Virus record (IMG/VR): IMGVR_UViG_3300048918_000089
Location: 19,944-83,943 of that record
Origin: a virus
DNA: 64,000 bases
Strand: one strand, 5' to 3'
Under the pieces are notes generated by a model that saw only the letters and a program-made list of their open reading frames with translations, searched no databases and was not told the origin of the DNA. Shown here piece after piece: positions 1 through 64,000 of the stretch (positions are counted from its first letter, which is position 1; each line of letters starts with the position of its first letter). Position numbers and translations under genes: made by a program.

Positions 1-1022
1 GCACCCGGGAGCGTCTCAATCTGAGTACCCTTGCCGCCTTCACGACGCGGGAGCCAGAAGTCTTCCAACATGGACATGAACTTCTTGTCGTCACGCACTT
101 CACCGGTCGTGGCGTCATACGTCATCTTGTTCCGGTACTTCATCATCGTGTCTTTCAGGAACTGATCTGCCTTGGCCTTCGGCAGATTGCCCACGTCGAT
201 GTAGAAGATCCTGCGCTCAGGCGCGCGAGCAAGACGATAGATGAGCGCCGCATTCTCGGCCATCCGCAACTGATTGGCAGGCTTGATCGCCTTGTTCAGA
301 TACGAGAGGACCATGTTGCGCTCCTGATCCACAAGACCAGACGGCGCGTATGCGATGGCGTCGGGCATGATGTGAACGGGTGCGTTCGTTGCCGTCGGCT
401 GAATCGCAGGCGTCCGCGTTGCGTAGGTGCCACGTTCATCATAGACGTAGAACTCACGCGTCCCCTTGATGATTTCGGTACCCGTAATCGGATCGCGATC
501 CTTGATGATTTCGCGTACCTTCCGAATCTTGCGACCGTCGATGTAGCGAATGTCCTTGATGCCGTCCTTCAGTGCCTTCGTGTCGATCACCTTATGGAAG
601 TGCAGGCGACCGTCGATGTACCAACGACGGAAGTAATCATGACCCCGAATACGGAAGCGCATGATCTTGAGGATGTTCTTGAACTCCTCATCAACCTTCT
701 TCTTGATGGACTCAGAGAGTTCGGTCTGCTCAAGGTCAATCTTGACAGGCTCCTCGTTCTCCAGTGCAGCAATGGCCTCGTTGACGATATCCTCAATCGC
801 CGAGTCCACATCAGGCATCATTGCAATGTCGCGATACCGCTTGATCTGCTCCTGATCGGAGCGCGCAGCACCATCGAGGTCTAGGTACGTGCCGTAGTAT
901 CCTGCATAGCCCGTACCCGGAACGGCAATGTCAATTGTACCATCGTCGGTAGGCGGTACAATCGAGGGTTCCGATTGTACCGGCTTCCGAGAGACTTTCA
1001 GATTGTAGCCGAAAATGTCCAT
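1..1022 (-). CDS. 20: Portal vertex protein gp20 (3' part outside window)
   Basis: This is the T4-type portal protein, the dodecameric ring at the unique capsid vertex through which DNA enters and to which the neck binds. Translating the minus strand from the ATG at 1022 gives about 340 uninterrupted residues that run off the window edge. It starts MDIFGYNLKVSRKP and contains RYRDIAMMPDVDSAIEDIVN and, near the edge, DFWLPRREGGKG followed by IETLPG, all typical of gp20. T4 gp20 is about 520 residues, so roughly two thirds is visible. It is the most downstream visible gene of the operon that begins at gp13/gp14. Identification is by family resemblance and is strong. Confidence 0.95.
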   Translation of the reverse strand, partial: MDIFGYNLKVSRKPVQSEPSIVPPTDDGTIDIAVPGTGYAGYYGTYLDLDGAARSDQEQIKRYRDIAMMPDVDSAIEDIVNEAIAALENEEPVKIDLEQTELSESIKKKVDEEFKNILKIMRFRIRGHDYFRRWYIDGRLHFHKVIDTKALKDGIKDIRYIDGRKIRKVREIIKDRDPITGTEIIKGTREFYVYDERGTYATRTPAIQPTATNAPVHIMPDAIAYAPSGLVDQERNMVLSYLNKAIKPANQLRMAENAALIYRLARAPERRIFYIDVGNLPKAKADQFLKDTMMKYRNKMTYDATTGEVRDDKKFMSMLEDFWLPRREGGKGTQIETLPG

Positions 1023-1025
1023 GAT

Positions 1026-1235
1026 CTATTCCTTCTTCTCAGGTGGCTTGGGCGGCCAGGGTTGCGGGTGCTTCGTGCTCTTGCACGGTGTCGTGATGTT
1101 ACCATCACGATCCGCAATGCGCCAGAGACACTTTGAATGACTGCAATAGTGCTCTGGGTGTTCCGCCTTTTTCTTTGCAACAGACGCAGCGACCGAGCCG
1201 TAGGATTCAGTCAGAAACTCACTGAAGGACAGCAT
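1026..1235 (-). CDS. Small cysteine-containing protein between gp19 and gp20
   Basis: A 69-residue protein ends three bases before the portal start. It begins MLSFSEFLTES, an N-terminal pattern I associate with small proteins of T4-like aquatic phages. The middle has a Cys/His-rich stretch (HYCSHSKCLWRI, later TPCKSTKHP) that could bind a metal, and the C-terminus is rich in proline and charge. An AAGGAT-like ribosome site precedes the ATG at 1235. I do not recognise its function. Its place in the late structural operon suggests a virion or assembly role, which is inference only. Confidence 0.7.
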   Translation of the reverse strand: MLSFSEFLTESYGSVAASVAKKKAEHPEHYCSHSKCLWRIADRDGNITTPCKSTKHPQPWPPKPPEKKE

Positions 1236-1260
1236 GTGTTATCCTTACGCTAGGGTGAGA

Positions 1261-1776
1261 CTACTGCGGCTTCGCTTCGAACCACTGGTACTGTAGCGTC
1301 ACCTGGAACTCAGAAATTACGTCATTCTGGGCATACGCCAACGCGATTTCAGACACGTTCACTGGGAACGCATCCTTGATCTGATAGGACCGAATGACTG
1401 CATCGTTGCGGTCAAGCTGGTCAACCTGAAGATCAGCCATGTACAGCGCAGGCGTAATCTCGCCGCCGTTGTTCAGACGGTTGTTCATGAGGTCAGACCA
1501 ACGCTCAAAGAGCGTGCGGAGACGCATCGACGTATCGTTGGCAATCGTAATCACCCACGGATCGAATGTGCGCTCACCCGCAAACTTCACCTCACGACCG
1601 CGGTACTGAATGATCGTGGCGTTGACGTTCGATGCAGGAATCGACGCCGCTGTGACCAGGAGTGAATCCTGGCCAGCGGACGCGCCGACTGCTGTAGGGA
1701 ACGTGAGTGTGACGAGGAACTGGTTCGGACGAGCACCACCAGCACCCAAGCGAGACTTAAATTCGTTGATATCCAC
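1261..1776 (-). CDS. 19: Tail tube protein gp19
   Basis: This is the major tail tube subunit, which stacks in hexameric rings inside the sheath and forms the DNA channel. At 171 residues it is close to T4 gp19 (163). The N-terminus (MDINEFKSRLGAGGARPNQF) and the segments FPTAVGASAGQD and YRGREVKFAGERTFDPW match the gp19 fold family. It lies directly downstream of the sheath gene, as in T4. The paralogue gp54 at 42695-43600 has a related core (INGLESHRASGIDYHSDTIT), as expected because the tube initiator and tube share a fold. Confidence 0.95.
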   Translation of the reverse strand: MDINEFKSRLGAGGARPNQFLVTLTFPTAVGASAGQDSLLVTAASIPASNVNATIIQYRGREVKFAGERTFDPWVITIANDTSMRLRTLFERWSDLMNNRLNNGGEITPALYMADLQVDQLDRNDAVIRSYQIKDAFPVNVSEIALAYAQNDVISEFQVTLQYQWFEAKPQ

Positions 1777-1796
1777 TATGTTCTCCTAGGGTTTGA

Positions 1797-3680
1797 TTAG
1801 CCGCCGATGATTTCTTCAAAGCTGACCGACGAGCGGACTGCGATGAAGTTGAGCGTAATGCCGTTGATCGAACGGTTCGGCTTCACGTAAATGTCCGCCA
1901 CAAACTCAGCGCGGTCAACCACGCTTCCCGTGTTGTTCGTGCTATCGCACACAACCTCGAAATCAGTGACACCACGACGCCCCTTGATATCCCGAAGGAA
2001 AGGTTCGACCATGTTGCGGAACTGCGCGCGAGTGAAGGTGTCGTTGAACTCAAACAACTGATACTTAGCTGCGACAGCAATCGCCTTCTCAAGGACGATG
2101 AACAGACGACGCACGTTGATGAAGCCAAACGCCGACGGCTTCGTGAGCATCGTCTTGTCGCCGTAGAGGACAGTGCCTTCACCCGGGAATGAAGCAACCG
2201 GATTGACGCCCGCCTTGTACAGTTCGTCGCGATAGGCCTTCTTCGGGTTCCATGCGAGCTTCACCACGTTCTTGACGACGCCGCGGTTAAAGCCTGCTGG
2301 TGACCACCACGCATCGTTGGTCAGTTCAGTACGAGCAGTCAGACCCGCCATGTCCGCGTTCAGCGGAACCCAGCGAAGTGTGTCGTTGTACTTGTCGTAC
2401 TGCTGCTTCCAACCTGAGTCCATGAAGCCGTACGATGAATTGACCGAGAAAGCATCGAGGTCGGCGAGAACCGATTCCGACTCGTTGCCGATGTTGTTCA
2501 GCACAGACGACAGCAACGGTGAAACGAAACCGATGCAATCCTTGCGTGCTTCTGCAATCTGGATGATGTACTGACCGACCGTCGCCGAAGCGGGACCCTG
2601 GAAGAGCAACGAAACGTCAATCGTCTCTGGGTCGCTGAGGAGGTCGAGGCCAAGCATGATTGACGCATCCGAAGGAGCCAGATCATCAACACCGCCCGAG
2701 AGCGTGGTGACGAGTGGAGACGGTAGCGAATCATATGCGGCACCCGATGCGGACGCGAGTGTACCCCAGTCCGTACCTACTGACGGATGACCCATCCACC
2801 AGATGTAGCGCGAGCCACGAAGCACATTCTTGTAGTAGTTGGTCGAGCCCTGCTCGGTCTTGGCATCAGATGCCTTCGACACGAATGCAAACTTCTCAAG
2901 GATCGTACCAGCAGTACCCGTCCATGCACCCGTCTTGTCAAGGACAATGATGTGCATTTCATCAAGCGAGCCACCCGCGCGCGCAACGGATGCGGACGTA
3001 GTTGGCTGTGAATCGAACTGTGCGGCGTACGCCCACTTCGACTTGATCGTAGAACCGACAAGCGTGATCCGTGCGTTTGCAGCAAGCGTGAGCAAGTTGT
3101 CCGATGCAATGGACGCAACGACACCGACCACAGCGTTCGCTGAGTTCAGGATGACTGCACCGACGTGCGTCTCAGTCAAGAATGCTGTGCCTGTACCCGA
3201 GACAGTCTTGGAAGACGTGTTTGCTGCTACGGTACCCGTCAAGGTAATGAGCCACGACACGCCGTCAGCGACCGACACCTGTAGCGAGTTGCCTAGGGTA
3301 CCGGCCCACTTCGCAGCGACGTGTCCGACTGATGCTGCACCGGTCGAGAAGTTGTTGTCCCAGTCATCAAGGTTCTTGATGAGGATTGCAGTACCTGATG
3401 CAACTGCGTTCTTCGCAGCCGCGCCGACGACGCGCACCAGCTTGAGCTGATTCGCATATGACAGATAGTTGGCAGCCGACAACCATGACGCGGCAATAGC
3501 CGTCACAGGACGTCCAAACTCGCTAACTAGCTGAGCCTCGTCAGTAACGGTCTGCACATCCATGACGGGACCCCAGACGAACGGTCCGACGTAGCCACCC
3601 GTTGTTGCGGCGACTGCGGGAACGATGTTGGTTAGGTCCTGTTCATTGATCTGCACACCTGGGGATACTTGGAAAGCCAT
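1797..3680 (-). CDS. 18: Tail sheath protein gp18
   Basis: This is the contractile tail sheath subunit, 627 residues against 659 in T4. The N-terminus (SPGVQINEQDLTNIVPAVAA, then GGYVGPFVWGP) and the C-terminus (ITLNFIAVRSSVSFEEIIGG) are characteristic. Roughly residues 150-235 hold a Thr/Ser/Ala-rich stretch with SSKTVSGTGTAFLTETHVGA and DNLLTLAANARITLVG. This looks like an inserted beta-rich surface domain of a kind seen in many phage structural proteins. A late-type octamer lies about 65 bases upstream of the ATG at 3680, so this gene probably heads a strongly expressed late transcript with gp19 and gp20. Confidence 0.95.
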   Translation of the reverse strand: MAFQVSPGVQINEQDLTNIVPAVAATTGGYVGPFVWGPVMDVQTVTDEAQLVSEFGRPVTAIAASWLSAANYLSYANQLKLVRVVGAAAKNAVASGTAILIKNLDDWDNNFSTGAASVGHVAAKWAGTLGNSLQVSVADGVSWLITLTGTVAANTSSKTVSGTGTAFLTETHVGAVILNSANAVVGVVASIASDNLLTLAANARITLVGSTIKSKWAYAAQFDSQPTTSASVARAGGSLDEMHIIVLDKTGAWTGTAGTILEKFAFVSKASDAKTEQGSTNYYKNVLRGSRYIWWMGHPSVGTDWGTLASASGAAYDSLPSPLVTTLSGGVDDLAPSDASIMLGLDLLSDPETIDVSLLFQGPASATVGQYIIQIAEARKDCIGFVSPLLSSVLNNIGNESESVLADLDAFSVNSSYGFMDSGWKQQYDKYNDTLRWVPLNADMAGLTARTELTNDAWWSPAGFNRGVVKNVVKLAWNPKKAYRDELYKAGVNPVASFPGEGTVLYGDKTMLTKPSAFGFINVRRLFIVLEKAIAVAAKYQLFEFNDTFTRAQFRNMVEPFLRDIKGRRGVTDFEVVCDSTNNTGSVVDRAEFVADIYVKPNRSINGITLNFIAVRSSVSFEEIIGG

Positions 3681-3744
3681 TGGTGATCTCCTATGTGTGA
3701 TTCAATTCAACTGCACGGTCGTTAATTTGGACTGAGCGTGCAAC

Positions 3745-3752
3745 TATTTATC
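3745..3752 (-). promoter_or_regulatory. Late promoter-like octamer GATAAATA upstream of gp18
   Basis: On the minus strand this reads GATAAATA, one base from the T4 late consensus TATAAATA. It lies between the terminase and sheath genes, in one of the few gaps of this operon. The position fits separate high-level expression of sheath, tube and portal. The identity is inferred from motif and position. Confidence 0.6.
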
Positions 3753-3764
3753 GTTTTCGGAGCT

Positions 3765-5465
3765 TCACCAATAACCTTCCACTGTCTTGTCGATGTTCCA
3801 GATATCACCATCCTCAACGAACGACTCCTCAGGATCACCTCGATCAATGATACCGAATGGCGTCATTTCATCCTCAATTTGCTGCATTTGATTTTCAAAG
3901 ATCCGCGTCCGCATATCGACATTGGTCAGTTCCTTGAAGAACTGATTGGTCGTGAGCCACCCAAACAGGACCAGGGTCATGGCCATGTCGTCGTGATAAC
4001 CTTCATCAGCCTGATAGGATCCATTCTTCTCAACGAACGTCGAGAACTCCATGATCGTAACCGCGTCAGGGATTTGGATCTTGAACTCCTCAACCAGTGT
4101 CTTGATAGCAAAGCATCCCTGACGCTTCACCGTCTTGGTTGTACGAACGCCCAGATCGGACGACTTGGCGAAGCCCCCTGAGATATAGGTCTGCTTCTTT
4201 TCCTGACCCGTCGCAAAGACGTTCTCGTACTCAAGATCCGAATAGAGGATGTTTGCCGTCTGTGCGCCAATGTCGTTTGACTCAACAAGAACCCAGGCAT
4301 TGTTGTAGTCCTTAGCGAGGCGCCAGATGACATTCGGAAAGAGCAGGGGTGAGATTGAGTTGGAGCGGTACCTCGCGACCATCTTGTACGGAACTTCCGT
4401 TACGTCGATAACCGAGACAGCCGAATAGTCGCCTCCCACACCACGGGATGTGTCCACAATGATCGTGTAGATCCGATCTAGCATGGGCTGTTCGTACACG
4501 GCCAAGTATCCATCCTCATCGGCAAAGATAGGCTCGGTCGAGGACATTTGCCCGAGCGCACGACCCGAGATAAGCGTGTACGATGATCCCAAGAATTGGC
4601 ACAGCACTTCCTGATTGAACTTGACTTCCTGGAGCGACTTCAGTTGCTCCTCAGCCCACTTCTCGTCACGGTTGGGAATCTCCCAGTAGTGAATCTGAAT
4701 AGGCACAAAGCCGTTCTTATTCTCTCCTCCATTCCCACCCGCTTCATTCCAGAACTTCCAGAAGTGATTGTAGCCCAGTGGAGTGGACGTAATGAGCATC
4801 TTCGTGGTCTCACCCGAGGAGATCGTCGGGATGACAGACGCGAAGAACGCTTCAGCGACGTTGTTCGGGATGATGGCAGCCTCGTCAACGTAGAGCCAAT
4901 TGACAGACTTGCCTCGAATACCGGAAGAGGTCGTCGCCGCAGTGAAGACCTTCGATCCATTCTCTAGCTTAATGTCGCCCTTGTTCCAGGTGACGATACC
5001 CTGCTGGAGCCAGATGGGGAGCATCTCATACATGAGTTGCAGACGATCCATGACTTCGCGCGCCGAGTCGCCCTTGTTCGCGAGGATGGCGACAGACTTT
5101 CGATCTTGGAACAGTACGTAATGGAGAATGCAGGCAGCGGCCGTAATCGACTTGCCGTTCTGTCGCGGCTCCATGATGATAACCTTTCGGTTACCGAGGA
5201 TCGCGAGCACCTTCTTCTTCTGGCAGTCGTACAGCTTGAACTTGACGAGGCCACGATCAAGCGAGGTGATGTGGCAATAGTTCTCAATGAAGTAGATAGG
5301 ATCCCGTTGGCACCGTTCAATCTCACGGATCTGATCCGTCGTGAATTGGTGCTGGTATCCTACAGGCTTGAGATTCGGATTGCCCTTGAAGGACGATGAT
5401 TCTTGATACTCGTCATCATCCCACGCCTCACGATATTCCGTTTCGACTAGTTCTGCTTCTACCAT
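3765..5465 (-). CDS. 17: Terminase large subunit gp17
   Basis: This is the packaging motor ATPase and headful nuclease, 566 residues against 610 in T4. The ATPase domain has a Walker A variant EPRQNGKSITAA and a Walker B WLYVDEAAI. The nuclease domain carries the acidic residues expected of the RNase H fold: VDTSRGVGGDYSAV, LVESNDIGAQTANILY and GYHDDMAMTLVLFGW, which parallel the T4 gp17 catalytic Asp, Glu and Asp segments. The reading frame is intact with no intein or intron visible. Uncommonly, a small zinc-protein gene separates it from the small subunit gene. Confidence 0.97.
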   Translation of the reverse strand: MVEAELVETEYREAWDDDEYQESSSFKGNPNLKPVGYQHQFTTDQIREIERCQRDPIYFIENYCHITSLDRGLVKFKLYDCQKKKVLAILGNRKVIIMEPRQNGKSITAAACILHYVLFQDRKSVAILANKGDSAREVMDRLQLMYEMLPIWLQQGIVTWNKGDIKLENGSKVFTAATTSSGIRGKSVNWLYVDEAAIIPNNVAEAFFASVIPTISSGETTKMLITSTPLGYNHFWKFWNEAGGNGGENKNGFVPIQIHYWEIPNRDEKWAEEQLKSLQEVKFNQEVLCQFLGSSYTLISGRALGQMSSTEPIFADEDGYLAVYEQPMLDRIYTIIVDTSRGVGGDYSAVSVIDVTEVPYKMVARYRSNSISPLLFPNVIWRLAKDYNNAWVLVESNDIGAQTANILYSDLEYENVFATGQEKKQTYISGGFAKSSDLGVRTTKTVKRQGCFAIKTLVEEFKIQIPDAVTIMEFSTFVEKNGSYQADEGYHDDMAMTLVLFGWLTTNQFFKELTNVDMRTRIFENQMQQIEDEMTPFGIIDRGDPEESFVEDGDIWNIDKTVEGYW

Positions 5466-5468
5466 AAC

Positions 5469-5861
5469 CTATTTCCTATGTACGTCTTTGACACAACTGA
5501 CGCAAATAATCCCGGGCTGTCCCCACGTGCCCCAACCACCCAATGATCTGGAAGACGCCATACATCTTGCGCAGGTGTGCAGTGGTTGCGGTGATGGATT
5601 GTCTTCGTTGGGCCAATCGAGAAGTCTCGGAGTTGGATGCCAAGCACAGGCTGTTCCATCCTCACGAAGGTATGAATCAGGATGACCAATTGAAGGCGAG
5701 ACCTGCCCTTCGGGGGAAATCGTGTGATGCACAAGACATAGTGGACGTTCGCATTCGGGACAGAATACAACTGCCGACCAACGAGGATGATCGCCATTTG
5801 CATCAAGGAGAATCAATCTCCATGTCCCCGGCCCCGTGCCACGAGGAATAGTATCAGACAT
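5469..5861 (-). CDS. Cysteine-rich (zinc-ribbon-like) protein inserted between gp16 and gp17
   Basis: A 130-residue protein has two CxxC pairs (FCPECERPLC; TCARCMASS) and a third near the C-terminus (ICVSCVKDVHRK), with nearby histidines, consistent with metal-binding knuckles. The start ATG overlaps the gp16 stop by one base (TAATG on the minus strand), and the stop lies three bases before the gp17 start. It is therefore translationally embedded in the terminase operon. In T4 genes 16 and 17 are adjacent. I do not recognise the family. A role in packaging or DNA binding is only suggested by position. Confidence 0.75.
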   Translation of the reverse strand: MSDTIPRGTGPGTWRLILLDANGDHPRWSAVVFCPECERPLCLVHHTISPEGQVSPSIGHPDSYLREDGTACAWHPTPRLLDWPNEDNPSPQPLHTCARCMASSRSLGGWGTWGQPGIICVSCVKDVHRK

Positions 5862-6337
5862 TACTCAACAACCTCTGCGAATGCCTCGGGGATCTGTTCC
5901 CGATTCTTTCGCATAGCCTCAAACAGTTCGCGCGTCGTTCCCGCGAACACGACGTTGGTCGTATTGTTGTGCTGGTTGATGACACCCTTATTCTTCTCGG
6001 GTGTAGGTCCCTCGCGGAGTTCCTTGGCCTGCTTCTGCAGGACAAGAAGATCCTTGGCGAGTTCCGAAACCGTCTTGACAAGCTGACCTGTCACTTCAAA
6101 CGCGCGAGGATGATCCGACTGCTTCGCAATCGCGAGCATGGTATCGACCGCGTCAAGTCCCTTGTCGATCAATTCGTGGATCGTATCTCGGGCACGCTCT
6201 GCATCCTGCTGGATGGGGTCTTCAGGTTCGACGGACACGTGGACGATCGGTGCTTCCTCCTGCACGGCAAGCGCCATCGGCTCAGACGGCGCTTCAGGTA
6301 GATCAAACTTCGCGTCCAACTTCTCAAACGTCCCCAT
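5861..6337 (-). CDS. 16: Terminase small subunit gp16
   Basis: This is the DNA-recognition and regulatory subunit of the packaging terminase, 158 residues (T4 gp16 is 164). The central helical region has ARDTIHELIDKGLDAVDTML and SDHPRAFEVTGQLVKTV, the latter a recognisable gp16-family block, followed by a predicted coiled coil (LAKDLLVLQKQAKELREG). The C-terminus (NTTNVVFAGTTRELFEAMRK) resembles the oligomerisation tail. Start and stop both form one-base TAATG overlaps with neighbours, which indicates translational coupling through gp15, gp16 and the zinc protein. Confidence 0.93.
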   Translation of the reverse strand: MGTFEKLDAKFDLPEAPSEPMALAVQEEAPIVHVSVEPEDPIQQDAERARDTIHELIDKGLDAVDTMLAIAKQSDHPRAFEVTGQLVKTVSELAKDLLVLQKQAKELREGPTPEKNKGVINQHNNTTNVVFAGTTRELFEAMRKNREQIPEAFAEVVE

Positions 6338-7692
6338 TAGGGCTCCATGATTCTAAGACCAGTAAGCTGCACAGGTGTGTCAGTTGAATTGGGCTGCCAG
6401 ATGCCGAATGCCTGTGCTGTCGCCTCTCCGTGTCGTGTTTCATTCACGGAGCACACAATCACACCGTTGAGCCATGCATCAATTTGCGTACCCACCGTAA
6501 TGACGCGGAGCACCGATCCATCGTGTGGTGCCACTGTCACATTACTTAGAACGCTGTCACCATTGATCGAATCGAATACATGGACACTCAGACTATAGCC
6601 TGTTGGGCTCGCCGTATCAACATGGAGACGCACTTCGATGGAGTTATTGGCATCGACATATCGAGGCGCCAAGAATGTATGGGCATCAGTGCCGCCCGTA
6701 GGTGCAATGCCCGTGGGCAATGTGGCCACAGTGACTTCCATATCTGTATCAACACGGCCCGTAACAATCTTCGCTTCAGTCAGGGGCAGCGTGATATCCT
6801 CACCCGTTGCACCTTCTGTGGTACCCATCATGGCATTACTTACATTCACAAACATGTGCCCACCCTGCTGCGCGAGTCCGAGGGATGCATCAGACCGCAC
6901 TAGCGAATCAAACAGAATCAGATTCGTCAGGTCACCCGAGCCACCCAAGAACTCCTGCAAGAAGTCGAATCTATCCGTGTACTCTGCACTGAGCGGGATA
7001 GGTGTCGTGCGGATCGTCTCGTGGAACGTATCCGATGTAACGTCACCAATCGAATCGGCGTAGATGTTCTGAATGACCTTCTTGATCCGCGCTGCATTCG
7101 CAACAGGGCCCCAGAGGTTGATCTTCATGGTGAACATGAGATCCCAGAGCATGATGGTCTTCTCGCCGAATGATCCCTCGTAGTCCTCAGAATAGGCCGT
7201 GTCATCAAGGATCAACTGCCAGTCGCGAGTGATGCCTAGCTCGGGCAGTTCCTTCATTGAGACGGAGAAATCAGGACAGAAGTACGGAAGGATCTGCTCA
7301 ACAATCTGTAGCCCGTCATCCTGATTGCGGGCCATGATCGAAAGTGAGAATCCGATATTGTACGGGGTTGACACGTACGCCGTCTGATTGCCTCGTGCAA
7401 TCTGGCGCAACTGTGTCAGCTTTCGCTCGGCGTCATATTTGACCGACGTGATTTCAAACCCCATGCGCGGCAGTGTGATTTCAACCCGCGCGCGACCCTC
7501 TGTGAGCGTCGGCGCTTCCCGGGCACGCGCGATCCATTTCTGCTTAGGCCCATACCCAATAGGAACCGCAATGGACTGCGACCGCTGATCCGTTACCGAC
7601 TCACGATACACCTGAATCGAATTGAAGATGGTTCCGAAAGCAGTGACGGCCTTCTTGAATCCTTCGTGGTAGAAGTAGATGTTCTTGAACAT
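6337..7692 (-). CDS. 15: Tail completion and sheath-stabiliser gp15 with extra C-terminal LamG-like domain
   Basis: The first 250 or so residues match T4 gp15 (272 aa), the ring that caps the sheath and joins the tail to the head: FYHEGFKKAVTAFGTIFN, IPLSAEYTDRF and a central domain with ITRDWQLILDDTAYSEDYEG. The protein is 451 residues. The extra C-terminal part of about 190 residues begins NLILFDSLVRSDASLGLAQQ and runs through a beta-rich stretch (ANNSIEVRLHVDTASPTGYS, VITVGTQIDAWLNG). That pattern is typical of concanavalin-like jelly-roll (LamG-type) domains. A related module ends the gp7-like protein at 31537-33537. Sugar or surface binding is inference. The start overlaps the gp14 stop by one base. 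Confidence 0.92.
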   Translation of the reverse strand: MFKNIYFYHEGFKKAVTAFGTIFNSIQVYRESVTDQRSQSIAVPIGYGPKQKWIARAREAPTLTEGRARVEITLPRMGFEITSVKYDAERKLTQLRQIARGNQTAYVSTPYNIGFSLSIMARNQDDGLQIVEQILPYFCPDFSVSMKELPELGITRDWQLILDDTAYSEDYEGSFGEKTIMLWDLMFTMKINLWGPVANAARIKKVIQNIYADSIGDVTSDTFHETIRTTPIPLSAEYTDRFDFLQEFLGGSGDLTNLILFDSLVRSDASLGLAQQGGHMFVNVSNAMMGTTEGATGEDITLPLTEAKIVTGRVDTDMEVTVATLPTGIAPTGGTDAHTFLAPRYVDANNSIEVRLHVDTASPTGYSLSVHVFDSINGDSVLSNVTVAPHDGSVLRVITVGTQIDAWLNGVIVCSVNETRHGEATAQAFGIWQPNSTDTPVQLTGLRIMEP

Positions 7693-8417
7693 TAGACACC
7701 ACCAAGAGGATTGTGTTCCGAGAAATCAATGATGCCGTCACCACTCTGCTGAAACACGTCCGACTGGTCGAACGGGGACACGCGAGGATCATCAATGAGA
7801 ATCGGTGCATCATTCTCATTGAGCATCGGCTCACCTGCCTCATCCAAGACCTGATGCGCAGCCTGATCCTGCGACTGCCCATTGAGAAGACCGTCGATCT
7901 CCTCGTTGCCCGTCTGCGCCAATTCTGAGGAGTACGTGAATAGCTCGCACTGGAGTGAGTACACGTAGAACTTGCTGAGTTGGTAGAATGGGTTGAGGTG
8001 CTGTGTGAACTTGATTTCAAAGAAGGAGCGCGTCAGCGGGAAGTAGAGCAAGTCGCCTTCAAGCGGACGAGGTGGAAGCACGAACTCAAGTGTCTGGAGG
8101 ACGTTCTCTTCCCACCGACGACGCGCGACAACGAACGTTGCCTGGTCTGTCACTTGAATGCCGAACTTGGAGAATAGCTCACCCGAGCCTTCGAAGCCCG
8201 CAACGTTGTTCATGTACATCTCAATCGGATACGCCCGAGTGAACTTCGACATTGTAGACTCAAGGAAAATCTCGTCTACGTCCACTTGTGTGCGCGGTAG
8301 GTAGAACACTTCATGCCCATAGATTTTCAGACTCTCGATGATGAGGTCCTCAATGAGCCGCTGTTCCGAAGAAACACCGATTCCAAGACCGCTCTGAAAG
8401 AAGGGATTGATAGGCAC
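7692..8417 (-). CDS. 14: Neck protein gp14
   Basis: This is the head-closure or neck protein that joins gp13 to the tail-capping complex, 241 residues (T4 gp14 is 256). The N-terminus (MPINPFFQSGLGIGVSSEQR) and LIEDLIIESLKIYGHEVFYL, then MSKFTRAYPIEMYMNNV, are diagnostic. The start at 8417 is GTG, since no in-frame ATG lies nearby. An AGGTT that could serve as a weak ribosome site lies about ten bases upstream, inside a leader element shared with the gene at 42130. The stop overlaps the gp15 start. Confidence 0.93.
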   Translation of the reverse strand: MPINPFFQSGLGIGVSSEQRLIEDLIIESLKIYGHEVFYLPRTQVDVDEIFLESTMSKFTRAYPIEMYMNNVAGFEGSGELFSKFGIQVTDQATFVVARRRWEENVLQTLEFVLPPRPLEGDLLYFPLTRSFFEIKFTQHLNPFYQLSKFYVYSLQCELFTYSSELAQTGNEEIDGLLNGQSQDQAAHQVLDEAGEPMLNENDAPILIDDPRVSPFDQSDVFQQSGDGIIDFSEHNPLGGV

Positions 8418-8425
8418 GAATGGAC

Positions 8426-8475
8426 AACCTGAGTCGTTGAAAGGGCTTGCGTGAGGGCTTGACTCCAGCTAACTT
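8426..8475 (-). repeat. Leader element copy A upstream of gp14
   Basis: Read on the minus strand this begins AAGTTAGCT, continues with CAAGCCCTCACGCAAGCCC after five variable bases, and ends with AGGTT just before the gp14 start. A matching element lies on the plus strand at 42085-42123, just before the start of 42130-42705. Over the 33-base core I count 27 identical positions. Each copy contains an internal direct repeat of CAAGCCC. The gap it sits in, 8418-8584, is one of the longest in this operon and holds no convincing gene. Function is unknown. A shared transcriptional or translational control site is plausible. Confidence 0.65.
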
Positions 8476-8584
8476 ACGAGTGTCTGGGTTCATGTAGATA
8501 CTGCATAACCCCTCATGATGATCTACTTTGAATCATTAATGAAATGCTGTGGCTCACAGAGTCGCAGCATCCGTTGTATCAGTC

Positions 8585-9610
8585 CTACCCAATCATGAAA
8601 GGCTCTGCGGGCATCTCAAAGCGCGAGCGCACGTCATCCTCGATTTCTTTGATTTCGGCTACAGCCTTCTCATAGATGATATCACCATTCAGTGTGACAC
8701 CACCGGGAAGCTGAATGCCCGCGAACTTGATGAGGTTCTCTCCCCACTGCCGCTTGAACAGAGCCGTGAGATACTTCTTGAGGAACATGTCGTCGTAAAT
8801 CTTTGGCCAATCAGTAGGGTCAAGGATTCGGTAGCACTCGACAATGAGGAACTGGCCGTCCGTCAGGGACTCTCTCCAATTCATGTCGATGAAGATCCGA
8901 TTCATCTTTCGGTTGTACCGCAATGACCTATCGCCCACGAACATCTGCTCCAGCATATCAAGATGCTGCTTGACCTGATCGTAATAGATCATGTCCGATG
9001 ACAGCAGGTTGTACATGTCGTTCTGACGGAACTGGTACATTACGTCGAAGATGTTACCCGCGGCGTTGCCACCGATTGTTGCACCGATTGGGAATACCCG
9101 AATAACACCAATTACAGAATCGGGCACGTCAATGTAGCCACGCTCAATCGCGCCGATAGATCCGGGTGATGCTGCGCCCCACTGTGCGCCTGAATGAAGT
9201 CCATGAATGACTTCGCCTGTTGTGAAGTTCGACACACCCGGTGCACAACCTGAGTCATCAATCAGGTCGATGGACATGACCGTCGATGACACATAGCCCT
9301 TGACACGCGCCTTGAATCCCGATGCTTGGCCGACAATCGTTTCGCCGATGATGTAGTCGGCGGTGTTTGCAGGTATAACCTGATCGTTCTCATCCAGGCG
9401 TCCGTCTGAGTCGATTGTAAGCGACGACCCGTGGACAGCCTGCTTGAGGAACATCCGCTCAACACCGTCATAATGGTACTCCCGGAAGAACTGGAGCGCA
9501 TCATCTACTCGGTCATTGAGTTGGTCCATATCGGCATTGATTTCAATGACGGGTGCTCCGAGACGGCGTAGGCAATACTCGACCAACTCCTGACGTGTTG
9601 TAACGGCCAT
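8585..9610 (-). CDS. 13: Neck protein gp13
   Basis: This is the head-completion or neck protein that binds the portal after packaging, 341 residues (T4 gp13 is 309). The N-terminus (TTRQELVEYCLRRLGAPVIE, then DDALQFFREYHYDG) and the segments DMYNLLSSDMIYYDQVKQHL and GQFLIVECYRILDP match the family. About 60 extra residues lie near residues 85-140 (GETIVGQASGFKARVKGYVS and following), which look like a small inserted beta domain. It starts with ATG at 9610, seven bases after the stop of the upstream 143-residue gene. Confidence 0.93.
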   Translation of the reverse strand: MAVTTRQELVEYCLRRLGAPVIEINADMDQLNDRVDDALQFFREYHYDGVERMFLKQAVHGSSLTIDSDGRLDENDQVIPANTADYIIGETIVGQASGFKARVKGYVSSTVMSIDLIDDSGCAPGVSNFTTGEVIHGLHSGAQWGAASPGSIGAIERGYIDVPDSVIGVIRVFPIGATIGGNAAGNIFDVMYQFRQNDMYNLLSSDMIYYDQVKQHLDMLEQMFVGDRSLRYNRKMNRIFIDMNWRESLTDGQFLIVECYRILDPTDWPKIYDDMFLKKYLTALFKRQWGENLIKFAGIQLPGGVTLNGDIIYEKAVAEIKEIEDDVRSRFEMPAEPFMIG

Positions 9611-9616
9611 TGGTGA

Positions 9617-10048
9617 TTACCGAATGATGATGGGAGACAGGGCCTGCAACTTCTCGGGTTCAAGGCAGAAGTCCTTGGGGAAATCTGCGATCTTAATACC
9701 GACATTCAGGAACGTTGTCGTCTGTGAGTTCAACACTTCGAGGTCGGCGAGGAATGCGGGGGTGAGTTCAGTCAAGACCTGGAACGTTCCGGGAACTTCA
9801 GCACCTTCCGCATCGCGTCCCAGAACAATCGCGCCCACACCTTCATCGACCTTATGTCGAAGTGCGTACTTCTCTTTGATCCGATCGTAGTGCGAACTGT
9901 AGACAGGCAGCATTGGTGACAACGCCTGCAGGGTCAGGGTGATATCCCATGCTAGTCCGATAGGAAGACTCGTCGGATTCAGCGCCTGCAGGATTGGTAC
10001 AATCGCAATGATCTGATGATTCGCCAGCACAAATTCTTTCTCAGACAT
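9617..10048 (-). CDS. Unknown late protein with LQAL-type internal repeats
   Basis: A 143-residue protein lies between the fibre genes and gp13. It contains three similar short segments: ILQALNPTSLPIGLA, LQALSPMLP and KLQALSPIII. A predominantly helical middle includes SSHYDRIKEKYALRH. Overall composition and length recall small helical accessory proteins annotated as domains of unknown function in many tailed phages, but I cannot assign a family. It ends seven bases before gp13, so it is probably co-transcribed with the neck genes. T4 gene 3 (tail terminator) was not found elsewhere in the window, but I see no specific similarity that would make this its equivalent. Confidence 0.75.
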   Translation of the reverse strand: MSEKEFVLANHQIIAIVPILQALNPTSLPIGLAWDITLTLQALSPMLPVYSSHYDRIKEKYALRHKVDEGVGAIVLGRDAEGAEVPGTFQVLTELTPAFLADLEVLNSQTTTFLNVGIKIADFPKDFCLEPEKLQALSPIIIR

Positions 10049-10086
10049 ACTATCTCACAGTGTTGGGGTTTGAATTATATAGTGTC

Positions 10087-11235
10087 TTACTGGGTGCGAA
10101 TCCACTGAGAGACACCATCAGAGACAAGCCTTGCGCGTGAACCACTCGTTGACGAGCGGAGTGTCACAGTGTTGCCCGCATCCTGAATAGTATCTGAACC
10201 CTGTGTCTGCTGATTGAATGTGACCGAACCGCTGTAATTCACGAACGTAAATCCACGACCTGCAGGGACTGTATTCGCGAGTGGGAGCAGGACTGCAAAT
10301 GTTGTAGCGGGGTTCCACCGCTGAATTTCGGGATCTGATGCTGTGAGTGTTACAACCGTAGTCTGAACTGTGCTAGACATGCTCGGGGCAAGACTGTGCG
10401 CTGTGATACCGCCCGAGAATGTTGCATTTGCGAATGTTGGAGAATCGGTTGTGCCCAGATTCTGGTTGATCGTGTACGCCGTGATGTTCGCAGCATTACC
10501 CGAAATATTACCTGTGATCTTTGAGCCCGCAAGTGCTGTGAGCCATGAGGGGTCAGAGTACGTCGATGTGGTGACAACTGCATTCACAGCACCTGCCCCC
10601 GCTGAACCCGTGAAGCCGATCGCTCCTGCCGAGCCCGTGAAGCCACCCGGTGATCCCGCTGAACCCGTGAAGCCCGAACCGGCTGAACCTGTAAAACCGT
10701 TTGTGCCAGCAGAGCCGGTAAAGCCTGCAGACCCGGTGAAGCCGCCCGGTGATCCTGATGACCCAACAAAGCCCGTCACGCCCTGTGATCCTGTGAAACC
10801 TGCACCCGCAGAACCCGTAAATCCTAGACCGCCCGAACCAGTGAAACCTGTTGCGCCTGCCGAGCCCGTGAAACCCGCGCCTGCAGATCCTGTGAAGCCA
10901 ACTCCTTGTGATCCGGTGAAGCCTACAGATCCAGTAAAGCCGGTAGCACCTGCTGTACCCGCTGCACCCGCAGATCCCGTGAAACCCGCGCCCGCCGAAC
11001 CGGTAAAGCCTTGGCCGCCTGAACCCGTGAAGCCAATGACACCGGCTGAGCCCGTGAAGCCACCAGCAGGACCCGAGGATCCTGTGAAGCCGTTAGACCC
11101 AGACGAACCCGTGAAACCGGTCGGACCTACTGTGACGTTAACCCAGCTTTGGCCATCCCACTTGAAGATGCGGCCGTTTGCTGAGTACGTGTCATTGAGT
11201 GCAGGTGATGCCGGAAAGTTTAGTGCTGTAGGCAT
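10087..11235 (-). CDS. Collagen-like fibre protein 1
   Basis: A 382-residue fibre-type protein. The N-terminal 35 residues (LNFPASPALNDTYSANGR, then FKWDGQSWVNVT) form a short globular head shared with the next gene. About residues 40-220 are a collagen-like Gly-X-Y tract built from GFTGSAG-type units. The C-terminal 120 residues (TTFAVLLPLANTVPAGRGFT; QGSDTIQDAGNTVTLRSS) form a beta-rich tip that is also shared with the next gene. Trimeric collagen-like fibres of this kind project from phage heads or tails and often bind host surfaces. Which structure carries it cannot be told from sequence. Confidence 0.88.
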   Translation of the reverse strand: MPTALNFPASPALNDTYSANGRIFKWDGQSWVNVTVGPTGFTGSSGSNGFTGSSGPAGGFTGSAGVIGFTGSGGQGFTGSAGAGFTGSAGAAGTAGATGFTGSVGFTGSQGVGFTGSAGAGFTGSAGATGFTGSGGLGFTGSAGAGFTGSQGVTGFVGSSGSPGGFTGSAGFTGSAGTNGFTGSAGSGFTGSAGSPGGFTGSAGAIGFTGSAGAGAVNAVVTTSTYSDPSWLTALAGSKITGNISGNAANITAYTINQNLGTTDSPTFANATFSGGITAHSLAPSMSSTVQTTVVTLTASDPEIQRWNPATTFAVLLPLANTVPAGRGFTFVNYSGSVTFNQQTQGSDTIQDAGNTVTLRSSTSGSRARLVSDGVSQWIRTQ

Positions 11236-11256
11236 GATGATTCTCTGAGAGTTAAT

Positions 11257-12111
11257 TTACAAGAAGCGGATCCACTTTGACACACCATCGGATACAAATC
11301 CACCACGCGAGCCCGACCCCTGTGAGCGCAATGTTAGACCACTATTGACGCCGTCCTGCATGGTGTCTGATCCCTGTGTGGCTTGATTGAAGGTAACAGA
11401 GCCACTGACGTTGATAAAGTAAAATTGAAATCCGGCTGACACTGAATTTGCGAGCGGAAGCGTTACGCTAAAAGTAGTTCCCGGATTCCAGATTTGAATT
11501 TGCGGTGATGATGATGTGAGCGTTATCGCTGCCGATTGTCCAAATGTGCTGACTGCGGGTAGTGATCCCGCACCGGCAGAACCCGTGAAGCCGACAGAGC
11601 CCGCCGATCCTGTGAAGCCCGCGCCTGCCGAGCCGGTGAATCCTAGACCTCCCGCTGTGCCTGCTGATCCCGTGAAGCCCGCGCCTGCCGAACCGGTGAA
11701 TCCTAGACCTCCTGCAGATCCTGTGAAGCCGGTAGACCCCGCTGAGCCCGTGAAGCCCGCTGAGCCTGTGAAGCCACCTGCAGGGCCCTGCGATCCTGTG
11801 AAGCCGTTCGTACCTGCAGATCCTGTGAAGCCAGCACCACCAGATCCCGTGAAGCCTAGTGAGCCCGAGAATCCTCGCGAGCCTGTGAATCCTGCCGATC
11901 CCGTAAAGCCGCCCGCAGGGCCCTGTGATCCTGTGAAGCCGTTCGCTCCTACGGAACCAGTGAAGCCTCCTGCGGGCCCCGCAGATCCTGTGAAGCCTAC
12001 GGGGCCAATTGTAACATTGACCCAGCTTACACCGTTCCACCTAAAGACCCGACCATTCGCGGAGTACGTGTCATTGAGTGCAGGTGATGAAGGGAAATTA
12101 AGAGCCGCCAT
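11257..12111 (-). CDS. Collagen-like fibre protein 2 (paralogue of fibre 1)
   Basis: A 284-residue shorter paralogue of the neighbouring fibre protein. It has the same N-terminal cap (LNFPSSPALNDTYSANGRVF), a shorter GFTGSAG-type collagen-like region at about residues 37-185, and the same tip domain (TTFSVTLPLANSVSAGFQFY; QGSDTMQDGVNSGLTLRSQG). Its ATG at 12111 overlaps the 3' end of the large fibre gene by 14 bases in another frame. The pair looks like a tandem duplication that later differed in collagen length, which could tune fibre reach. Several internal repeat units are nearly identical at DNA level, so copy number may vary between isolates. Confidence 0.88.
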   Translation of the reverse strand: MAALNFPSSPALNDTYSANGRVFRWNGVSWVNVTIGPVGFTGSAGPAGGFTGSVGANGFTGSQGPAGGFTGSAGFTGSRGFSGSLGFTGSGGAGFTGSAGTNGFTGSQGPAGGFTGSAGFTGSAGSTGFTGSAGGLGFTGSAGAGFTGSAGTAGGLGFTGSAGAGFTGSAGSVGFTGSAGAGSLPAVSTFGQSAAITLTSSSPQIQIWNPGTTFSVTLPLANSVSAGFQFYFINVSGSVTFNQATQGSDTMQDGVNSGLTLRSQGSGSRGGFVSDGVSKWIRFL

Positions 12112-15100
12112 TTAGATTCTCCAGTTCAATGACTCGGCCTGTCAGTTCCTTGATTGCCTCAATGAGCAGGGGAACCAACTTCTCGTACCGAACAGTCAAG
12201 TATTTATCGTCAATCGGAGCCGGTACCACAACTTGTGGTAGCACAGCCTGCACTTCTTGTGCAGACACACCGACCTGTATCTTCTCATTTGTATAGCCCA
12301 ACTCGCGTGCCGTATCATTCATCTGGAAGTAGTAACCGTTCAGCGAGAGCACCTTGTGCAATGCATCGGGAATACGTCCGAGGAACTTCTTCAGACGTTC
12401 GTCTGAGTAGTACGCGGTCACTTCGTTCGTTGCACGAATTTCACCTGCTGTACCTGATGCAGCCGTTCCTACTCCGAGCGAACTGAATTGCGGAGTATTT
12501 GACGTCCCAAGATTCTGGTTGATCGTGTACGCCGTGATGTTCGCAGCATTACCCGTGATGCTGATGCCCCATGTACCCGATGCATTTGAACCGTCAGACC
12601 ATGCAACATCCTTGAATGTCGTGAACGCCGTTGACGAACCATACGCCTGTTGCCAGACGCGAAGGCCGAACGTGTCCTTGCGGAGTGTGAGCAGATTATC
12701 ACTGCCGCCCGATGAATCAGAGAATGAGCGGAACAAGAGATAGTCGGCGTATGGTGACGCGCTATCATTGTTCCATGATGTGAAACCGAAGGACATGCTC
12801 GATGCCGCAAGATCCGATGGGTGGAGCGTGCGAATATCGAAGGCCGTCATGGTCGTCGTTGACGCCGAGCCTGTATATCCTAGTCCACCCGTTGGGCCTG
12901 TCGATCCTGCTGTACCCTGCGATCCTGTGAATCCGGTGAGACCAGCAGAACCCGTGAAGCCGATCGTGCCCTGCGAGCCCACAAACCCAACGGAGCCTGT
13001 GAATCCGATAAAACCCTGAATACCCTGGGAGCCGCTGAAGCCGGTAACACCACGTGAACCTGTGAATCCCAGAGAACCCACGAAGCCTGTTACGCCCTGT
13101 GAGCCCGTGAAACCCGCACCAGCAGATCCCGTGAATCCTAGTGAGCCGGTGAAGCCCGCAGAACCCACGAACCCGACAGAGCCCGTGAAACCCGCACCAG
13201 CAGATCCCGTGAATCCTAGACCACCTGATCCTGTGAAGCCGGGAGCGCCCGCGGAGCCCGTGAAGCCAGCGCCTGCTGAACCAGTAAAGCCCAGTGATCC
13301 TGTGAATCCTGTAGTGCCTGCAGTACCTGCCGAGCCTGTGAAGCCGGCACCTGCAGATCCAGTGAATCCTAGTGAGCCCGAGAATCCTCGCGAGCCGATG
13401 AAGCCGGTCGATCCCGTGAACCCAGCAGACCCTGTGAAGCCAAGAAGACCCTGTGACCCGACGAAGCCCACTGATCCGGTGTAACCCAATGCACCCGAGT
13501 TCGCGTCAACGAACTGCGCTGTGTCACCGTCATCATACCAAATCTTCAATTGACCGTCAGTCGAGTCCCACCATAGTTGTCCTGGTAGAGGCGATGACGG
13601 TGCTGCCGTTGAGACGTTGATCGTGACAGCAGAACCCGTGAATCCCAGTGAGCCCGAAAATCCGCGCGAGCCTACAAAGCCTACGGAGCCCGTGAACCCG
13701 ACGTCACCACGCGAGCCGGTAAAGCCGACACCCTGTGAGCCAGTGAAACCGATTCCGCCCAGTGAACCCGTGAAGCCCGAGATACCCGCATTACCCTGTG
13801 AGCCTGTAAAGCCCAATGAACCCGAGAAGCCTGTTGCACCGCGTGATCCCGTGAAGCCAGCACCTGCAGATCCAGTGTAACCCAATGACCCATCATAACC
13901 CTGTGAACCTGTGTAACCCAAGGCTGCTGAGTTCGCGTCAACCCACTGGGAATGTGTTCCGTCATTGTACCAAATCTTCAACTGACCCGTAGACGAATCC
14001 CACCATAGCTGGCCATCGAACGGTGACACAGGTGCAATCGTCGTGACAATGATCGTGACTGACGAACCCGTATATCCGTATGAACCCGTATAGCCCGTTG
14101 AGCCAGTAAAGCCCGCACCGCGCGATCCCGTGAAGCCCACACCCTGCGATCCCGTGAACCCCCTTGAACCGATGGGGCCTGCGGGGCCTACTGGTCCTGC
14201 AAGACCGAATGAACCCGTGAATCCAGTGACACCCACTGATCCTGTGTAACCCAGCGATCCGGCGAATCCTGTGCCGCCGCGCGATCCTGTGAATCCCTGC
14301 GAGCCTGTATTACCGATTGAGCCTGTGAAGCCTTGCGATCCCACAAAGCCAGTTGATCCTGTGAAGCCCTGTGATCCGATATAACCTGTTGCACCACCCG
14401 ATCCCGTAAAGCCAATGACACCGCGAGAACCCGAGAATCCCAGTGCTCCTGAGTTCGCGTCAACCCACTGCGAGTGTACACCGTCATTGTACCAAATCTT
14501 CAACTGGCCTAGACCCGAATCCCACCATAGCTGACCGTCGAGAGGCAGAAGCGGTGCAGTCGTTGAGACAAGGATTGTGACAGAAGAGCCTGTGTAGCCG
14601 TATGAACCCGTGAAGCCCTGCGAGCCGACGAACCCAGTAAAGCCGCGTGAACCCACGAAGCCAATACCCTGTGAGCCGGTATAGCCGACGCCCTGTGAGC
14701 CTGTGTAGCCCATCGCTCCTGAGTTCGCGTCAACGAACTGCGATGAGGTACCGTCATTGTAGTAGACCTTTAGCTGACCCAACCCAGAGTCCCACCACAG
14801 CTGACCGTCAAGTGGTGATGACGGCGCGACTGCCGAGACAATGATCGTGACAGCAGAACCGGTGTAACCGTATGAACCCGTGAATCCGCGCGAACCGGTG
14901 AATCCGAACGAGCCCGCGAAACCGAGTCCACCGTCTGATCCTCGCGAACCCGTGAAGCCCTTTGAACCGACAAGGCCCTGAGAACCCACGAATCCAACAT
15001 CACCCTGTGAACCGGTATAGCCCAGGGCTGATGAGGACACGTCAACAAACTGAGCACTGACACCGTCATCATAGTAAATCTTCAACTGGCCGTCGGTTGA

Positions 15101-15310
15101 GTCCCACCATAGTTGACCGTCAAGAGGTTCACTCGGAGGTACTACATCGACAAAGACTGCACCTGTGATATCCAGAATTGAGTCATTCGTGTCCTTGATG
15201 AACACGCGCCCATCGGCGACGTTCAGCGCAAGCTCACCTAGCTCAAGTTCTGTAGGCAGCGGAATCTGTCCTGGGACAGAACTACGCTTGTGAAGAATAA
15301 CAGTTGCCAT
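12098..15310 (-). CDS. Large collagen-like tail fibre with C-terminal S74 (endosialidase-type) chaperone
   Basis: About 1070 residues from the ATG at 15310. This start is preferred over an upstream in-frame start because it has an AGAGAGC ribosome site and follows the late promoter. The N-terminus (MATVILHKRSSVPGQIPLPT, then ELELGELALN) resembles virion-attachment heads. The shaft alternates GFTGS collagen-like runs with five copies of a 40-residue block (SPLDGQLWWDS, GQLKIYYDDG, QFVDANSGALGYTGSQG). The C-terminus has the intramolecular chaperone fold with the Ser-Asp site YYSDERLKKFLG and SAQEVQAVLPQVV, expected to drive trimerisation and then cleave itself off. This is probably a receptor-binding or whisker fibre. 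Confidence 0.92.
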   Translation of the reverse strand: MATVILHKRSSVPGQIPLPTELELGELALNVADGRVFIKDTNDSILDITGAVFVDVVPPSEPLDGQLWWDSTDGQLKIYYDDGVSAQFVDVSSSALGYTGSQGDVGFVGSQGLVGSKGFTGSRGSDGGLGFAGSFGFTGSRGFTGSYGYTGSAVTIIVSAVAPSSPLDGQLWWDSGLGQLKVYYNDGTSSQFVDANSGAMGYTGSQGVGYTGSQGIGFVGSRGFTGFVGSQGFTGSYGYTGSSVTILVSTTAPLLPLDGQLWWDSGLGQLKIWYNDGVHSQWVDANSGALGFSGSRGVIGFTGSGGATGYIGSQGFTGSTGFVGSQGFTGSIGNTGSQGFTGSRGGTGFAGSLGYTGSVGVTGFTGSFGLAGPVGPAGPIGSRGFTGSQGVGFTGSRGAGFTGSTGYTGSYGYTGSSVTIIVTTIAPVSPFDGQLWWDSSTGQLKIWYNDGTHSQWVDANSAALGYTGSQGYDGSLGYTGSAGAGFTGSRGATGFSGSLGFTGSQGNAGISGFTGSLGGIGFTGSQGVGFTGSRGDVGFTGSVGFVGSRGFSGSLGFTGSAVTINVSTAAPSSPLPGQLWWDSTDGQLKIWYDDGDTAQFVDANSGALGYTGSVGFVGSQGLLGFTGSAGFTGSTGFIGSRGFSGSLGFTGSAGAGFTGSAGTAGTTGFTGSLGFTGSAGAGFTGSAGAPGFTGSGGLGFTGSAGAGFTGSVGFVGSAGFTGSLGFTGSAGAGFTGSQGVTGFVGSLGFTGSRGVTGFSGSQGIQGFIGFTGSVGFVGSQGTIGFTGSAGLTGFTGSQGTAGSTGPTGGLGYTGSASTTTMTAFDIRTLHPSDLAASSMSFGFTSWNNDSASPYADYLLFRSFSDSSGGSDNLLTLRKDTFGLRVWQQAYGSSTAFTTFKDVAWSDGSNASGTWGISITGNAANITAYTINQNLGTSNTPQFSSLGVGTAASGTAGEIRATNEVTAYYSDERLKKFLGRIPDALHKVLSLNGYYFQMNDTARELGYTNEKIQVGVSAQEVQAVLPQVVVPAPIDDKYLTVRYEKLVPLLIEAIKELTGRVIELENLNGGS
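12880..15000 (-). repeat. Repetitive coding tract: five LWWDS blocks separated by collagen-like GXY runs
   Basis: Within the large fibre gene the same DNA module recurs. It consists of a block encoding PLDGQLWWDS...GQLKIWYNDG...VDANSGALGYTG followed by a run of GFTGS codons. Five block copies are visible, centred near 15095, 14785, 14530, 13990 and 13550. The arrangement is suited to unequal recombination that changes fibre length. Similar GXY runs continue in the two neighbouring fibre genes down to about 10578. Confidence 0.85.
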
Positions 15311-15349
15311 CGGGTGCTCTCTATATAAGAGTGTACAGGATTTCAACGT

Positions 15350-15357
15350 TATTTATC
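15350..15357 (-). promoter_or_regulatory. Late promoter-like octamer GATAAATA upstream of the fibre operon
   Basis: On the minus strand GATAAATA is followed about 40 bases later by the ATG of the large fibre gene at 15310. The spacing leaves room for a short leader with a ribosome site, and supports 15310 as the start rather than the upstream in-frame start at 15346. It lies in the divergent gap with the plus-strand glycosyltransferase genes. Confidence 0.65.
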
Positions 15358-15376
15358 GAACCGCTTGAGAGTGGAA

Positions 15377-17413
15377 ATGGCTATGAGAATCGCTATCGTT
15401 GATGTGCTGGGTCTGGCATATGATGGATATACCGTCGAGACTTTCGGACTAGGTGGGTCTGAGTCAGCGGTGACGTACATGGCAAAGGAGCTTGCTGCGT
15501 TGGGCCTTGATGTAACCGTATTCAATTCGTGCATCGACTCGCGGGCAAAGCCTGGGATCTACGACGGTGTTCAGTATCGTGACCTGACTGTTTTGGACAA
15601 AGCGGGAGATCACCACTTTGACGTGATGATCGGCTCGCGTTCAGTGCAGCCGTTTCTGCCCAATCACCCGCGCTACTCCAAGATCAAGGCGAAGCACAAG
15701 ATCCTCTGGCTCCATGACACCTTCTGTGACGGCGACCAAATGGTCGAGGACTTGGTCCTACAGGGACACATCACCGAACTGTTCACCCTCTCTGATTGGC
15801 ACACGTCATACATCCTGAATTGTGACCACGGGAAGCGACGGAACTTCGAGGTGCTCAAGCGGAAGACGTTCCTGACGCGCAACGGAATACAGCGCCGCAT
15901 TGAGGAAGTGGACGTATCGGCCAAGGACCGCTATCGGTTCATCTACAATGCCTCAGCGACGAAGGGCATGGTTCCGTTGTTGGAGCAGATTTGGCCGCAG
16001 ATCAAGACGCGCATCCCTGCTGCGAAGCTCACTGTCATCGGAGGCTACTACCGATTCCGTGATGGGGCTGAGCCCGATGCGCAAGAAAATGTCGTAGCGA
16101 AATACGCCGCCGATGAACGCCTGAAGGCACTTGACGTTGAGTTCACGGGCGTCATCCCACAGGGCGAGATTGCACGGCGCCTCGCAGGGGCATGGGCCAC
16201 GATCTATCCCGCAGCATTCCCCGAGACGTTCGGCATCTCAACTCTGGAGTCGCTCGCGTACAACACCCCCGTCATTACGTCTCGCTTCGGCGCGCTTGAG
16301 GAGACGGCGATTGAGGAGGCATCGTACCTCATGGACTACGCAATCACACCCAACGTCCTCTTTCAGACGATCAATGAGGGCACGCAGGTTGCGCAGTTCG
16401 TGGACATGTTTGTCTCCGTCGTGATGAATCCCTATCTGCACCAGCAGAAGATTCAGGCATGCAATGCCGTGCGCCCCGTCGAAGGATGGGATACGGTCGC
16501 CCTGCAGTGGAAGCAACATCTGTTCAAGGTGTTCGGTGAGTTCCTTCCGGTAGACGAGTTCCGCCGTGTGCGCAAGATCAACAACGAAGTCCATCGGATC
16601 TTCAAGCGACGTTTCTCAAATCCCGAGGAGTGGACCCCGACGCCGCGTGCAAATGAGCAGGCGATTCACGTCGTCGTGCCATTCTACAATTCGCAGGAGT
16701 ACATCGCGAAGTGCATTGAGTCCATCGCAACACAAGATTACCACAATTATAAGGTCACGCTGATTGATGATGCCTCAACCGATAATGGCTATTTGGTTGC
16801 ACAGGCTGCGCTGAATCAGGTGCCCGAGAAGATTCGCAGGCGGTTTGGGCTCATTCGCAATCCTGTGAATGTGGGTGCGGTGAAGAACACCTTTGACATA
16901 CTCAAGCGCATCCATCTGAATGAACCAGGATCAACCATCGTCATGCTTCTCGACGGCGACGACTCGTTGGTTGCAGAGAACACAATCTTCCAATTCTACA
17001 ATGACCTCTATCAGGGTCATGTTGATTTTGCATACGGATCCTGCTGGTCGATGGCAGACAACATCCCACTGATTGCACAGCCATATCCACAGCGGGTGCG
17101 TCTGGAGGGGACGTATCGACAGCACCTATTCGCGTGGAACATGCCGTACACTCATCTGCGCACATTCAGGTCGTATCTGATAAATCAGGTTTCAGAATCG
17201 CAGTGCAAGGATGAAGAGGGTAACTGGTATCGTGCAGGTGGTGATACCTCGATCTTCTATGCACTCATTGAAGGGGCAGACCCTAGAGGAGTCGTCGCAG
17301 TGTCCAAGATCGTCGTGAACTACAATGACCTCAACCCCCTGAATGACTACAAAGTCAACGGAGCAGAACAGACGCGCACAGCGCGGAAAGTTCTGGGACT
17401 AGATAAAGCATGA
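15377..17413 (+). CDS. Two-domain glycosyltransferase (GT4-like plus GT2-like)
   Basis: About 678 residues. The N-terminal half resembles GT-B family 4 enzymes: AIVDVLGLAYDGYTVETFGL and GGSESAVTYMAKELAALG near the start, and the donor-site region AAFPETFGISTLESLAYNTP at about residue 275. The C-terminal half is a GT-A family 2 domain with VVPFYNSQEYIAKCIESIAT, LIDDASTDNGY and the DxD-type motif LLDGDDSLV. It probably adds sugars to glycans, proteins or modified DNA. The acceptor is unknown. Start choice: an upstream in-frame TTG at 15365 is possible, but ATG at 15377 has a GAGAG site at suitable distance. ATG at 15383 is an alternative. Confidence 0.88.
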   Translation: MAMRIAIVDVLGLAYDGYTVETFGLGGSESAVTYMAKELAALGLDVTVFNSCIDSRAKPGIYDGVQYRDLTVLDKAGDHHFDVMIGSRSVQPFLPNHPRYSKIKAKHKILWLHDTFCDGDQMVEDLVLQGHITELFTLSDWHTSYILNCDHGKRRNFEVLKRKTFLTRNGIQRRIEEVDVSAKDRYRFIYNASATKGMVPLLEQIWPQIKTRIPAAKLTVIGGYYRFRDGAEPDAQENVVAKYAADERLKALDVEFTGVIPQGEIARRLAGAWATIYPAAFPETFGISTLESLAYNTPVITSRFGALEETAIEEASYLMDYAITPNVLFQTINEGTQVAQFVDMFVSVVMNPYLHQQKIQACNAVRPVEGWDTVALQWKQHLFKVFGEFLPVDEFRRVRKINNEVHRIFKRRFSNPEEWTPTPRANEQAIHVVVPFYNSQEYIAKCIESIATQDYHNYKVTLIDDASTDNGYLVAQAALNQVPEKIRRRFGLIRNPVNVGAVKNTFDILKRIHLNEPGSTIVMLLDGDDSLVAENTIFQFYNDLYQGHVDFAYGSCWSMADNIPLIAQPYPQRVRLEGTYRQHLFAWNMPYTHLRTFRSYLINQVSESQCKDEEGNWYRAGGDTSIFYALIEGADPRGVVAVSKIVVNYNDLNPLNDYKVNGAEQTRTARKVLGLDKA

Positions 17414-18696
17414 AGAAAATTCTTATTGCGATTCCGACAGCGAAGTATATTGAATCCGAGACGTTCAAGTCCATCTATGATCTTGACGTCCCTGAGGGGT
17501 ACGAAGTCTCCTTCCAATACTTCTACGGCTATCAGATCGACCAAGTGCGGAACTTGATCGCATCGTGGGCAGTGAAGTACGACTACCTGTTCTCAGTTGA
17601 TTCCGACATTGTGCTCCCGAAGGATTCACTGCGGAAGTTGCTCGCAGCGAACGTCGATGTGATTTCAGGTGTCTATGTCCAACGGATCCCGGGTGAACAG
17701 AACATCGAAATCTACGGCTTCCATCCGAGCGGGGCAACCCCTCGACTGAAGTACGAGCAGATTGCAGGGGGCATCCACAACGTTGCGGGTGTCGGCATGG
17801 GTTGCTGCCTCATCAAGTCTGATGTATTCCGCACGCTTCAGTACCCGTGGTTTGAGTATCACTCGGCCCTCGACCATGCGAACACCCTCTCTGAGGATGT
17901 TGACTTCTGCAACAAGGCTCGTGTCGCAGGCTTCAATATCTTTGTTGACGCCACGATCATCTGCGACCATATCGGCGCAACGACCTTTCGGCTTACACCC
18001 ATGATCCCAAAAGAAGATGAATCCGTAAAAGTCGCCAAGCGCCTAGAGGAACTATCGAACCAACCCCTGCTGCCGCAGAAGCACATTGATCACCTCTACA
18101 AGATGTACGCCGAGGGTGTGCAGCCGAAGGTCATCTATGATGTGGGCTCATGTGTGCTCCACTGGACGAACCCCGCGAAGAAGGTATGGCCCAAGGGCCG
18201 CTTCATCTGCTTTGAAGCGATGCGCGAAGTCATGCCTCTCTATGCAGCACAGGGTGTCGAGGGCTACTCGGCGGTACTCTCTGATGAGGATGGGAAGGAG
18301 ATTGCGTTCTTTGAGAACCTTGAACACCCAGGTGGAAACTCGTACTACCGCGAGAACAAGGCCCACAACCCCGAAGTCGACCAGTACTTCAACGACTCAC
18401 ATCGCAGGGCGCGAGTGACGAGGACACTTGATTCGCTCGCGGCGCAGCACGACCTCCCACTGCCCGATCTTATCAAGATGGATATTCAGGGAGCGGAACT
18501 CGACGCGCTCAAGGGTGCGAAGATGGTTCTCCAGCAGGCCAAGTGGCTGATCCTTGAACTCCAGCATGTGGAATATAACAAGGGAGCCCCGAACTGGCAA
18601 GAGGTAGTAACCTATCTTGACAGTCAGGGCTTCGACTTGGTTGAAAAGTTCGTTGAGACGAACGTGGACGGCGACTACTATTTCCGCAGACGTTAG
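17410..18696 (+). CDS. Fusion of GT-A glycosyltransferase-like domain and FkbM-type methyltransferase
   Basis: 428 residues, start overlapping the previous stop (ATGA). Residues 1 to about 215 look like a small GT-A transferase: MKKILIAIPTAKYIESETFK, the DxD-type FSVDSDIVLP, and SEDVDFCNKARVAG. Residues about 240-428 match FkbM-family methyltransferases: VIYDVGSCVLHWT (SAM-binding loop), FICFEAM, and LIKMDIQGAELDALKGA, the family's signature DxxGxE-like block. The pair of plus-strand genes probably builds and methylates a short glycan. A related stand-alone GT-A gene lies at 21409-22113. The 3' end overlaps the convergent gene's stop by four bases, so no terminator hairpin separates them. Confidence 0.87.
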   Translation: MKKILIAIPTAKYIESETFKSIYDLDVPEGYEVSFQYFYGYQIDQVRNLIASWAVKYDYLFSVDSDIVLPKDSLRKLLAANVDVISGVYVQRIPGEQNIEIYGFHPSGATPRLKYEQIAGGIHNVAGVGMGCCLIKSDVFRTLQYPWFEYHSALDHANTLSEDVDFCNKARVAGFNIFVDATIICDHIGATTFRLTPMIPKEDESVKVAKRLEELSNQPLLPQKHIDHLYKMYAEGVQPKVIYDVGSCVLHWTNPAKKVWPKGRFICFEAMREVMPLYAAQGVEGYSAVLSDEDGKEIAFFENLEHPGGNSYYRENKAHNPEVDQYFNDSHRRARVTRTLDSLAAQHDLPLPDLIKMDIQGAELDALKGAKMVLQQAKWLILELQHVEYNKGAPNWQEVVTYLDSQGFDLVEKFVETNVDGDYYFRRR

Positions 18697-19085
18697 CCGA
18701 ACGTACCCCCGTCGATGACACCTGGGTCGGCAGTCACAGTGATTGTGCGACCCACGAGTGTTGTTTGGACGCCGTTCTCGCCAACAATAGAAAGCATCTG
18801 TCCGGGACCCACTGAGCCCACACCAATGTCTGCCGCAATGTTAATCGTTGAATCGGGGACAACAGGTGCGGGCACTTCGATGGGCTGAACCTTCCAGCGC
18901 CCAGTGTCACCATCATAGACGAGCATGTCGCCGTCATTGACACCATTGCTTGAATCAACGTTGGAGAGGTCCTCAAGCGGAAACGGATCGAGCTTGATGG
19001 GCTGGTTGACCGTGCCTGCCGCAGCCAACGGTCTGTTGAGCGAGACGGTAACTTGTGGGGGCGTGTGTGCGATTGGATCAGCCAT
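18693..19085 (-). CDS. Small predicted virion protein
   Basis: A 130-residue protein in a minus-strand operon with another small structural-type gene. The middle reads NGDMLVYDGDTGRWKVQPIE-like (DGDMLVYDGDTGRWKV), a motif common in phage fibre and whisker proteins where short W-containing beta repeats occur, and the C-terminus ends VIDGGTFG. It starts one base from the upstream gene's stop (coupled TAATG-type overlap at 19085). Low-complexity proline-rich linkers suggest an extended adaptor. Exact role unknown. Confidence 0.75.
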   Translation of the reverse strand: MADPIAHTPPQVTVSLNRPLAAAGTVNQPIKLDPFPLEDLSNVDSSNGVNDGDMLVYDGDTGRWKVQPIEVPAPVVPDSTINIAADIGVGSVGPGQMLSIVGENGVQTTLVGRTITVTADPGVIDGGTFG

Positions 19086-19450
19086 TATGCGATAACCCGT
19101 GAGATTGTGGGATTCAGCGTAATGAGGCCCTCAAGGATCTTGTATTTTCCTACAGCCTGAAGGAGTGTGTCGTCTTCAAAGACGGTCACCATCACGTCAT
19201 AGAGATAACGACCCGATGCCATCGCGTCGGTTTCAGACGACTCAAGCGTGAGTTCAAGGACGCCATCTGCTGAGGGGCCGACTACCGCCTGTGAAAATGA
19301 GACGACGTTTTGTGCCGTGGGGTGGCGACGAATGAGCGCACGCACAAGACAGAGCGACAGGTCCAGTGGGGATCCGAGAGGATCCCTCACCGTGATTCGG
19401 AAGCTGAATGATGCGCCTTGGTCAACAACTAGATTTTGAATGGCTGCCAT
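19085..19450 (-). CDS. Predicted Ig-like virion protein
   Basis: A 121-residue protein beginning MAAIQNLVVDQGASFSFRIT, then RDPLGSPLDLSLCLVRALIR and ASGRYLYDVMVTV. This pattern (dataless N-terminus, 'fixed input' beta sandwich, GRYxYDV strand near the end) is a widespread small phage structural domain found near fibre genes in T4-like aquatic phages and resembling the N-terminal domains of baseplate adaptor proteins. I infer a fibre-attachment or head-decoration role. A late-type promoter lies just upstream of its ATG at 19450. Confidence 0.75.
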   Translation of the reverse strand: MAAIQNLVVDQGASFSFRITVRDPLGSPLDLSLCLVRALIRRHPTAQNVVSFSQAVVGPSADGVLELTLESSETDAMASGRYLYDVMVTVFEDDTLLQAVGKYKILEGLITLNPTISRVIA

Positions 19451-19474
19451 GGGATACTCTGTGAGGGTACAGAG

Positions 19475-19482
19475 TATTTATC
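19475..19482 (-). promoter_or_regulatory. Late promoter-like octamer GATAAATA
   Basis: The minus-strand GATAAATA ends about 25 bases before the ATG at 19450 and overlaps the stop region of the upstream gene (stop at 19478). It would drive the two small structural genes 19085-19450 and 18693-19085 at late times, independently of the upstream sugar-related genes. Confidence 0.6.
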
Positions 19483-20578
19483 GGATTGAGCAAAGCTCCA
19501 TAATCATTGGATGGACCTGCACGGGCATCGACGCCGTGGACAGGTCGTGTCTCTCAAAATTGGATTCGAGGTCCTTCCACTCAACCGTTACCTTACCTGG
19601 GTAATTGAGGATTCCGTGTGCCGAACCCTGCAATGCACCTGCGCGAACATTCTCCCAGTACTCGCCAATATTGCCGCGAACCCACGTGTCAAGACGCTGC
19701 GAAGCGATGGGGTCCTTGGTCATGATGATCCTACGAGTAAGCTTGAATGACTCGCGATACGCCGTCCTGAATGCCTCCCACGGAGACGTTGCAAAGCGAC
19801 CCTCTGAGACAGTCCAGGGAATGGAATGGAACGGCGACGCCATCGTGAAGTCGAGACCGAAATCGTCGGGGGTCGTGTGGACTGAGTGGGCTGAATAGAG
19901 TCCGATTCCCATGTGCCCGTACTCAAGCCCATTGGAGGCATTCTTCGACTGAAAGATCCAGTGATGATCGGGTTGAAGAATATCAGGGTAGAAATTGAAC
20001 ACGTCGGGATCGGTGACGTAGTTCTTCCCTGTCACGACCCAAAAGTGGGAGTCGTACTGTGCTCGCAGCGAACACGCGAGGAACATATTCTTTCGACCCT
20101 GTACGTTCTTCACCCACTTCGCTTCAGGATACAGGGACTTGAGACGAAGCCAATTCACCTCAGCGTTTTTCTCGCCGTTCGACACAAAGAATACGGGGAA
20201 GTGTCCGTACTTTGGGAACGTCAGTCCAGCCGTGAACACCGTCTTGGATCCCAAAGCCTCATCGTTGAGCACTGCCTGCTTGTGGAAGAGGCGTAGCGGT
20301 CCCCATTCAGAGACGTATCGGTCTGAATATTCTAGGGGTTGAAAGACGTACTGGCGGGTCTGTGAGATTGTCGGATGCTCAGGGACAAACTTTTCTAGTT
20401 CACCCTTGGACTTGATTTGATCGGCGTCGTTAAGGAGCCAGAACCAATTCGTCTTGGCGTATGCCGCAGCTTGACGTGCAGCATGTTTCCAGTGTGTCTC
20501 ATTCTCCGAGATGACGTAATCACCGAACCCCCGATGATTACGCCAACCCCACGACACTACATCAAACTTGCCGATCAT
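19478..20578 (-). CDS. Glycosyltransferase-like protein of the T4-like aquatic phage type
   Basis: 366 residues. I recognise a pattern common in T4-like cyanophages and relatives: FPVFFVSNGEKNAEVNWLRL, KWVKNVQGRKNM, FWVVTGKNYV and SNGLEYGHMGIGLY (compare phage proteins with FISYxE, GIKG, FWVVDGDA and LEYGYGGVKL). Such proteins are usually labelled hypothetical or glycosyltransferase family 2-like. In this copy the usual DGDA acidic motif reads TGKN, so the canonical DxD is absent. It might be a divergent or inactive enzyme. It sits in a run of sugar-related genes. Confidence 0.7.
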   Translation of the reverse strand: MIGKFDVVSWGWRNHRGFGDYVISENETHWKHAARQAAAYAKTNWFWLLNDADQIKSKGELEKFVPEHPTISQTRQYVFQPLEYSDRYVSEWGPLRLFHKQAVLNDEALGSKTVFTAGLTFPKYGHFPVFFVSNGEKNAEVNWLRLKSLYPEAKWVKNVQGRKNMFLACSLRAQYDSHFWVVTGKNYVTDPDVFNFYPDILQPDHHWIFQSKNASNGLEYGHMGIGLYSAHSVHTTPDDFGLDFTMASPFHSIPWTVSEGRFATSPWEAFRTAYRESFKLTRRIIMTKDPIASQRLDTWVRGNIGEYWENVRAGALQGSAHGILNYPGKVTVEWKDLESNFERHDLSTASMPVQVHPMIMELCSIR

Positions 20579-21422
20579 GGAACTTGAGGTCTGGGTAGTC
20601 GTTCAGGGTTCCCTTCTCGGAGACAAGCGTGAGCACGGGCCCAATAGGCATGAACATCTCACCACCATACTGACCTTCTGAATCGGGGAACAGATGGATC
20701 GTCGTCAACTCGGTGTCGTTGTCGGGGAACCAACCTGGCCATGCGCGCGAATCTGAGACCCATGCAAAATTCAATTTCTGATGTTGCATCGTTGCCAGTG
20801 CATGTCGTAGGTCGCGCACGTCGAAGCCGACCTCAAGAATCGCCGTACCCATCTTGATCTTCCCGGTGTCAACGAGCCACGTTCGATTGCCGATCTTGCT
20901 GACGCCCACACATCCAGGTGCCGCCGCGACAACTTCTGGTGATTCAGTCGTGAGCGAATCGGTGTAGAGCTTCAAGCCCTGATTCACTGCATACCGCAGA
21001 AGAGGACTCGGCAGCGTGTGCACCTTTGCAGCGACAGTGGGATTCACGTCGATCACATGAATGCCAGGCCAGTGCCATTCATCATAATCCTGAGCAGAGT
21101 TCTCCTTGAGCACCTCTGGGGCGCCCACGACACCTGCGATGATGCCGCCCGCAGAGAGAACAATCGGGCCGTCAATGTGATCCCACTTCACTCCATTCCA
21201 CTTATACAGCTTTCGCGTTGCACCGTGTTCGGCGACGATAGGATAGATCGTCTGCTGCGACGGCGCGTTTGCATCGTCTCCAAACATGATCCACCCAGTG
21301 CTCTTTGAAGATGTGTGAACCATTCGGTCAAACCAACCGAGATTGCGCACCCACCCCTTGCGTTCAATCGTGAAGTGTTCCCACAACTTTGAATGACAAA
21401 GCCACGTCTCACCTTTCAGCAT
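20562..21422 (-). CDS. Unknown protein in glycosylation cluster
   Basis: A 286-residue protein I do not recognise. It is rich in aromatic residues and has no obvious signal peptide or membrane segment. Visible segments include WVRNLGWFDRMVHTSSKSTG, RKLYKWNGVKWDHIDGP (a KWNGxxWxxIDG strand typical of phage fibre or structural beta repeats) and HWPGIHVIDVNPTVAAKVHT. It overlaps both neighbours by 14-17 bases and lies between two glycosyltransferase-like genes, which makes a shared pathway likely but not certain. Confidence 0.7.
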   Translation of the reverse strand: MLKGETWLCHSKLWEHFTIERKGWVRNLGWFDRMVHTSSKSTGWIMFGDDANAPSQQTIYPIVAEHGATRKLYKWNGVKWDHIDGPIVLSAGGIIAGVVGAPEVLKENSAQDYDEWHWPGIHVIDVNPTVAAKVHTLPSPLLRYAVNQGLKLYTDSLTTESPEVVAAAPGCVGVSKIGNRTWLVDTGKIKMGTAILEVGFDVRDLRHALATMQHQKLNFAWVSDSRAWPGWFPDNDTELTTIHLFPDSEGQYGGEMFMPIGPVLTLVSEKGTLNDYPDLKFHDRQV

Positions 21423-22113
21423 GTTGTTTCACCAGTTTGCGTTTGACGATTTGATCCTCGTTCGTACCGATCGACGGGCCGTAGGCCCAATGCCCAACAT
21501 GTCGAATCTGCCGCGAGAGATTCATGTCCACCATGATCTTGTGCCCTGCTTCGCGAAGCTTCTGTTGGAAGTAGAAATCTTCGCCCATCCAATCCTTCTG
21601 TTCTTCTTGCCACGTGAATGCGAACCACGGCTGCACAATATCTCCGAGGAGTTTCGTGTCCATGAGCACACAACCCATGCCAATGCCCTCGACTTCTTCC
21701 AACTCCTCTTGCGACTCAAGCGGGAGCCACGAATCCCAATCACCTAGTTTCTCATACGCAACCGTCGTGAGGGGCGCCGCCCGCTTCATGTAGTTTGCTG
21801 CGACAATGGATTCATTGTGCGCCATGAGGCGGATCGCCGTCGTTGACGGGAAGATCATATCAGAGTCGAGCCAGAGGATCCACTCTGCATTGATTTCTAG
21901 GGCGCGCTTCGCGAGGTTCTCTCGTTGGTTCAAGAGAATCGTGGACATGTCATAGAGGACATGGACGTCATGACCTACGAGCGTTGTGGTCTTGACGAGT
22001 TCAACGAGCGACGATGAGAACGTGGCGTAGACCTGTTCGCGGCACGGAACCAAGATCGCCAGCTTTGACGGACGACCTTTCCAGGCCGACAGATCATAGA
22101 TGGAGCGACTCAT
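21409..22113 (-). CDS. GT-A type glycosyltransferase
   Basis: 234 residues from the ATG at 22113, which overlaps the upstream stop as ATGA. The longer in-frame extension is antisense-like sequence inside the neighbouring gene and is rejected. Features: KLAILVPCREQVYATFSSSL, an ILWLDSDMIFPS segment with the nucleotide-sugar binding DxD, GIGMGCVLMDTKLLG, and GEDFYFQQKLREAGHKI. The organisation closely parallels the N-terminal domain of the fused protein at 17410 (DSDIVLP, GVGMGCCLIKSDVF, EDVDFCNKARVAG), so the two are paralogues. Confidence 0.85.
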   Translation of the reverse strand: MSRSIYDLSAWKGRPSKLAILVPCREQVYATFSSSLVELVKTTTLVGHDVHVLYDMSTILLNQRENLAKRALEINAEWILWLDSDMIFPSTTAIRLMAHNESIVAANYMKRAAPLTTVAYEKLGDWDSWLPLESQEELEEVEGIGMGCVLMDTKLLGDIVQPWFAFTWQEEQKDWMGEDFYFQQKLREAGHKIMVDMNLSRQIRHVGHWAYGPSIGTNEDQIVKRKLVKQHAER

Positions 22114-22562
22114 TGTCCGGGAATGCCCGAGCCCAACTTCTCTGCCTGCGCTGTCACGTCTGAGATGAGTGCAACGAGTTCCTGCACTCGCTTGACGACG
22201 AGGGAGTAGTCGGCAAGGGGGAACTGCGAGATAGTTTGGAATGTCGCGAGGGAATATTTCCCGTCGATGAGCATTTCGGAAGCGGCCACCCGTGCCCACT
22301 TCTCGATGGTCTTCAGACGATCAATGCGAAGATCACCTGAGAACCAGCGTGCAACCTCATCCGAGTTCTGCTCAGCCCAAATTGATTCGAGGATTTTGCT
22401 CATCCTCGAATCGGGGAAATGGTCACGCCAATATGCGAGCGTGTCAAGGAAGGTGTGCATTTCCTCCTTGTCGTAACCGATCTTGGCCCAGAGTACATGC
22501 CGAAGATGGTACTCTGACTGAGGATGGTTGCCCGCCAATTCACGAATCTCTTTCAGTTCCAT
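22110..22562 (-). CDS. Unknown helical protein upstream of glycosyltransferase
   Basis: About 150 residues starting MELKEIRELAGNHPQSEYHL at the ATG at 22562, which has a GAGG ribosome site. An upstream TTG is less likely. Mostly helical and charged, with AYWRDHFPDSRMSKILESIW and VVKRVQELVALISDV. No cysteines or signal peptide. It is coupled by an ATGA overlap to the downstream glycosyltransferase, so it may be an accessory of the same pathway. Family not recognised. Confidence 0.7.
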   Translation of the reverse strand: MELKEIRELAGNHPQSEYHLRHVLWAKIGYDKEEMHTFLDTLAYWRDHFPDSRMSKILESIWAEQNSDEVARWFSGDLRIDRLKTIEKWARVAASEMLIDGKYSLATFQTISQFPLADYSLVVKRVQELVALISDVTAQAEKLGSGIPGQ

Positions 22563-22626
22563 TTTCAATCCTCACGTTAAACTTCACATAACAATGTAAC
22601 TTACCTAACCGAAAGACGCAATCGTT

Positions 22627-22806
22627 TTAGTATGTGTTTGGAGTAGTTCGTCCGCCGAAAGTTCCCGAGAGAGGAACGGCACCGGTTGAGATGCCGATTG
22701 CGCCCGCCTCGTTGCCGCGCAGGGTAACCTGGCCCGCGCCGAGTCCGTATGCGTTTCGGACTCGGCCCATCGTGATAGCTGAACCAGATGCTGGGATTAG
22801 ACCCAT
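22627..22806 (-). CDS. Short virion-type protein (59 aa)
   Basis: A 59-codon gene on the minus strand, ATG at 22806 and TAA at 22627-22629, filling the gap between the S74 fibre gene and 22562. The protein begins MGLIPASGSAITMGRVRNAY, is glycine-, alanine- and threonine-rich and ends LSGTFGGRTTPNTY. This composition (PASGSAITMG...VRNAYGLG) is typical of tiny structural proteins next to fibre or gp10-like genes in T4-like aquatic phages. Its start lies 13 bases after the fibre stop, consistent with co-translation. The function is unknown. Confidence 0.75.
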   Translation of the reverse strand: MGLIPASGSAITMGRVRNAYGLGAGQVTLRGNEAGAIGISTGAVPLSGTFGGRTTPNTY

Positions 22807-22818
22807 TTGATGCTCCTA

Positions 22819-23961
22819 CTAGTAACGGGCCGTGACCAGCGAAACCTGACGCTGGAGCGAATCAACCTGACCGCGGAGTTCCTTGATCGACTCAATGAGC
22901 AGGGGAACGATCTTCTCGTACTTGACGGCCAGCGTACCATCTTCGCGCTGGGCGACGACTTCAGGAAGAATGGACTGCACTTCCTGCGCGATGATACCTA
23001 CGTCATGCTTGCGGACAAAGAAGCCGTCCTCACCACCGCGCGCATCAATGACTTCCTTCTTCCAATCAAACGTGACACCGCGAATCTGCTGGATCTTCTG
23101 CAAGGCGCCGAGAATCGGAACGACGTTCTCCTTGAGCGATGCATCCGACGAGTAGTACGCGGTCACTTCGTTCGTTGCGCGAATTTCACCACCGACACCC
23201 GATGCGGCCGTGCCGACACCGAATGACGCGAACTGAACAGCCGCGCCCGTGTGAATGTTCTGCGGCAACGAGAACGTTACTGAACCCGTGTTCGCAGAGA
23301 CAGAGACCTGATTGACAGTTCCCGCGACAGAGACGACCGTACCGTCAACGTACGCCTTTGTTGCCGCATGCGTGCCGACTGTCGGTGCACCTGCGAGCGT
23401 GAGCGCACCCGACATGGTGCCACCCGCAAGAGGCACATACAAGCCCGTTCGCGTGTCCACATACTGCTTCGTTGCAGCACCGAGACCGGTCGTCGGATCG
23501 GACGCAAGAATCAGCGTACCGATAAGCGTACCACCCGCGAGCGAGAGGCGCAGTGCAGCGACGGCGTCGGCATACTGCTTCGTTGCAGCCTGCATTGCCG
23601 ACGCAGGATCGCCTGCGAGCGTGAGTGCACCCGTGAGAGCGCCACCCGTCAGCAGAAGGTAGAGCGCAGCCTTCGTATCAACGTAGGTCTTCGTTGCAGC
23701 ACCGAGACCCGTTGTTGGATCGGCTGCAAGAATGAGCGGGCCTGTGAGCGTGCCGCCTGCCTTGGCAACGAATGTGTTGTCGGCATACTGCTTCGTTGCA
23801 GCGTGTAGACCCGCAACAGGATCACCATTAAGGGTTAGCGCACCCGACATGGTGCCGCCCGTCTTGTCCAACTTATCGTTGTACAAGTCGTTGAAGTTGC
23901 CGTCAACCTCAGCGTTCGTTAGCGGCGCACCCTTGACGAGTCGTAGGACCGGAGGAGCCAT
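22819..23961 (-). CDS. Tail fibre protein with repeats and C-terminal S74 chaperone
   Basis: 380 residues. Head: VLRLVKGAPLTNAEVDGNFN, a common attachment start of T4-like aquatic phage fibres. The shaft holds five to six copies of a 36-residue repeat of the type GGTLTGPLILAADPTTG plus LGAATKTYVDTK. The C-terminal 110 residues form an endosialidase-type intramolecular chaperone: YYSSDASLKENV with the catalytic Ser-Asp pair, FDWKKEV, VGIIAQEVQSILPEVV and a terminal coiled coil (IKELRGQVDSLQRQ). This domain resembles that of the large fibre at 12098, so the two fibres probably mature by the same self-cleavage. Confidence 0.9.
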   Translation of the reverse strand: MAPPVLRLVKGAPLTNAEVDGNFNDLYNDKLDKTGGTMSGALTLNGDPVAGLHAATKQYADNTFVAKAGGTLTGPLILAADPTTGLGAATKTYVDTKAALYLLLTGGALTGALTLAGDPASAMQAATKQYADAVAALRLSLAGGTLIGTLILASDPTTGLGAATKQYVDTRTGLYVPLAGGTMSGALTLAGAPTVGTHAATKAYVDGTVVSVAGTVNQVSVSANTGSVTFSLPQNIHTGAAVQFASFGVGTAASGVGGEIRATNEVTAYYSSDASLKENVVPILGALQKIQQIRGVTFDWKKEVIDARGGEDGFFVRKHDVGIIAQEVQSILPEVVAQREDGTLAVKYEKIVPLLIESIKELRGQVDSLQRQVSLVTARY

Positions 23962-23964
23962 GGT

Positions 23965-24180
23965 TTATCCTTTAGTGGTGACGGTGTTGATTAGTTGGAG
24001 CATCAGATCCCGCAGGGATCCGATTTCTTCGCTCACTCTATTTAGTTCCAGTTGCATCCTATCAATAACTGCTCTGTCCCCGCGCGACTGAATGTACGCC
24101 GCGCGAGATTTGACGTCCTTGTTCACGAGCCCCTTTGAATTGGGGTCGCGGACAAATGGGTGTTCTTTGATAGCGTTCAT
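23965..24180 (-). CDS. Small coiled-coil protein conserved in T4-like aquatic phages
   Basis: 71 residues. The N-terminal half reads KEHPFVRDPNSKGLVNKDVK and the C-terminal half is a coiled coil (DRMQLELNRVSEEIGSLRDL). Short proteins with a VRDPxSKxLxNxD start followed by a helix are frequent in T4-like phages of aquatic bacteria, next to large baseplate or fibre genes. Their role is unknown. It is tightly packed between the DUF4815 protein and the fibre gene. Confidence 0.8.
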   Translation of the reverse strand: MNAIKEHPFVRDPNSKGLVNKDVKSRAAYIQSRGDRAVIDRMQLELNRVSEEIGSLRDLMLQLINTVTTKG

Positions 24181-24187
24181 TGTGCCT

Positions 24188-27100
24188 CTATGCCATTAGC
24201 GAGATGGCACGCATGTCGCGCACCTTCGGTACCAATGACGTGTTGTTGGATAGTAGAACGATCTTGATAGCGAACGTCTTGTACCCCGAGTAGCTTGAAT
24301 ATGTATAGACGCCTGACGTGAGTACCGAAGAAGGCAACTCGTAGATGACTTCAGCTGGTGTCTCGGTTGACGACGACTGCGGATCAAGCAGAATCCACGG
24401 CCGTGCCAAGAACGATGTGGGGTCAGATGCGTGCAACAGCTTTGCGTAGACCTCAATCGTCGTACCCGCAGGCGTTGACTGTGTGAGATAGACGCGCAGA
24501 TCCTCCGCATCCATTCCTGCATCAAGCACAACCTTTCGTGAGATGTACCGCGAGAGTGCAGAACCACCCGCAGCGGCCGTCTCATTCGTGTCAACATCGT
24601 TGATGGAATTCGACACGAGGATGACACCCGCCTTCTTGAGGTCGATGACAGGCGACACATCAGAATTTGTTGACGACAGCACACCCGTGAGATTGAATGT
24701 TGACAGTGTGGTCGAAGCGGGATACACTGAGCACTCGGCATGCAGGTCTGTTGACTGTCCAACACGAACAGCCAGCGCAGTACCTGCAGAACCACCCGTC
24801 AGCGTCGGGGTGGCACTCCAATCAACGGCCGTACCCACGAAATTCAGCACACCCACATTCGGGGTCAGCGTATTGTACGGGCGCGTCACCAGTGCAACAA
24901 CTGTCGCCGTCTTGACCGAATCAGCCGATCCCGAGATGAGCGACGTTGCCGTGAGCGCCGACCCCGCAACGAATGGGACTGATGACGGCGACAACTTCTC
25001 AACCTGCAGAATGAGTGCTGTCTTGTACCGTGCAACATACTTGATACGTCCATTCTGATTTGTTGTCGTTGTTGCAATCACTTCGCCTGGGACAAAGTCA
25101 GCCGAGTTACCCGTCATCGTGACCGAGAGAAAGTCATATGGCGCGTTGTTCAGCACCGCCGTTCCCGATGATGCCGTATTAAACACCGCCTGATACAGCG
25201 TGAACTTGACGTCCTCAGCCTGAATCGGAGTCCATGATGAGTTGTTCGCCGAGACAAACAGAACACCCGTTGCAGGCTGTTCCGTAATGCGTGTCGTCGT
25301 ACCGAGCATGTTCTCGCCTAGCTCAGAGACCCACAGTTCATACTCGTCTGAGTTGCCAGCGGGCATGACGACGAAGCAGTACTCCGTATCATTCTTGAGG
25401 TACACTGGGGCTGGGAACACACATGGGGTTGCGTTCGTCGCCGTATCATCAGCATTGATTTCGCTGGGCAGCAGGGTCACAGATCCGAACGGCACCGTGC
25501 GTCCCGTTGGGACACCGTTTGAAACCTCACGAATCTCTACTGTGATCGGAGCCGTTACAGCCTTCTTGCGGAAGTAGAGGTCGATCTTCGACACAAACAT
25601 GCCCGCTGACTTGCCCGAGACGAGGAACGTCTGTGCGATAGGATCTTGATTCGTGAACTGCCCGAATGGACCCAGATCAACGGGGAACGTATTGTTGAAC
25701 ACAATATCAGCCACATCGCGAGTTTCCGTAACCGTCTGCTGTGAGACGACTGGTACGCGTGTTGCGACGATGGTGTTCTGCTCAACCGTGCTCAGTCCCG
25801 ATGCGGTGAACATCGTGATGCCCGATGAGTGAATAAAGCCCGGGCGATTCTGCGAGTCATCAACAACTGAGAATGTCTTGGTCCCTGTGCGGAACTTACC
25901 CGCTGGGATTCGAAACTCACCCACCAACTTACCCGTTGCATCGGCAATCATCGGCGCGCCGTACGCGGGTGCTGAGATTGTTGCGCCCGCCTGATCCTTC
26001 GTTGGACGGCAGAATGCTGTAACATCCTCACCGTCGAAGAAGGCGTACATGCGCGTGAGTGGCTTGAGCCGCGTTGCCGTAAAGCTAACGACGATTGAGC
26101 GCATGTACGGCAGCAGGGCCGTTGACAGCACGCGCGAGCCACTGTTCTGATATGTGGTCTGTGAGGAAACTGACGTCTGGATTCCCGTACGTGACTGATG
26201 CGAGGTCGATGTTGTAATGACACGATCCTGCGCAACAGGCACATCAGGAAGAAAGTCGATGTGTGTTGGGATCATGTCGATCAGTGGGCTGCTCGGTGTG
26301 AGCATTCCAAACGCACCAGGCAGCGATCCTGTGAGGATCGGTGACGCGACAGGGATTGGAGCAACAATCGGTGGCATATTCAGCGTCTCAATATCAACGC
26401 CTACCCAGATTGTCTCCCATGCACCCCATTCGGTGCTCCATGAATCCTGACGATTGTCCCAGTTATCAGTGCCGCCGTCAGTGTTTACATCTGGCGCGCG
26501 GGTCACGTCCGTCCAGATATCCTGGGGCGGATCAAGCACGATGTTGCCGACATAATCGAACAACAGTGCGCCGACGCAATTGCGGGGCTTCGATGCGAAC
26601 GGGTTGCGCGCATAGATGCCGTGCGTGTAGGGCAGCATGAGCAAGTCGCCCGAGAGTGAGACGATGGGCGTGCCGCTAACCGTTGATGCAATACCACCGA
26701 CTGTTACAGCCTGCAAGTCAGAGAATGATCCTACGATGTTCTCGACGTGAAGCTTGGTGCCGACACGATGACGAACAGTTCCTGATGCAGCAGGTCCCGA
26801 CGTTGAAACAATCGTGTCACCTTCGTTACCCACAAGGCCCGCGAGGGTGATGATTGCATCCGACGCCTTGCGAACCAATCCTGTTGAAGAATTGAGTGCG
26901 AGGTCGATGTGGTCAAGATTGAAGTACGGGCGAAGCTCTCCCAACTTAGGATCAATCGAGCAGAGGTATTCAGAATCGTAGACGTTACCAATCGTGTGAT
27001 CGTTGAACGAATCAACCAAGATGCCGTTCTTGAACCGATCAACCCCGGGTGCCGTCGGCGAGTCGATCAGGAGGTTCGAGGTCTCCTGTTCAAGCAAGGA

Positions 27101-29917
27101 CAGCGAGGTGTAGTACTCCAGACGGTCAATGCGCTTACCGATTGCAGCAATGTCGCGCATCGTGTACCGACGGTTATCAAGCGTCGAAGACCATGCACCC
27201 TCATTGATGTAGCCCGTCATGCGAGCGACAAACGGTGAGAGCGATGGATACGGTGGGACGTTCACCAATCCAATCGACATAGCCGATGGGATTTCCTGCG
27301 GTACGAGGGGCTCGTCGCGCGAGACGCCACGCACAACAACGAAGTTGCCTTCCGAAGTCAACATGATTCGGTCAATGCGACCGAGATAGTACGACAGATC
27401 GGTGACAAACTCCTCTGTCGGAACGGGATCCATCATGCCCGTCGTGAGTGGTGCTGTAGACGTAGCAGGATTGACCGTCGCTGCGGCAACCGTTGTCGTA
27501 GTTGCCGTATCGGTAATACGAGCGCGGAAGTCAAGCGTGTTGCGAAGATCGAACACCTGGCCCGAGCGCGCGACATAGCGCGGGATCTGCCACGTGTAAA
27601 TCTGTGACGATGATGGTGACGTATCGTTGACGGGGTACGAATCGACAGAGAAGTAACCGACCGAGTTCGATGCCGTTGAGTGCGAGTAGTAGGACAGCTT
27701 GACGAGGATTCGCTTGTTCGTAAGAACGATAGTCGATCCCGCCTTCAGTGCCAGTGTGCCGTGATTGTAGAGCGAATCAGACTGCCCACCATTGAGCACG
27801 AACTGATCCGTCACATCAAGATACGGTGAGCCTGTGGGTTCAGCCGCGAGTGCTGCGAACGTACCTGTTGTAACCGTCGCACCGTCAACAAGCCAAATCT
27901 TCTCAATGCCGAGCACGTCAGAGACACCAAGAGTCCATGGACCGCTCGGTGTACCGTGTGTTGACGTGTCGATCTTTACGAACCGACTTGTGAGAAGCGA
28001 CTTGGTCTTGGGCGCAGGATTCACGCGAACAACATTGACCGCAACGCGGATGTTCTTACCCGCCGACGTACCGGTCGAGATTGATGTTTCGTGCGAGAGC
28101 TTGAGCGCACCTGTTGTTGAATCGAACACCGCCGTACGTGTGCCCGACGTGAAGTCGATTGACTGCCCCTTGTGTAGGGTGCCGATATCTTCTTCTGCCG
28201 TTGCGTACACGTTTGCTGCAAACTGCCCCGCCGTGATTGTACCCGAGAATGCAAACTGCTCATTTGCACCGAGCGTGATGACCGCCGTACCCGCCGTGAA
28301 CGATGCTACGACTTCCTTGCGATACTGGAAGGTCGTGTCGTATGCGCCCGTGGGTTGCAACGTCTTGACGCCGTTGTACGGTACTGGGAACAGCATGGGC
28401 TCAATGCCCGCCTCCTGAATCTGCCCTGCTGGCGACAGCTTACCGAATGCTGCAATGCCTCCGACAAGCGCATAGACACCCAGCACTTCCGAGAATGCAT
28501 GGCCCGCATTCATCGTAATGTCATATAGGTGTAGCTTGTACACTGCCGCAGCGGCACCCACAGAACCCGACTCATACAGGATCATACGCACGCGTGCCGT
28601 GCCGATGATCGCACCGCCCGATGGTGCTGTCGTTGCTGAATACGTCGCCGACGTAACCGCGGTCGGTGCAGTGTTCAACAGCGAGACGAATGCTCCTGTG
28701 TTCAGATTCCAAGGACCTGCAACTTCGATGATTTCTACGTATGAACCGTAGTAGGTCGAGATGGGCTTATTTGAGATGACCGACGTGTCGGTACCCTTAT
28801 CAACCGCAACAGTCTCGGTGATGTAGGTCTCGTATTCAAAGCCCTGTACATACGCCTTACCCGGCTCAACACCAACAGCAAGCTTCGTCGCATCACCCGT
28901 TGGGAGCGGATACTTGCCGTTGTTGACAGTGTTCTTGAGGTGCTCGCGAATGTTCAGAGCGAACGGACGAACCGTATAGTCGCCTGACTCATCGCGCGTG
29001 CGTCGTGCCATTTCCTTGCGCAGTTCACCATATGTGGTCTTGTTGAACTTGCGACGGATCAGCCCATCTTCAATCTCAAAGAGAAGGAAGAAATCCTGTG
29101 GCGTTGTGGCATCGAGGTCATAGGTGACAAGCTCGGTGACAATCTTGTACCGATCTGCGCCAGGCGCCGTGTAGTTGAATGAACCCTGCGCAGGGTCGAG
29201 CAGGGTCGGATCGTTCTGATATGACTCAGCGGTTTCGACCAAGCGATACCCCAACTTCGCCGATGGCGTTGAGGAGTACTTGTCGATGATGGTCGTCTGT
29301 GAGTTGTGCAGGACGAACACACCCGATGCATACACGATACCTGAATCGACCGTAAAGACTGATCCAAAACCCGTTGCATTTGGGACCGTCGAAACGACAG
29401 GGCGTGAACCCGATGCAGGCACACCGTTAACAAGTAGCTGGAGTGCTTCTCCTGGCTGGAACGTCGAAACTGTACCGAGCACGTTTGACCCTGAACCCGC
29501 ACCACCTGAGGCAGTGTACTGGATGTAGAGGGTCTTGAGATTGACAGAATCTGTCTCCGATCCGTCCTGCACGTACTTGACGATACCGCGGACAAGGGAG
29601 TTGACACCCTGGAACTCAGAACCGACGAGAGCCTGCAACTGCGCGGGCGTCCAATTTGTTGAGGACGCACTCGGCGTATTCAGGATCTTGACGTACGGGA
29701 ACGTGAAGTTGTACGACTCCGCACAACCCGTAATGACAGTTCCGTCCTTGAAGATGTTGTCACCGAACCGACGAATCTGCTCTTGGAGAATCGTCTGTAG
29801 TTGGGTTAGTTCACGTGCCTGGACAGCATAACCTGGCTTGAACAGAATGCGGTTGTAGCCCTTTGCAACGGCTTCATCCGAGTCATCAAAGTACGGAAAC
29901 TTATTGAGATTGAGCAT
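24188..29917 (-). CDS. Giant DUF4815-type virion structural protein
   Basis: 1909 residues, the largest gene in the window. The N-terminus (LNLNKFPYFDDSDEAVAKGY, then ILFKPGYAVQARELTQLQTI) is the hallmark of the DUF4815 family found in T4-like cyanophages, where it is a virion protein thought to form part of the baseplate periphery or fibre attachment. Further recognisable segments include LEYYTSLSLLEQETSNLLI (about residue 935) and long beta-rich, Ser/Thr-rich stretches to the C-terminus. It lies immediately downstream of gp8, matching the wedge region. No enzymatic motif was seen. Confidence 0.9.
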   Translation of the reverse strand: MLNLNKFPYFDDSDEAVAKGYNRILFKPGYAVQARELTQLQTILQEQIRRFGDNIFKDGTVITGCAESYNFTFPYVKILNTPSASSTNWTPAQLQALVGSEFQGVNSLVRGIVKYVQDGSETDSVNLKTLYIQYTASGGAGSGSNVLGTVSTFQPGEALQLLVNGVPASGSRPVVSTVPNATGFGSVFTVDSGIVYASGVFVLHNSQTTIIDKYSSTPSAKLGYRLVETAESYQNDPTLLDPAQGSFNYTAPGADRYKIVTELVTYDLDATTPQDFFLLFEIEDGLIRRKFNKTTYGELRKEMARRTRDESGDYTVRPFALNIREHLKNTVNNGKYPLPTGDATKLAVGVEPGKAYVQGFEYETYITETVAVDKGTDTSVISNKPISTYYGSYVEIIEVAGPWNLNTGAFVSLLNTAPTAVTSATYSATTAPSGGAIIGTARVRMILYESGSVGAAAAVYKLHLYDITMNAGHAFSEVLGVYALVGGIAAFGKLSPAGQIQEAGIEPMLFPVPYNGVKTLQPTGAYDTTFQYRKEVVASFTAGTAVITLGANEQFAFSGTITAGQFAANVYATAEEDIGTLHKGQSIDFTSGTRTAVFDSTTGALKLSHETSISTGTSAGKNIRVAVNVVRVNPAPKTKSLLTSRFVKIDTSTHGTPSGPWTLGVSDVLGIEKIWLVDGATVTTGTFAALAAEPTGSPYLDVTDQFVLNGGQSDSLYNHGTLALKAGSTIVLTNKRILVKLSYYSHSTASNSVGYFSVDSYPVNDTSPSSSQIYTWQIPRYVARSGQVFDLRNTLDFRARITDTATTTTVAAATVNPATSTAPLTTGMMDPVPTEEFVTDLSYYLGRIDRIMLTSEGNFVVVRGVSRDEPLVPQEIPSAMSIGLVNVPPYPSLSPFVARMTGYINEGAWSSTLDNRRYTMRDIAAIGKRIDRLEYYTSLSLLEQETSNLLIDSPTAPGVDRFKNGILVDSFNDHTIGNVYDSEYLCSIDPKLGELRPYFNLDHIDLALNSSTGLVRKASDAIITLAGLVGNEGDTIVSTSGPAASGTVRHRVGTKLHVENIVGSFSDLQAVTVGGIASTVSGTPIVSLSGDLLMLPYTHGIYARNPFASKPRNCVGALLFDYVGNIVLDPPQDIWTDVTRAPDVNTDGGTDNWDNRQDSWSTEWGAWETIWVGVDIETLNMPPIVAPIPVASPILTGSLPGAFGMLTPSSPLIDMIPTHIDFLPDVPVAQDRVITTSTSHQSRTGIQTSVSSQTTYQNSGSRVLSTALLPYMRSIVVSFTATRLKPLTRMYAFFDGEDVTAFCRPTKDQAGATISAPAYGAPMIADATGKLVGEFRIPAGKFRTGTKTFSVVDDSQNRPGFIHSSGITMFTASGLSTVEQNTIVATRVPVVSQQTVTETRDVADIVFNNTFPVDLGPFGQFTNQDPIAQTFLVSGKSAGMFVSKIDLYFRKKAVTAPITVEIREVSNGVPTGRTVPFGSVTLLPSEINADDTATNATPCVFPAPVYLKNDTEYCFVVMPAGNSDEYELWVSELGENMLGTTTRITEQPATGVLFVSANNSSWTPIQAEDVKFTLYQAVFNTASSGTAVLNNAPYDFLSVTMTGNSADFVPGEVIATTTTNQNGRIKYVARYKTALILQVEKLSPSSVPFVAGSALTATSLISGSADSVKTATVVALVTRPYNTLTPNVGVLNFVGTAVDWSATPTLTGGSAGTALAVRVGQSTDLHAECSVYPASTTLSTFNLTGVLSSTNSDVSPVIDLKKAGVILVSNSINDVDTNETAAAGGSALSRYISRKVVLDAGMDAEDLRVYLTQSTPAGTTIEVYAKLLHASDPTSFLARPWILLDPQSSSTETPAEVIYELPSSVLTSGVYTYSSYSGYKTFAIKIVLLSNNTSLVPKVRDMRAISLMA

Positions 29918-29937
29918 TCCGAATCCCTAGAGTTGGT

Positions 29938-31521
29938 CTAGAAGCGCAGGAAGACCTGCACGATTTCATCTTGGTTTGACGAGCGTGTGATCGGCACACG
30001 ATTGCTGAGGTACATGACCTCACCCGACAGCTTATCTACGTCAGGGATGACAAGGGTATTTATAGCCACCGGTGTCGAACCCACGACATTTTTCTGCACC
30101 GTTGAGGTGCTTGTAATCAGCGGAATGATAGCAAGCAACCACAGAGTGTTACCTGACTTTTGTACGACTGTAAAGAGCCCACCGTCATTCGTAATGACGG
30201 AATCGCCAACAGTGAATCCTGCGGCGCTGGTCACTGTCGCCTTATAGCACGTCGTTCCAACCGACCCCCGGAACAGCTGGTCAGATCCTGCAACCTTTGG
30301 ATTCTTGAGCAGACCGACCTGACGAAAGACTGTCGGCGCAAATTCAACACCCGGTTCGCCGTCGAGCACAACCTGAATACCCAGGGTCGTTGCGAACAGT
30401 TCCTTGGGCGCATGTGCACCGTGGCCGCCTGCGGGCGACAGAATTGGGCGGAGTACTGCGCCGAAACCCGTTGACTGACCAATAACGGTCAGGTCTGCAA
30501 ATGAGTAGCCCGCTCCTTCTGAGGCGACAGATACCTGCGTGATTGCACCTTCATTGATTCCAGTAACAGTAATCACCGCATCCTGTCCGTCGCCCACAAT
30601 AGAAACGAGTGTTTCACCGAGCACGTAATCGGATCCAGGATCAACGATTTCGACAGAGAAGATTGCACCTGTGAGTGAGCCCTCGGCAGCAACCTGTGTG
30701 TTTGCTGAATACCCGAATGCTTCGTTAATGTCGCCGTCCAAAAGCTGAACGGTTCCCGCTGCGCCTGTACCGTTTCCTAGAACATGAACCTCAGCGTGCG
30801 AGTATCCATACCCCTGCTGGACGACGGTGATGGATGCGATGACGCCGCCAACGATGTTTGCGCGAACAACAGCACCGATACCGTCTCCAACAATATACGC
30901 GTCCGCCGTCGTGTAACCCGAACCACCAGATGTGACTGTGACGCCATTCACAAACGAGTTGGTGTCGAAGTCCGTTTCTGCTGTGTAGTATCGGACGGGG
31001 ATATATTCGCTTGTGAGGAATCGCGTGACGTCCTGCGCGGGGAGTTCAAACATGAACTTCCAGACGTATCCATCCGATGGACGCTCGGGTTCGACCGGAT
31101 CGACTGTCGTGGGCTTGACGAGTGACGGTGTGGCGCCTGCATTGTCGAGGCACTTGTACACCCGATTGTTGTTGGTCAGGACATAGAAGTCAGCATCGGC
31201 CAGCGTCTTGGCTCCAGAATTTGCGGGGTGCGTTGAAGTAATCTCAGAGTCATACCGATCGTATACGGTGCCTCCTGCCCAGTCAATGCGGCGCGCGAGA
31301 TACACCGCGTCGATGGGGCGCACTGACTTGAGGAACAGCATGTCTCGCTGTGCACCTAGGACCTCTTCCCGCGAATCTTCCAGAGCAGGAGGAACGGCGT
31401 CATCCGCCCACGCACCAATGCGTGATACGAATGCATACCAGTAATCCTTTGAATTTACAATGTCGCGATAGACCGAGCGCGCGAGTTCAAAACGGGCACG
31501 GTGAGGAAGCAGAGTGGGCAT
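29938..31521 (-). CDS. 8: Baseplate wedge protein gp8 with glycine-rich insertion
   Basis: 527 residues compared with 334 in T4. The N-terminus has FLKSVRPIDAVYLARRIDWA and RPSDGYVWKFMFELPAQDV; the C-terminus has LSGEVMYLSNRVPITRSSNQ followed by DEIVQVFLRF, which is the gp8 end. Between about residues 190 and 380 it carries four or five repeats of a TSGGSGYTTADAYIVGDG type, an insertion also common in cyanophage gp8. gp8 binds gp6 and gp7 at the wedge periphery. It lies downstream of gp6 and the gp7-like gene, in the expected wedge order. Confidence 0.92.
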   Translation of the reverse strand: MPTLLPHRARFELARSVYRDIVNSKDYWYAFVSRIGAWADDAVPPALEDSREEVLGAQRDMLFLKSVRPIDAVYLARRIDWAGGTVYDRYDSEITSTHPANSGAKTLADADFYVLTNNNRVYKCLDNAGATPSLVKPTTVDPVEPERPSDGYVWKFMFELPAQDVTRFLTSEYIPVRYYTAETDFDTNSFVNGVTVTSGGSGYTTADAYIVGDGIGAVVRANIVGGVIASITVVQQGYGYSHAEVHVLGNGTGAAGTVQLLDGDINEAFGYSANTQVAAEGSLTGAIFSVEIVDPGSDYVLGETLVSIVGDGQDAVITVTGINEGAITQVSVASEGAGYSFADLTVIGQSTGFGAVLRPILSPAGGHGAHAPKELFATTLGIQVVLDGEPGVEFAPTVFRQVGLLKNPKVAGSDQLFRGSVGTTCYKATVTSAAGFTVGDSVITNDGGLFTVVQKSGNTLWLLAIIPLITSTSTVQKNVVGSTPVAINTLVIPDVDKLSGEVMYLSNRVPITRSSNQDEIVQVFLRF

Positions 31522-31536
31522 GACAGTAATTATGAG

Positions 31537-33537
31537 TTATGAAACTACGTCAGAAAATTGCACTAGGTCAGACGGTGCCGACAGCACAGTGAAGTCTCTG
31601 AAGTGAATTGCCGTAGTCGGCGTCAGACCTGCGAGATAATGGCCGAATGACTGCTTTGTGACTCGCATGAAACGAACCTCCGTGCGTGATGCAACCTCAG
31701 CACCGTCAACATACGCGCGAATGATGGGTCCCTGCGCAGTAACACGAATCACTGAGCCCGCATGAAGAGGAGGAATTGCTACCTTGATCGCGTCGAGATC
31801 CGGATCGCTTCGGTTTGTCCCGAGCAACGCATCGGCATCATACACGCTAATTACACCCCACCAACCTGTTGGGCTCGCTGAATCTGGCCATGTTTCAAAA
31901 TACACGGCCTGTTGCCTCGTGTTACTATCATCAACAAAGCGGGGTGAGATCCAAATGTCGTTAAAATAACCAGCACTTGCAAGACCACCTGTACGTACTT
32001 CACCCAGCGTGACGGACACATCAACATCACTGTATCCTGTGTCTACAGATTGTTCTGCCCAATACTCCGTTGTCGGATTTACGGTTGTGGCACCATCTGT
32101 TGTTCCGATGACGGGGAATGTGCCGTCTGTTGGGACGAATGTAAAGCCGCCGACCTCAGTAACACCTAGCGGTACATCGAAGCGACGAAGCGAATCGAAT
32201 GCGACCAAGAAGGGAGCAGAGCCCGCAACGTTCTCAACCGCACCATCCAGAATCAAATCTGAGAACACGCGGGTTCCCGCAGGGTGGGCCGAGTTCTTGT
32301 ACTGCTCATACCACTGGTCAGTTGGGATGTGTGTCTGAATGACGTAGGCGTACTGCTGAATTTTCTTGTTGTCCTCGATCTTGCAGATATCCGAAAGGAA
32401 GCCCGCAGGCGAACGGAACTTTCCTGGATACGTCTTGACGAACCCAGTGTAGAAATCAATGTTTGCTGGTAGACCACCTGTGCGCGGCGGGGCAATCGAC
32501 GTAGAGAATGTTGACGTTTGGAAGCGGTATCCCGATGCAAGAATCTTCAGCGCACCTAGATATCCCACTTCAGGCGCACCGTCATTAGCCGTGACGCGAA
32601 GGATCGCGCGGTTGTCGATGTTATTGCCCGCATACATGTCCTTACCGACGAGATCCACCACATAGTCCTGCGCGAAGTATGCACCGCCCGCGCCCTGTTC
32701 GTCAATGATGAACGTTTCGCCGATACGAAACTTCGCACCCGGGGTCGTGATGTTATATGACAGCAATTGCCGTGTGAGCGCACCGTACTCAATATCATTG
32801 TAGACGATGCGAATTTTCTGGTCAATGTCACCTGCTGTGGGTGCGAGCACATAGGTGTCATCGCAATAGCTTGAGAAGAAGTATCCGAGCCGCGTGAGGC
32901 CAAAGATTTCTTCCAGATCAATCGCTGTCTGAATCTGTTCGGCATCTGCCGACACGTCGAGCGTGAAGATGTAGGGATCGTTGGTGCCCGTAACTGACGA
33001 AACCTCAGCCGCAATTTCGAGCGGGCGGACACCCACCTGTGGGACATAGCGGAAGAAGCGCAGGATGACCCGCTTCGACACGAGGTCAAAGGGATCTGCT
33101 GAATAATCTTCGGTGTCAATCTTGATAGTCCGACGCTTCTCCCATCGACCGTCTGACGCGCGCAAGATGAACTGACCTGGATACTGAACCTTTACCAGAT
33201 CATTAAACATCATGCGGAAGAAGAGTTCGGTTGCTTGCTCCGATCCCTTTGTTGAATAGTACTGGTCGACCTGCTTAATCAGCGTGCGATTTGCAATCAA
33301 CGCCTGTTCGGAAATGTCGCTCGCATACTGAGCACGCATCTTCGTGACAAATTCATCTAGCGTTGAATCAACGTCTATCCAATCTGGGGCTGAATTGAGC
33401 AGAGCCTGGGGCTGCGACTCCTGTTCGAGGAACCGGTAGTACGCCTCTAGGAAGGTCACAAATCCGGGATACTCATCCCGGACAAATGCGGGGAGTTGCC
33501 CCGCAACTAGCTGTGCAACCTTGACCTTAATGGACAT
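31537..33537 (-). CDS. gp7-like baseplate wedge protein with C-terminal LamG-like domain
   Basis: 666 residues. The start (MSIKVKVAQLVAGQLPAFVR, then YPGFVTFLEAYYRFLEQ) and STKGSEQATELFFRMMFND match a conserved T4-like cyanophage protein encoded between gp6 and gp8 and usually treated as a gp7-like wedge component; direct similarity to T4 gp7 (about 1030 aa) is not evident to me. About residues 450-660 form a beta-rich module starting LVAFDSLRRFDVPLGVTEVG that parallels the extra C-terminal domain of gp15. It overlaps the gp6 stop by one base. Confidence 0.8.
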   Translation of the reverse strand: MSIKVKVAQLVAGQLPAFVRDEYPGFVTFLEAYYRFLEQESQPQALLNSAPDWIDVDSTLDEFVTKMRAQYASDISEQALIANRTLIKQVDQYYSTKGSEQATELFFRMMFNDLVKVQYPGQFILRASDGRWEKRRTIKIDTEDYSADPFDLVSKRVILRFFRYVPQVGVRPLEIAAEVSSVTGTNDPYIFTLDVSADAEQIQTAIDLEEIFGLTRLGYFFSSYCDDTYVLAPTAGDIDQKIRIVYNDIEYGALTRQLLSYNITTPGAKFRIGETFIIDEQGAGGAYFAQDYVVDLVGKDMYAGNNIDNRAILRVTANDGAPEVGYLGALKILASGYRFQTSTFSTSIAPPRTGGLPANIDFYTGFVKTYPGKFRSPAGFLSDICKIEDNKKIQQYAYVIQTHIPTDQWYEQYKNSAHPAGTRVFSDLILDGAVENVAGSAPFLVAFDSLRRFDVPLGVTEVGGFTFVPTDGTFPVIGTTDGATTVNPTTEYWAEQSVDTGYSDVDVSVTLGEVRTGGLASAGYFNDIWISPRFVDDSNTRQQAVYFETWPDSASPTGWWGVISVYDADALLGTNRSDPDLDAIKVAIPPLHAGSVIRVTAQGPIIRAYVDGAEVASRTEVRFMRVTKQSFGHYLAGLTPTTAIHFRDFTVLSAPSDLVQFSDVVS

Positions 33538-35438
33538 TACATGCTCTCAATGATGGGGATGGCCGTGACTGTGACACCTGCTGAAACTCCCGCTACGTTA
33601 TTTAGCCCGTTCTTGTCCAGGCGCAGAATAAGATTCCTTGAGGGAGCAGGTGCCGTTGCAGTCGCAACCAAGACTGTGTTGTTGAGGATCGCTGGGGAAA
33701 TGTCGTAATGTCCATCCTGTGGGACGCCGTAGAGAATCACACCCACCGCACCGACTGGGTAGTCGCGCACATAGAGGTCCGAGATGTTGACCACGCCCGT
33801 CTCGTAATTCACACTGCCATAGTTATCTGAGATAACCTGACCGGTTGTCGCATCAATCAGCTTCAGCACGCCTGCTGTCGGATCGACGCCGAACGTCTCT
33901 GTCGGCACATCCTGAATGAAGACCGCAGAGTTGATAATTGAATTGCCGATTGAGGTGAAGAAGTTTGATGACCGCAGACTGCGCGGTTCCAGCGACGTGT
34001 TGAACGTCGTGGTTACGTCCGTATCAAGAAACTTGACCGGCTGAATCAGCTTGTTCAGCCGCAGAGAAACCTGCACGCCGATGATCGAAGGATCAACACC
34101 ATCCAATACCGACAAGAGCTTTGAGTAATACATGGTCTTGTCGAGCGTCGAAACTTCGTTGTCGAAGTACGAGGTGATGCGATTCACAATCAAGGCACGC
34201 ATCTGGCCAGCATCAAGTGTCGTCGTGAGCGTGCTGTACTTCACATCAACATTCATGCCGATGAAGAGGTATTCAGGCTCAACAAACTCATGCTGGAGAG
34301 TGAGCATTGACCGCGGTCCCACGATGTTGTTAATGATGTTCGACTTGTCTGCCTCTGACAGGACGTATTCATCGACCGTATCAATCGAGATGAAGACCTT
34401 TCCGTAGATAGGAGGCATGTTGTCCTCGCCACCCCAGACTGAGATGCCCTTGACGAATGGGAACATCGACTTGATAAGGGTCTTGTAATCCTGTGCCGTC
34501 ACGGCACGATTGCGCGTTGCATTTAGCCGCGGTGCATTGAAGCGAATCGAATCAATGTCCTCAGCAGGAGCACCGCCCGCAGCAGAGAGGACAATATCCA
34601 CCACTACGTCAGCGGCACCCGGGAACACCGACGCGAGCGCAAAGACGCTCGCACCATTCGCGCCACTTGTGGCTGACGTCTGGAAGTATTCAACATAGAC
34701 GACATTGCCCACTTCAAGCTGCGCGCCCAGAATATCATTGCCGAATTGAATCTGATACCGTCCCGTCGGAGTCTCTTCAACCCAGAACACCTTTGATGTG
34801 GGCAGCAGATCAACAATCGTATCCGTCTTGGTATACACTTCACCATTCACTGAATCTGATGCGGGCGCGACAATGACGCCCATCGTCGTTGTATCAATGT
34901 TCGGGGTAGGCAGCAAGAACGGTCCCGAGACCGTATCCTGAATGACTGTGAACTGCGCACCGAGACGAATGCCCTCAATGAGTTCAACCGCAGGGAACAC
35001 GTACTGGTTATTGACCTGGTCGTAGATCGCAGAGTATGTTTCCTTCGGATAGAACGTGTATCCAAAATCATCAACCAACGTCGCAAACGCGGTCGTCTTG
35101 GGGAGCGTAATGATAGGCTCGGGTGTTGAACTCGACGGTGTGACCGTCAAGGAGACCGTCGCATGGGCCGCACGTCCTGAACGAGGAATGTAGCCCAGCG
35201 TCTTGGCATGGGACACGACCGATGACCGCTTGATTGCCGTGTCAATGAACATTTCATTGGCAAGCAAGTGTGCGAGCATAGCATTGTAGGACGTGTTGTA
35301 CGCCAGCACGTCAAGCAAGACCGACATGGTTGAACCTTCAAAGTCGTAGTCCGCAAGTTCATTCTGACCCTTGAGGAACGTCTTGAGGTTTCCCTTGATG
35401 GTTTCAAAGTCTAGCTCGGTTAGCCGAATGTCAGCCAT
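33537..35438 (-). CDS. 6: Baseplate wedge protein gp6
   Basis: 633 residues (T4 gp6 is 660). The N-terminus (RLTELDFETIKGNLKTFLKG, FEGSTMSVLLDVLAYNTSYN, then AIKRSSVVSHAKTLGY) is strongly conserved in gp6, the dimeric wedge protein that forms the inner baseplate ring. The baseplate J-like core is recognisable around ATRNRAVTAQDYKTLIKSMF. One-base overlaps couple it to gp25 upstream and the gp7-like gene downstream. Confidence 0.95.
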   Translation of the reverse strand: MADIRLTELDFETIKGNLKTFLKGQNELADYDFEGSTMSVLLDVLAYNTSYNAMLAHLLANEMFIDTAIKRSSVVSHAKTLGYIPRSGRAAHATVSLTVTPSSSTPEPIITLPKTTAFATLVDDFGYTFYPKETYSAIYDQVNNQYVFPAVELIEGIRLGAQFTVIQDTVSGPFLLPTPNIDTTTMGVIVAPASDSVNGEVYTKTDTIVDLLPTSKVFWVEETPTGRYQIQFGNDILGAQLEVGNVVYVEYFQTSATSGANGASVFALASVFPGAADVVVDIVLSAAGGAPAEDIDSIRFNAPRLNATRNRAVTAQDYKTLIKSMFPFVKGISVWGGEDNMPPIYGKVFISIDTVDEYVLSEADKSNIINNIVGPRSMLTLQHEFVEPEYLFIGMNVDVKYSTLTTTLDAGQMRALIVNRITSYFDNEVSTLDKTMYYSKLLSVLDGVDPSIIGVQVSLRLNKLIQPVKFLDTDVTTTFNTSLEPRSLRSSNFFTSIGNSIINSAVFIQDVPTETFGVDPTAGVLKLIDATTGQVISDNYGSVNYETGVVNISDLYVRDYPVGAVGVILYGVPQDGHYDISPAILNNTVLVATATAPAPSRNLILRLDKNGLNNVAGVSAGVTVTAIPIIESM

Positions 35439-35836
35439 TAGCGCAGCCTCTTGAGAATCGTTGAGAATGTGACAGGTGTGCCAATCCCAACGATGTTGAA
35501 ATTGATTGTGACAGCGTATGCCGACTCGTCATAGTACGGAACAACGTCCAGTGAAATGAGTTGAGCACGAGGCTCATCATTCTGGATGACCCGCTCAATC
35601 GCCTGCTTGAGCATGTTGGTCGTGATCGGATCAATGGGCTCAAACAACAGGCGATAGAGAGGCGACCCCCGCTCGGGATGAAACAGGCGTTCATAGAAGC
35701 TGGTCATGAGGAGCAACTTCATCGACTGCTTGACCGCGTTCACGTCCGTGACCCTAGACACGTCTCGCGTTACCGGATGCGGTGCGAGACCTAGCTGAAG
35801 ATCCTTGTAGAGTCGAACTGGGTTTCCGATGGCCAT
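35438..35836 (-). CDS. 25: Baseplate wedge protein gp25
   Basis: 132 residues, the same length as T4 gp25. It starts at 35836 (MAIGNPVRLYKDLQLGLAPH) and contains the conserved VNAVKQSMKLLLMTSFYERL and the RGSPLYRLLFEP motif, which carries the EPR-like core of gp25/VgrG-platform proteins. gp25 is the wedge-hub joint and one of the most conserved contractile-tail proteins. An AATAAATA octamer directly upstream (35842-35849 minus) is late-promoter-like but sits only six bases from the ATG, so it may be coincidental. Confidence 0.95.
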   Translation of the reverse strand: MAIGNPVRLYKDLQLGLAPHPVTRDVSRVTDVNAVKQSMKLLLMTSFYERLFHPERGSPLYRLLFEPIDPITTNMLKQAIERVIQNDEPRAQLISLDVVPYYDESAYAVTINFNIVGIGTPVTFSTILKRLR

Positions 35837-35847
35837 ACCGTTATTTA

Positions 35848-38376
35848 TTAGGCTAGCTGTGAGTACAGCTTATTGAAGTTGTCGATTCTCTGTGCCAGTC
35901 CGTTTGCACCACCGTTAACGACCTTCGTGACAGCCGTCACCGCCTGAACGTCTGATCCCGCGTCTGCCTTGGGATTTGCGTTGTGCGTTGACCAGAACCA
36001 CGCTGCGGAGAGCAGGGGATACTTCGTTGCAACCAGATCGGGGTTTGCGACAATATCATCCGACACATACCGAGCGAATGCACGATAGTTGTCCTTTCCT
36101 GTCAACTGAATGTAGCCGCGACCACGATACTTGTACCCGTCGCCTGATGCTTCTGAACCGTTGCCCAGACGATCTGCATATGCACGGTTCGCGATTTTCT
36201 CGGGCTGATGTTCGTATGCCGCAGCCTGAGCAGGCGTGAAGTGCGTTGGGAACGTCTTGAGGAGTGCCACAGCCTTGTAGTCGAGTTTTTCAGTTGTCGC
36301 AGTGAAGTCCTGCGACTCCTGCTTGATCTGCGCGATGAAGTGCGCAAGACGGAGAGGCGTATTGATACCGAACTTGTCAATGACCGACGGTAGTTCATCC
36401 AACACCTTCTGCGGTACTGAGCCCTTGAGCTTTTCGAGTGCGTCTGTCATTTCATCTGGAATGGTTGTGGGAACAGGCTCTGCTGTCGGCTTGCATCCCG
36501 GTGGGAGAACGTAGCCCGAGATACGCTCGCGCTTCGCCGTCTTGAGGAAGCAACCACATCCGTTTCTGGAGAAGCCGCCACCTGATGTGTTACCTTCAAT
36601 CGACGTGAGGTATTCATCTGAGTCAATTGAGACGACGATACCTGTATGATTTTCCTTACCTTCGGCACCGTACAGAATTGCAGCACCCGGGCACGGTGCC
36701 TTTGAGTACAGTCCATTCTGCTTGGCCCATGATGCAAAGCCTGCGACTGTCGCAATCTTCGGTGCTTGAATGCCCGCCTGTGACCACCAGTCAATAACGG
36801 CACCCATGCACCAGTAGTAGCCCGATCCTGTTGCCCTCACCTGCGCCTGATTGTTGAGCCCCGCCGACTGCATCATTTCATCAATGCGCCCAGGGAGACC
36901 CTTCGCGAGTTCACCACCACCTGCACGACCGCCATAGTTGAGGCCGAAACCGCCCGTCGCTTGTGTGCCCGTCTCAAGAATACCTACATCCTTCTTGGCA
37001 GCCTCGATGATAGCGAGCCCAATCGGACAGTCAGTCTGCGGTGGTGTATCATCTGCAGGCGCTGCTGGAACCGACGCCTTCTCATTTGTGTCAAGTTCAT
37101 CCTGCTTGAGCGCCGCGTATTCATCTGACGTGTGGATCTGACTATCCTCAGCAATCTTCTTCTCGACCGTCGCTGCCTGACGATCTTCGGCCGTCATTGT
37201 GAATGCTGGCGTCTTGAGATTCACTGCACTCGGATTCAACTTGTTCGTTGCAGATGGCACATCAGCATCATCCGCAGTTGCCGCAACCGGTGCAATACCC
37301 GGCATCAGGGAGAGGCCGAATCCGTTGACGACCGCGCCGCCACCTGAGTTCAACACCGACGTTGCCTTACCGTAGAGCAGGAGCGCAGCGCCTGACTTCA
37401 CATTCAACACGCCCGACGAATAGGCCGAGAACGTATGAGTTGCCTTGAGATTGAGGTCCTCACCTTGCACACTAAAGCTCTTGGACTTCATCTGGATTGC
37501 GTCGCCCGCTGCAATGCGCAGGGTGCCTGCAACGTTCAGTTCCATGTCCTTGTGCACCTTGGCCGTCAATCCACCCTGCACTTCGAGGTCACAGTCATTC
37601 TGGACGAGTACGCGGCACGCACCTGCAACGGTCAGTGAAGCAGAACCTTGTACGAGGATGTGTCCATTCCGTTCAATGATCTGGTAGTCGTCACCGACGA
37701 TACGCCGCACCATTGTGCCATAGGCATCAATCTCGACAAACGATCCCTTCATATGATACAGCTGGATACGCTCAGCACCAGGCGTATCATCAAACTCGAC
37801 AACGTGTCCCGACTCAGTAGCGGTTACATGATTGAAGGGATACTTTGCACCGTACGGAACTTGCGGCTGATCCCACGTCTCACCCGTATTCGCCTGCGGG
37901 ATCTTGACTGCGCGAGTGTCCTTCTTCTTGCCGACAGGAGTATCAGCGAGGCCCTGTGCGCGCGCAAGCCGATTCGTGTCGGGCTCACCTCGCAGTTGCT
38001 GGAGTGGATACTTCTTGTTTGGGTCAGTGAAGCCCGAATCAGCAGTCAGTGAGCGGTAGTAATCATCCTGTGGGATACCACCGACCGTGCCCATCATGAC
38101 AGGCTCTTGACAATCGTCACCATCTCGGAAGAAGCCCATGACGGTCGTACCCTCAACGGGGCCGACGGGTGCAGTGCCGATACCAGTCATGGCAGCGGAC
38201 GTAATAGGCTGAAGCGGATACGCCCATGGAAGATCAACAGTCGGTAGTTCTTGCTTCGACTGATTGTGGTATCCCATGATGCGGACACGGCACCGTCCTA
38301 GAAAGAGCGGATCATTCCGATCTTCTACGACCCCCATCCACCAGAAGAACCCACCGTTATTGTACAGGTTAATCAT
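35848..38376 (-). CDS. 5: gp5-type baseplate hub/spike with CHAP and GH19 lytic domains
   Basis: 842 residues. Residues 1-110 are the gp5 OB-fold (FWWMGVVEDRNDPLFLGRCR, TTVMGFFRDGDDCQEPVMMG). Residues about 190-320 are a spike-like beta-helix (GDDYQIIERNGHILVQGSAS; DCDLEVQGGLTAKVHKDMEL). T4's lysozyme domain is missing from the middle. Instead, about 450-630 is a CHAP-like amidase or peptidase (SGYYWCMGAVIDWW with the nucleophilic Cys; ENHTGIVVSIDSDEYLTSIE with the His), and about 640-842 a GH19 muramidase or chitinase-like domain (LAHFIAQIKQESQDF; YKYRGRGYIQLTGKDNY). Two different cell-wall cutters on one spike is unusual; both are expected to open the wall during injection. Confidence 0.9.
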   Translation of the reverse strand: MINLYNNGGFFWWMGVVEDRNDPLFLGRCRVRIMGYHNQSKQELPTVDLPWAYPLQPITSAAMTGIGTAPVGPVEGTTVMGFFRDGDDCQEPVMMGTVGGIPQDDYYRSLTADSGFTDPNKKYPLQQLRGEPDTNRLARAQGLADTPVGKKKDTRAVKIPQANTGETWDQPQVPYGAKYPFNHVTATESGHVVEFDDTPGAERIQLYHMKGSFVEIDAYGTMVRRIVGDDYQIIERNGHILVQGSASLTVAGACRVLVQNDCDLEVQGGLTAKVHKDMELNVAGTLRIAAGDAIQMKSKSFSVQGEDLNLKATHTFSAYSSGVLNVKSGAALLLYGKATSVLNSGGGAVVNGFGLSLMPGIAPVAATADDADVPSATNKLNPSAVNLKTPAFTMTAEDRQAATVEKKIAEDSQIHTSDEYAALKQDELDTNEKASVPAAPADDTPPQTDCPIGLAIIEAAKKDVGILETGTQATGGFGLNYGGRAGGGELAKGLPGRIDEMMQSAGLNNQAQVRATGSGYYWCMGAVIDWWSQAGIQAPKIATVAGFASWAKQNGLYSKAPCPGAAILYGAEGKENHTGIVVSIDSDEYLTSIEGNTSGGGFSRNGCGCFLKTAKRERISGYVLPPGCKPTAEPVPTTIPDEMTDALEKLKGSVPQKVLDELPSVIDKFGINTPLRLAHFIAQIKQESQDFTATTEKLDYKAVALLKTFPTHFTPAQAAAYEHQPEKIANRAYADRLGNGSEASGDGYKYRGRGYIQLTGKDNYRAFARYVSDDIVANPDLVATKYPLLSAAWFWSTHNANPKADAGSDVQAVTAVTKVVNGGANGLAQRIDNFNKLYSQLA

Positions 38377-39768
38377 TTAGACCTGAGAATGAAATGAATC
38401 CTTCGCAACTTCTAGCGTCATCGTGTGCTTGCCCGTGAGCGAGAAGTTGTGACGGATTGCTGTCACGAGGTAGAGACCCGAGAGAATCGGGTCGAAGTTC
38501 TGCGAGAACTCGGGGCTTGATGATCCACCCTTCGGAAGACGGATGTACACAAGGCGCCCCACTTCAATGTCAGTACGGCCAGGGACCTGCATCTCAAAGC
38601 GCACTGACGACAAATCCTGAAGGAGCGAGTTCCGCTGGAGTGCAAACTGCTCGACGTTGTTGTCGGGATTCTTATCACCGAACATCTTGTGCTGCTTGGA
38701 CCTAAATCCCCGATACGAATTGGGTGACCGCAATGTCGAGCCCGCGAACGTGGGTGTTCCTGCCTGCAGATCCTGCACGACACTATTACCCGCTACGCGA
38801 TATGATTCGAGGTGATTGAACTTGCTGAACTGTGTGAAGTAATCCCACTGATGCTCGCGATACCGCTTGAGCGTGAGATCGTGGGTAATCAACGTCCCTG
38901 CATAGTACCCGAAGTCCTGTGCCTTCAACCAATCAGATGCTTCAGGAAATGCGAGCGTCTGGATGATCGAATACTGGCGGAATACATCGGGCGGCGCGTA
39001 TGAGAATCCTGAATTGTCACGAATGGCCGCTTCAGCGAAGTAATACTCGGCAAAGATTTGCTGTGCATTCCGCTGGGTCGAGATGACGTCCTCAATTGAA
39101 CCACAATAGAATGACTTGTTTGATTCCCAGAAGAGGACATTCGGCGCATTGCCTTGATCGGAGATGGCGCGCGTGCAGACCCAATTAATGAGCTTGAGCG
39201 GAGTCCAGTAGGGCGAGACAACCTTAACCTGTGTGCGATGATTCGCGATGAAGCGGAGTTCAGAGACAGCGGGGCCTGCACGGAGATAGCGAGGATACTG
39301 CAGGTACGTCTGGAACACCTTCCGGATGATCGTGTCCGTCGCGCCCTCGTATGCGCGAGAGATGGGCATGACGTTATCCATCACACCTTCGGGGGACATG
39401 AGCATGAGAGTATAGACCTGCTGCTTCGTGTCGAGGACGCGGTGCTTCACGCCCACTACGGCCATCGTGCGCTGAATGAATGAATTGAGTGTCGGCGTCT
39501 TGATACGGAATGTGATTGCCTCTCCGCCCATGATGGGGAGCATTGACACCAGCCCAGCCGCATCGGATAGCTCCAATTCGCCCATCATGACGTTGGCGAA
39601 GAGGTCTTCATAGAGGACAAGATTGAGGGCAAAGTTCTTAATCTCAACATCCTGACCGTTCTTGGTCAGGATCATCTCCTCAATGTACACATCACCCGCA
39701 GCTTGGACAGACTCCGCAGCACCTGCACCCTCTGTCGGAACTGCGGCCGTATTAGAGGTTTCGGCCAT
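38377..39768 (-). CDS. 27: gp27-like baseplate hub protein
   Basis: 463 residues ending one base from the gp5 start. Position between gp53 and gp5, length near T4 gp27 (391), and beta-rich segments such as VEIKNFALNLVLYEDLFANV, WTPLKLINWVCTRAISDQ and the C-terminal IRHNFSLTGKHTMTLEVAKD fit the trimeric hub that carries the gp5 spike. Direct sequence similarity to T4 gp27 is weak by eye, so the symbol is assigned mainly from context and from related T4-like aquatic phages. The first 25 residues are a disordered Ala/Glu-rich leader. Confidence 0.75.
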   Translation of the reverse strand: MAETSNTAAVPTEGAGAAESVQAAGDVYIEEMILTKNGQDVEIKNFALNLVLYEDLFANVMMGELELSDAAGLVSMLPIMGGEAITFRIKTPTLNSFIQRTMAVVGVKHRVLDTKQQVYTLMLMSPEGVMDNVMPISRAYEGATDTIIRKVFQTYLQYPRYLRAGPAVSELRFIANHRTQVKVVSPYWTPLKLINWVCTRAISDQGNAPNVLFWESNKSFYCGSIEDVISTQRNAQQIFAEYYFAEAAIRDNSGFSYAPPDVFRQYSIIQTLAFPEASDWLKAQDFGYYAGTLITHDLTLKRYREHQWDYFTQFSKFNHLESYRVAGNSVVQDLQAGTPTFAGSTLRSPNSYRGFRSKQHKMFGDKNPDNNVEQFALQRNSLLQDLSSVRFEMQVPGRTDIEVGRLVYIRLPKGGSSSPEFSQNFDPILSGLYLVTAIRHNFSLTGKHTMTLEVAKDSFHSQV

Positions 39769-40274
39769 TAGCTATTCACTTCGTTCTTGAAATTCTGTAG
39801 GAACTGTGCGAGATACTTGGGATCAATCAGGACGATTGACCGCTTGTTGTCATTCTCGCGAATCTCATAATCCCAATTTGTGATGGGGATTAGGTCAGCC
39901 TGTGCGTAGAGCGGTACCGACTCCTCTGCAATCTCGGTACCCGTAAACGCGAGCTCCGTATGATGGAGTGCGTAAATATCATCGTATGCGGCAAGGGCCT
40001 TTGCCTCAAGATCGCTCTGCGACAGCGGCCACTCATTGCGCGGATCAACGATGTTGTTGAGGAGAAGAATCACCCAATAATATGTAGCGGCACCATACAC
40101 ATCAAAGGCAACAGTCTCGGGGCGATCGCCGTCCTTGATCTGATAGGGGAGAAGCATCGCCGCGTACTTGACGAATCGCTGTCCGACACCTACACGGATA
40201 AAGAAGTCGGTGATGACTTTCTGTTCGTCACCGACCTTTGCGAGGAAGCGCGGGAACTGCTGAAAGTAGTCCAT
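39768..40274 (-). CDS. 53: Baseplate wedge protein gp53
   Basis: 168 residues (T4 gp53 is 196). Typical features are MDYFQQFPRFLAKVGDEQKV at the N-terminus and YGAATYYWVILLLNNIVDPR followed by NEWPLSQSDLEA, the conserved core of gp53, which clamps neighbouring wedges together. It also ends with IVLIDPKYLAQFLQNFKN, similar to a LysM-like peptidoglycan domain in some gp53 proteins. Coupled to gp48 and the gp27-like gene by one-base overlaps. Confidence 0.9.
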   Translation of the reverse strand: MDYFQQFPRFLAKVGDEQKVITDFFIRVGVGQRFVKYAAMLLPYQIKDGDRPETVAFDVYGAATYYWVILLLNNIVDPRNEWPLSQSDLEAKALAAYDDIYALHHTELAFTGTEIAEESVPLYAQADLIPITNWDYEIRENDNKRSIVLIDPKYLAQFLQNFKNEVNS

Positions 40275-41530
40275 TAGAATCCTTGCTTGATGCGTTCAGC
40301 CGTGAGCATTTCCATTTCAACGAACGTCAGGTTCATGAAGATTTCTGTGGGCGCCCCTTCCATGTCCTGGAACGTCAGGAAGTCCTGACCCCCAAACTCA
40401 ACCTTCATGTCAGTAAGCGCGCATGAGGTAATCTTGTGGAGGTGTTCATTCTCATTATCCTTATAGTAATGGATGATGTTGAACTCAGCAGGATAGACGA
40501 GGTAATACTTCGACGGATCAACGACGGGGTGCATGTACGTCTTGAAAGACCGAATGATCCGCTGCACTTGGTTGTACTCAAGTGCAGACTTTGGTGCAAA
40601 AATGTACTCAAAGGAAAACTTGCGCATGCCCATCGAACGGAACAACTGTTCCTTGTGGGGATTGTTCACACGCGACTCAGCCTTTTCAACGAACGAACGG
40701 AAGTCGAATCCTAGACCGACAAGCTTCGGAAGCATCGCCGCCTTCAGGATTGCTTCACGTGCCATGAAGGACATGAAACCTGTGCGCCCTGCCTGCGCGA
40801 TAGACCCGATCGACCCCAGATCCTGGTCAGACCAATTCGCCGAATACTCCGTCGAGGGCTTCGATTGGATATGGAGCGCGATGCATTCCTTGAGGAGCAC
40901 GTGCGGCTGCCGATTCAGAAGCTTGTCCGCTGTCCCACCTGCCGCATTGCCCGCTGCGAGACCCGCGGTACCCACGATAGAACCCTGTAGAAGTTTTGCC
41001 CCCGCACCTGCAAAATCACCCGCGACAGCAGCACCACCCGCCTTGGCAACTGACACAAGCGCAAGAGACGCACCAAGTGCCTGTCCTGCAATTGGGAGCA
41101 CGTCTATATTGGCCGTGTTGATTCGGTTCAGAGAGGTGGGGTCATAGTATGCCCGCGCAGCAGAATCACCACCCGCTTGGTCAAGTCGCGACTGCGGGAT
41201 GTTGATGAAGAACATGACGTAATGAGGATTCTCGTCATTTCCCAACTCGGCAGGATATCGGTGAACCTGCAGGGTTGAATCGGTCAGAGGTCCCTGAGAG
41301 GCAACGGTCGCGCGAGAGACGGTCGTGAGCATCTTGCCGTCAGGACCCAAGAGCGTCTTGGGCTGGGCGCCGATCGCTGTCGCATTCTTGATTTGGTTAC
41401 TGATCTCCTGAAAGCCGCTGACCTCCGCGTTTACTCCTTCTGTCAACTTGTCTTTCGCCAACTGAAAGGCAGACTGACCGAGGAGACTGAAGTCCTGCGG
41501 AATTTCTGGCTGTGGTAGTGGTCCGGGCAT
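40274..41530 (-). CDS. 48: Baseplate tail-tube cap gp48
   Basis: 418 residues (T4 gp48 is 364). Conserved features are ENPHYVMFFINIPQSRLDQ, the hydrophobic Ala/Gly-rich central region (SLALVSVAKAGGAAVAGDFA), and the C-terminal MRKFSFEYIFAPKSALEYNQ, VYPAEFNIIHYYKDNENEHL and ALTDMKVEFGGQDF. gp48 sits under gp54 on the hub and, with it, starts tube assembly. It heads the minus-strand baseplate operon and has its own late-type promoter in the divergent gap with gp4. Confidence 0.9.
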   Translation of the reverse strand: MPGPLPQPEIPQDFSLLGQSAFQLAKDKLTEGVNAEVSGFQEISNQIKNATAIGAQPKTLLGPDGKMLTTVSRATVASQGPLTDSTLQVHRYPAELGNDENPHYVMFFINIPQSRLDQAGGDSAARAYYDPTSLNRINTANIDVLPIAGQALGASLALVSVAKAGGAAVAGDFAGAGAKLLQGSIVGTAGLAAGNAAGGTADKLLNRQPHVLLKECIALHIQSKPSTEYSANWSDQDLGSIGSIAQAGRTGFMSFMAREAILKAAMLPKLVGLGFDFRSFVEKAESRVNNPHKEQLFRSMGMRKFSFEYIFAPKSALEYNQVQRIIRSFKTYMHPVVDPSKYYLVYPAEFNIIHYYKDNENEHLHKITSCALTDMKVEFGGQDFLTFQDMEGAPTEIFMNLTFVEMEMLTAERIKQGF

Positions 41531-41538
41531 GGGGCTCC

Positions 41539-41546
41539 AATAAATA
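41539..41546 (+). promoter_or_regulatory. Late promoter-like octamer AATAAATA for the plus-strand gp4 operon
   Basis: Plus-strand AATAAATA lies about 32 bases before the gp4 ATG at 41578. Together with CATAAATA on the opposite strand at 41573-41580 it forms a face-to-face pair of late promoters in the 47-base divergent gap: each octamer lies upstream of the gene transcribed through the other. Confidence 0.65.
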
Positions 41547-41572
41547 TCGTATGGGCTAGGAGGCTTGCGAGA

Positions 41573-41580
41573 TATTTATG
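41573..41580 (-). promoter_or_regulatory. Late promoter-like octamer CATAAATA for the gp48 baseplate operon
   Basis: On the minus strand CATAAATA overlaps the first bases of gp4 and lies about 43 bases before the gp48 ATG at 41530. It would drive the long baseplate operon gp48 to DUF4815. The overlap with the gp4 coding start implies that the two divergent transcripts overlap. Confidence 0.65.
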
Positions 41581-42030
41581 CCATATTCCAAGAACGTGTT
41601 CTCGGGTCGCTTCACACCAAAGCACCCGGAGAAGTACAAAGGAGACCCGACCAATATCATCTATCGGTCGAGCTACGAAATTCGTTTTATGAAGTGGGCC
41701 GATCTATCGGAACACGTCCTCGCCTGGAACTCAGAGGAAGTGGTAATCCCGTACATTCACCCGAAGGACGGGCGCGCTCACCGCTACTTCGTGGACTTCA
41801 TGATCCAAGTCAGGACCAAGTCGGGGGAGATTAAACGGTTCCTGGTCGAAGTCAAGCCATTTGTGTTCACGCAGGAACCTGTTGTGCCGAAACGCAAGAC
41901 AAAGCGGTTTCTGACAGAGGTCATCCAGTACGCGGTCAATCAAGCGAAGTGGAAGGCAGCGAGGAGTTACGCTGCGGATCGGGGGATTTCGTTCATCATC
42001 ATTACTGAACGCGACTTGGGTACTCTTTAG
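41578..42030 (+). CDS. 4: Head completion protein gp4 (gp50/65 in T4 nomenclature)
   Basis: 150 residues, matching the T4 length. The motifs FSGRFTPKHPEKYKGDPTNI, IYRSSYEIRFMKWAD, WNSEEVVIPYIHPKDGRAHR, YFVDFMI and FLVEVKPFV are strongly conserved in this family, whose fold resembles a restriction-endonuclease core and which is needed to finish DNA-filled heads. It is the first gene of the plus-strand late block and starts at 41578; an AGGAGG lies 13 bases upstream, a somewhat long spacing. Confidence 0.93.
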   Translation: MPYSKNVFSGRFTPKHPEKYKGDPTNIIYRSSYEIRFMKWADLSEHVLAWNSEEVVIPYIHPKDGRAHRYFVDFMIQVRTKSGEIKRFLVEVKPFVFTQEPVVPKRKTKRFLTEVIQYAVNQAKWKAARSYAADRGISFIIITERDLGTL

Positions 42031-42043
42031 TGATTGTCAGTTA

Positions 42044-42072
42044 TTCAGTGACTCACTAAATACTTCACTGAA
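42044..42072 (+). terminator. Hairpin downstream of gp4
   Basis: An eight-base-pair perfect stem (TTCAGTGA with TCACTGAA) closes a 13-base loop 13 bases after the gp4 stop. The loop contains CTAAATAC, similar to the late-promoter octamer. No U-run follows, so it may be an RNA-processing or stability element, or chance, rather than a strong terminator. Confidence 0.4.
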
Positions 42073-42084
42073 CGACCACACTGC

Positions 42085-42123
42085 AAGTTAGCTCTCCGCA
42101 AGCCCTAACGCAAGCCCCAGGTT
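42085..42123 (+). repeat. Leader element copy B upstream of 42130
   Basis: Plus-strand AAGTTAGCT, five variable bases (CTCCG), then CAAGCCCTAACGCAAGCCC, then CAGGTT, ending just before the ATG at 42130. It matches copy A in the gp14 leader (8426-8475, minus). The five variable bases are GGAGT in copy A, so the fourth-to-last purines have become pyrimidines. In both copies the AGGTT end may act as the ribosome site. The same distance to a start codon suggests a shared control element for two late operons. Confidence 0.65.
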
Positions 42124-42129
42124 AGCCGA

Positions 42130-42705
42130 ATGCCGAAGAATCCCCTAGAGTCCATTCGTGAAGTCGCTGGTACCAGACAGCGGTCCTTGCAATGGTATCA
42201 AGGGCAGATCAAGCAACTCGGCCTCTCGCACATTTCGGCTGCAGGTGCTATGTCGGCTGGGATCGGCAAGTTCGTCCCACGCCCCGAAATGGGGAAGATG
42301 TATCTGTACGCCTACGATCCCAAGACGAAGGAGACGCTGCCGTTCTATGACACGTTCCCGTTGGTCTTCCCGTTCGCCCCTGCGCGCGGCGGTTTCCGTG
42401 GGATCAACCTGCACTACATCCCACCGATGCTGCGGAATCAGTTCATCCAAGAACTGATGGGTTACGCTGGGTCAAAGACCCTCTCGGAGACGAGTCGGCT
42501 CCGCTTGACGTGGGGTGTCTTGTCGCAGTATGCCGAATCGTTCGCTTGCGTGAAGCATTATCTCACTGGTCACATTCGGTCACGGTTCCTGCAGATTCAT
42601 CCTGCAGATTGGAACACGGCGACGTTGCTACCAATTGAAGGATTCGTGGGAGCCTCGAAGGATGTAGTCTACAAGGACAGCCTAGGAGTCATCGGTGCCG
42701 AATAG
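42130..42705 (+). CDS. Conserved T4-like phage protein of unknown role
   Basis: 191 residues. The segment KMYLYAYDPKTKETLPFYDT followed by FPLVFPFAPARGGFRGINLH and YIPPMLRNQFIQELM belongs to a family present in many T4-like aquatic phages near gp4 and gp53, with a consistent YDPKTKxxLPxYDxFPLV signature. I have seen family members labelled as head completion or DNA-end-protection proteins, but I cannot verify that the label is right, and T4 gp2 itself is longer (274). The 3' end overlaps the gp54 start by 11 bases. Confidence 0.8.
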   Translation: MPKNPLESIREVAGTRQRSLQWYQGQIKQLGLSHISAAGAMSAGIGKFVPRPEMGKMYLYAYDPKTKETLPFYDTFPLVFPFAPARGGFRGINLHYIPPMLRNQFIQELMGYAGSKTLSETSRLRLTWGVLSQYAESFACVKHYLTGHIRSRFLQIHPADWNTATLLPIEGFVGASKDVVYKDSLGVIGAE

Positions 42706-43600
42706 TCTGAAGGAGCTAGCAAACCAGCTACTCAACAACACGCGGAACAGAGTACAGGATACGGTCGCGGGTAAGATCAAGGGTCTTGCTGACGATGTGA
42801 TTAGTAAGGTCCCGTACGGTGACCAACTCTCGCAGTGGGCGGGGATCGACCGTGTCGCCAAATTGGTTCGCGACAATGACGCCGATCCCGCAAGCCTCCA
42901 GCGATTCATCTCCCTCCTGAAGGCTGAGGGGATCCAGACGACGGATCGGTTCATGGTGCAGTTCTCAAAGCCGCAGATTGACCTACCTGCTGACACGAAT
43001 GCGATGGTGGCGCTGTCCCTCCTCTGTGAGGAAGCGTCACTCCCACAGCACTCGCTTCGGACTCGGACGGTGAAGATTAACGGGCTTGAGTCGCATCGTG
43101 CATCGGGCATTGACTATCACTCAGACACGATCACCTTCGGGTTCTATCTACAGCGGACCCTGCGCGCCAAGCGATTCTTTGAGAATTGGATGGACGGTAT
43201 CGTGTCACCGGTGACGCGCGAGATTGCATTCTACAACGACTACACGGCGGACGTTGAGATGACGATCCTTGATAAGTCGAACTCACCTGTGTTTAAGATC
43301 AAGTTGATGGAATGCTTCCCGAGAAGTGTGGAAGCGATTCCGTTGTCGTTCGGATCCCATCAGGCTATGAAGCTCCAAGTCAAGATGGCATTCAACAAGT
43401 GGGTCGCGGTGAAGCACACTGAAGATTCAATCATGCAGGCGGGTGACTCGTTGGTCGATCAGGCTGACAATTCGTTCCTCGGCAATCTGGAACGTCAGGC
43501 CATTAACGGTATGCGTGATATCGGTATCCGGACAGCGACACAAAAGATCGGCGGACCGATCGTCGGCGCAGTGAACAAAATTCTAAGTCGTACACGATAA
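42695..43600 (+). CDS. 54: Baseplate tail-tube initiator gp54
   Basis: 301 residues (T4 gp54 is 320). The N-terminal helical part is followed by a tube-like core: TTDRFMVQFSKPQIDLPADT, CEEASLPQHSLRTRTVKING, SDTITFGFYLQRTLRAKRFF and REIAFYNDYTADVEMTILD, clearly related to gp19. gp54 caps the hub with gp48 and starts tube polymerisation. The start is GTG at 42695 with AGGAG six bases upstream; the next in-frame ATG is far inside the protein. Confidence 0.92.
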   Translation: MPNSLKELANQLLNNTRNRVQDTVAGKIKGLADDVISKVPYGDQLSQWAGIDRVAKLVRDNDADPASLQRFISLLKAEGIQTTDRFMVQFSKPQIDLPADTNAMVALSLLCEEASLPQHSLRTRTVKINGLESHRASGIDYHSDTITFGFYLQRTLRAKRFFENWMDGIVSPVTREIAFYNDYTADVEMTILDKSNSPVFKIKLMECFPRSVEAIPLSFGSHQAMKLQVKMAFNKWVAVKHTEDSIMQAGDSLVDQADNSFLGNLERQAINGMRDIGIRTATQKIGGPIVGAVNKILSRTR

Positions 43601-43615
43601 CAACCTGAGGTGAGC

Positions 43616-44314
43616 ATGGCACTACCAACAATGATGGTTCCGAAGTACACGCTGACGCTCCCGTCCAACGGCGTGTCGATCACGTATCGTCCCTTTGTCA
43701 TGCGCGAGGAAAAGATCCTGCTTATGGCGGCGGAGGGTTCTGAGAAGGATGTCGTGGATGCAGTAGAGACAGTTATCAACTCCTGCACCTACGGGGCAGT
43801 GTCCACAAAAACGAATCCTCTGTTCGATATTCAGTACGTTTTTCTTCAGATTCGTGCGAAAAGTGTCGGTGAAGTTGCAGAATTTGAACTCGTTTGTGGC
43901 AGTTGCTCCGCTCGACTACCGGCATCGCTGAACGTCGCAGAGCTTGAAGTTGAGAGAACGGAAGGACATTCGGCCGTGATTCTGCTTGAGGGAAAGACGG
44001 GTGTGAAGATGCGGTATCCGCGCCTCGAACATCTGGCACTCCTTGAAAAGGCGGATGACGTTGAAGCCATCTACGGTGTGCTGGCGGCGTGTGTCGAGTC
44101 CATTTTTACTGAGGACGATATCTTCGTCTGTGATGGCTCCAATGTCGAAGAGGTGAAGGAATTTCTCGATGGGCTCACGGCCGACCAATTCAAGAAGGTG
44201 CGTGCGTTCTTTGATACGATGCCCAAGATGGTGCACACCATTGCGTACACCTGCGAGAAGTGCCAGCAGCCGAATGAGGTTGTCATGAAGGGGCTCGCGG
44301 GTTTTTTCGACTAG
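43616..44314 (+). CDS. 26: Baseplate hub subunit gp26 (unshifted product)
   Basis: 232 residues from the ATG at 43616; a GTG at 43610 is also in frame, but AGGTGA fits the ATG. T4 gp26 is 208 residues. Features: SITYRPFVMREEKILLMAAE near the N-terminus and two CxxC pairs, LVCGSCSARL and YTCEKCQQPNEV, forming a probable zinc site. The gene ends GGT TTT TTC GAC TAG. The T TTT TTC heptamer in this ending would permit a -1 shift into the following frame (44308-44490). gp26 is part of the early hub-assembly pathway. Confidence 0.9.
   Translation: MALPTMMVPKYTLTLPSNGVSITYRPFVMREEKILLMAAEGSEKDVVDAVETVINSCTYGAVSTKTNPLFDIQYVFLQIRAKSVGEVAEFELVCGSCSARLPASLNVAELEVERTEGHSAVILLEGKTGVKMRYPRLEHLALLEKADDVEAIYGVLAACVESIFTEDDIFVCDGSNVEEVKEFLDGLTADQFKKVRAFFDTMPKMVHTIAYTCEKCQQPNEVVMKGLAGFFD
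44302..44308 (+). other. Programmed -1 ribosomal frameshift site (T TTT TTC)
   Basis: In the gp26 frame the codons are GGT (44300-44302), TTT (44303-44305), TTC (44306-44308), GAC, TAG. The heptamer T TTT TTC has the X XXY YYZ form used for -1 slippage, and lies two codons before the gp26 stop. After slipping, the ribosome reads CGA CTA GCT CTC... through 44490. I did not see an obvious strong hairpin just downstream; the slip might instead be helped by the nearby stop codon or an upstream element. Confidence 0.7.
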
Positions 44315-44490
44315 CTCTCTCACATGAGACCCTTGCCAACTATTTCAAGACGGCACACATCCTGAAGAGCAAGCATCAATACTCGCTGACCGAGATTGAG
44401 AACATGCTCCCATGGGAGAGAGACATTTACGTTGCGTTCATCATTCAGGACATTGACAAGAAACTCAAACAGAACCAGCAACCGGTATAA
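44308..44490 (+). CDS. 51: gp51-like extension read only after -1 frameshift from gp26
   Basis: The -1 frame continues for 60 codons after the slip (RLALSHETLANYFKTAHILK, SKHQYSLTEIENMLPWERDI, YVAFIIQDIDKKLKQ) and stops at TAA 44488-44490, six bases before the next gene. No ATG, GTG or TTG precedes the conserved SLTEIENMLPWERDIY motif, and the first internal ATG (44404) would give a fragment of under 30 residues. The motif resembles the helical gp51 hub-assembly catalyst of T4-like aquatic phages and the T part of G/GT tail chaperones. The fused protein would be about 291 residues. Confidence 0.7.
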   Translation, partial: RLALSHETLANYFKTAHILKSKHQYSLTEIENMLPWERDIYVAFIIQDIDKKLKQNQQPV

Positions 44491-44496
44491 TAGGAA

Positions 44497-46128
44497 ATGG
44501 CTAAGCCCAGATCACACAGTCGGCAGATCGCACTAGCGGGGAAGTCGATCATGTCAGCCGGTAATTCGACGGCTGACTTTGAGCGCAACTCGGCTAACAT
44601 CTCCTTCGTGCGAGGAATGGTTCAGCCGATCTCCAATGTCGCCGCATCGCTCGACTCGATGACGGAGGAGCAGGAGAAGCACTTCAACGAACTCATCGCC
44701 GTGATGAAGTCGTCGGTGCGGTCCAACGACCTCCTCGAGGAAACACAGAAGGCACTGACCGATAAGATCGCAGCCATGATCGCATCGCTTCAGCTACAGG
44801 GCGGCGGGAAGAACAAGGATGCGATTGACAAACTCAAGGCACTGCACAAGGGTGTAGGCAAGAGTGGTGGGACAGGCTCTAACTTCATGCGGTCATTTCT
44901 AGGCGATGAGTTTGAGTCGAATCGTCAGACGGGTGCGTCGGCAGGAACATTGGTTGCATCAGGCACAACAGGACTCCTCAAGTCCATCCTCGCCGACTTC
45001 GGTGTCAATTCGGGGAAGCACAAGGAAGGCCTGAACTCGGCTGTGAATCGTCACATGGCCGCCCAGACAACACTGGGCTCAATTGGCGGGCCAACACGGC
45101 TCGGGGGTCTCGGCGGTGGCGATGATCTGGGATACGGTCCTGGACGGAAGCCGAACGGCACAGGAACTCAGTTGGGTGTTCTGAATCTCATCCGCCGCGA
45201 GATTACCCTCATTCGTATGGTTGTCGAGGGACGCATCAAGTTCAAGCCCGGGTCCAAGAAGAACGCCGAGCGCGAAGATTATCAGAAGAAGACCTCTGAT
45301 GCAGCGAAGGGCCGCCCCGCAATGTTTACCAATCTCGCCAAGGGTGACTCGGCACTGATTGAAGCAGTGAAGCATGCCATTGAGAACAAGGGCGTGCCAA
45401 TGCCGAATAAGGATCCTGATACGGAGAATGATTCAAAGGCTGCGCACTCAAGCATTCTTGCAGGCACGAAGGCAACGAGTGATGCGAAGAATATGGAAGC
45501 CGATGATGACGACAAGAAGGCGACTCCGATCAAGTCTGTCGCCCCCATCGCAGAAGGTTTCGGCGGGGCTGCGATTCTGTCGATGGCCAAGAAGTTCTTC
45601 TCGCGCGGTAAGGTTCCGTCCGAAGTTGTAAAGGCGACTGCCAAGGTTGGCTCGACGGCAGCGGGCGGTGCAGGGGCAGCTGCCGCAGGGGGCGCTGAAG
45701 CGGCGGGGGTCGCAGGCGGTGGAAGTAGCGCAATCGCCACGCTCGGCCCAATTGCGCTACTTGTTGCGGCAGGTGCTCTTGCCAAGTATGACATTGACAA
45801 GACATTTGAGGAGCACGACGACGCCATCGAAGAGGATTCGAAACTCGGTAAGGCACATCTCGCGTATCTCAAGGCGCGGGGTGTCGCCCATGCTCACGCA
45901 GGGAAGTTCTCGGGGACGCCAAATAACTCGGGCATTGCGATGGATACCATGGGTGATATGCTTGAGACGCTGAAGGGACATGGTGAACACCCGCAGGCGC
46001 CGCAGATCATTCCAATCCCGACGCCTATTACGCAGCGGGTTGTTGAAACACAGACGATGCTCCCAACGCGTCCGACGGACAATTCGTTCCTGCGGTATCT
46101 CGACAAGCGAGCAGTCAGAAGCCTATAG
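44497..46128 (+). CDS. Candidate tape-measure / gp29-type hub protein
   Basis: 543 residues. An N-terminal helical half (VRGMVQPISNVAASLDSMTE, EEQEKHFNELIAVMKSSVRS) is followed by a Gly/Ala-rich hydrophobic segment at about residues 385-435 (ATLGPIALLVAAGALAKYDI) and a proline-rich C-terminus. In T4 gp29, the tape measure, is about 590 residues and is encoded in the same region after 26 and 51. I infer a tape-measure role from position, size, helicity and the hydrophobic patch; there is no diagnostic motif. No other candidate tape measure is visible in the window. Confidence 0.6.
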   Translation: MAKPRSHSRQIALAGKSIMSAGNSTADFERNSANISFVRGMVQPISNVAASLDSMTEEQEKHFNELIAVMKSSVRSNDLLEETQKALTDKIAAMIASLQLQGGGKNKDAIDKLKALHKGVGKSGGTGSNFMRSFLGDEFESNRQTGASAGTLVASGTTGLLKSILADFGVNSGKHKEGLNSAVNRHMAAQTTLGSIGGPTRLGGLGGGDDLGYGPGRKPNGTGTQLGVLNLIRREITLIRMVVEGRIKFKPGSKKNAEREDYQKKTSDAAKGRPAMFTNLAKGDSALIEAVKHAIENKGVPMPNKDPDTENDSKAAHSSILAGTKATSDAKNMEADDDDKKATPIKSVAPIAEGFGGAAILSMAKKFFSRGKVPSEVVKATAKVGSTAAGGAGAAAAGGAEAAGVAGGGSSAIATLGPIALLVAAGALAKYDIDKTFEEHDDAIEEDSKLGKAHLAYLKARGVAHAHAGKFSGTPNNSGIAMDTMGDMLETLKGHGEHPQAPQIIPIPTPITQRVVETQTMLPTRPTDNSFLRYLDKRAVRSL

Positions 46129-46139
46129 TGTAAAACATG

Positions 46140-46166
46140 CTTTACGTTAAGTGGGATAACGTAAAG
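46140..46166. terminator. Hairpin 1 of convergent terminator cluster
   Basis: A perfect ten-base-pair stem (CTTTACGTTA with TAACGTAAAG) closes a seven-base loop, 12 bases after the stop of 44497-46128. The flank is AATCCTTTAC, so the U-tract is weak. It is the first of three hairpins in the 151-base gap 46129-46279, which contains no gene. Confidence 0.65.
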
Positions 46167-46181
46167 AATCCTTTACGGGCA

Positions 46182-46213
46182 TAAGGAAAGCGCATCTTTC
46201 GATGCGCCTTTCT
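46182..46213. terminator. Bidirectional terminator hairpin 2
   Basis: A stem GCGCATC with GATGCGC around a TTTC loop (46190-46207) is extended by A-rich and T-rich flanks: GGAAA before, CTTTCTT after. This allows termination from either strand, because the gp32 gene converges from the right. It is the best intrinsic-terminator candidate in the window. Confidence 0.75.
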
Positions 46214-46219
46214 TACGCC

Positions 46220-46236
46220 GGTATCGGTGAGATACC
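46220..46236. terminator. Hairpin 3 of convergent terminator cluster
   Basis: A six-base-pair stem GGTATC with GATACC around GGTGA, 44 bases past the gp32 stop on the minus strand. No U-run follows on either strand. It may be a stability hairpin at the gp32 3' end. A further short GGTT/AACC stem occurs near 46259-46270. Confidence 0.4.
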
Positions 46237-46279
46237 CGTCACCACTCGATTTGTCTTTGGTTAGCGAACCGAGACGCTA

Positions 46280-47185
46280 TTAGTCGTTCGCGAGACCTGC
46301 GAAGTACGAAATGTCGTCTGCCTGCTCATCAGCACCCGATGACTTGGGCATTGAAGGAGCCGCAGTGCGACCTACTGATGGCGCTGGGGCAACTGCATCG
46401 TCAGCAATCTTCGCCGCCGCTTCAGCCGTCCGTGCACCTGCCGGTCCCTTGAGGACGAAGTCAAGCCGCTTCTTCAGATCCTCGTAGCTCTTGAAGTTCG
46501 ACGGGGCCAAGAACTCCTGGAGCGAATGTTCCTGCTTCCAGATTGCTTCGATAGCCTCATCCGTCTTGGCGATCGGGGTCGAGTTGTCAAACTTCGACTT
46601 GTCGTAGTTCCGATAGCCTTCAACCTGCTGAATCAGGAGCTTGAAGTTCGCGCCCGTGTCGAAGTCGAACGGGTTGATCGGATCCTCACCCTCAAACTGA
46701 GGCTGCATGAGATCCTTGATCTTGTCGAAAATCTTCTTGCCGAACTTGTACAAGAACACCTTCCCCTCGTTCGCAGGAACTGCGGGATCCTTGATAACGA
46801 GAATGTTGGCGATGTACGTGAGCCGACGCTTCTGCTTGCGTGCGATATCCTTGTTGGATTCGATGCCAGAGTTCCAGAGTTCGGAATTGAGTTCCGAAAC
46901 GGGGTCAGTCTGGCCTAGCGTCGTGAGAGAGTTTTCGATATACCACTTGCCAGTCGGGCCCTGGAAGCCGTGATTCCACGTGCGAACCCACGGAACATCT
47001 TCGCCTTGAACTGGGGGGAGAAAGCGGATGATCGCGGAACCGTTCTGCGCCTTGTCAACAGTCGGTGTCCAGAAACGATTGTCATCCTTGCGGTCGCCGC
47101 CAGTTGTCAGCTTTTCAACTTCCTTCATCAGGTTGTCGAAGTTGCCGCGGGCGGAACGCATTTCTGCGAGGGAACTGTAAGCCAT
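46280..47185 (-). CDS. 32: Single-stranded DNA-binding protein gp32 lacking the T4 zinc finger
   Basis: 301 residues, identical in length to T4 gp32. Conserved core motifs are GSAIIRFLPP, TWNHGFQGPTGKWYIENS, LTYIANILVIKDPAVPANEG, KVFLYKFGKKIFDKI and VEGYRNYDKSKFDNSTPI. The C-terminus is acidic (DEQADDISYFAGLAND), as needed for contacts with gp59 and other partners. The segment that in T4 holds His-Cys-Cys-Cys zinc ligands (HGDYDSCPVCQY) reads LTTLGQTDPVSELNSELWNS here with no cysteine, a variation I also associate with T4-like cyanophages. gp32 coats replicating and recombining ssDNA. Confidence 0.95.
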   Translation of the reverse strand: MAYSSLAEMRSARGNFDNLMKEVEKLTTGGDRKDDNRFWTPTVDKAQNGSAIIRFLPPVQGEDVPWVRTWNHGFQGPTGKWYIENSLTTLGQTDPVSELNSELWNSGIESNKDIARKQKRRLTYIANILVIKDPAVPANEGKVFLYKFGKKIFDKIKDLMQPQFEGEDPINPFDFDTGANFKLLIQQVEGYRNYDKSKFDNSTPIAKTDEAIEAIWKQEHSLQEFLAPSNFKSYEDLKKRLDFVLKGPAGARTAEAAAKIADDAVAPAPSVGRTAAPSMPKSSGADEQADDISYFAGLAND

Positions 47186-47242
47186 TGTAGTGCTCCTGTA
47201 TAACGGTGTATGAGAGTATGGACTGCGAAGTATTTCACCCGA

Positions 47243-47428
47243 TTAGAGTTCCTCGTAATGAGGACCCTCGTAATCATCATTATCAACGTCGAAGAATAGG
47301 TAGTCCTTGTTCTCGGACAACTCATCCTCCAGCATCTTATTTATACTACCACGATGCTTAGACGCGCGGTCTTTTGTACCTTTGGAAGAATTGCGTAGCC
47401 GCGGTTCGTCCCGTCGAAACTTGCTCAT
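47243..47428 (-). CDS. Small charged protein between gp59 and gp32
   Basis: 61 residues beginning MSKFRRDEPRLRNSSKGTKD, basic in the first half and acidic in the second (DYLFFDVDNDDYEGPHYEEL). The ATG overlaps the gp59 stop as ATGA, so it is translationally coupled to it. Unknown function; a bipolar basic/acidic layout could fit a nucleic-acid or partner-binding adaptor. A perfect TATAAATA octamer on the same strand lies inside the gene (47338-47345), which would give a late transcript for gp32. Confidence 0.75.
   Translation of the reverse strand: MSKFRRDEPRLRNSSKGTKDRASKHRGSINKMLEDELSENKDYLFFDVDNDDYEGPHYEEL
47338..47345 (-). promoter_or_regulatory. Perfect T4 late octamer TATAAATA upstream of gp32
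   Basis: The minus-strand sequence is exactly TATAAATA, about 150 bases upstream of the gp32 ATG at 47185, inside the small gene 47243-47428. It could provide late gp32 synthesis in addition to read-through from the gp33/gp59 genes. Because it is inside a coding region, it could be chance. Confidence 0.5.
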
Positions 47429-48027
47429 AGTCCTAGTTGAGTTGTTGTGATGGTCAGAAAATGCTCCCTTGGCACTCTGACAAAAGGTGAATACTTCCTA
47501 ACGAGAGAAATGACCTCTTCAATCACAGGATCGGTCACTTCAGTTTTGTCGGTGAACTGAAACAGCTTGTTAAAGATCACCAACGTTTCTAGCGATACCT
47601 GTTTCGCCAGATAGCAATGGATCAGAGGTGGATGACTTTCATCCTCTCTGACCAATCTCCAGAAACACTCAGGTGCAATGAGTTTCGGATTCCCATACTC
47701 AGAGGAGAGAAGTTCCAACTCTTGCTTGTACCTATACGTGAGCGACTCGGTACGCTTCATCCATTCCTTGTAGACGGAATCAGCTTGACCCAGTTGATAC
47801 ATACCGCCATACCGATCACCCGCTGCAAAGTTCGCAGCGAGGAGTGACACGAATTGGGGCTTGGTGTACCGGCTTGCAACTTTCGCGAACGTGAATCGTT
47901 CCTTCTTCTGCATGAAGGTGTATTCACTCGCGCGTACCGCACCCTTCGACTTCACAATATCGTACTTGGGCGACGTGAAGTGTAGGCGCATTGCGAGGTA
48001 TATCTTGTACGCCTCAAATGGCTTCAT
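47425..48027 (-). CDS. 59: Replicative helicase loader gp59
   Basis: 200 residues (T4 gp59 is 217), mostly helical. It starts MKPFEAYKIYLAMRLHFTSP, with FMQKKERFTFAKVASRYTKP and QFVSLLAANF, then AGDRYGGMYQLGQADSVYKE, all matching the family that loads gp41 helicase on gp32-coated forks. Order gp33-gp59-gp32 on one strand is the T4 arrangement. It overlaps the gp33 stop (ATGA) and the small downstream gene start (ATGA). Confidence 0.92.
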   Translation of the reverse strand: MKPFEAYKIYLAMRLHFTSPKYDIVKSKGAVRASEYTFMQKKERFTFAKVASRYTKPQFVSLLAANFAAGDRYGGMYQLGQADSVYKEWMKRTESLTYRYKQELELLSSEYGNPKLIAPECFWRLVREDESHPPLIHCYLAKQVSLETLVIFNKLFQFTDKTEVTDPVIEEVISLVRKYSPFVRVPREHFLTITTTQLGL

Positions 48028-48326
48028 TCAAATTCAAGGGTCTCGGATGTGCGCTTGAGCAGGTGAAGATTCTCGGCCTCAACCCGAATCTTGTCCTTGA
48101 GCGCGGGCGTAATCATGCCGGCGATTGTCGCGGGCTCAATGTCGCGTTCCTCGCAGAACTCCATGAGTGCTTCCATGCATCCGATCTTTCGGGTAATGGC
48201 CGTGCGCTCAATGTGCTGTGAGAACTCGATGGCACTGCGGAATTGCTTGGTGATCAAAAGCTCATCGGTAACATCTTCAGGCTGAAGATCGCCGAGTTGT
48301 TTGATCGGTGTTGCTAGGTGCATCAT
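48024..48326 (-). CDS. 33: Late transcription co-activator gp33
   Basis: 100 residues from the ATG at 48326 (AGAGAAG ribosome site). The upstream in-frame extension lies inside the lysin gene and is rejected. Recognisable are QFRSAIEFSQHIERTAI, RKIGCMEALMEFCEERDIEP and the C-terminal IRVEAENLHLLKRTSETLEF, which match gp33 of T4-like aquatic phages. gp33 links RNA polymerase to the gp45 sliding clamp for late transcription, so its presence supports the late-promoter calls. T4 gp33 is 112 residues. Confidence 0.88.
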   Translation of the reverse strand: MMHLATPIKQLGDLQPEDVTDELLITKQFRSAIEFSQHIERTAITRKIGCMEALMEFCEERDIEPATIAGMITPALKDKIRVEAENLHLLKRTSETLEFE

Positions 48327-48810
48327 GGTTGCTTCTCTGAGGGAAAGCGTAGAAAATATGCCGACCGATCTTTGCAACCCGAACCAACTCGACTTGCATC
48401 CAACGCGGCCAAACGTCCACATTGTGAAAGTACACAGCCTTCTTGATGGGTGCCAGTCTCACCGAATCAATGAGCGCGGAGCGGGCGACGTCCTCTGCTT
48501 TCGCAAAGAGAACAGGATCGCGCCGAATCCGATGCCCACATACCCATGAGAACTGGCACCCTTTCTTACCTCGCTGATACACGACACCGCAAATCGTTTT
48601 CGGAAAGTGTTTCGATTCCGTTCGATTCATGACGACTGTTGCAACTGCGAGTTTACCTGCAGCCGATTCCTCAGCCGCTTCAAAATACACCACTTCGGTC
48701 AAGCATGTCAATTCTCGTTGCGTAGCAGAATCAATCGGTGCAGCACCGCGGGGTAGTGCCAAAGACAGAACCAACATGCTTGAGGCGAACATCGACGTGA
48801 AGCCGATCAT
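48277..48810 (-). CDS. SleB-type cell wall hydrolase (probable endolysin)
   Basis: 177 residues with a hydrophobic N-terminus (MIGFTSMFASSMLVLSLALP), likely a signal peptide or signal-anchor, followed by a Hydrolase_2/SleB domain: LTEVVYFEAAEESAAGKLAV (catalytic Glu in YFEAxxE), ATVVMNRTESKHFPKTICGV, CQFSWVCG. The family cleaves peptidoglycan glycan strands. The N-terminal signal suggests export without holin help or a SAR-type endolysin. A good host-type promoter precedes it. The 3' end overlaps the first 50 bases of gp33 in another frame. Confidence 0.9.
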   Translation of the reverse strand: MIGFTSMFASSMLVLSLALPRGAAPIDSATQRELTCLTEVVYFEAAEESAAGKLAVATVVMNRTESKHFPKTICGVVYQRGKKGCQFSWVCGHRIRRDPVLFAKAEDVARSALIDSVRLAPIKKAVYFHNVDVWPRWMQVELVRVAKIGRHIFYAFPQRSNHDAPSNTDQTTRRSSA

Positions 48811-48837
48811 TGCGACCTCTCTTGTTGTATGCTCTGT

Positions 48838-48866
48838 AATTTACTACCTTCTCGCCCCGCGGTCAA
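48838..48866 (-). promoter_or_regulatory. Host sigma-70-type promoter upstream of the lysin gene
   Basis: The minus strand reads TTGACC, 17 bases, TAAATT, a near-consensus bacterial promoter; transcription would begin just before the ATG at 48810. It lies in the 72-base gap between the protease stop and the lysin start. A host-type promoter would give expression before the late switch, feeding lysin, gp33, gp59 and gp32. Confidence 0.65.
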
Positions 48867-48882
48867 TCCTTTTCGGCTAACC

Positions 48883-50412
48883 TTAGATACCCGAGCAGTC
48901 CGTGTGACAGCGTGCATCCTCGCAGCAGAACTGTCCCTTCGGGCACTGGTCGTCCGAGACACACAGAGCAGGCGTAACGACGAGGGTATCGGTCTGGTCG
49001 ATGTAGTGTTCAACCGTAACCGTTGCCAACTCAGCCGACGTTTCTGTGAATACGCCAATTCGGAAGCGCCCAAGATATGGTGCGTTGTACGCATCCTTTC
49101 CCTGCACCCACAGCGTGTAGTAGCCTGTTGGGAGATCGGTGGGTGGGGCGATAGTGAGTTCAAGCCACGTGTCATGGGCATACGGCGTGATCCACTCCCA
49201 TACCCGATTGAGCCGCTTCGGTGCAACGGCATCAGTCGTGTACACGTCACCGTAAGACCATGACACAATCGGCGCCTTCGGGGTGATACCGATTGTCACT
49301 GCGGCTCCCCGCTGAAGGGTCGCTAGTGTATCACCGATCGGCCGACCCCAGACGAGTCCGTCTGCGACAGGTGACGAGAGCAGAACATTGGGCGTTGTGC
49401 CGTAGATGGTTTCATCACGGAACAGAAGATCAACATTACCCGACTGGATGACCAATTCCTGAATCTTGTCCGCAGTCAAGCTGGGGTTATCGGTGATGAA
49501 CTGTGCGACAACGCCCGACGCGATTGCCGCCGCCGCCGATGTTCCTGCCGTTTCGATGAAGTTCTCTGTCGCCATATCAGCAACGGTCACACCCACGCCA
49601 GGCGCGGTGACGTCCACTTCAGGACCCCAGTTCGATGACTGTCCAGTGCTCCATGGGATGACACGATCAAACGCGTCCGAAGCGGCAACACCGAGCACCG
49701 AGTCAAGACCGACTGGTGAGAGTGTGTCGGCACTGACGCCCGTGTTACCCGCTGCGGCAACGACAACAAGCCCTGCCGATTCCAACTCGGCAATCTTCGC
49801 GTCAAGAATGAGGCTCTTCGGGACAGTCCATGAGCAGTTGACGACCTTGACCCCAGGTGTCTTGGCATGATCGCCCAGAATTGCGTCAAGCGCCTCGAGG
49901 AGTACTGCAACCGAAATCGTTGTCCCCATTGGAATCTTGACGACTCGGATTGTTGCGGACGGCGCGACGCCGAGTCCCCAGCCACCGATCAGTGATGCCA
50001 TCGCAGTGCCGTGACCCGAGGGGTCAGTAATGTCAAGCGATGACGGGTACAGTGGGATGACCGTACCGCGCGCGAACTCGGGGTGCCCAACATCAACACC
50101 CGAGTCAACAAGATAGACGGTCGAACCCTCGCCGTGATTCTTGGGCTTGTAGGTCTGCTTCAGTGGGAGCGACTCAGTGACGAGGCGCTGAAGGTGCCAT
50201 GTCGAGACTTGCGGTGTGACCTCAAGCGTGACCTCTTCCTCAGCAAGCACGACGCCGGGAATCGCGAGAATGTCAGCCACTGGCTTGGTCGTCTCAAGCA
50301 CCACAAACCGCGCGTTGCTCAGGGTCTGCTTGATTTTGCCAATCGCACGAAACGCCTTGGACAACTTCAGAATGTCCGCAGTCGGCGAGTAGAGAATATG
50401 GAACGTTGTCAT
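48883..50412 (-). CDS. Subtilisin-like serine protease with inhibitor-type prodomain
   Basis: 509 residues from the ATG at 50412 (AGGACT ribosome site); the in-frame extension upstream lies before the promoter and is rejected. Residues about 1-75 resemble a peptidase inhibitor I9 prodomain (MTTFHILYSPTADI; NARFVVLETTKPVADI). The S8 triad is visible: YLVDSGVDVGHPEF (Asp), DPSGHGTAMASLIGG (His) and ETAGTSAAAAIASGVVAQF (Ser), with the oxyanion Asn region VVVAAAGNTG. The last 100 residues form a jelly-roll-like P domain and a Cys-rich tail (CVSDDQCPKGQFCCEDARC). No signal peptide is seen. Subtilases are rare in T4-like genomes; a late promoter points to a virion, maturation or lysis-time role. 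Confidence 0.92.
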   Translation of the reverse strand: MTTFHILYSPTADILKLSKAFRAIGKIKQTLSNARFVVLETTKPVADILAIPGVVLAEEEVTLEVTPQVSTWHLQRLVTESLPLKQTYKPKNHGEGSTVYLVDSGVDVGHPEFARGTVIPLYPSSLDITDPSGHGTAMASLIGGWGLGVAPSATIRVVKIPMGTTISVAVLLEALDAILGDHAKTPGVKVVNCSWTVPKSLILDAKIAELESAGLVVVAAAGNTGVSADTLSPVGLDSVLGVAASDAFDRVIPWSTGQSSNWGPEVDVTAPGVGVTVADMATENFIETAGTSAAAAIASGVVAQFITDNPSLTADKIQELVIQSGNVDLLFRDETIYGTTPNVLLSSPVADGLVWGRPIGDTLATLQRGAAVTIGITPKAPIVSWSYGDVYTTDAVAPKRLNRVWEWITPYAHDTWLELTIAPPTDLPTGYYTLWVQGKDAYNAPYLGRFRIGVFTETSAELATVTVEHYIDQTDTLVVTPALCVSDDQCPKGQFCCEDARCHTDCSGI

Positions 50413-50438
50413 TGAGAGTCCTAAAAGGGGTTTGCTGA

Positions 50439-50446
50439 TATTTATG
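50439..50446 (-). promoter_or_regulatory. Late promoter-like octamer CATAAATA before the protease gene
   Basis: Minus-strand CATAAATA lies 27 bases before the protease ATG at 50412 and overlaps the end of the QueC-like gene. The distance to the start is the same as for several other late genes in this window, which supports the 50412 start. Confidence 0.6.
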
Positions 50447-50990
50447 CTAGATCGGGATCCGGAATCCCTACAACTTGTGTGCTCCATGCGCGCTCCCTAC
50501 AGAAGAAGCAGGTCCCGCAGCGTCCCGGGGTCTTTGATCCACAAGATCGTGTCAGAGAGAGCAGGGGAAGGAGCCCCAGGCGCTGGTATTCCGCTATGAT
50601 CGCGGCCTTGTCGAGGGTCATGAAGGGCCGAAAGTGTAGAGCGTTCGCGGGGTCGCCTCGCATCGGGACGAATCCCGCGTCCAAATCGACGGGCGGATTG
50701 AGCGTGCATCCCGTATAAACAACCCCATATGAAACGGATTGGACGAGTTCGACGGCGCGCCGAATCAGCATCGGCTGTGACTTGCCCCATGATCGAACGG
50801 TGAGCGTCGTCCCGAGAAGGGTGTTGATCGCATCGACAGTTACCTTCGCATGATGCGCGGTGTTTGCCCATGTGGAGATGACATGGACCTGAACGTCTGG
50901 GTTCTCTCGTGCAAGGAGATAGACCAAGAGCGTTGAGTCAGCCCCGCCCGACGTGAGGACGTGGACGGGAAGCTTGGGAATGACGATCAT
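50442..50990 (-). CDS. QueC-like PP-loop ATPase (7-deazaguanine synthesis type)
   Basis: 182 residues. An N-terminal PP-loop VLTSGGADSTLLVYLLAR and a C-terminal zinc cluster SCGSKTPGRCGTCFFCRER, followed by VVGIPDPDL, match the architecture of QueC, which makes preQ0. Bacterial QueC is usually about 220-230 residues, so this is short, with a reduced middle. Phage QueC can feed 7-deazaguanine DNA modification or host tRNA queuosine. No other pathway gene (folE, queD, queE) is visible here, so the partner enzymes must lie elsewhere or come from the host. The enzyme class is confident, the exact product less so. Confidence 0.8.
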   Translation of the reverse strand: MIVIPKLPVHVLTSGGADSTLLVYLLARENPDVQVHVISTWANTAHHAKVTVDAINTLLGTTLTVRSWGKSQPMLIRRAVELVQSVSYGVVYTGCTLNPPVDLDAGFVPMRGDPANALHFRPFMTLDKAAIIAEYQRLGLLPLLSLTRSCGSKTPGRCGTCFFCRERAWSTQVVGIPDPDLA

Positions 50991-51009
50991 ACCGATATGT
51001 ATATGGCAA

Positions 51010-51312
51010 TACCCAGACCGAAGCCTGAGTATTGGAACTGTTTCTGTTGCTAGGCTTGTTCAAGCCCCGCCATGCTTACGCAGCGATGGCAAATGCAGAA
51101 GTGTCCATTGCATTTAGATTTTCTGCTTTTACGGCAGTCAGCTACCGAATGGCGTCTTATTCTTTACTTTACACTCAGTCGAAACCGATCGCCCCCGAAG
51201 GTACTGTTTGCTTCGGTGTTTCTAGTGGAGGCGCGGGGAATTGAACCCCGGTCCTAAATGTGGTTCGGACAAGCATGACCATCATTTCCAACAACTACAC
51301 GCAACCCTGTCA
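51010..51312 (-). ncRNA. ssrA: Circularly permuted (two-piece) tmRNA
   Basis: Read on the minus strand, the acceptor piece comes first: a T-arm CGGGG-TTCAATT-CCCCG (51250-51234), then acceptor 3' strand CGCCTCC (51233-51227) and A73 (51226). A 29-base spacer with a CCGAAG/CTTCGG hairpin follows. Then comes the coding piece: acceptor 5' strand GGGGGCG (51196-51190), the D-region ATCGGTTTCGACTG, and the tag frame from GCA (51126) to TAA (51078-51076), encoding AENLNAMDTSAFAIAA. The acceptor strands pair over seven base pairs including G3-U70, the alanine identity pair. A hairpin GGCTT-GAAC-AAGCC follows the tag stop. tmRNA rescues stalled ribosomes with SmpB. Ends are approximate. The last bases after A73 are CTA, so CCA would be added after processing. 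Confidence 0.93.
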
Positions 51313-51316
51313 GTTC

Positions 51317-51324
51317 TATTTATG
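51317..51324 (-). promoter_or_regulatory. Late promoter-like octamer CATAAATA before the tmRNA
   Basis: Minus-strand CATAAATA overlaps the stop of 51320-51772 and lies about 65 bases before the T-arm of the tmRNA. It would start the tmRNA precursor near 51310. This is the basis for the approximate 5' end given for the tmRNA. Confidence 0.6.
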
Positions 51325-51772
51325 ATCCCTCGTACTTCTTGCAACCGTGCACGCAGGGTGCATCGCCTACCCAGCACGTTCCAGTTGACCAATGCTTCCC
51401 CTTCGGATGACCACATGTCTTGCACGGACCCTTCAGTTCGCCCCTGACGAGCATTTTGAGCAGGTCCTCGGTTAGCAACGACTCGGAATAACGAAGCACA
51501 CGATCCGTTTCCGTCAGCGTTACTTCCTTCGCTTCGGCTCGGTCGTACATATCACCTTGGATAGAAACGACCCGCATGGTGACGTTCGTCACCTCGCTCT
51601 TCCAACGTCCTTCGGCCTCGTAAATCTTGAGCACCATGCCGACAGCAGTCTTAGATGCGCGACCGATTGCGTTCGCGTAGACGATGGTGTCACCTGGCTT
51701 GATAACGTTCCCCATTCGATCAACGAATGAGTCAACCTCAGTGCGTGGATCCTTCGTGCCCTTGAGTGCCAT
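51320..51772 (-). CDS. KOW-like protein with C-terminal zinc ribbon
   Basis: 150 residues. The N-terminal half (DRMGNVIKPGDTIVYANAIG, then TAVGMVLKIYEA) resembles small SH3/KOW-type beta barrels and closely parallels the N-terminus of the protein at 55740-56351 (GNTIKQGDYVIYGGAKGGTR). The C-terminal 40 residues hold CKTCGHPKGKHWSTGTCW and PCVHGCKKY, a probable zinc site. A nucleic-acid or protein adaptor role is inference. Its start overlaps the upstream stop by one base. Confidence 0.75.
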   Translation of the reverse strand: MALKGTKDPRTEVDSFVDRMGNVIKPGDTIVYANAIGRASKTAVGMVLKIYEAEGRWKSEVTNVTMRVVSIQGDMYDRAEAKEVTLTETDRVLRYSESLLTEDLLKMLVRGELKGPCKTCGHPKGKHWSTGTCWVGDAPCVHGCKKYEGS

Positions 51773-52128
51773 TATGAGCCCAGCTTCTGTAGGGCGGCGA
51801 TCCGCGACTGGATCTCCTTTGCGACTGCCGCTTCTGCTTCAACCCGCGTCGGGAAGACAGGTGTCAGCGACCTACTGAAACTGCGGATCCGGGGCTGAAT
51901 GGCTTTGGTATGATCGAACGTATGACCGACTTTTGACCAATCAACCTCCCAGACCAAATCCCCGAAGCCCATGGCAAGCATGATCTTCTCGGCCACTTTC
52001 TCATCAAGGGAGATTGACACACCGCCGACTTCAAGGGCGTAGGTCACGCCACTCTCGTACTGCTCGGACCAACGGTGTGCAACGAACTCCACATTCGGTA
52101 GAGGCCGTTTCTCGTCACGCATTCCCAT
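51772..52128 (-). CDS. Unknown protein
   Basis: 118 residues. The N-terminal half has PLPNVEFVAHRWSEQYESGV and ALEVGGVSISLDEKVAEKIM; the C-terminal half is a helix (TRVEAEAAVAKEIQSRIAAL). No motif, signal peptide or membrane segment. It sits in the run of small minus-strand genes between the tmRNA and the secreted protein, coupled to 51320-51772 by a one-base overlap. Family not recognised. Confidence 0.7.
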   Translation of the reverse strand: MGMRDEKRPLPNVEFVAHRWSEQYESGVTYALEVGGVSISLDEKVAEKIMLAMGFGDLVWEVDWSKVGHTFDHTKAIQPRIRSFSRSLTPVFPTRVEAEAAVAKEIQSRIAALQKLGS

Positions 52129-52143
52129 TCACGTCTCCTGTCT

Positions 52144-52425
52144 TTAGTTGGCTGAATCCCACGCGGCTTCTGCTGCTCGCATCGCTGTCCTACACACGTC
52201 GCAAATGTCGTACCCACGAACGTTTTGCGTAGGTGCATCACCCTTGCAAAGAGAACTGATCCCGAAGTAGTCGCAGTGGATTTTCGGATACAGACGATTG
52301 ATCGCCTCAATCCATTCCGCGCGAGTTGCCGTGATTCGTCCGATGCGCAGCGTGTCCCCTGCTACTGTGTACTTCCAGTCGCCCCGATCTAGCGGAACGA
52401 GCGGGAGTGTGTTGTTTGTTGTCAT
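52144..52425 (-). CDS. Small cysteine-containing protein
   Basis: 93 residues from the ATG at 52425 (MTTNNTLPLVPLDRGDWKYT). An upstream in-frame GTG at 52440 is less likely. The C-terminal half contains HCDYFGISSLCKGDAPTQ and YDICDVCRTAM, a CxxC and further Cys/His that could bind a metal. No function recognised. Confidence 0.65.
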   Translation of the reverse strand: MTTNNTLPLVPLDRGDWKYTVAGDTLRIGRITATRAEWIEAINRLYPKIHCDYFGISSLCKGDAPTQNVRGYDICDVCRTAMRAAEAAWDSAN

Positions 52426-52450
52426 GATGTAAAGTAACACCTGCGGGAAA

Positions 52451-52483
52451 GCCCCGCAATGTCAGAGTTGACCATTGCGGGGC
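52451..52483 (-). terminator. Terminator hairpin downstream of the beta-helix protein gene
   Basis: A perfect eleven-base-pair stem (GCCCCGCAATG with CATTGCGGGGC) around an 11-base loop, 17 bases past the stop of 52500-55649 on the minus strand, followed by TTTCCC. A classic factor-independent terminator shape with a short U-run. Confidence 0.75.
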
Positions 52484-52499
52484 GTCCGTTTCTCAGTGA

Positions 52500-55400
52500 T
52501 TAGGGAACAATCACCGCTGCCGTTGCTGCGAGTACCGCGTCAATGTCAGCACCCGGATCGCGTCCGTCCGTTGCCAATCCCTTGTACGCGCTGCCTACTG
52601 CAAGGCGGAAGTCGAGTCCTACTGCATTCACGAATCCGATTCCCGCTGCGGTCGAGGGGTAGAAGTTACCCGTGGGGTAACCGCTTGTACCTGAACCCAC
52701 TGCGGCTACGATGTTACCCTTGACATTAGCACCAGGTGCGAGCACGGTCAACATCGTCTGACCAAAGCCTACCTGGTCGCCGATCATACCGTATGTACCA
52801 CCCGTCGATGCGTTGTCCCGAATCGTCATGCGTGTCTCGGCTGGGCCGACAAGATACATGAATGAGTGACCTGGTGCGTAGAACGTGTTGTGCGTGAACG
52901 TCATGTCGGTCAAGTCGCCGCCGAGCATGAATCCACGACTGTCACCCGTGTACACACCGATGTTGATGTTGTACGCGAGATTGTCCGTAATCGTGATCCG
53001 TCGTGCATGAATGTCCGTGTAGTTGTTATCAGGAGACGCGGCGAATGAGAAGATGGAGCCGACATTCCGAATAATGTTGTACCGCACAGTAATGTCCTGC
53101 GTGACGCACCATGAGCAGGTGTTGCTCTGATTGACGGTCTTCATGATGATGGCCGAGCCCGTCTGCGCTGCATTCCACGAACCTTCGAAGATGTTGCCTT
53201 CAACGAGAACCCGTTGCGCGTGCTTGAACTCAGTCAGATTCTTCACAGTGAAGGACGTGTTCGGTGTGCGGGGCTTGTTGATGTGATTGCCGCGAATCTC
53301 AATATCCGACGGGGTCAGATTCGCGATTGACGGATCAGCACCACCGAACATGATGTTCTCACCTGCACCTTCGAGGTAGTTGTTCACGATCTTGAACGGA
53401 CCCGGGCCATTCCAACCCGCGATGGCCTGCGAGTCTGAACCCAGTTCGTGGCAATTGCGGACGTCCGAATCAATCACCGCAGTGTTGATCGAATGGAGAC
53501 CGAAGCAACGACGAAGGTTATTCGTCGCAATACCGTGCACATACATTCGGTCGAACACGAGGTCAGAGGGCACCTGCGAGAGTGTCGTCTGTCCGCTAAA
53601 GGCATCCGTCGAGATGAGACCGAAGTTGCCGTTGAACGAAGTCATCGCCTCGATACCCACGAACCGATAGTTGTGTGCCGATGCTGCTGGCTGAAGAACC
53701 GGTGATGAGTTTGTTGACTGGATGATCGGCAGTGACAGCGCCGCAGCGATAGTCGGGGTCATGCGCGAACCCGGTGCTGGGAGCGAAGTCCAATTTGACG
53801 GACGAATGACGATCCAATTCGTACCAATCTTGTTGGGTAGAACGAAGTTACCTGTGTACGTTGCACCCGCTGCAAGTTCGATAACGTCACCTGGCTGCGC
53901 CGAGTTCAGTGCAGACTGGAAGTTACCACCCGCCGCAACTGAGATGATCGTACCACCGCTCGCAGGCGCTGTCGGCATCGTCGTGTTGAGGAAGACCTGC
54001 GGGAGTGTCGCAATCACTTCGGTGCCCGATGGAGCAACAACCGTCACTGACGCCGACGTTGATACTGCGCCTGACGTAGCCGTGATGTTGACGGTACCTG
54101 CAGCAACACCCGTCACCACACCACCCGTCACAGTCGCAACAGAAGCGTTACTCGTTGACCATGTGAACGTGACGCCCGAGATTGTGACATTGGATGCATC
54201 CTTCGCTGTCGCGACAATCGTCGTTGCAGAGCCTGCCGTGAGCGACGAAACCGATGTTGGAGCCAGCGTAATAGATGCGACTGTTGGGGCAACAACCGTT
54301 ACCAACGCACCCTGAGTCACACCACCCGCCGTCGCACTGATGGTTGCCGTTCCTGCTGCAACTGCTGTTACGACACCCGAGCTATTGACCGTTGCAATGG
54401 ACGAGTTGTTTGTTGCCCATGTGAACGTCGTCGGTGAGATTGTTGATCCTGCCGAATCCTTCGCCGTCGCGACAAGCGTTGACGTTGAACCGATTACGAG
54501 CGACGAAACAGACGTCGGTGCGATTGTGATAGTCGCAATCACCTGGACAGGGACAATCACGGTCACTGATGCGGAGCCGGTGATACCACCTGCTGCTGCA
54601 TTGATGGTTGTCGTTCCTGCTGCAACTGCCGTCACGACACCCGAACTGTTAACGGTCGCGACCGACGAGTTGTTTGTCGTCCACGTGAATGAAGTCGAGA
54701 TTGTCGTGCCTGCTGAATCCTTCGCCGTCGCGACAAGCGTTGACGTTGACCCTACTGCCAGAGATCCGATCGACGTGGGCGCAAGGGTAACCGTTGCAAT
54801 CACTGGGGCTGCTGCTGGGACAGTGACCGATACGCTGGTCGTGATGCCACCCGCTGTCGCAGTGATTGAGGTTGTACCTGCAGCGACCGCCGTCACGACA
54901 CCCGAGCTATTGACCGTCGCGACTGACGAGTTGTTTGTTGCCCAAACGAATGCTGTCGTGACGACAATGCTGCTTGCCGTTCTAGCCGTCGCGACAAGTG
55001 TGGTTGTCGCACCAATCGCAAGAGACGAAACCGACGTAGGCGCGATTGAGATAGTTGCAATCACTGGGGCTGCTGATGGGACAGTGACCGAAGCAGATCC
55101 CGAACGACCGCCTGGTGCGGTTGCGACGATAGATACCGTACCGGGAGAGATACCCGTCACGGTTCCTGTGCTGTTCACAGTGACTTTGGACGTATTGCTT
55201 GAAGTCCACGTAAACGGCGTGAACACAGTTGCACCGTTTGATTCCTTCGCCGTTGCAGTGAGCGATGATGTTGCACCAACGTTCAGCGCCGCAATCGACG
55301 TAGGTGACAGCGTGACCGTTGCAATGACTGGATTTGAAACGGCAACCGTCTTTGCTGCTGCGGTGGATGCGTAGACTCGCAACAACTTCAACTGCGGGCT

Positions 55401-55649
55401 ATACCGTCCAGGCGCGGTGTAGTTGTGGGTCGTTACTGCGGTGCGAACGGTATCGGTTCGTCCGTCACCCCATGTCCAAATGTATCCCGAAATATTCGTC
55501 GGGACAGAGCTGGTAGACGCATCGACCGTACAGGTTAGATGCGTGCAGCTAATGTTAAAGGCAGTGCGCAATGTGGTTGTTGTCTGCGCATTCAGCGGGA
55601 CTGCCGCCATGAGCAAGATCATTGCCAGACTGAGAAATCTACGGAACAT
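52500..55649 (-). CDS. Secreted PKD / Ig-like (Big_2 x5) / parallel beta-helix protein
   Basis: 1049 residues. It starts with a clear signal peptide (MFRRFLSLAMILLMAAVPLN with cleavage near AQ), a PKD-type domain (IWTWGDGRTDTVRT; HNYTAPGRYSPQL), then five Big_2-type Ig-like repeats of about 85 residues (each starting VIATVTLAPTSIGSLAVG-like and ending SSGVVTAVAAGTTTI), at residues about 105-540. The remainder (about 560-1049) is a right-handed beta-helix of the polysaccharide lyase/NosD kind (NFQSALNSAQPGDVIELAAG; LTPSDIEIRGNHINKPRTPN). The whole looks like a bacterial surface or secreted protein gained by transfer, which could act on polysaccharide outside the infected cell. CCGGAG is the ribosome site. 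Confidence 0.88.
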   Translation of the reverse strand: MFRRFLSLAMILLMAAVPLNAQTTTTLRTAFNISCTHLTCTVDASTSSVPTNISGYIWTWGDGRTDTVRTAVTTHNYTAPGRYSPQLKLLRVYASTAAAKTVAVSNPVIATVTLSPTSIAALNVGATSSLTATAKESNGATVFTPFTWTSSNTSKVTVNSTGTVTGISPGTVSIVATAPGGRSGSASVTVPSAAPVIATISIAPTSVSSLAIGATTTLVATARTASSIVVTTAFVWATNNSSVATVNSSGVVTAVAAGTTSITATAGGITTSVSVTVPAAAPVIATVTLAPTSIGSLAVGSTSTLVATAKDSAGTTISTSFTWTTNNSSVATVNSSGVVTAVAAGTTTINAAAGGITGSASVTVIVPVQVIATITIAPTSVSSLVIGSTSTLVATAKDSAGSTISPTTFTWATNNSSIATVNSSGVVTAVAAGTATISATAGGVTQGALVTVVAPTVASITLAPTSVSSLTAGSATTIVATAKDASNVTISGVTFTWSTSNASVATVTGGVVTGVAAGTVNITATSGAVSTSASVTVVAPSGTEVIATLPQVFLNTTMPTAPASGGTIISVAAGGNFQSALNSAQPGDVIELAAGATYTGNFVLPNKIGTNWIVIRPSNWTSLPAPGSRMTPTIAAALSLPIIQSTNSSPVLQPAASAHNYRFVGIEAMTSFNGNFGLISTDAFSGQTTLSQVPSDLVFDRMYVHGIATNNLRRCFGLHSINTAVIDSDVRNCHELGSDSQAIAGWNGPGPFKIVNNYLEGAGENIMFGGADPSIANLTPSDIEIRGNHINKPRTPNTSFTVKNLTEFKHAQRVLVEGNIFEGSWNAAQTGSAIIMKTVNQSNTCSWCVTQDITVRYNIIRNVGSIFSFAASPDNNYTDIHARRITITDNLAYNINIGVYTGDSRGFMLGGDLTDMTFTHNTFYAPGHSFMYLVGPAETRMTIRDNASTGGTYGMIGDQVGFGQTMLTVLAPGANVKGNIVAAVGSGTSGYPTGNFYPSTAAGIGFVNAVGLDFRLAVGSAYKGLATDGRDPGADIDAVLAATAAVIVP
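54020..55340 (-). repeat. Five tandem Big_2 repeats at DNA level
   Basis: About 255-270 bases per unit, with the middle three most alike (blocks encoding NNSSVATVNSSGVVTAVAAG recur almost unchanged). Such arrays often change copy number by recombination. The protein length and any surface reach would change with it. Confidence 0.8.
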
Positions 55650-55694
55650 TCATTACTCCGGTAAAGGGTTTGGTTCTGTTGCAAAATGCGACTG

Positions 55695-55731
55695 CAACGG
55701 GAGTCTCTTATCTATACAGAGACTCCCGTTG
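55695..55731 (-). terminator. Terminator-like hairpin after the KOW-like gene
   Basis: A perfect fourteen-base-pair stem (CAACGGGAGTCTCT with AGAGACTCCCGTTG) around TATCTATAC, nine bases past the stop of 55740-56351 on the minus strand and just upstream of the secreted protein gene. The stem is followed by CAGTCGCATTTTGC. It probably separates the two transcripts. Confidence 0.7.
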
Positions 55732-55739
55732 GTCCTACG

Positions 55740-56351
55740 TTAGAGACCCAAGTGGACTCGCTGGGTGTCGGTGAGTCCCGACTTTGGATACGGGAGTACA
55801 CGCGAGACCTTCTTGAGTGTCGTCGTGCCTGCGTAGTACTGCACCTTGAAGCGGATGTTGTCATTGTCGGTTGACCAACGCTTCGGCGCCACGTAGATGT
55901 GGGTGATCTTCGCGACGACGATGCGGCCACGCTTCCCGCGTGAGAACACGATGGTGTCGCCCGGGACGAACTTGGTGCCACCCTGATTCGTGTACTCAAA
56001 GACCTCAGTGAGGTTGCTGCGGTTGTTGACCTTGTTCAGCTTGGTCTTGAGTGCTTCTGGAATCAGATCACCCGAGACCTTCGTCACGCGCTTTGCGTTC
56101 AGCACCTTGATCGTGACCGGATCATAGGACGTTGTCTCAACATCGAGACCGCGCACTGAGATGGTGCGCGTCTTGTGCGTCTGTCCCTGTGACCCCGCCC
56201 AACCCCACCCCTTGTGTACCTCGTCCCAAATCTGCTTGACGACGCCAACGCGCGTGCCGCCCTTCGCACCACCGTAGATGACGTAATCACCCTGCTTGAT
56301 GGTGTTGCCTAGCCCATCCGTGTGATCGGTTGCGGGTGTTCTTGAAATCAT
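55740..56351 (-). CDS. Two-copy KOW-like protein
   Basis: 203 residues containing two SH3/KOW-like units: residues about 12-50 (DGLGNTIKQGDYVIYGGAKG, VGVVKQIWDEV) and about 125-165 (TKFVPGDTIVFSRGKRGRIV, VAKITHIYVAPKRW). It is a paralogue of 51320-51772, which has one unit plus a zinc ribbon. Such small basic barrels commonly bind RNA or ribosomal or transcription proteins, but no target can be named. Highly basic C-terminal half. Confidence 0.72.
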   Translation of the reverse strand: MISRTPATDHTDGLGNTIKQGDYVIYGGAKGGTRVGVVKQIWDEVHKGWGWAGSQGQTHKTRTISVRGLDVETTSYDPVTIKVLNAKRVTKVSGDLIPEALKTKLNKVNNRSNLTEVFEYTNQGGTKFVPGDTIVFSRGKRGRIVVAKITHIYVAPKRWSTDNDNIRFKVQYYAGTTTLKKVSRVLPYPKSGLTDTQRVHLGL

Positions 56352-56374
56352 GTTGTCTGTTCCTCAGGTTGTTG

Positions 56375-56590
56375 TTAGGACTTCTCTGACCACTGCTTCT
56401 CTCTACGAAGGTGATGCTCATGGGCGTCAATGAGGGCGAACCACTCAGCCCTCACTCGCCTTTCTACGTCTGGATCGAACTTTTCGGCGTGGAGTGCTGT
56501 CGTGTTCTGCCACACCCTGTGTGCCCTCCGGAGCCGCGCTGTCCACGTCTGCGACACTCGGGGCTGCGTTTTCACAGAGGAAGTTCCCAT
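56375..56590 (-). CDS. Small basic helical protein (overlaps next gene)
   Basis: 71 residues from the ATG at 56590 (MGTSSVKTQPRVSQTWTARL), ending HEHHLRREKQWSEKS. It lies in another frame over the last 146 bases of 56445-56753, an unusually long overlap in this compact genome. The downstream 70 bases are unique to this frame. Either the start is further downstream (a GTG near 56512) or the overlap is genuine. Basic and helical; no family recognised. Confidence 0.5.
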   Translation of the reverse strand: MGTSSVKTQPRVSQTWTARLRRAHRVWQNTTALHAEKFDPDVERRVRAEWFALIDAHEHHLRREKQWSEKS

Positions 56591-56753
56591 AGAGTTCCCT
56601 CGCTTCATCAAAGTTGGCGAGGTTCAGAACATGCGCACATTCCTCGCAATAGTGCTTCCGTGTGGACTTGTTGAACCACGTTGCATCCGGTGCTCGGCAC
56701 GCTGTCCGATTGCAGAGACCGTGCAGTGTTCCGATTTCAGGCTGCGGCGTCAT
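56445..56753 (-). CDS. Phage zinc-finger protein with STRxHYC motif
   Basis: 102 residues from the ATG at 56753, which has a GAGGAGC ribosome site; the start at 56774 lacks one. The core LCNRTACRAPDATWFNKSTR then KHYCEECAHVLN resembles a widespread small phage protein with a C-x4-C...STRxYYCxxCAxxIN zinc motif. The C-terminal 40 residues are Arg/Ser-rich. Unknown function, possibly nucleic-acid binding. Overlaps the upstream nuclease gene by 17 bases. Confidence 0.72.
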   Translation of the reverse strand: MTPQPEIGTLHGLCNRTACRAPDATWFNKSTRKHYCEECAHVLNLANFDEARELYGNFLCENAAPSVADVDSAAPEGTQGVAEHDSTPRRKVRSRRRKASEG

Positions 56754-57408
56754 AGTGCTCCTCGAAGAAGTCACGGGCTTTCAGTAGTCCTTTCACCCAT
56801 GGGTTACGCTTCTCAATGAAAATCTGCGGCGCTTCGTTCTCAACGGTGATGATGACGACTGACCGATTGATCGGCTGACCTGTCAACTCCTCCCACATGA
56901 TTGCGTACGCCGCGCATTGCATGAAGTAATTCTCAATCCATTCGGGCTTCTTGATGGAGTTCGAGGTCTTGAAGTCAATGATGGACAGCACTCCGTCGAA
57001 CTCCGCCACGCAATCGACGCGCCCCGCAAGTCGCAGGTAATGTGAATAGAGACCTGCTTCCTGCATCCTGATGTTGTTGATCCTTGATAGGATCGGCACC
57101 ATTTGCTTGAACATGATGTTGTCAAGCAACGACGACCTCGGGATGCGAACCAACTCGTTGTTCAGATGCATTTCGATCATCGAATGGACCTTCGTGCCGC
57201 GCACTGCCGCCTGTCGTCCGATCTTCAGTGCTTCGTCATACCCCACTCGCTCGCGCCACTGGTCGAGCCCAGCCTTGGACTGATATCCGAGCACCGTTGT
57301 GACTGACGGATACTTGCGCCCGTCGGGGGTCTTGTAGAAACGAACACCAGACGCTTGCGTCTCCGCTTCGATCTGGGCAATTTCAGGCGGCGGGATGTGA
57401 ATGAACAC
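56737..57408 (-). CDS. RecB-like PD-(D/E)XK nuclease
   Basis: 223 residues from a GTG at 57408 that overlaps the upstream stop as TAGTG. The catalytic core is visible: RGTKVHSMIEMHLNNE (conserved His/Glu region), GRVDCVAEFDGVLSIIDFKT (the D-x(n)-D/ExK motif) and YFMQCAAYAIMWEELTG (QxxxY motif). This is the Cas4/RecB-type family common in T4-like aquatic phages, where it probably trims DNA ends in recombination or degrades host DNA. The TPDGRKYPSVTTVLG start is typical of phage members. Confidence 0.85.
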   Translation of the reverse strand: MFIHIPPPEIAQIEAETQASGVRFYKTPDGRKYPSVTTVLGYQSKAGLDQWRERVGYDEALKIGRQAAVRGTKVHSMIEMHLNNELVRIPRSSLLDNIMFKQMVPILSRINNIRMQEAGLYSHYLRLAGRVDCVAEFDGVLSIIDFKTSNSIKKPEWIENYFMQCAAYAIMWEELTGQPINRSVVIITVENEAPQIFIEKRNPWVKGLLKARDFFEEHYDAAA

Positions 57409-57860
57409 TAGTGGGTCTGCTCGCCATTGATGACACAATCCATGCAATCGCATGTCCGCCAACCTTCGGGGAGATAGCAGTTCTCTGGCGCATTCGCGAA
57501 CATCGGAGCAATGTCATCGTCAGTGAAGCCCGCGAGACCGCAACCAACGCGCGTCACGATGAAGGACAGTTCGGGATGATTCTTGGCGAACACCAATAGT
57601 TCATCGACGTACACCTTAACGTCACCCTTTGCCAATTGCACACCTGGCGTAGAGACGGTTGGGAGCGCATAGCTTCGACCATAGAGACCGACACCGCGAC
57701 CGAACACAGCACCATACTGCTCGCGCGCAACTCGCGCAGCGCCCGCACCATGAATGCCTAGCTCGTTAGAGCCGAATACGAAGATCGTATTCGGCTCTTG
57801 CATCTGAAGTTCGACGCGACGAATGTCGGTTTTGATTTCTTTGATGCCGTATTGGATCAT
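57408..57860 (-). CDS. A1S_2505-type phage non-structural protein (macro-like fold)
   Basis: 150 residues. The block IFVFGSNELGIHGAGAARVA then YGAVFGRGVGLYGRSYALPT and SFIVTRVGCGLAGFTDDDIA followed by PMFANAPENCYLPEGW is highly characteristic of a conserved phage family sometimes called A1S_2505. The HGAG and GCGLAG loops suggest an ADP-ribose or macro-type binding pocket, but function has not been established to my knowledge. A short C-terminal CDCMDC extension may bind metal. ATGA overlap with 57857-58117. Confidence 0.85.
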   Translation of the reverse strand: MIQYGIKEIKTDIRRVELQMQEPNTIFVFGSNELGIHGAGAARVAREQYGAVFGRGVGLYGRSYALPTVSTPGVQLAKGDVKVYVDELLVFAKNHPELSFIVTRVGCGLAGFTDDDIAPMFANAPENCYLPEGWRTCDCMDCVINGEQTH

Positions 57861-58117
57861 GTTGTTACCTTGTCTAGGTCGTCAGGATGAATCACCCACG
57901 AGGACATACACTCCGCCTGATGAAATCCCTGAAATGTTGATTCCTCGACGCCGCATGAACGACAGATCAGCCGATAGTTTCGCTTGGGCTGCTCGGGCTC
58001 TTTCGGTTTCGTGAACTTTGCACAACGGCACTCAGTCGGATACTGCGGGCAAACCTGATCGGGATACACACCGTATTGATTCGTGTGGTCGTGCCCGCAC
58101 TCACAGAGATTATTCAT
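57857..58117 (-). CDS. Small zinc-ribbon protein
   Basis: 86 residues. It starts MNNLCECGHDHTNQYGVYPD, has TECRCAKFTKPKEP and then LICRSCGVEESTFQGFHQAE, giving three Cys pairs with several His. Such small zinc proteins are common early or accessory genes of T4-like phages. Target unknown. Coupled by an ATGA overlap to the downstream A1S_2505-type gene. Confidence 0.7.
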   Translation of the reverse strand: MNNLCECGHDHTNQYGVYPDQVCPQYPTECRCAKFTKPKEPEQPKRNYRLICRSCGVEESTFQGFHQAECMSSWVIHPDDLDKVTT

Positions 58118-58177
58118 AGATGAAATGTAAGTCCTTCGTCCTCTTTTCGCTACTGCTCGGTTGTCCGAAGGTGAAGG

Positions 58178-58201
58178 CGGCGTCCCATTTCAGAGACGCC
58201 G
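58178..58201 (-). terminator. Hairpin downstream of the GIY-YIG gene
   Basis: A seven-base-pair stem CGGCGTC with GACGCCG around a ten-base loop, about 23 bases past the stop of 58224-58751. The gap 58118-58223 contains no gene. No clear U-run follows, so termination strength is uncertain. Confidence 0.5.
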
Positions 58202-58223
58202 TTCACAGATTCGATCACCTCCT

Positions 58224-58751
58224 CTAACGGTTTCTACAGTTGTCTCCGTGCCACCTTACAAATGTGCAGTGAGCCATTTCTTTCTGGCAGTATTGACAGA
58301 CCACAAGAGGCTTCCTTTTTGACTGTAAGCGAATCTTCTCCCTGACAGATTCTGGGTGTGGATCACGAACTCTAACCTTAGCCGCCTCGCTCATTTTCTG
58401 CTTTGATTCAGCAGTGCGGCGCTGGCCTGTATTACCTCGAATCATCTTCTCCCTAATCTCAGGACGTTTCATAGGATGAAGATCACCCGACGCCCAACCT
58501 ACTGGACTGTTGTTGAAGTTCATACACCCCTCGGTTCCGATATTCTCAGAGAGATGTTGCCGCTCCAATTCCATTAGGTCTTCTGTTGATTCGGCAAATT
58601 CCAGAATCTCTCTGGTGAGTTGACTCTTGTCCTTCATTGCACGAATCCATTTTCCAGATCCTAGATAACCGTCAGCTATATTGACCGTCGAGTGACGACC
58701 AATGTAGAAACGACCTGATGGGCTAGAAGTTCGGTAGATGAAATGGTGCAT
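58224..58751 (-). CDS. GIY-YIG-type homing endonuclease
   Basis: 175 residues. The N-terminal HFIYRTSSPSGRFYIGRHST carries the GIY-YIG-type signature (here FIY...FYIG) followed by the catalytic Arg/Glu region (YLGSGKWIRAMKD). The C-terminal part has NUMOD3-like SAESKQKMSEAAKVRVR-type segments (RRTAESKQKMSEAAKVRV) and a Cys/His tail (VVCQYCQKEMAHCTFVRWHG). Free-standing Seg-like endonucleases spread by cutting related phages at cognate sites. It starts two bases after the phoH stop, the usual sort of intergenic niche. Confidence 0.87.
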   Translation of the reverse strand: MHHFIYRTSSPSGRFYIGRHSTVNIADGYLGSGKWIRAMKDKSQLTREILEFAESTEDLMELERQHLSENIGTEGCMNFNNSPVGWASGDLHPMKRPEIREKMIRGNTGQRRTAESKQKMSEAAKVRVRDPHPESVREKIRLQSKRKPLVVCQYCQKEMAHCTFVRWHGDNCRNR

Positions 58752-58753
58752 AG

Positions 58754-59518
58754 TTATCCTTGGTGTAAATCTTCATATTCCATACGTGCGATGATCCATT
58801 CCTTCACCAAAGCACTTCGGACAATATCCTGCACTCCAAATTCGATCATTCGGAATGATTCCATGTGCGCGATAATTCCCATGAACTTAGATAGTCCCGA
58901 CATATCATGTCGTTTCTGTAAGTCTGTTTGGCGGAAGTCGCCACAGAAAATGATCTTCGTATCCTCACCGACTCTTGTTAGGATTGAGTTCAGTTCCATG
59001 TCATTGAGGTTCTGTGCTTCGTCCACAATCACAATAGACCCCTTGAGAGTCAAACCTCGCACGTAGGAGGTAATCATGAACGTGAGGAGCTTCTGCTCTT
59101 GGAGGCGCTTGAAGGCCTGAGAGCCAAATCGCGGGAGGAGGTCCGCGAGCATTTCAACGTAGGGTTGGGTAAACACGTCCGACTTCTCGTTCTCGTCACC
59201 GGGCAAGTGACCAATATCCCGTGAAGGAACTGCGGACCGAACAATCACGACGCGCTCGTAAGGAGTATCCTCACGCAGGACTTCCTTCAGCGCATTGTAA
59301 ACGGCAATGTACGTTTTGCCTGTGCCCGCGACGCCGTGAAGCATGAACGCGGGGAAACCTCTGCGAAAGAGATTAAAGAAGTGGGCTTGATTCTCTGTGA
59401 TGGGTTCAACTGTGGCAAGGTCCTGGGGCTTGACCTTGAGTTTAGGTTCGCGCTCCTCGATGACTTGATGTGAGCGCGGAGCGGGTGCGGCTTTCCGCCG
59501 GTCCTTTGTGCGTGACAT
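58754..59518 (-). CDS. phoH: PhoH-like ATPase
   Basis: 254 residues. Walker A FMLHGVAGTGKTYIAVYNAL and Walker B SIVIVDEAQNLNDMELNSI are clear, with VRSAVPSRDIGHLPGDENEK, FMITSYVRGLTLKG and IIFCGDFRQTDL typical of PhoH. It is widespread in marine and freshwater phages; proposed roles include RNA metabolism or phosphate stress, neither proven. The first 35 residues are a basic Pro/Lys-rich leader. Confidence 0.93.
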   Translation of the reverse strand: MSRTKDRRKAAPAPRSHQVIEEREPKLKVKPQDLATVEPITENQAHFFNLFRRGFPAFMLHGVAGTGKTYIAVYNALKEVLREDTPYERVVIVRSAVPSRDIGHLPGDENEKSDVFTQPYVEMLADLLPRFGSQAFKRLQEQKLLTFMITSYVRGLTLKGSIVIVDEAQNLNDMELNSILTRVGEDTKIIFCGDFRQTDLQKRHDMSGLSKFMGIIAHMESFRMIEFGVQDIVRSALVKEWIIARMEYEDLHQG

Positions 59519-59544
59519 GATGCTGGTGTTTGAGGCAAGGAGGA

Positions 59545-59567
59545 GGCGTCGTGCATTGCACGACGCC
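59545..59567 (-). terminator. Palindromic hairpin between FmdB-like and phoH genes
   Basis: A near-perfect palindrome, GGCGTCGTGCA then TGCACGACGCC with one base between, giving an effective nine-base-pair stem. It lies 25 bases past the stop of 59593-59859 on the minus strand, followed by TCCTCCTTG. It probably attenuates read-through toward phoH. The rest of the gap 59519-59592 holds no gene. Confidence 0.6.
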
Positions 59568-59592
59568 GTGGGATACTTCTCCTGACGCCACC

Positions 59593-59859
59593 CTAGAAGT
59601 GCGAAGCGGTCTTGTTGAGTTGAGAACCGGGAGTGAGTTCATGGATCTTGTGCAAGACCTCTTTGAAACCCGAGTTAGGTTTGACGAGACCCAATCGCAT
59701 TGGGTCAGCGAGACCGGCTGGCGTCAAGATGACTTTCTTCACGTTCTCCGCTGCGCACTCCGGGCAAGGTTCACCCTCGGGGCCCAGCATATCCGCAATC
59801 TTGCGTTGACGGTCAAAGACGGCCGCGCAAGATCCGCATTGATATTCATACGTTGGCAT
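59593..59859 (-). CDS. FmdB-like zinc-ribbon protein
   Basis: 88 residues starting MPTYEYQCGSCAAVFDRQRK, the FmdB regulator signature, with the second Cys pair at EPCPECAAENVKKVIL. The first 50 residues are the zinc ribbon; the rest (KPNSGFKEVLHKIHELTPGS) is a helix. FmdB-like proteins are found in many T4-like phages and may be small regulators. A late-type promoter lies 18 bases upstream. Confidence 0.85.
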   Translation of the reverse strand: MPTYEYQCGSCAAVFDRQRKIADMLGPEGEPCPECAAENVKKVILTPAGLADPMRLGLVKPNSGFKEVLHKIHELTPGSQLNKTASHF

Positions 59860-59876
59860 GTTGTATTCCTCGCGTT

Positions 59877-59884
59877 TATTTATT
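59877..59884 (-). promoter_or_regulatory. Late promoter-like octamer AATAAATA before the FmdB-like gene
   Basis: Minus-strand AATAAATA lies 18 bases before the ATG at 59859. The short distance leaves a leader of about ten bases. It is one of the weaker late-promoter candidates, but it does occupy the gap of this otherwise packed region. Confidence 0.5.
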
Positions 59885-59885
59885 C

Positions 59886-60470
59886 CTAGAAGGGGCTCCG
59901 ATCATCTCCCATCCACGGCTCTTGCTTTGCAGGATAATTCCAACCCCTCGCGTTCGGGTCCGCGGGAGACGCATAGCGCCCGAATCCCTTGTCCCTCATC
60001 AATTTCTGAAACTCATCCGCCATCTTCTGCACGATGAATTGGAATACATCATCCTGATTTTTCACCATATCCAGCATATCCGACGTGAATCGCACCCGCA
60101 TTTCGTGAGTTATGGCGAATGTATTTGGTTCAACTGTTCTGGACACTGACGCCGTAATGTCTCGCGAGGGATCGAACGTGGTCGCGTTGCTCCCTCGCGT
60201 TCTAGTTATCTCTTTCTCAAGGCGCTCTACGCGCTGTACCCAGGCGCCCTCGCGTGCGGACAGATAGCGTTTCTGGACCCACTGCTCACTCTGATACTTG
60301 ATTGTCGCGGGGTCGTTAGAAACGACGCTAGGGACTTCGGGAGGATCGGGATTTGGCTCAAGATCCTTGAGCGATACGGCACACTCGCGGATTGCGTCCG
60401 CGAGTGTGTCCATCCCCTCATCCTCAACCTCGTCAGCGTATTGGTTAAGGTACCTGAGTGCTTCCTTCAT
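59886..60470 (-). CDS. Unknown protein
   Basis: 194 residues. An N-terminal acidic helix (MKEALRYLNQYADEVEDEGM), a Pro-rich linker (PNPDPPEVPSVVSNDPA), then a charged helical region (WVQRVERLEKEITRTRGSNA) and a C-terminal region (DMVKNQDDVFQFIVQKMADE). No recognisable enzyme motif. It overlaps the next upstream gene by 26 bases. The ribosome site sits within the previous gene. Confidence 0.65.
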   Translation of the reverse strand: MKEALRYLNQYADEVEDEGMDTLADAIRECAVSLKDLEPNPDPPEVPSVVSNDPATIKYQSEQWVQKRYLSAREGAWVQRVERLEKEITRTRGSNATTFDPSRDITASVSRTVEPNTFAITHEMRVRFTSDMLDMVKNQDDVFQFIVQKMADEFQKLMRDKGFGRYASPADPNARGWNYPAKQEPWMGDDRSPF

Positions 60471-60873
60471 ACTTTGCCTTCAGCTTTTGGTATTGTTCGC
60501 GGTCGCGACGTTCGTTCGCTGCATTCAACTCTGCAATCTCTCGGGCTCGCTGAGCCCTTGCTTCGTCGTTGGCTTTTTGCGTCACTGCACGGAGATGCTC
60601 TGCGATAGCGCCTGGCGGCCCACCCCATAGTTCTACTGGGAATCGAATCTCGTACCAGTCAGGGCAACCCGCAAAACTGTTCTCGTAATTGATGATCGCC
60701 TCAGAGCACTCCGTCGAGACCTTCGTGCGCCCCATTGTGCCATCCCTCGGCACGTAGCAGTAGCCGGTTGAGCGCAGAAGACCACGCACATGAGGTAGAA
60801 CCTCCTTTGCGTATGATTGAAGCTCGGCATGTGCCGATGCAATCACATCGAGGTTGTGTTGTAGGGTGTTCAT
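60445..60873 (-). CDS. Unknown protein with C-terminal coiled coil
   Basis: 142 residues from the ATG at 60873, chosen because it overlaps the stop of the upstream membrane gene as ATGA and has GGAGTG about ten bases upstream. Central WYEIRFPVELWGGPPGAIAE is a recognisable globular stretch; the C-terminal 45 residues are a charged coiled coil (NDEARAQRAREIAELNAANE). Family not recognised. Confidence 0.65.
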   Translation of the reverse strand: MNTLQHNLDVIASAHAELQSYAKEVLPHVRGLLRSTGYCYVPRDGTMGRTKVSTECSEAIINYENSFAGCPDWYEIRFPVELWGGPPGAIAEHLRAVTQKANDEARAQRAREIAELNAANERRDREQYQKLKAKYEGSTQVP

Positions 60874-61037
60874 CTGTTGATACACTCCAGTTGAAGGACA
60901 CCCACGACGGGAATCTTGCCTTGCTTGCGACAGTCGTGCGTGTAATGAACCATCGCGTAGATGCTCAGAAACATCAGAAAGATGGTTAGAGCAATTCCCG
61001 CGTCGATCCCTGCGCTAATGACTGTGTTGCGGTGCAT
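60870..61037 (-). CDS. Small single-span membrane protein (55 aa)
   Basis: Fifty-five codons from ATG 61037 to TGA 60872-60870. The protein (MHRNTVISAGIDAGIALTIF, then LMFLSIYAMVHYTHDC) has one transmembrane segment at about residues 8-31 and a basic, cytosol-like tail (RKQGKIPVVG). It overlaps the ligase stop by one base (TGATG) and the downstream start by four (ATGA), so it is surely translated with them. A holin- or pinholin-like role is conceivable but nothing proves it; lysis genes lie elsewhere in the window. Confidence 0.72.
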   Translation of the reverse strand: MHRNTVISAGIDAGIALTIFLMFLSIYAMVHYTHDCRKQGKIPVVGVLQLECINR

Positions 61038-62365
61038 CACTTGACGTCCTCGAACGCATCCGCCTCGTCCTTGTCCTCACGAATCTCGACAAAGCGGGGG
61101 AGAAAGAGCGACCAGTTACCTGACTCGTCCATGATCTTCTCATTGTAGAGCACCGCGATGATCTTGCCGACGACGTCCTCAGGCTTGAGTTCTCTCCGCT
61201 GCTTGTCTGAGAGACCACCGCCGACGTTCACCTTGATGATGCCTTGCAGTGATTCGCAGGCCAGCGCGCCGAGCAGACCTTCATTCTTGGTGCCCTTGCG
61301 GCCCTCGACCCAACCCGTGCAGAGCAGGTCGCACTCCTTCTCGGCCTTGAACTTGATCTGCGACTTGGAGCGTGTGTCCTCCCATGGCATGTTCTCTTCC
61401 TTGAGAATAATGCCTTCTTGACCTTTCGCGAGATAGTCCTCGAACACAATCTGTGCCCCAGTTAGATCATGGACCCGAGTGGTCTCGACAACAGACACGG
61501 CGCCGAACGCAATCGCCTGTAGCACGCGAAGTCGCGCATGATATGGGACACCCCACACACCCGTTTCCCAGTTAGTGAAGGGGATGGCGTCCCAGATCGT
61601 CGCACGAATGCGGAACGATTCTTCCTGAGACAGCGTACCCTTCTGTGCCTTGTTCAGGATACCGTTGCCGACCTTGCGCGGGAGAATGTTGCCCTTCGCG
61701 TCAACGACGACCAACTCGCCGTCGAACACAACATCCTTTGCCCCAGCGAATTGGCCATCGAAGGCCAGCGCCATGTCGCCGAAGGTGTTGTCGAGCGCAC
61801 CGAGAATGTCGAGTTCCTTACCGTTGCGTGAGCGATACTCGACGATTCCGTTCTTGACGATGGCGTTGAATCGCATACCGTCCATCTTGCACTGCGCGAG
61901 CGCAGGGAACTTGAACTTCGCGAGGATCTTTTCGTCGTTGGCCGTCGCGAGCATACAAGGAAACTCGGGGATCAGCTTCGGCCAAACCTTGTTGACGGTG
62001 TTCGTCTGCGCACCGATGCGTGGATCCTTCTTGATGATGCGCTCAAGGACTAGCGCATCCCATTCGGTGAGTGACTCCAGCGTACTCTTGAGGAGCGCGA
62101 TGGCCGCGTGTCCCGTGACTTGACGCTGGGCGAGCTTCGGCAGCACTGCAACCATCGCAAGCGACAGCGACAGTTCCTGTGCCTTGCGATTCGATTCAGG
62201 CTTGTAGGTGGGGATTTTCTTGACGTGAAAGCGCACCATTGGCGACAGTGCGTTCACAAAGAAGGCTTTGAGCACCTCATTCTGCTTGTACTTTCGCAGA
62301 ATCGCTTCCTTCTCATTCTTCGACGCGGTTGCTGCGACTTCTTCCAGAATCTTATAGATGCTCAT
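61037..62365 (-). CDS. 30: ATP-dependent DNA ligase (T4 gp30-like)
   Basis: 442 residues (T4 gp30 is 487). Ligase motif I is AQCKMDGMRFNA with the AMP-accepting Lys; other nucleotidyltransferase motifs are EYRSRNGKELD, VVFDGELVVVD and EGIILKEENMPWED, then SQIKFKAEKECDLLCTGW, with the OB-fold after it (VNVGGGLSDKQRRELKPEDV). It seals nicks in replication and recombination. A host-like promoter and AAGGAGGG ribosome site precede the ATG at 62365. Intact frame. Confidence 0.95.
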   Translation of the reverse strand: MSIYKILEEVAATASKNEKEAILRKYKQNEVLKAFFVNALSPMVRFHVKKIPTYKPESNRKAQELSLSLAMVAVLPKLAQRQVTGHAAIALLKSTLESLTEWDALVLERIIKKDPRIGAQTNTVNKVWPKLIPEFPCMLATANDEKILAKFKFPALAQCKMDGMRFNAIVKNGIVEYRSRNGKELDILGALDNTFGDMALAFDGQFAGAKDVVFDGELVVVDAKGNILPRKVGNGILNKAQKGTLSQEESFRIRATIWDAIPFTNWETGVWGVPYHARLRVLQAIAFGAVSVVETTRVHDLTGAQIVFEDYLAKGQEGIILKEENMPWEDTRSKSQIKFKAEKECDLLCTGWVEGRKGTKNEGLLGALACESLQGIIKVNVGGGLSDKQRRELKPEDVVGKIIAVLYNEKIMDESGNWSLFLPRFVEIREDKDEADAFEDVK

Positions 62366-62401
62366 AGACCCTCCTTGATGTTGATCCTGCTCACGTTACT
62401 G

Positions 62402-62430
62402 AAGATAGCACCGGGGACAAGCGAAGTCAA
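62402..62430 (-). promoter_or_regulatory. Host sigma-70-type promoter before the ligase operon
   Basis: The minus strand reads TTGACT, a 17-base spacer, TATCTT, about 37 bases before the ligase ATG. Near-consensus hexamers with ideal spacing suggest transcription by unmodified host polymerase, giving early or middle expression of the ligase and the genes after it. The gap 62366-62461 otherwise holds no gene. Confidence 0.65.
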
Positions 62431-62461
62431 CCGGATTCCTATGTCCGTGTATTCCAACGAC

Positions 62462-63709
62462 TTAGCGCGTGTTCCCGTAGGGGATCAGGAAGCACTTTGG
62501 CACGTCTGAGTGCTTGAGGTAGCGCCAGATATCGACAATAACCGATCCCGGGAGAATGTCACAATAGAACGCCTGCTTCTCTGAGCCAATCAAGTGCGAG
62601 TGGGAGTAGGTCGTCGGGGCATGATGCGCCATGAGAATGACACCCTTCACCCCACCCACATAATCGTTGATGACGTGAGTCAGCGGATCAATGTAGTAGA
62701 CCTTGTGCCCCATCTTCTCAACGTAGTGTCCGACAAGCAGAGAATAGGAACCCTCGGTGTACGACACACCTGGCTTGTAGGCCTTACCGTGAATGTAGAT
62801 CGGGAGATTGTGAAGCTTCGCCTGATTGACAAGCTCCTTCGCAACGTTCTCGGCCTGCACTTCTCGCGCGTGCATGATCGACCCGAAGAGGTCGTAGCCT
62901 AGCCCAAGCTTCTCTGCGAGGAAACGAAGCGCAATGTTGTCACGTGGATGGCATGCACCCGCGTCACCCATACCCGCGCGCATGTAGGCGGGACCCGTGA
63001 TTCGCATGGTCGAGCGCGCGAGTGCGCCTGTGACCACATCCACGTCGATGTTCCCGGACGCTTCGGCCACATCCTGAATCATGTTGACAAGACCGATCTT
63101 CGCCGAGATGAAGGTGTTGTAGAAAATCTTGATGCACTCGGCCTCGTCCCACGTACCGATTTCGTATCGCGGCTCGTTCTTCATCACCGTCTTATAGAAG
63201 TCGAGGAGGATGTGCGCGTCACCTGTGATCTTGCCATCCTTGGTGCCGATGATGACCATTTCTGGATTCACCATGTCCCAGTTCACAGAACCCATAGCAA
63301 TCAGGTACGGATTGTAGATGAAGCGGAACGACCTCTCGCGCATCCCGTTGTACATGAACGATCTCCGCACCGTACCTGGGAGCACCGTCGAGATGAGCAC
63401 AACCAGCTGATTCTGATTACAGTACCGATCCAATTCATCGAGGACAGAGCGCACGATGGAGTAGTCGAAGTCCTTCGGCACCAAGTCTGACGTGGGCGTC
63501 TCGCCACCATACTCAGGTGAATGGGGCGTTGGGACAGCGACGAAGATCAACTCCGCGCCCTCGACCGCCTCGCGAATCGAGCCGAGAATGGGAAATTCGG
63601 CGAGCCCATGATCCTTCACGTCATAACCTACGACGCGGTGTCCTGCTCGCTGCATTTCATTCGCACATGGGGCACCTAGCTTGCCGCAGCCAATCATTGC
63701 GACGTTCAT
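62462..63709 (-). CDS. UDP-glucose/GDP-mannose dehydrogenase family protein
   Basis: 415 residues from the ATG at 63709 (AGGAG ribosome site); the upstream in-frame start overlaps the neighbouring gene and is rejected. Rossmann start MNVAMIGCGKLGAPCANEMQ, SGLVPKDFDYSIVRSVL-type linkers (TSDLVPKDFDYSI), LISTVLPGTVRR, ECIKIFYNTFISAKIG and the catalytic Cys in GDAGACHPRDNIALRF (family usually G-G-x-C-x-P-x-D). The C-terminal domain has IHGKAYKPGVSYTEGS. It oxidises a nucleotide sugar to a uronate, probably feeding the phage's glycosyltransferases. The substrate cannot be fixed from sequence. Confidence 0.87.
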   Translation of the reverse strand: MNVAMIGCGKLGAPCANEMQRAGHRVVGYDVKDHGLAEFPILGSIREAVEGAELIFVAVPTPHSPEYGGETPTSDLVPKDFDYSIVRSVLDELDRYCNQNQLVVLISTVLPGTVRRSFMYNGMRERSFRFIYNPYLIAMGSVNWDMVNPEMVIIGTKDGKITGDAHILLDFYKTVMKNEPRYEIGTWDEAECIKIFYNTFISAKIGLVNMIQDVAEASGNIDVDVVTGALARSTMRITGPAYMRAGMGDAGACHPRDNIALRFLAEKLGLGYDLFGSIMHAREVQAENVAKELVNQAKLHNLPIYIHGKAYKPGVSYTEGSYSLLVGHYVEKMGHKVYYIDPLTHVINDYVGGVKGVILMAHHAPTTYSHSHLIGSEKQAFYCDILPGSVIVDIWRYLKHSDVPKCFLIPYGNTR

Positions 63710-63719
63710 GTTTAGTCTC

Positions 63720-64000
63720 CTAGTGTCTCGCGACAACGTAGTCGGTTCGTGTAGAAATCACTTTGTAGTTATGCTCAAGAATCGGGATCACACCTCGCTG
63801 CCATTCAGCCCACTCAGCATCAGAGAAGCCTGAGAGACGCGCTGCCTCAATCAGAATCGCCGCCATGCGCTCTGCTTCATCCTCGATGAGGTCATATGAC
63901 TCATCAATGAACGGTGCGAACGTCTGATATCCTAGCTGCCGAAGCCCCGCGAGCGAGCGTGGGCGCGAGACGAGGATGAAGGGATGCTTCATGACGATCG
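63720..64000 (-). CDS. C-terminal part of a sugar-related phage protein (5' end outside window)
   Basis: The frame is open to the window edge; an internal ATG at 63992 exists but the two preceding codons are also open, and the visible part looks like a C-terminal fragment. KHPFILVSRPRSLAGLRQLG then YQTFAPFIDESYDLIEDEAE and RMAAILIEAARL match the end of a phage protein family with STEKTxKP...KPFIxxG...LGFKTF...IDESYD, often next to sugar biosynthesis genes and sometimes annotated as glycosyltransferase. It ends ten bases before the dehydrogenase start, so the two are co-transcribed. Confidence 0.75.
   Translation of the reverse strand, partial: IVMKHPFILVSRPRSLAGLRQLGYQTFAPFIDESYDLIEDEAERMAAILIEAARLSGFSDAEWAEWQRGVIPILEHNYKVISTRTDYVVARH

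Follow-up and report, generated by a model that had tools for sequence, protein, structure and literature searches.

A circularly permuted tmRNA gene with a conserved late promoter box in an uncultured lineage of T4-like phages

In bacteria, ribosomes that have become stuck are rescued by tmRNA. A sequence-only reading of IMG/VR record IMGVR_UViG_3300048918_000089, an 84-kb linear viral contig, had placed a permuted tmRNA beside a QueC-like gene. This locus raises the question of whether the phage possesses a tmRNA gene of its own, and when and how such a gene would act. We analyzed a stretch of 64,000 nucleotides of this record, referred to here as the window; positions are those of the window unless another locus is named.

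The tmRNA gene of the window is complete and circularly permuted, and it occupies about 51311-50985 of the minus strand. On this strand, ARAGORN called a tmRNA* at 50985-51315. The Rfam model tmRNA_permuted (RF04321) matched 51283-51076 over its full length (1-213) with 106.9 bits (E 7.5e-20), and beta_tmRNA (RF01850) matched 51327-51007 with 89.6 bits; both scores exceed the gathering cut-offs, which are 47 and 84 bits, respectively. The tmRNA core pattern gave a single match in the window and no match in 100 shuffles. The T-arm and the acceptor 3′ strand precede the acceptor 5′ strand with a spacer between them, which confirms the permuted order. Thus, the permuted minus-strand tmRNA of the sequence-only reading is recovered both by ARAGORN and by two covariance models. 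The parts of the gene are as follows.

51324-51317, minus strand: T4-type late promoter-like box CATAAATA (conservation in relatives, enrichment in the window)
51226-51311, minus strand: first-transcribed piece, with the 5′ strand of the P2 helices, T-arm, acceptor 3′ strand and A73 (sequence, Rfam alignment, covariation)
51250-51234, minus strand: T-arm
51233-51227, minus strand: acceptor 3′ strand CGCCUCC
51226, minus strand: discriminator A73
51225-51197, minus strand: 29-nt intervening spacer with a hairpin, which tRNA-processing enzymes are expected to excise (sequence, fold)
51112-51196, minus strand: start of the second piece up to the resume codon, with the acceptor 5′ strand, linker, D-region, 3′ strands of P2 and hairpin region (Rfam alignment, relatives, covariation)
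51196-51190, minus strand: acceptor 5′ strand GGGGGCG
51111-51076, minus strand: tag frame GCA AUG GAC ACU UCU GCA UUU GCC AUC GCU GCG UAA, AMDTSAFAIAA and stop, 11 residues (resume-codon column, RF04321 alignment)
50991-51075, minus strand: 3′ domain, in which the CAACAGAA motif is conserved and a pseudoknot/terminal hairpin is predicted (RF01850 match to 51007, invariant columns)

The acceptor helix GGGGGCG/CGCCUCC consists of seven base pairs with G3-U70 and is followed by A73, as had been claimed. G3-U70 and A73 are the alanine identity elements. The bases encoded after A73 are CUA, not CCA; therefore, CCA has to be added by the host. The spacer is likewise 29 nt long and hairpin-forming, as first described. 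In folding, its hairpin (CCGAAG...CUUCGG, -6.9 kcal/mol) borrows the first two acceptor Gs, and the length and sequence of the spacer vary among relatives. In the second piece, the acceptor 5′ strand is followed by the 3-nt linker AUC and then by the D-region GGUUUCGAC. Directly after the 3′ domain, the QueC-like PP-loop gene begins at 50990, its start codon abutting the 3′ end of the tmRNA.

Conservation of the structure was analyzed in 22 distinct sequences, using the helices of the Rfam families (five helices of the tRNA-like domain and P2). In these, 98.5% of the helix cells were paired. The acceptor and T-stem were 100% paired, and G3-U70 was invariant in the 22 sequences. Double compensatory changes were detected at 14 of the 28 paired positions, and 54 double-change cells were observed against a mean of 14.7 after shuffling and 0-8 with the partners slid; as the structure was derived in part from the same alignment and the rows are related, these covariation figures overstate independence. 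Two positions of the acceptor helix are compensatory, with G-C to A-U and U-A to C-G exchanges that span both pieces.

To read the tag frame, the window was aligned with 21 relatives. ARAGORN called a tag in 20 of these, and in every one the resume codon falls in column 224 of the 22-row alignment. The window codon in this column is GCA at 51111; the RF04321 consensus UAAaUGC aligns with the same GCA. As judged from this alignment, the window tag is most likely AMDTSAFAIAA. The sequence-only reading had begun a 16-residue tag, AENLNAMDTSAFAIAA (AENLN...), at GCA 51126, and ARAGORN picks the same start. This GCA sits inside a conserved CUGC/GCAG helix, and the longer tag was rejected on the strength of the alignment with the relatives. 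By this comparison, the stop codon and the hydrophobic-Ala-Ala end had been read correctly, and the N-terminus had most likely been misread. The tags of the lineage (GTYNTPLALAA, DNNYMSFATSYALAA and AMDTSAFAIAA) are unlike the bacterial permuted tags compared (ANDN..., ANDE...). They differ among relatives in length and sequence, and the ALAA/AIAA ending is retained via varied codons. Some such genes are missed or misread by ARAGORN or annotators, as seen for the tag start in the window, for loci L030 and L042, and for cyanophage copies lying under hypothetical proteins.

The promoter box CATAAATA shares bases with the stop codon of the preceding ORF, and the predicted transcription start is the G at 51311. 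In T4, late promoters are TATA boxes of 8 bp that precede the start by about one turn, and substitution at -13 is common (PMC2988020). As in T4 late genes, a TATAAATA-type box with a variable first base lies about one helical turn 5′ of the predicted RNA start. Its ATAAATA is invariant in all 23 distinct tmRNA copies. In 22 copies it stands at one of two neighbouring distances, and in the window copy it is 17-18 bases further off. The flanks drift: among the 23 distinct copies, mean identity in the 20 bases upstream is about 0.45, and downstream there are five variable bases before the invariant G that opens the conserved RNA. The window has 12 ATAAATA sites where 1.78 would be expected (6.7x). 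Eleven of these sites are on the minus strand, which encodes most of the window genes. The box was found in none of the 35 bacterial permuted tmRNA genes examined. The late-type promoter of the sequence-only reading is upheld by the invariant ATAAATA in 23/23 copies and by the enrichment in the window. Its proposal that the tmRNA works late in infection is well supported by promoter conservation, and transcription late in infection is predicted from the sequence with good support. The ATAAATA boxes (e.g., 3745, 19475, 35842, 41573, 50439 and 59877) lie mostly directly 5′ of minus-strand ORFs, and the 12 sites provide a usable map of late transcription units.

The neighbours that matter for the position of the gene are given below.

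50442-50990, minus strand: PP-loop ATPase, QueC-like (PF06508 29 bits, phrog_1550, synteny)
48883-50487, minus strand: subtilase-family (S8) protease, conserved neighbour (PF00082 103.8 bits)
48024-48422, minus strand: gp33-like late-transcription coactivator, conserved neighbour (PF16805 64.9 bits)
47425-48027, minus strand: gp59-like helicase loader, conserved neighbour (PF08993 38 bits)
56737-57462, minus strand: phage exonuclease, flanking the conserved slot on its opposite side (phrog_298 234 bits, synteny)

Other T4-type genes around the tmRNA encode PhoH, a cell-wall hydrolase, gp32, baseplate hub and wedge, tail tube and baseplate proteins. Since gp33, gp59, gp32, PhoH and baseplate genes of T4-like type surround it, the gene is phage-borne, in agreement with the sequence-only reading. 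Only the C-terminal zinc-motif part of the PP-loop protein resembles QueC (20.6 bits against an equivalog cut-off of 150.3 bits). The subtilase had no match over most of its length among phage isolate records and is conserved in the uncultured lineage. No SmpB was found in the 84 kb of the viral record, itself perhaps incomplete; host SmpB would therefore be needed. At 12098-15346, the window encodes a probable tail fibre of 1082 aa, which has collagen repeats and, at its C-terminus, a chaperone domain of the endosialidase type.

With the subtilase as query, 36 viral loci were found, and many of them carry a permuted tmRNA directly 5′ of the PP-loop gene. The block order of the lineage is PhoH, exonuclease, tmRNA, PP-loop, subtilase, hydrolase, gp33, gp59 and gp32, in which the PP-loop and subtilase genes are an optional part. 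The order is the same in the window, but four extra ORFs separate the exonuclease from the tmRNA. It is also found in viral contigs whose proteins are 35-75% identical, and most viral matches with a 3-nt linker and no CCA have it. DNA searches for close relatives among phage isolates returned nothing useful, nor did searches with gp59 and the Ig-protein.

A scan for the 3-nt-linker pattern found 60 viral stretches in IMG/VR against 5 of 84,980 bacterial and archaeal species, counts that are indicative only because the pattern was exact, the 4-nt form was counted differently and the collections differ. The five cellular genomes are all Roseateles, Variovorax or Caldimonas, and all encode CCA. 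The 3-nt linker was rejected as a marker of the lineage alone, since it also occurs in CCA-encoding viral genes and in these five Burkholderiales-type genomes. Absence of CCA was rejected in the same role, since cyanophage tmRNAs lack it too. At two loci, L102 and L126, a CCA-less tmRNA lies in a different gene setting, and several 3-nt forms encode CCA.

Some contigs with the PP-loop and subtilase genes have no tmRNA and another gene in its place, and in one such 80-kb record no RF04321 match was detected anywhere. Thus, the tmRNA is dispensable. In L027, L035, L046 and L056, a nicotinamide-nucleotide adenylyltransferase-like sequence (GRFQPFHDGH motif) near 7000-7440 occupies the usual place of the tmRNA directly 5′ of the PP-loop gene. 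We also considered a functional link between the PP-loop (QueC-like) gene and the tmRNA. This was not supported, as the PP-loop gene stays by the subtilase without the tmRNA, and the tmRNA persists without both. In L117 (1690-2014), an intrinsic-terminator-like hairpin (CCCCCGCAAGGGGGTTTT) lies directly 3′ of the tmRNA; this suggests that the tmRNA may be a single-gene transcript there.

In the tree, the window tmRNA lies outside the alphaproteobacterial and cyanophage clades. It stands beside its syntenic relatives without support (38/42) and on a long branch; therefore, the case for its kinship with them is made by gene order, linker length, the 3′ end and the promoter. The tree points to no donor, the RNA being short and the window branch long. 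The best clade-specific Rfam model is the beta model, yet its 89.6 bits compare with 298 bits for a genuine beta-type gene (L022), and in L131, of the same lineage, the alpha model scores best. The permuted form had been taken as a hint at the host group. This hint is weak: the tree keeps the window tmRNA out of the alphaproteobacterial and cyanophage clades alike, and the beta model is best but low-scoring. No psbA-family match was found in nine records of the lineage, which leaves a cyanobacterial host unsettled.

From the gene, structure, covariation, promoter conservation, synteny and tag frame observed above, we consider it probable that the locus is a functional permuted phage ssrA, held in a fixed slot of an uncultured T4-like lineage, made late and used for ordinary trans-translation with host factors. 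Its transcription, processing, charging, SmpB use, proteolysis and benefit are proposed here by analogy with known tmRNA biology. An RNA polymerase directed by phage gp55, gp33 and the clamp would transcribe ssrA late from the ATAAATA box. Host tRNA-processing enzymes would excise the spacer, giving two RNAs joined by the acceptor and P2 helices, and the host CCA-adding enzyme would finish the 3′ end. Host AlaRS could then charge the tmRNA via G3-U70. Together with host SmpB, the tmRNA would enter ribosomes stalled on broken mRNA and append AMDTSAFAIAA, and the product would be removed by host Clp-type proteases. The likely benefit is that ribosomes remain available during the cutting of host and phage mRNAs. 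Early use for recycling host proteins has been proposed by one paper as the role of lytic-phage tmRNA. The late promoter at a near-fixed distance in 23 copies points to ribosome rescue during assembly and lysis, a timing that is testable.

Other readings of the gene were weighed against ordinary trans-translation. The altered tag might have a phage-specific job, re-routing products to another protease, protecting them, or countering a defence that cuts mRNA or tRNA. The lineage tags, unlike the bacterial permuted tags compared, and the apparent late, phage-controlled expression would fit such a job, but all tags end in hydrophobic-Ala-Ala, an ordinary degradation signal, and we regard this reading as unlikely. 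The RNA might also be a mimic that inhibits host trans-translation by titrating SmpB or the ribosome, with no completed tagging. A precedent has been proposed for the gene of mycobacteriophage DS6A, which has a tRNA-like domain only. In the related contigs L042 (7254-7410) and L128 (3284-3520), the late promoter and tRNA-like domain are kept, and the tag end and 3′ domain are missing through deletions that have one breakpoint in common; these truncated genes are either a natural inhibitory form or an assembly artefact. Nearly all members, however, and the window among them, retain the conserved 3′ domain and an open tag frame that closes with ALAA/AIAA and a stop codon. In contrast to the DS6A type, which has no tag frame, the window has one and its ending is conserved. 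Inhibition is therefore very unlikely as the function of the window gene.

Capture of a host ssrA, as a functionless relic left by transduction or by insertion of a phage into the host gene, has in its favour that ssrA is often a bacteriophage attachment site (PMC9004378) and that the gene is absent from some relatives. Against this stand the whole gene, its compensatory changes, and its fixed slot and own late promoter in divergent phages; moreover, the best bacterial matches are distant. A relic is highly improbable. Returning to a functional phage ssrA, we tentatively suggest, as a possibility short of an even chance, that it is a long-resident late gene refitted for the virus, with a late promoter positioned to start the RNA at its first conserved base, its own tags and CCA left to the host, and that the gp33-side slot has carried different tmRNA types in different phage lineages, as if selection renews a host-matched rescue gene.

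Finally, the gene was compared with known tmRNAs. Among 133 unique phage tmRNA structures, 53 were two-piece, and 50 of those 53 were aquatic (PMC9004378). A tmRNA database holds 79 phage tmRNAs of all forms, and RF04321 was built there (PMC11915505). Judged by its sequence, the window tmRNA is real and functional-looking, and belongs to this known class of phage two-piece tmRNAs. The sequence-only reading had held the permuted form to be undescribed in a T4-like phage. This is contradicted by the published two-piece tmRNA of the T4-like phage Melnitz, directly upstream of gp33 (PMC9004378), and by the records of HTVC008M and cyanophages, which carry one as well; a claim to the first two-piece tmRNA in a T4-like phage falls on the same literature and records.

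Methylophilales phage Melnitz (MZ577097) and Pelagibacter phage HTVC008M (KC465899) are T4-like and carry a permuted tmRNA in the same slot, with the order PhoH, exonuclease, tmRNA, gp33 and gp59. In Melnitz, TATAAATA also lies just 5′ of the tmRNA; its authors inferred an early promoter and predicted a glutamine riboswitch (PMC9004378). The alpha model is best for the HTVC008M tmRNA and the Melnitz tmRNA groups with alphaproteobacterial tmRNAs, whereas the window tmRNA does neither. Unlike the window tmRNA, both encode CCA and have long spacers and divergent T-loops. This shared slot with differing tmRNA types reflects either replacement in place or deep divergence. Its occurrence in Pelagibacter, Methylophilales and uncultured phages suggests a stable selected function, not chance capture.

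Unannotated permuted tmRNAs of cyanobacterial type were found at L170:3942-4256, L171:3941-4292, L172:3943-4260 and L173:3946-4265. These loci are from cyanophages S-CAM1, S-SSM7 and S-CBWM1 and marine virus AG-345-P14, which are T4-like (Kyanoviridae) or related phages; the S-CAM1 and S-SSM7 tmRNAs are hidden under "hypothetical protein" CDSs. Like the window tmRNA, all four are permuted, do not encode CCA and have nearly the same T-arm and acceptor strand. They differ from it in their tags (ANNIVAFSR...), 4-nt linker, place in the genome and separate clade, and in three of the four the spacer is very short. With the betaproteobacterial two-piece tmRNA (RF01850), the window tmRNA shares the TTC T-loop and the order of parts, but it has a 3-nt instead of a 4-nt linker, no CC(A) and a late promoter. 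What is new relative to these systems is a lineage that keeps its tmRNA in one block, with compensatory changes and an invariant late promoter box.
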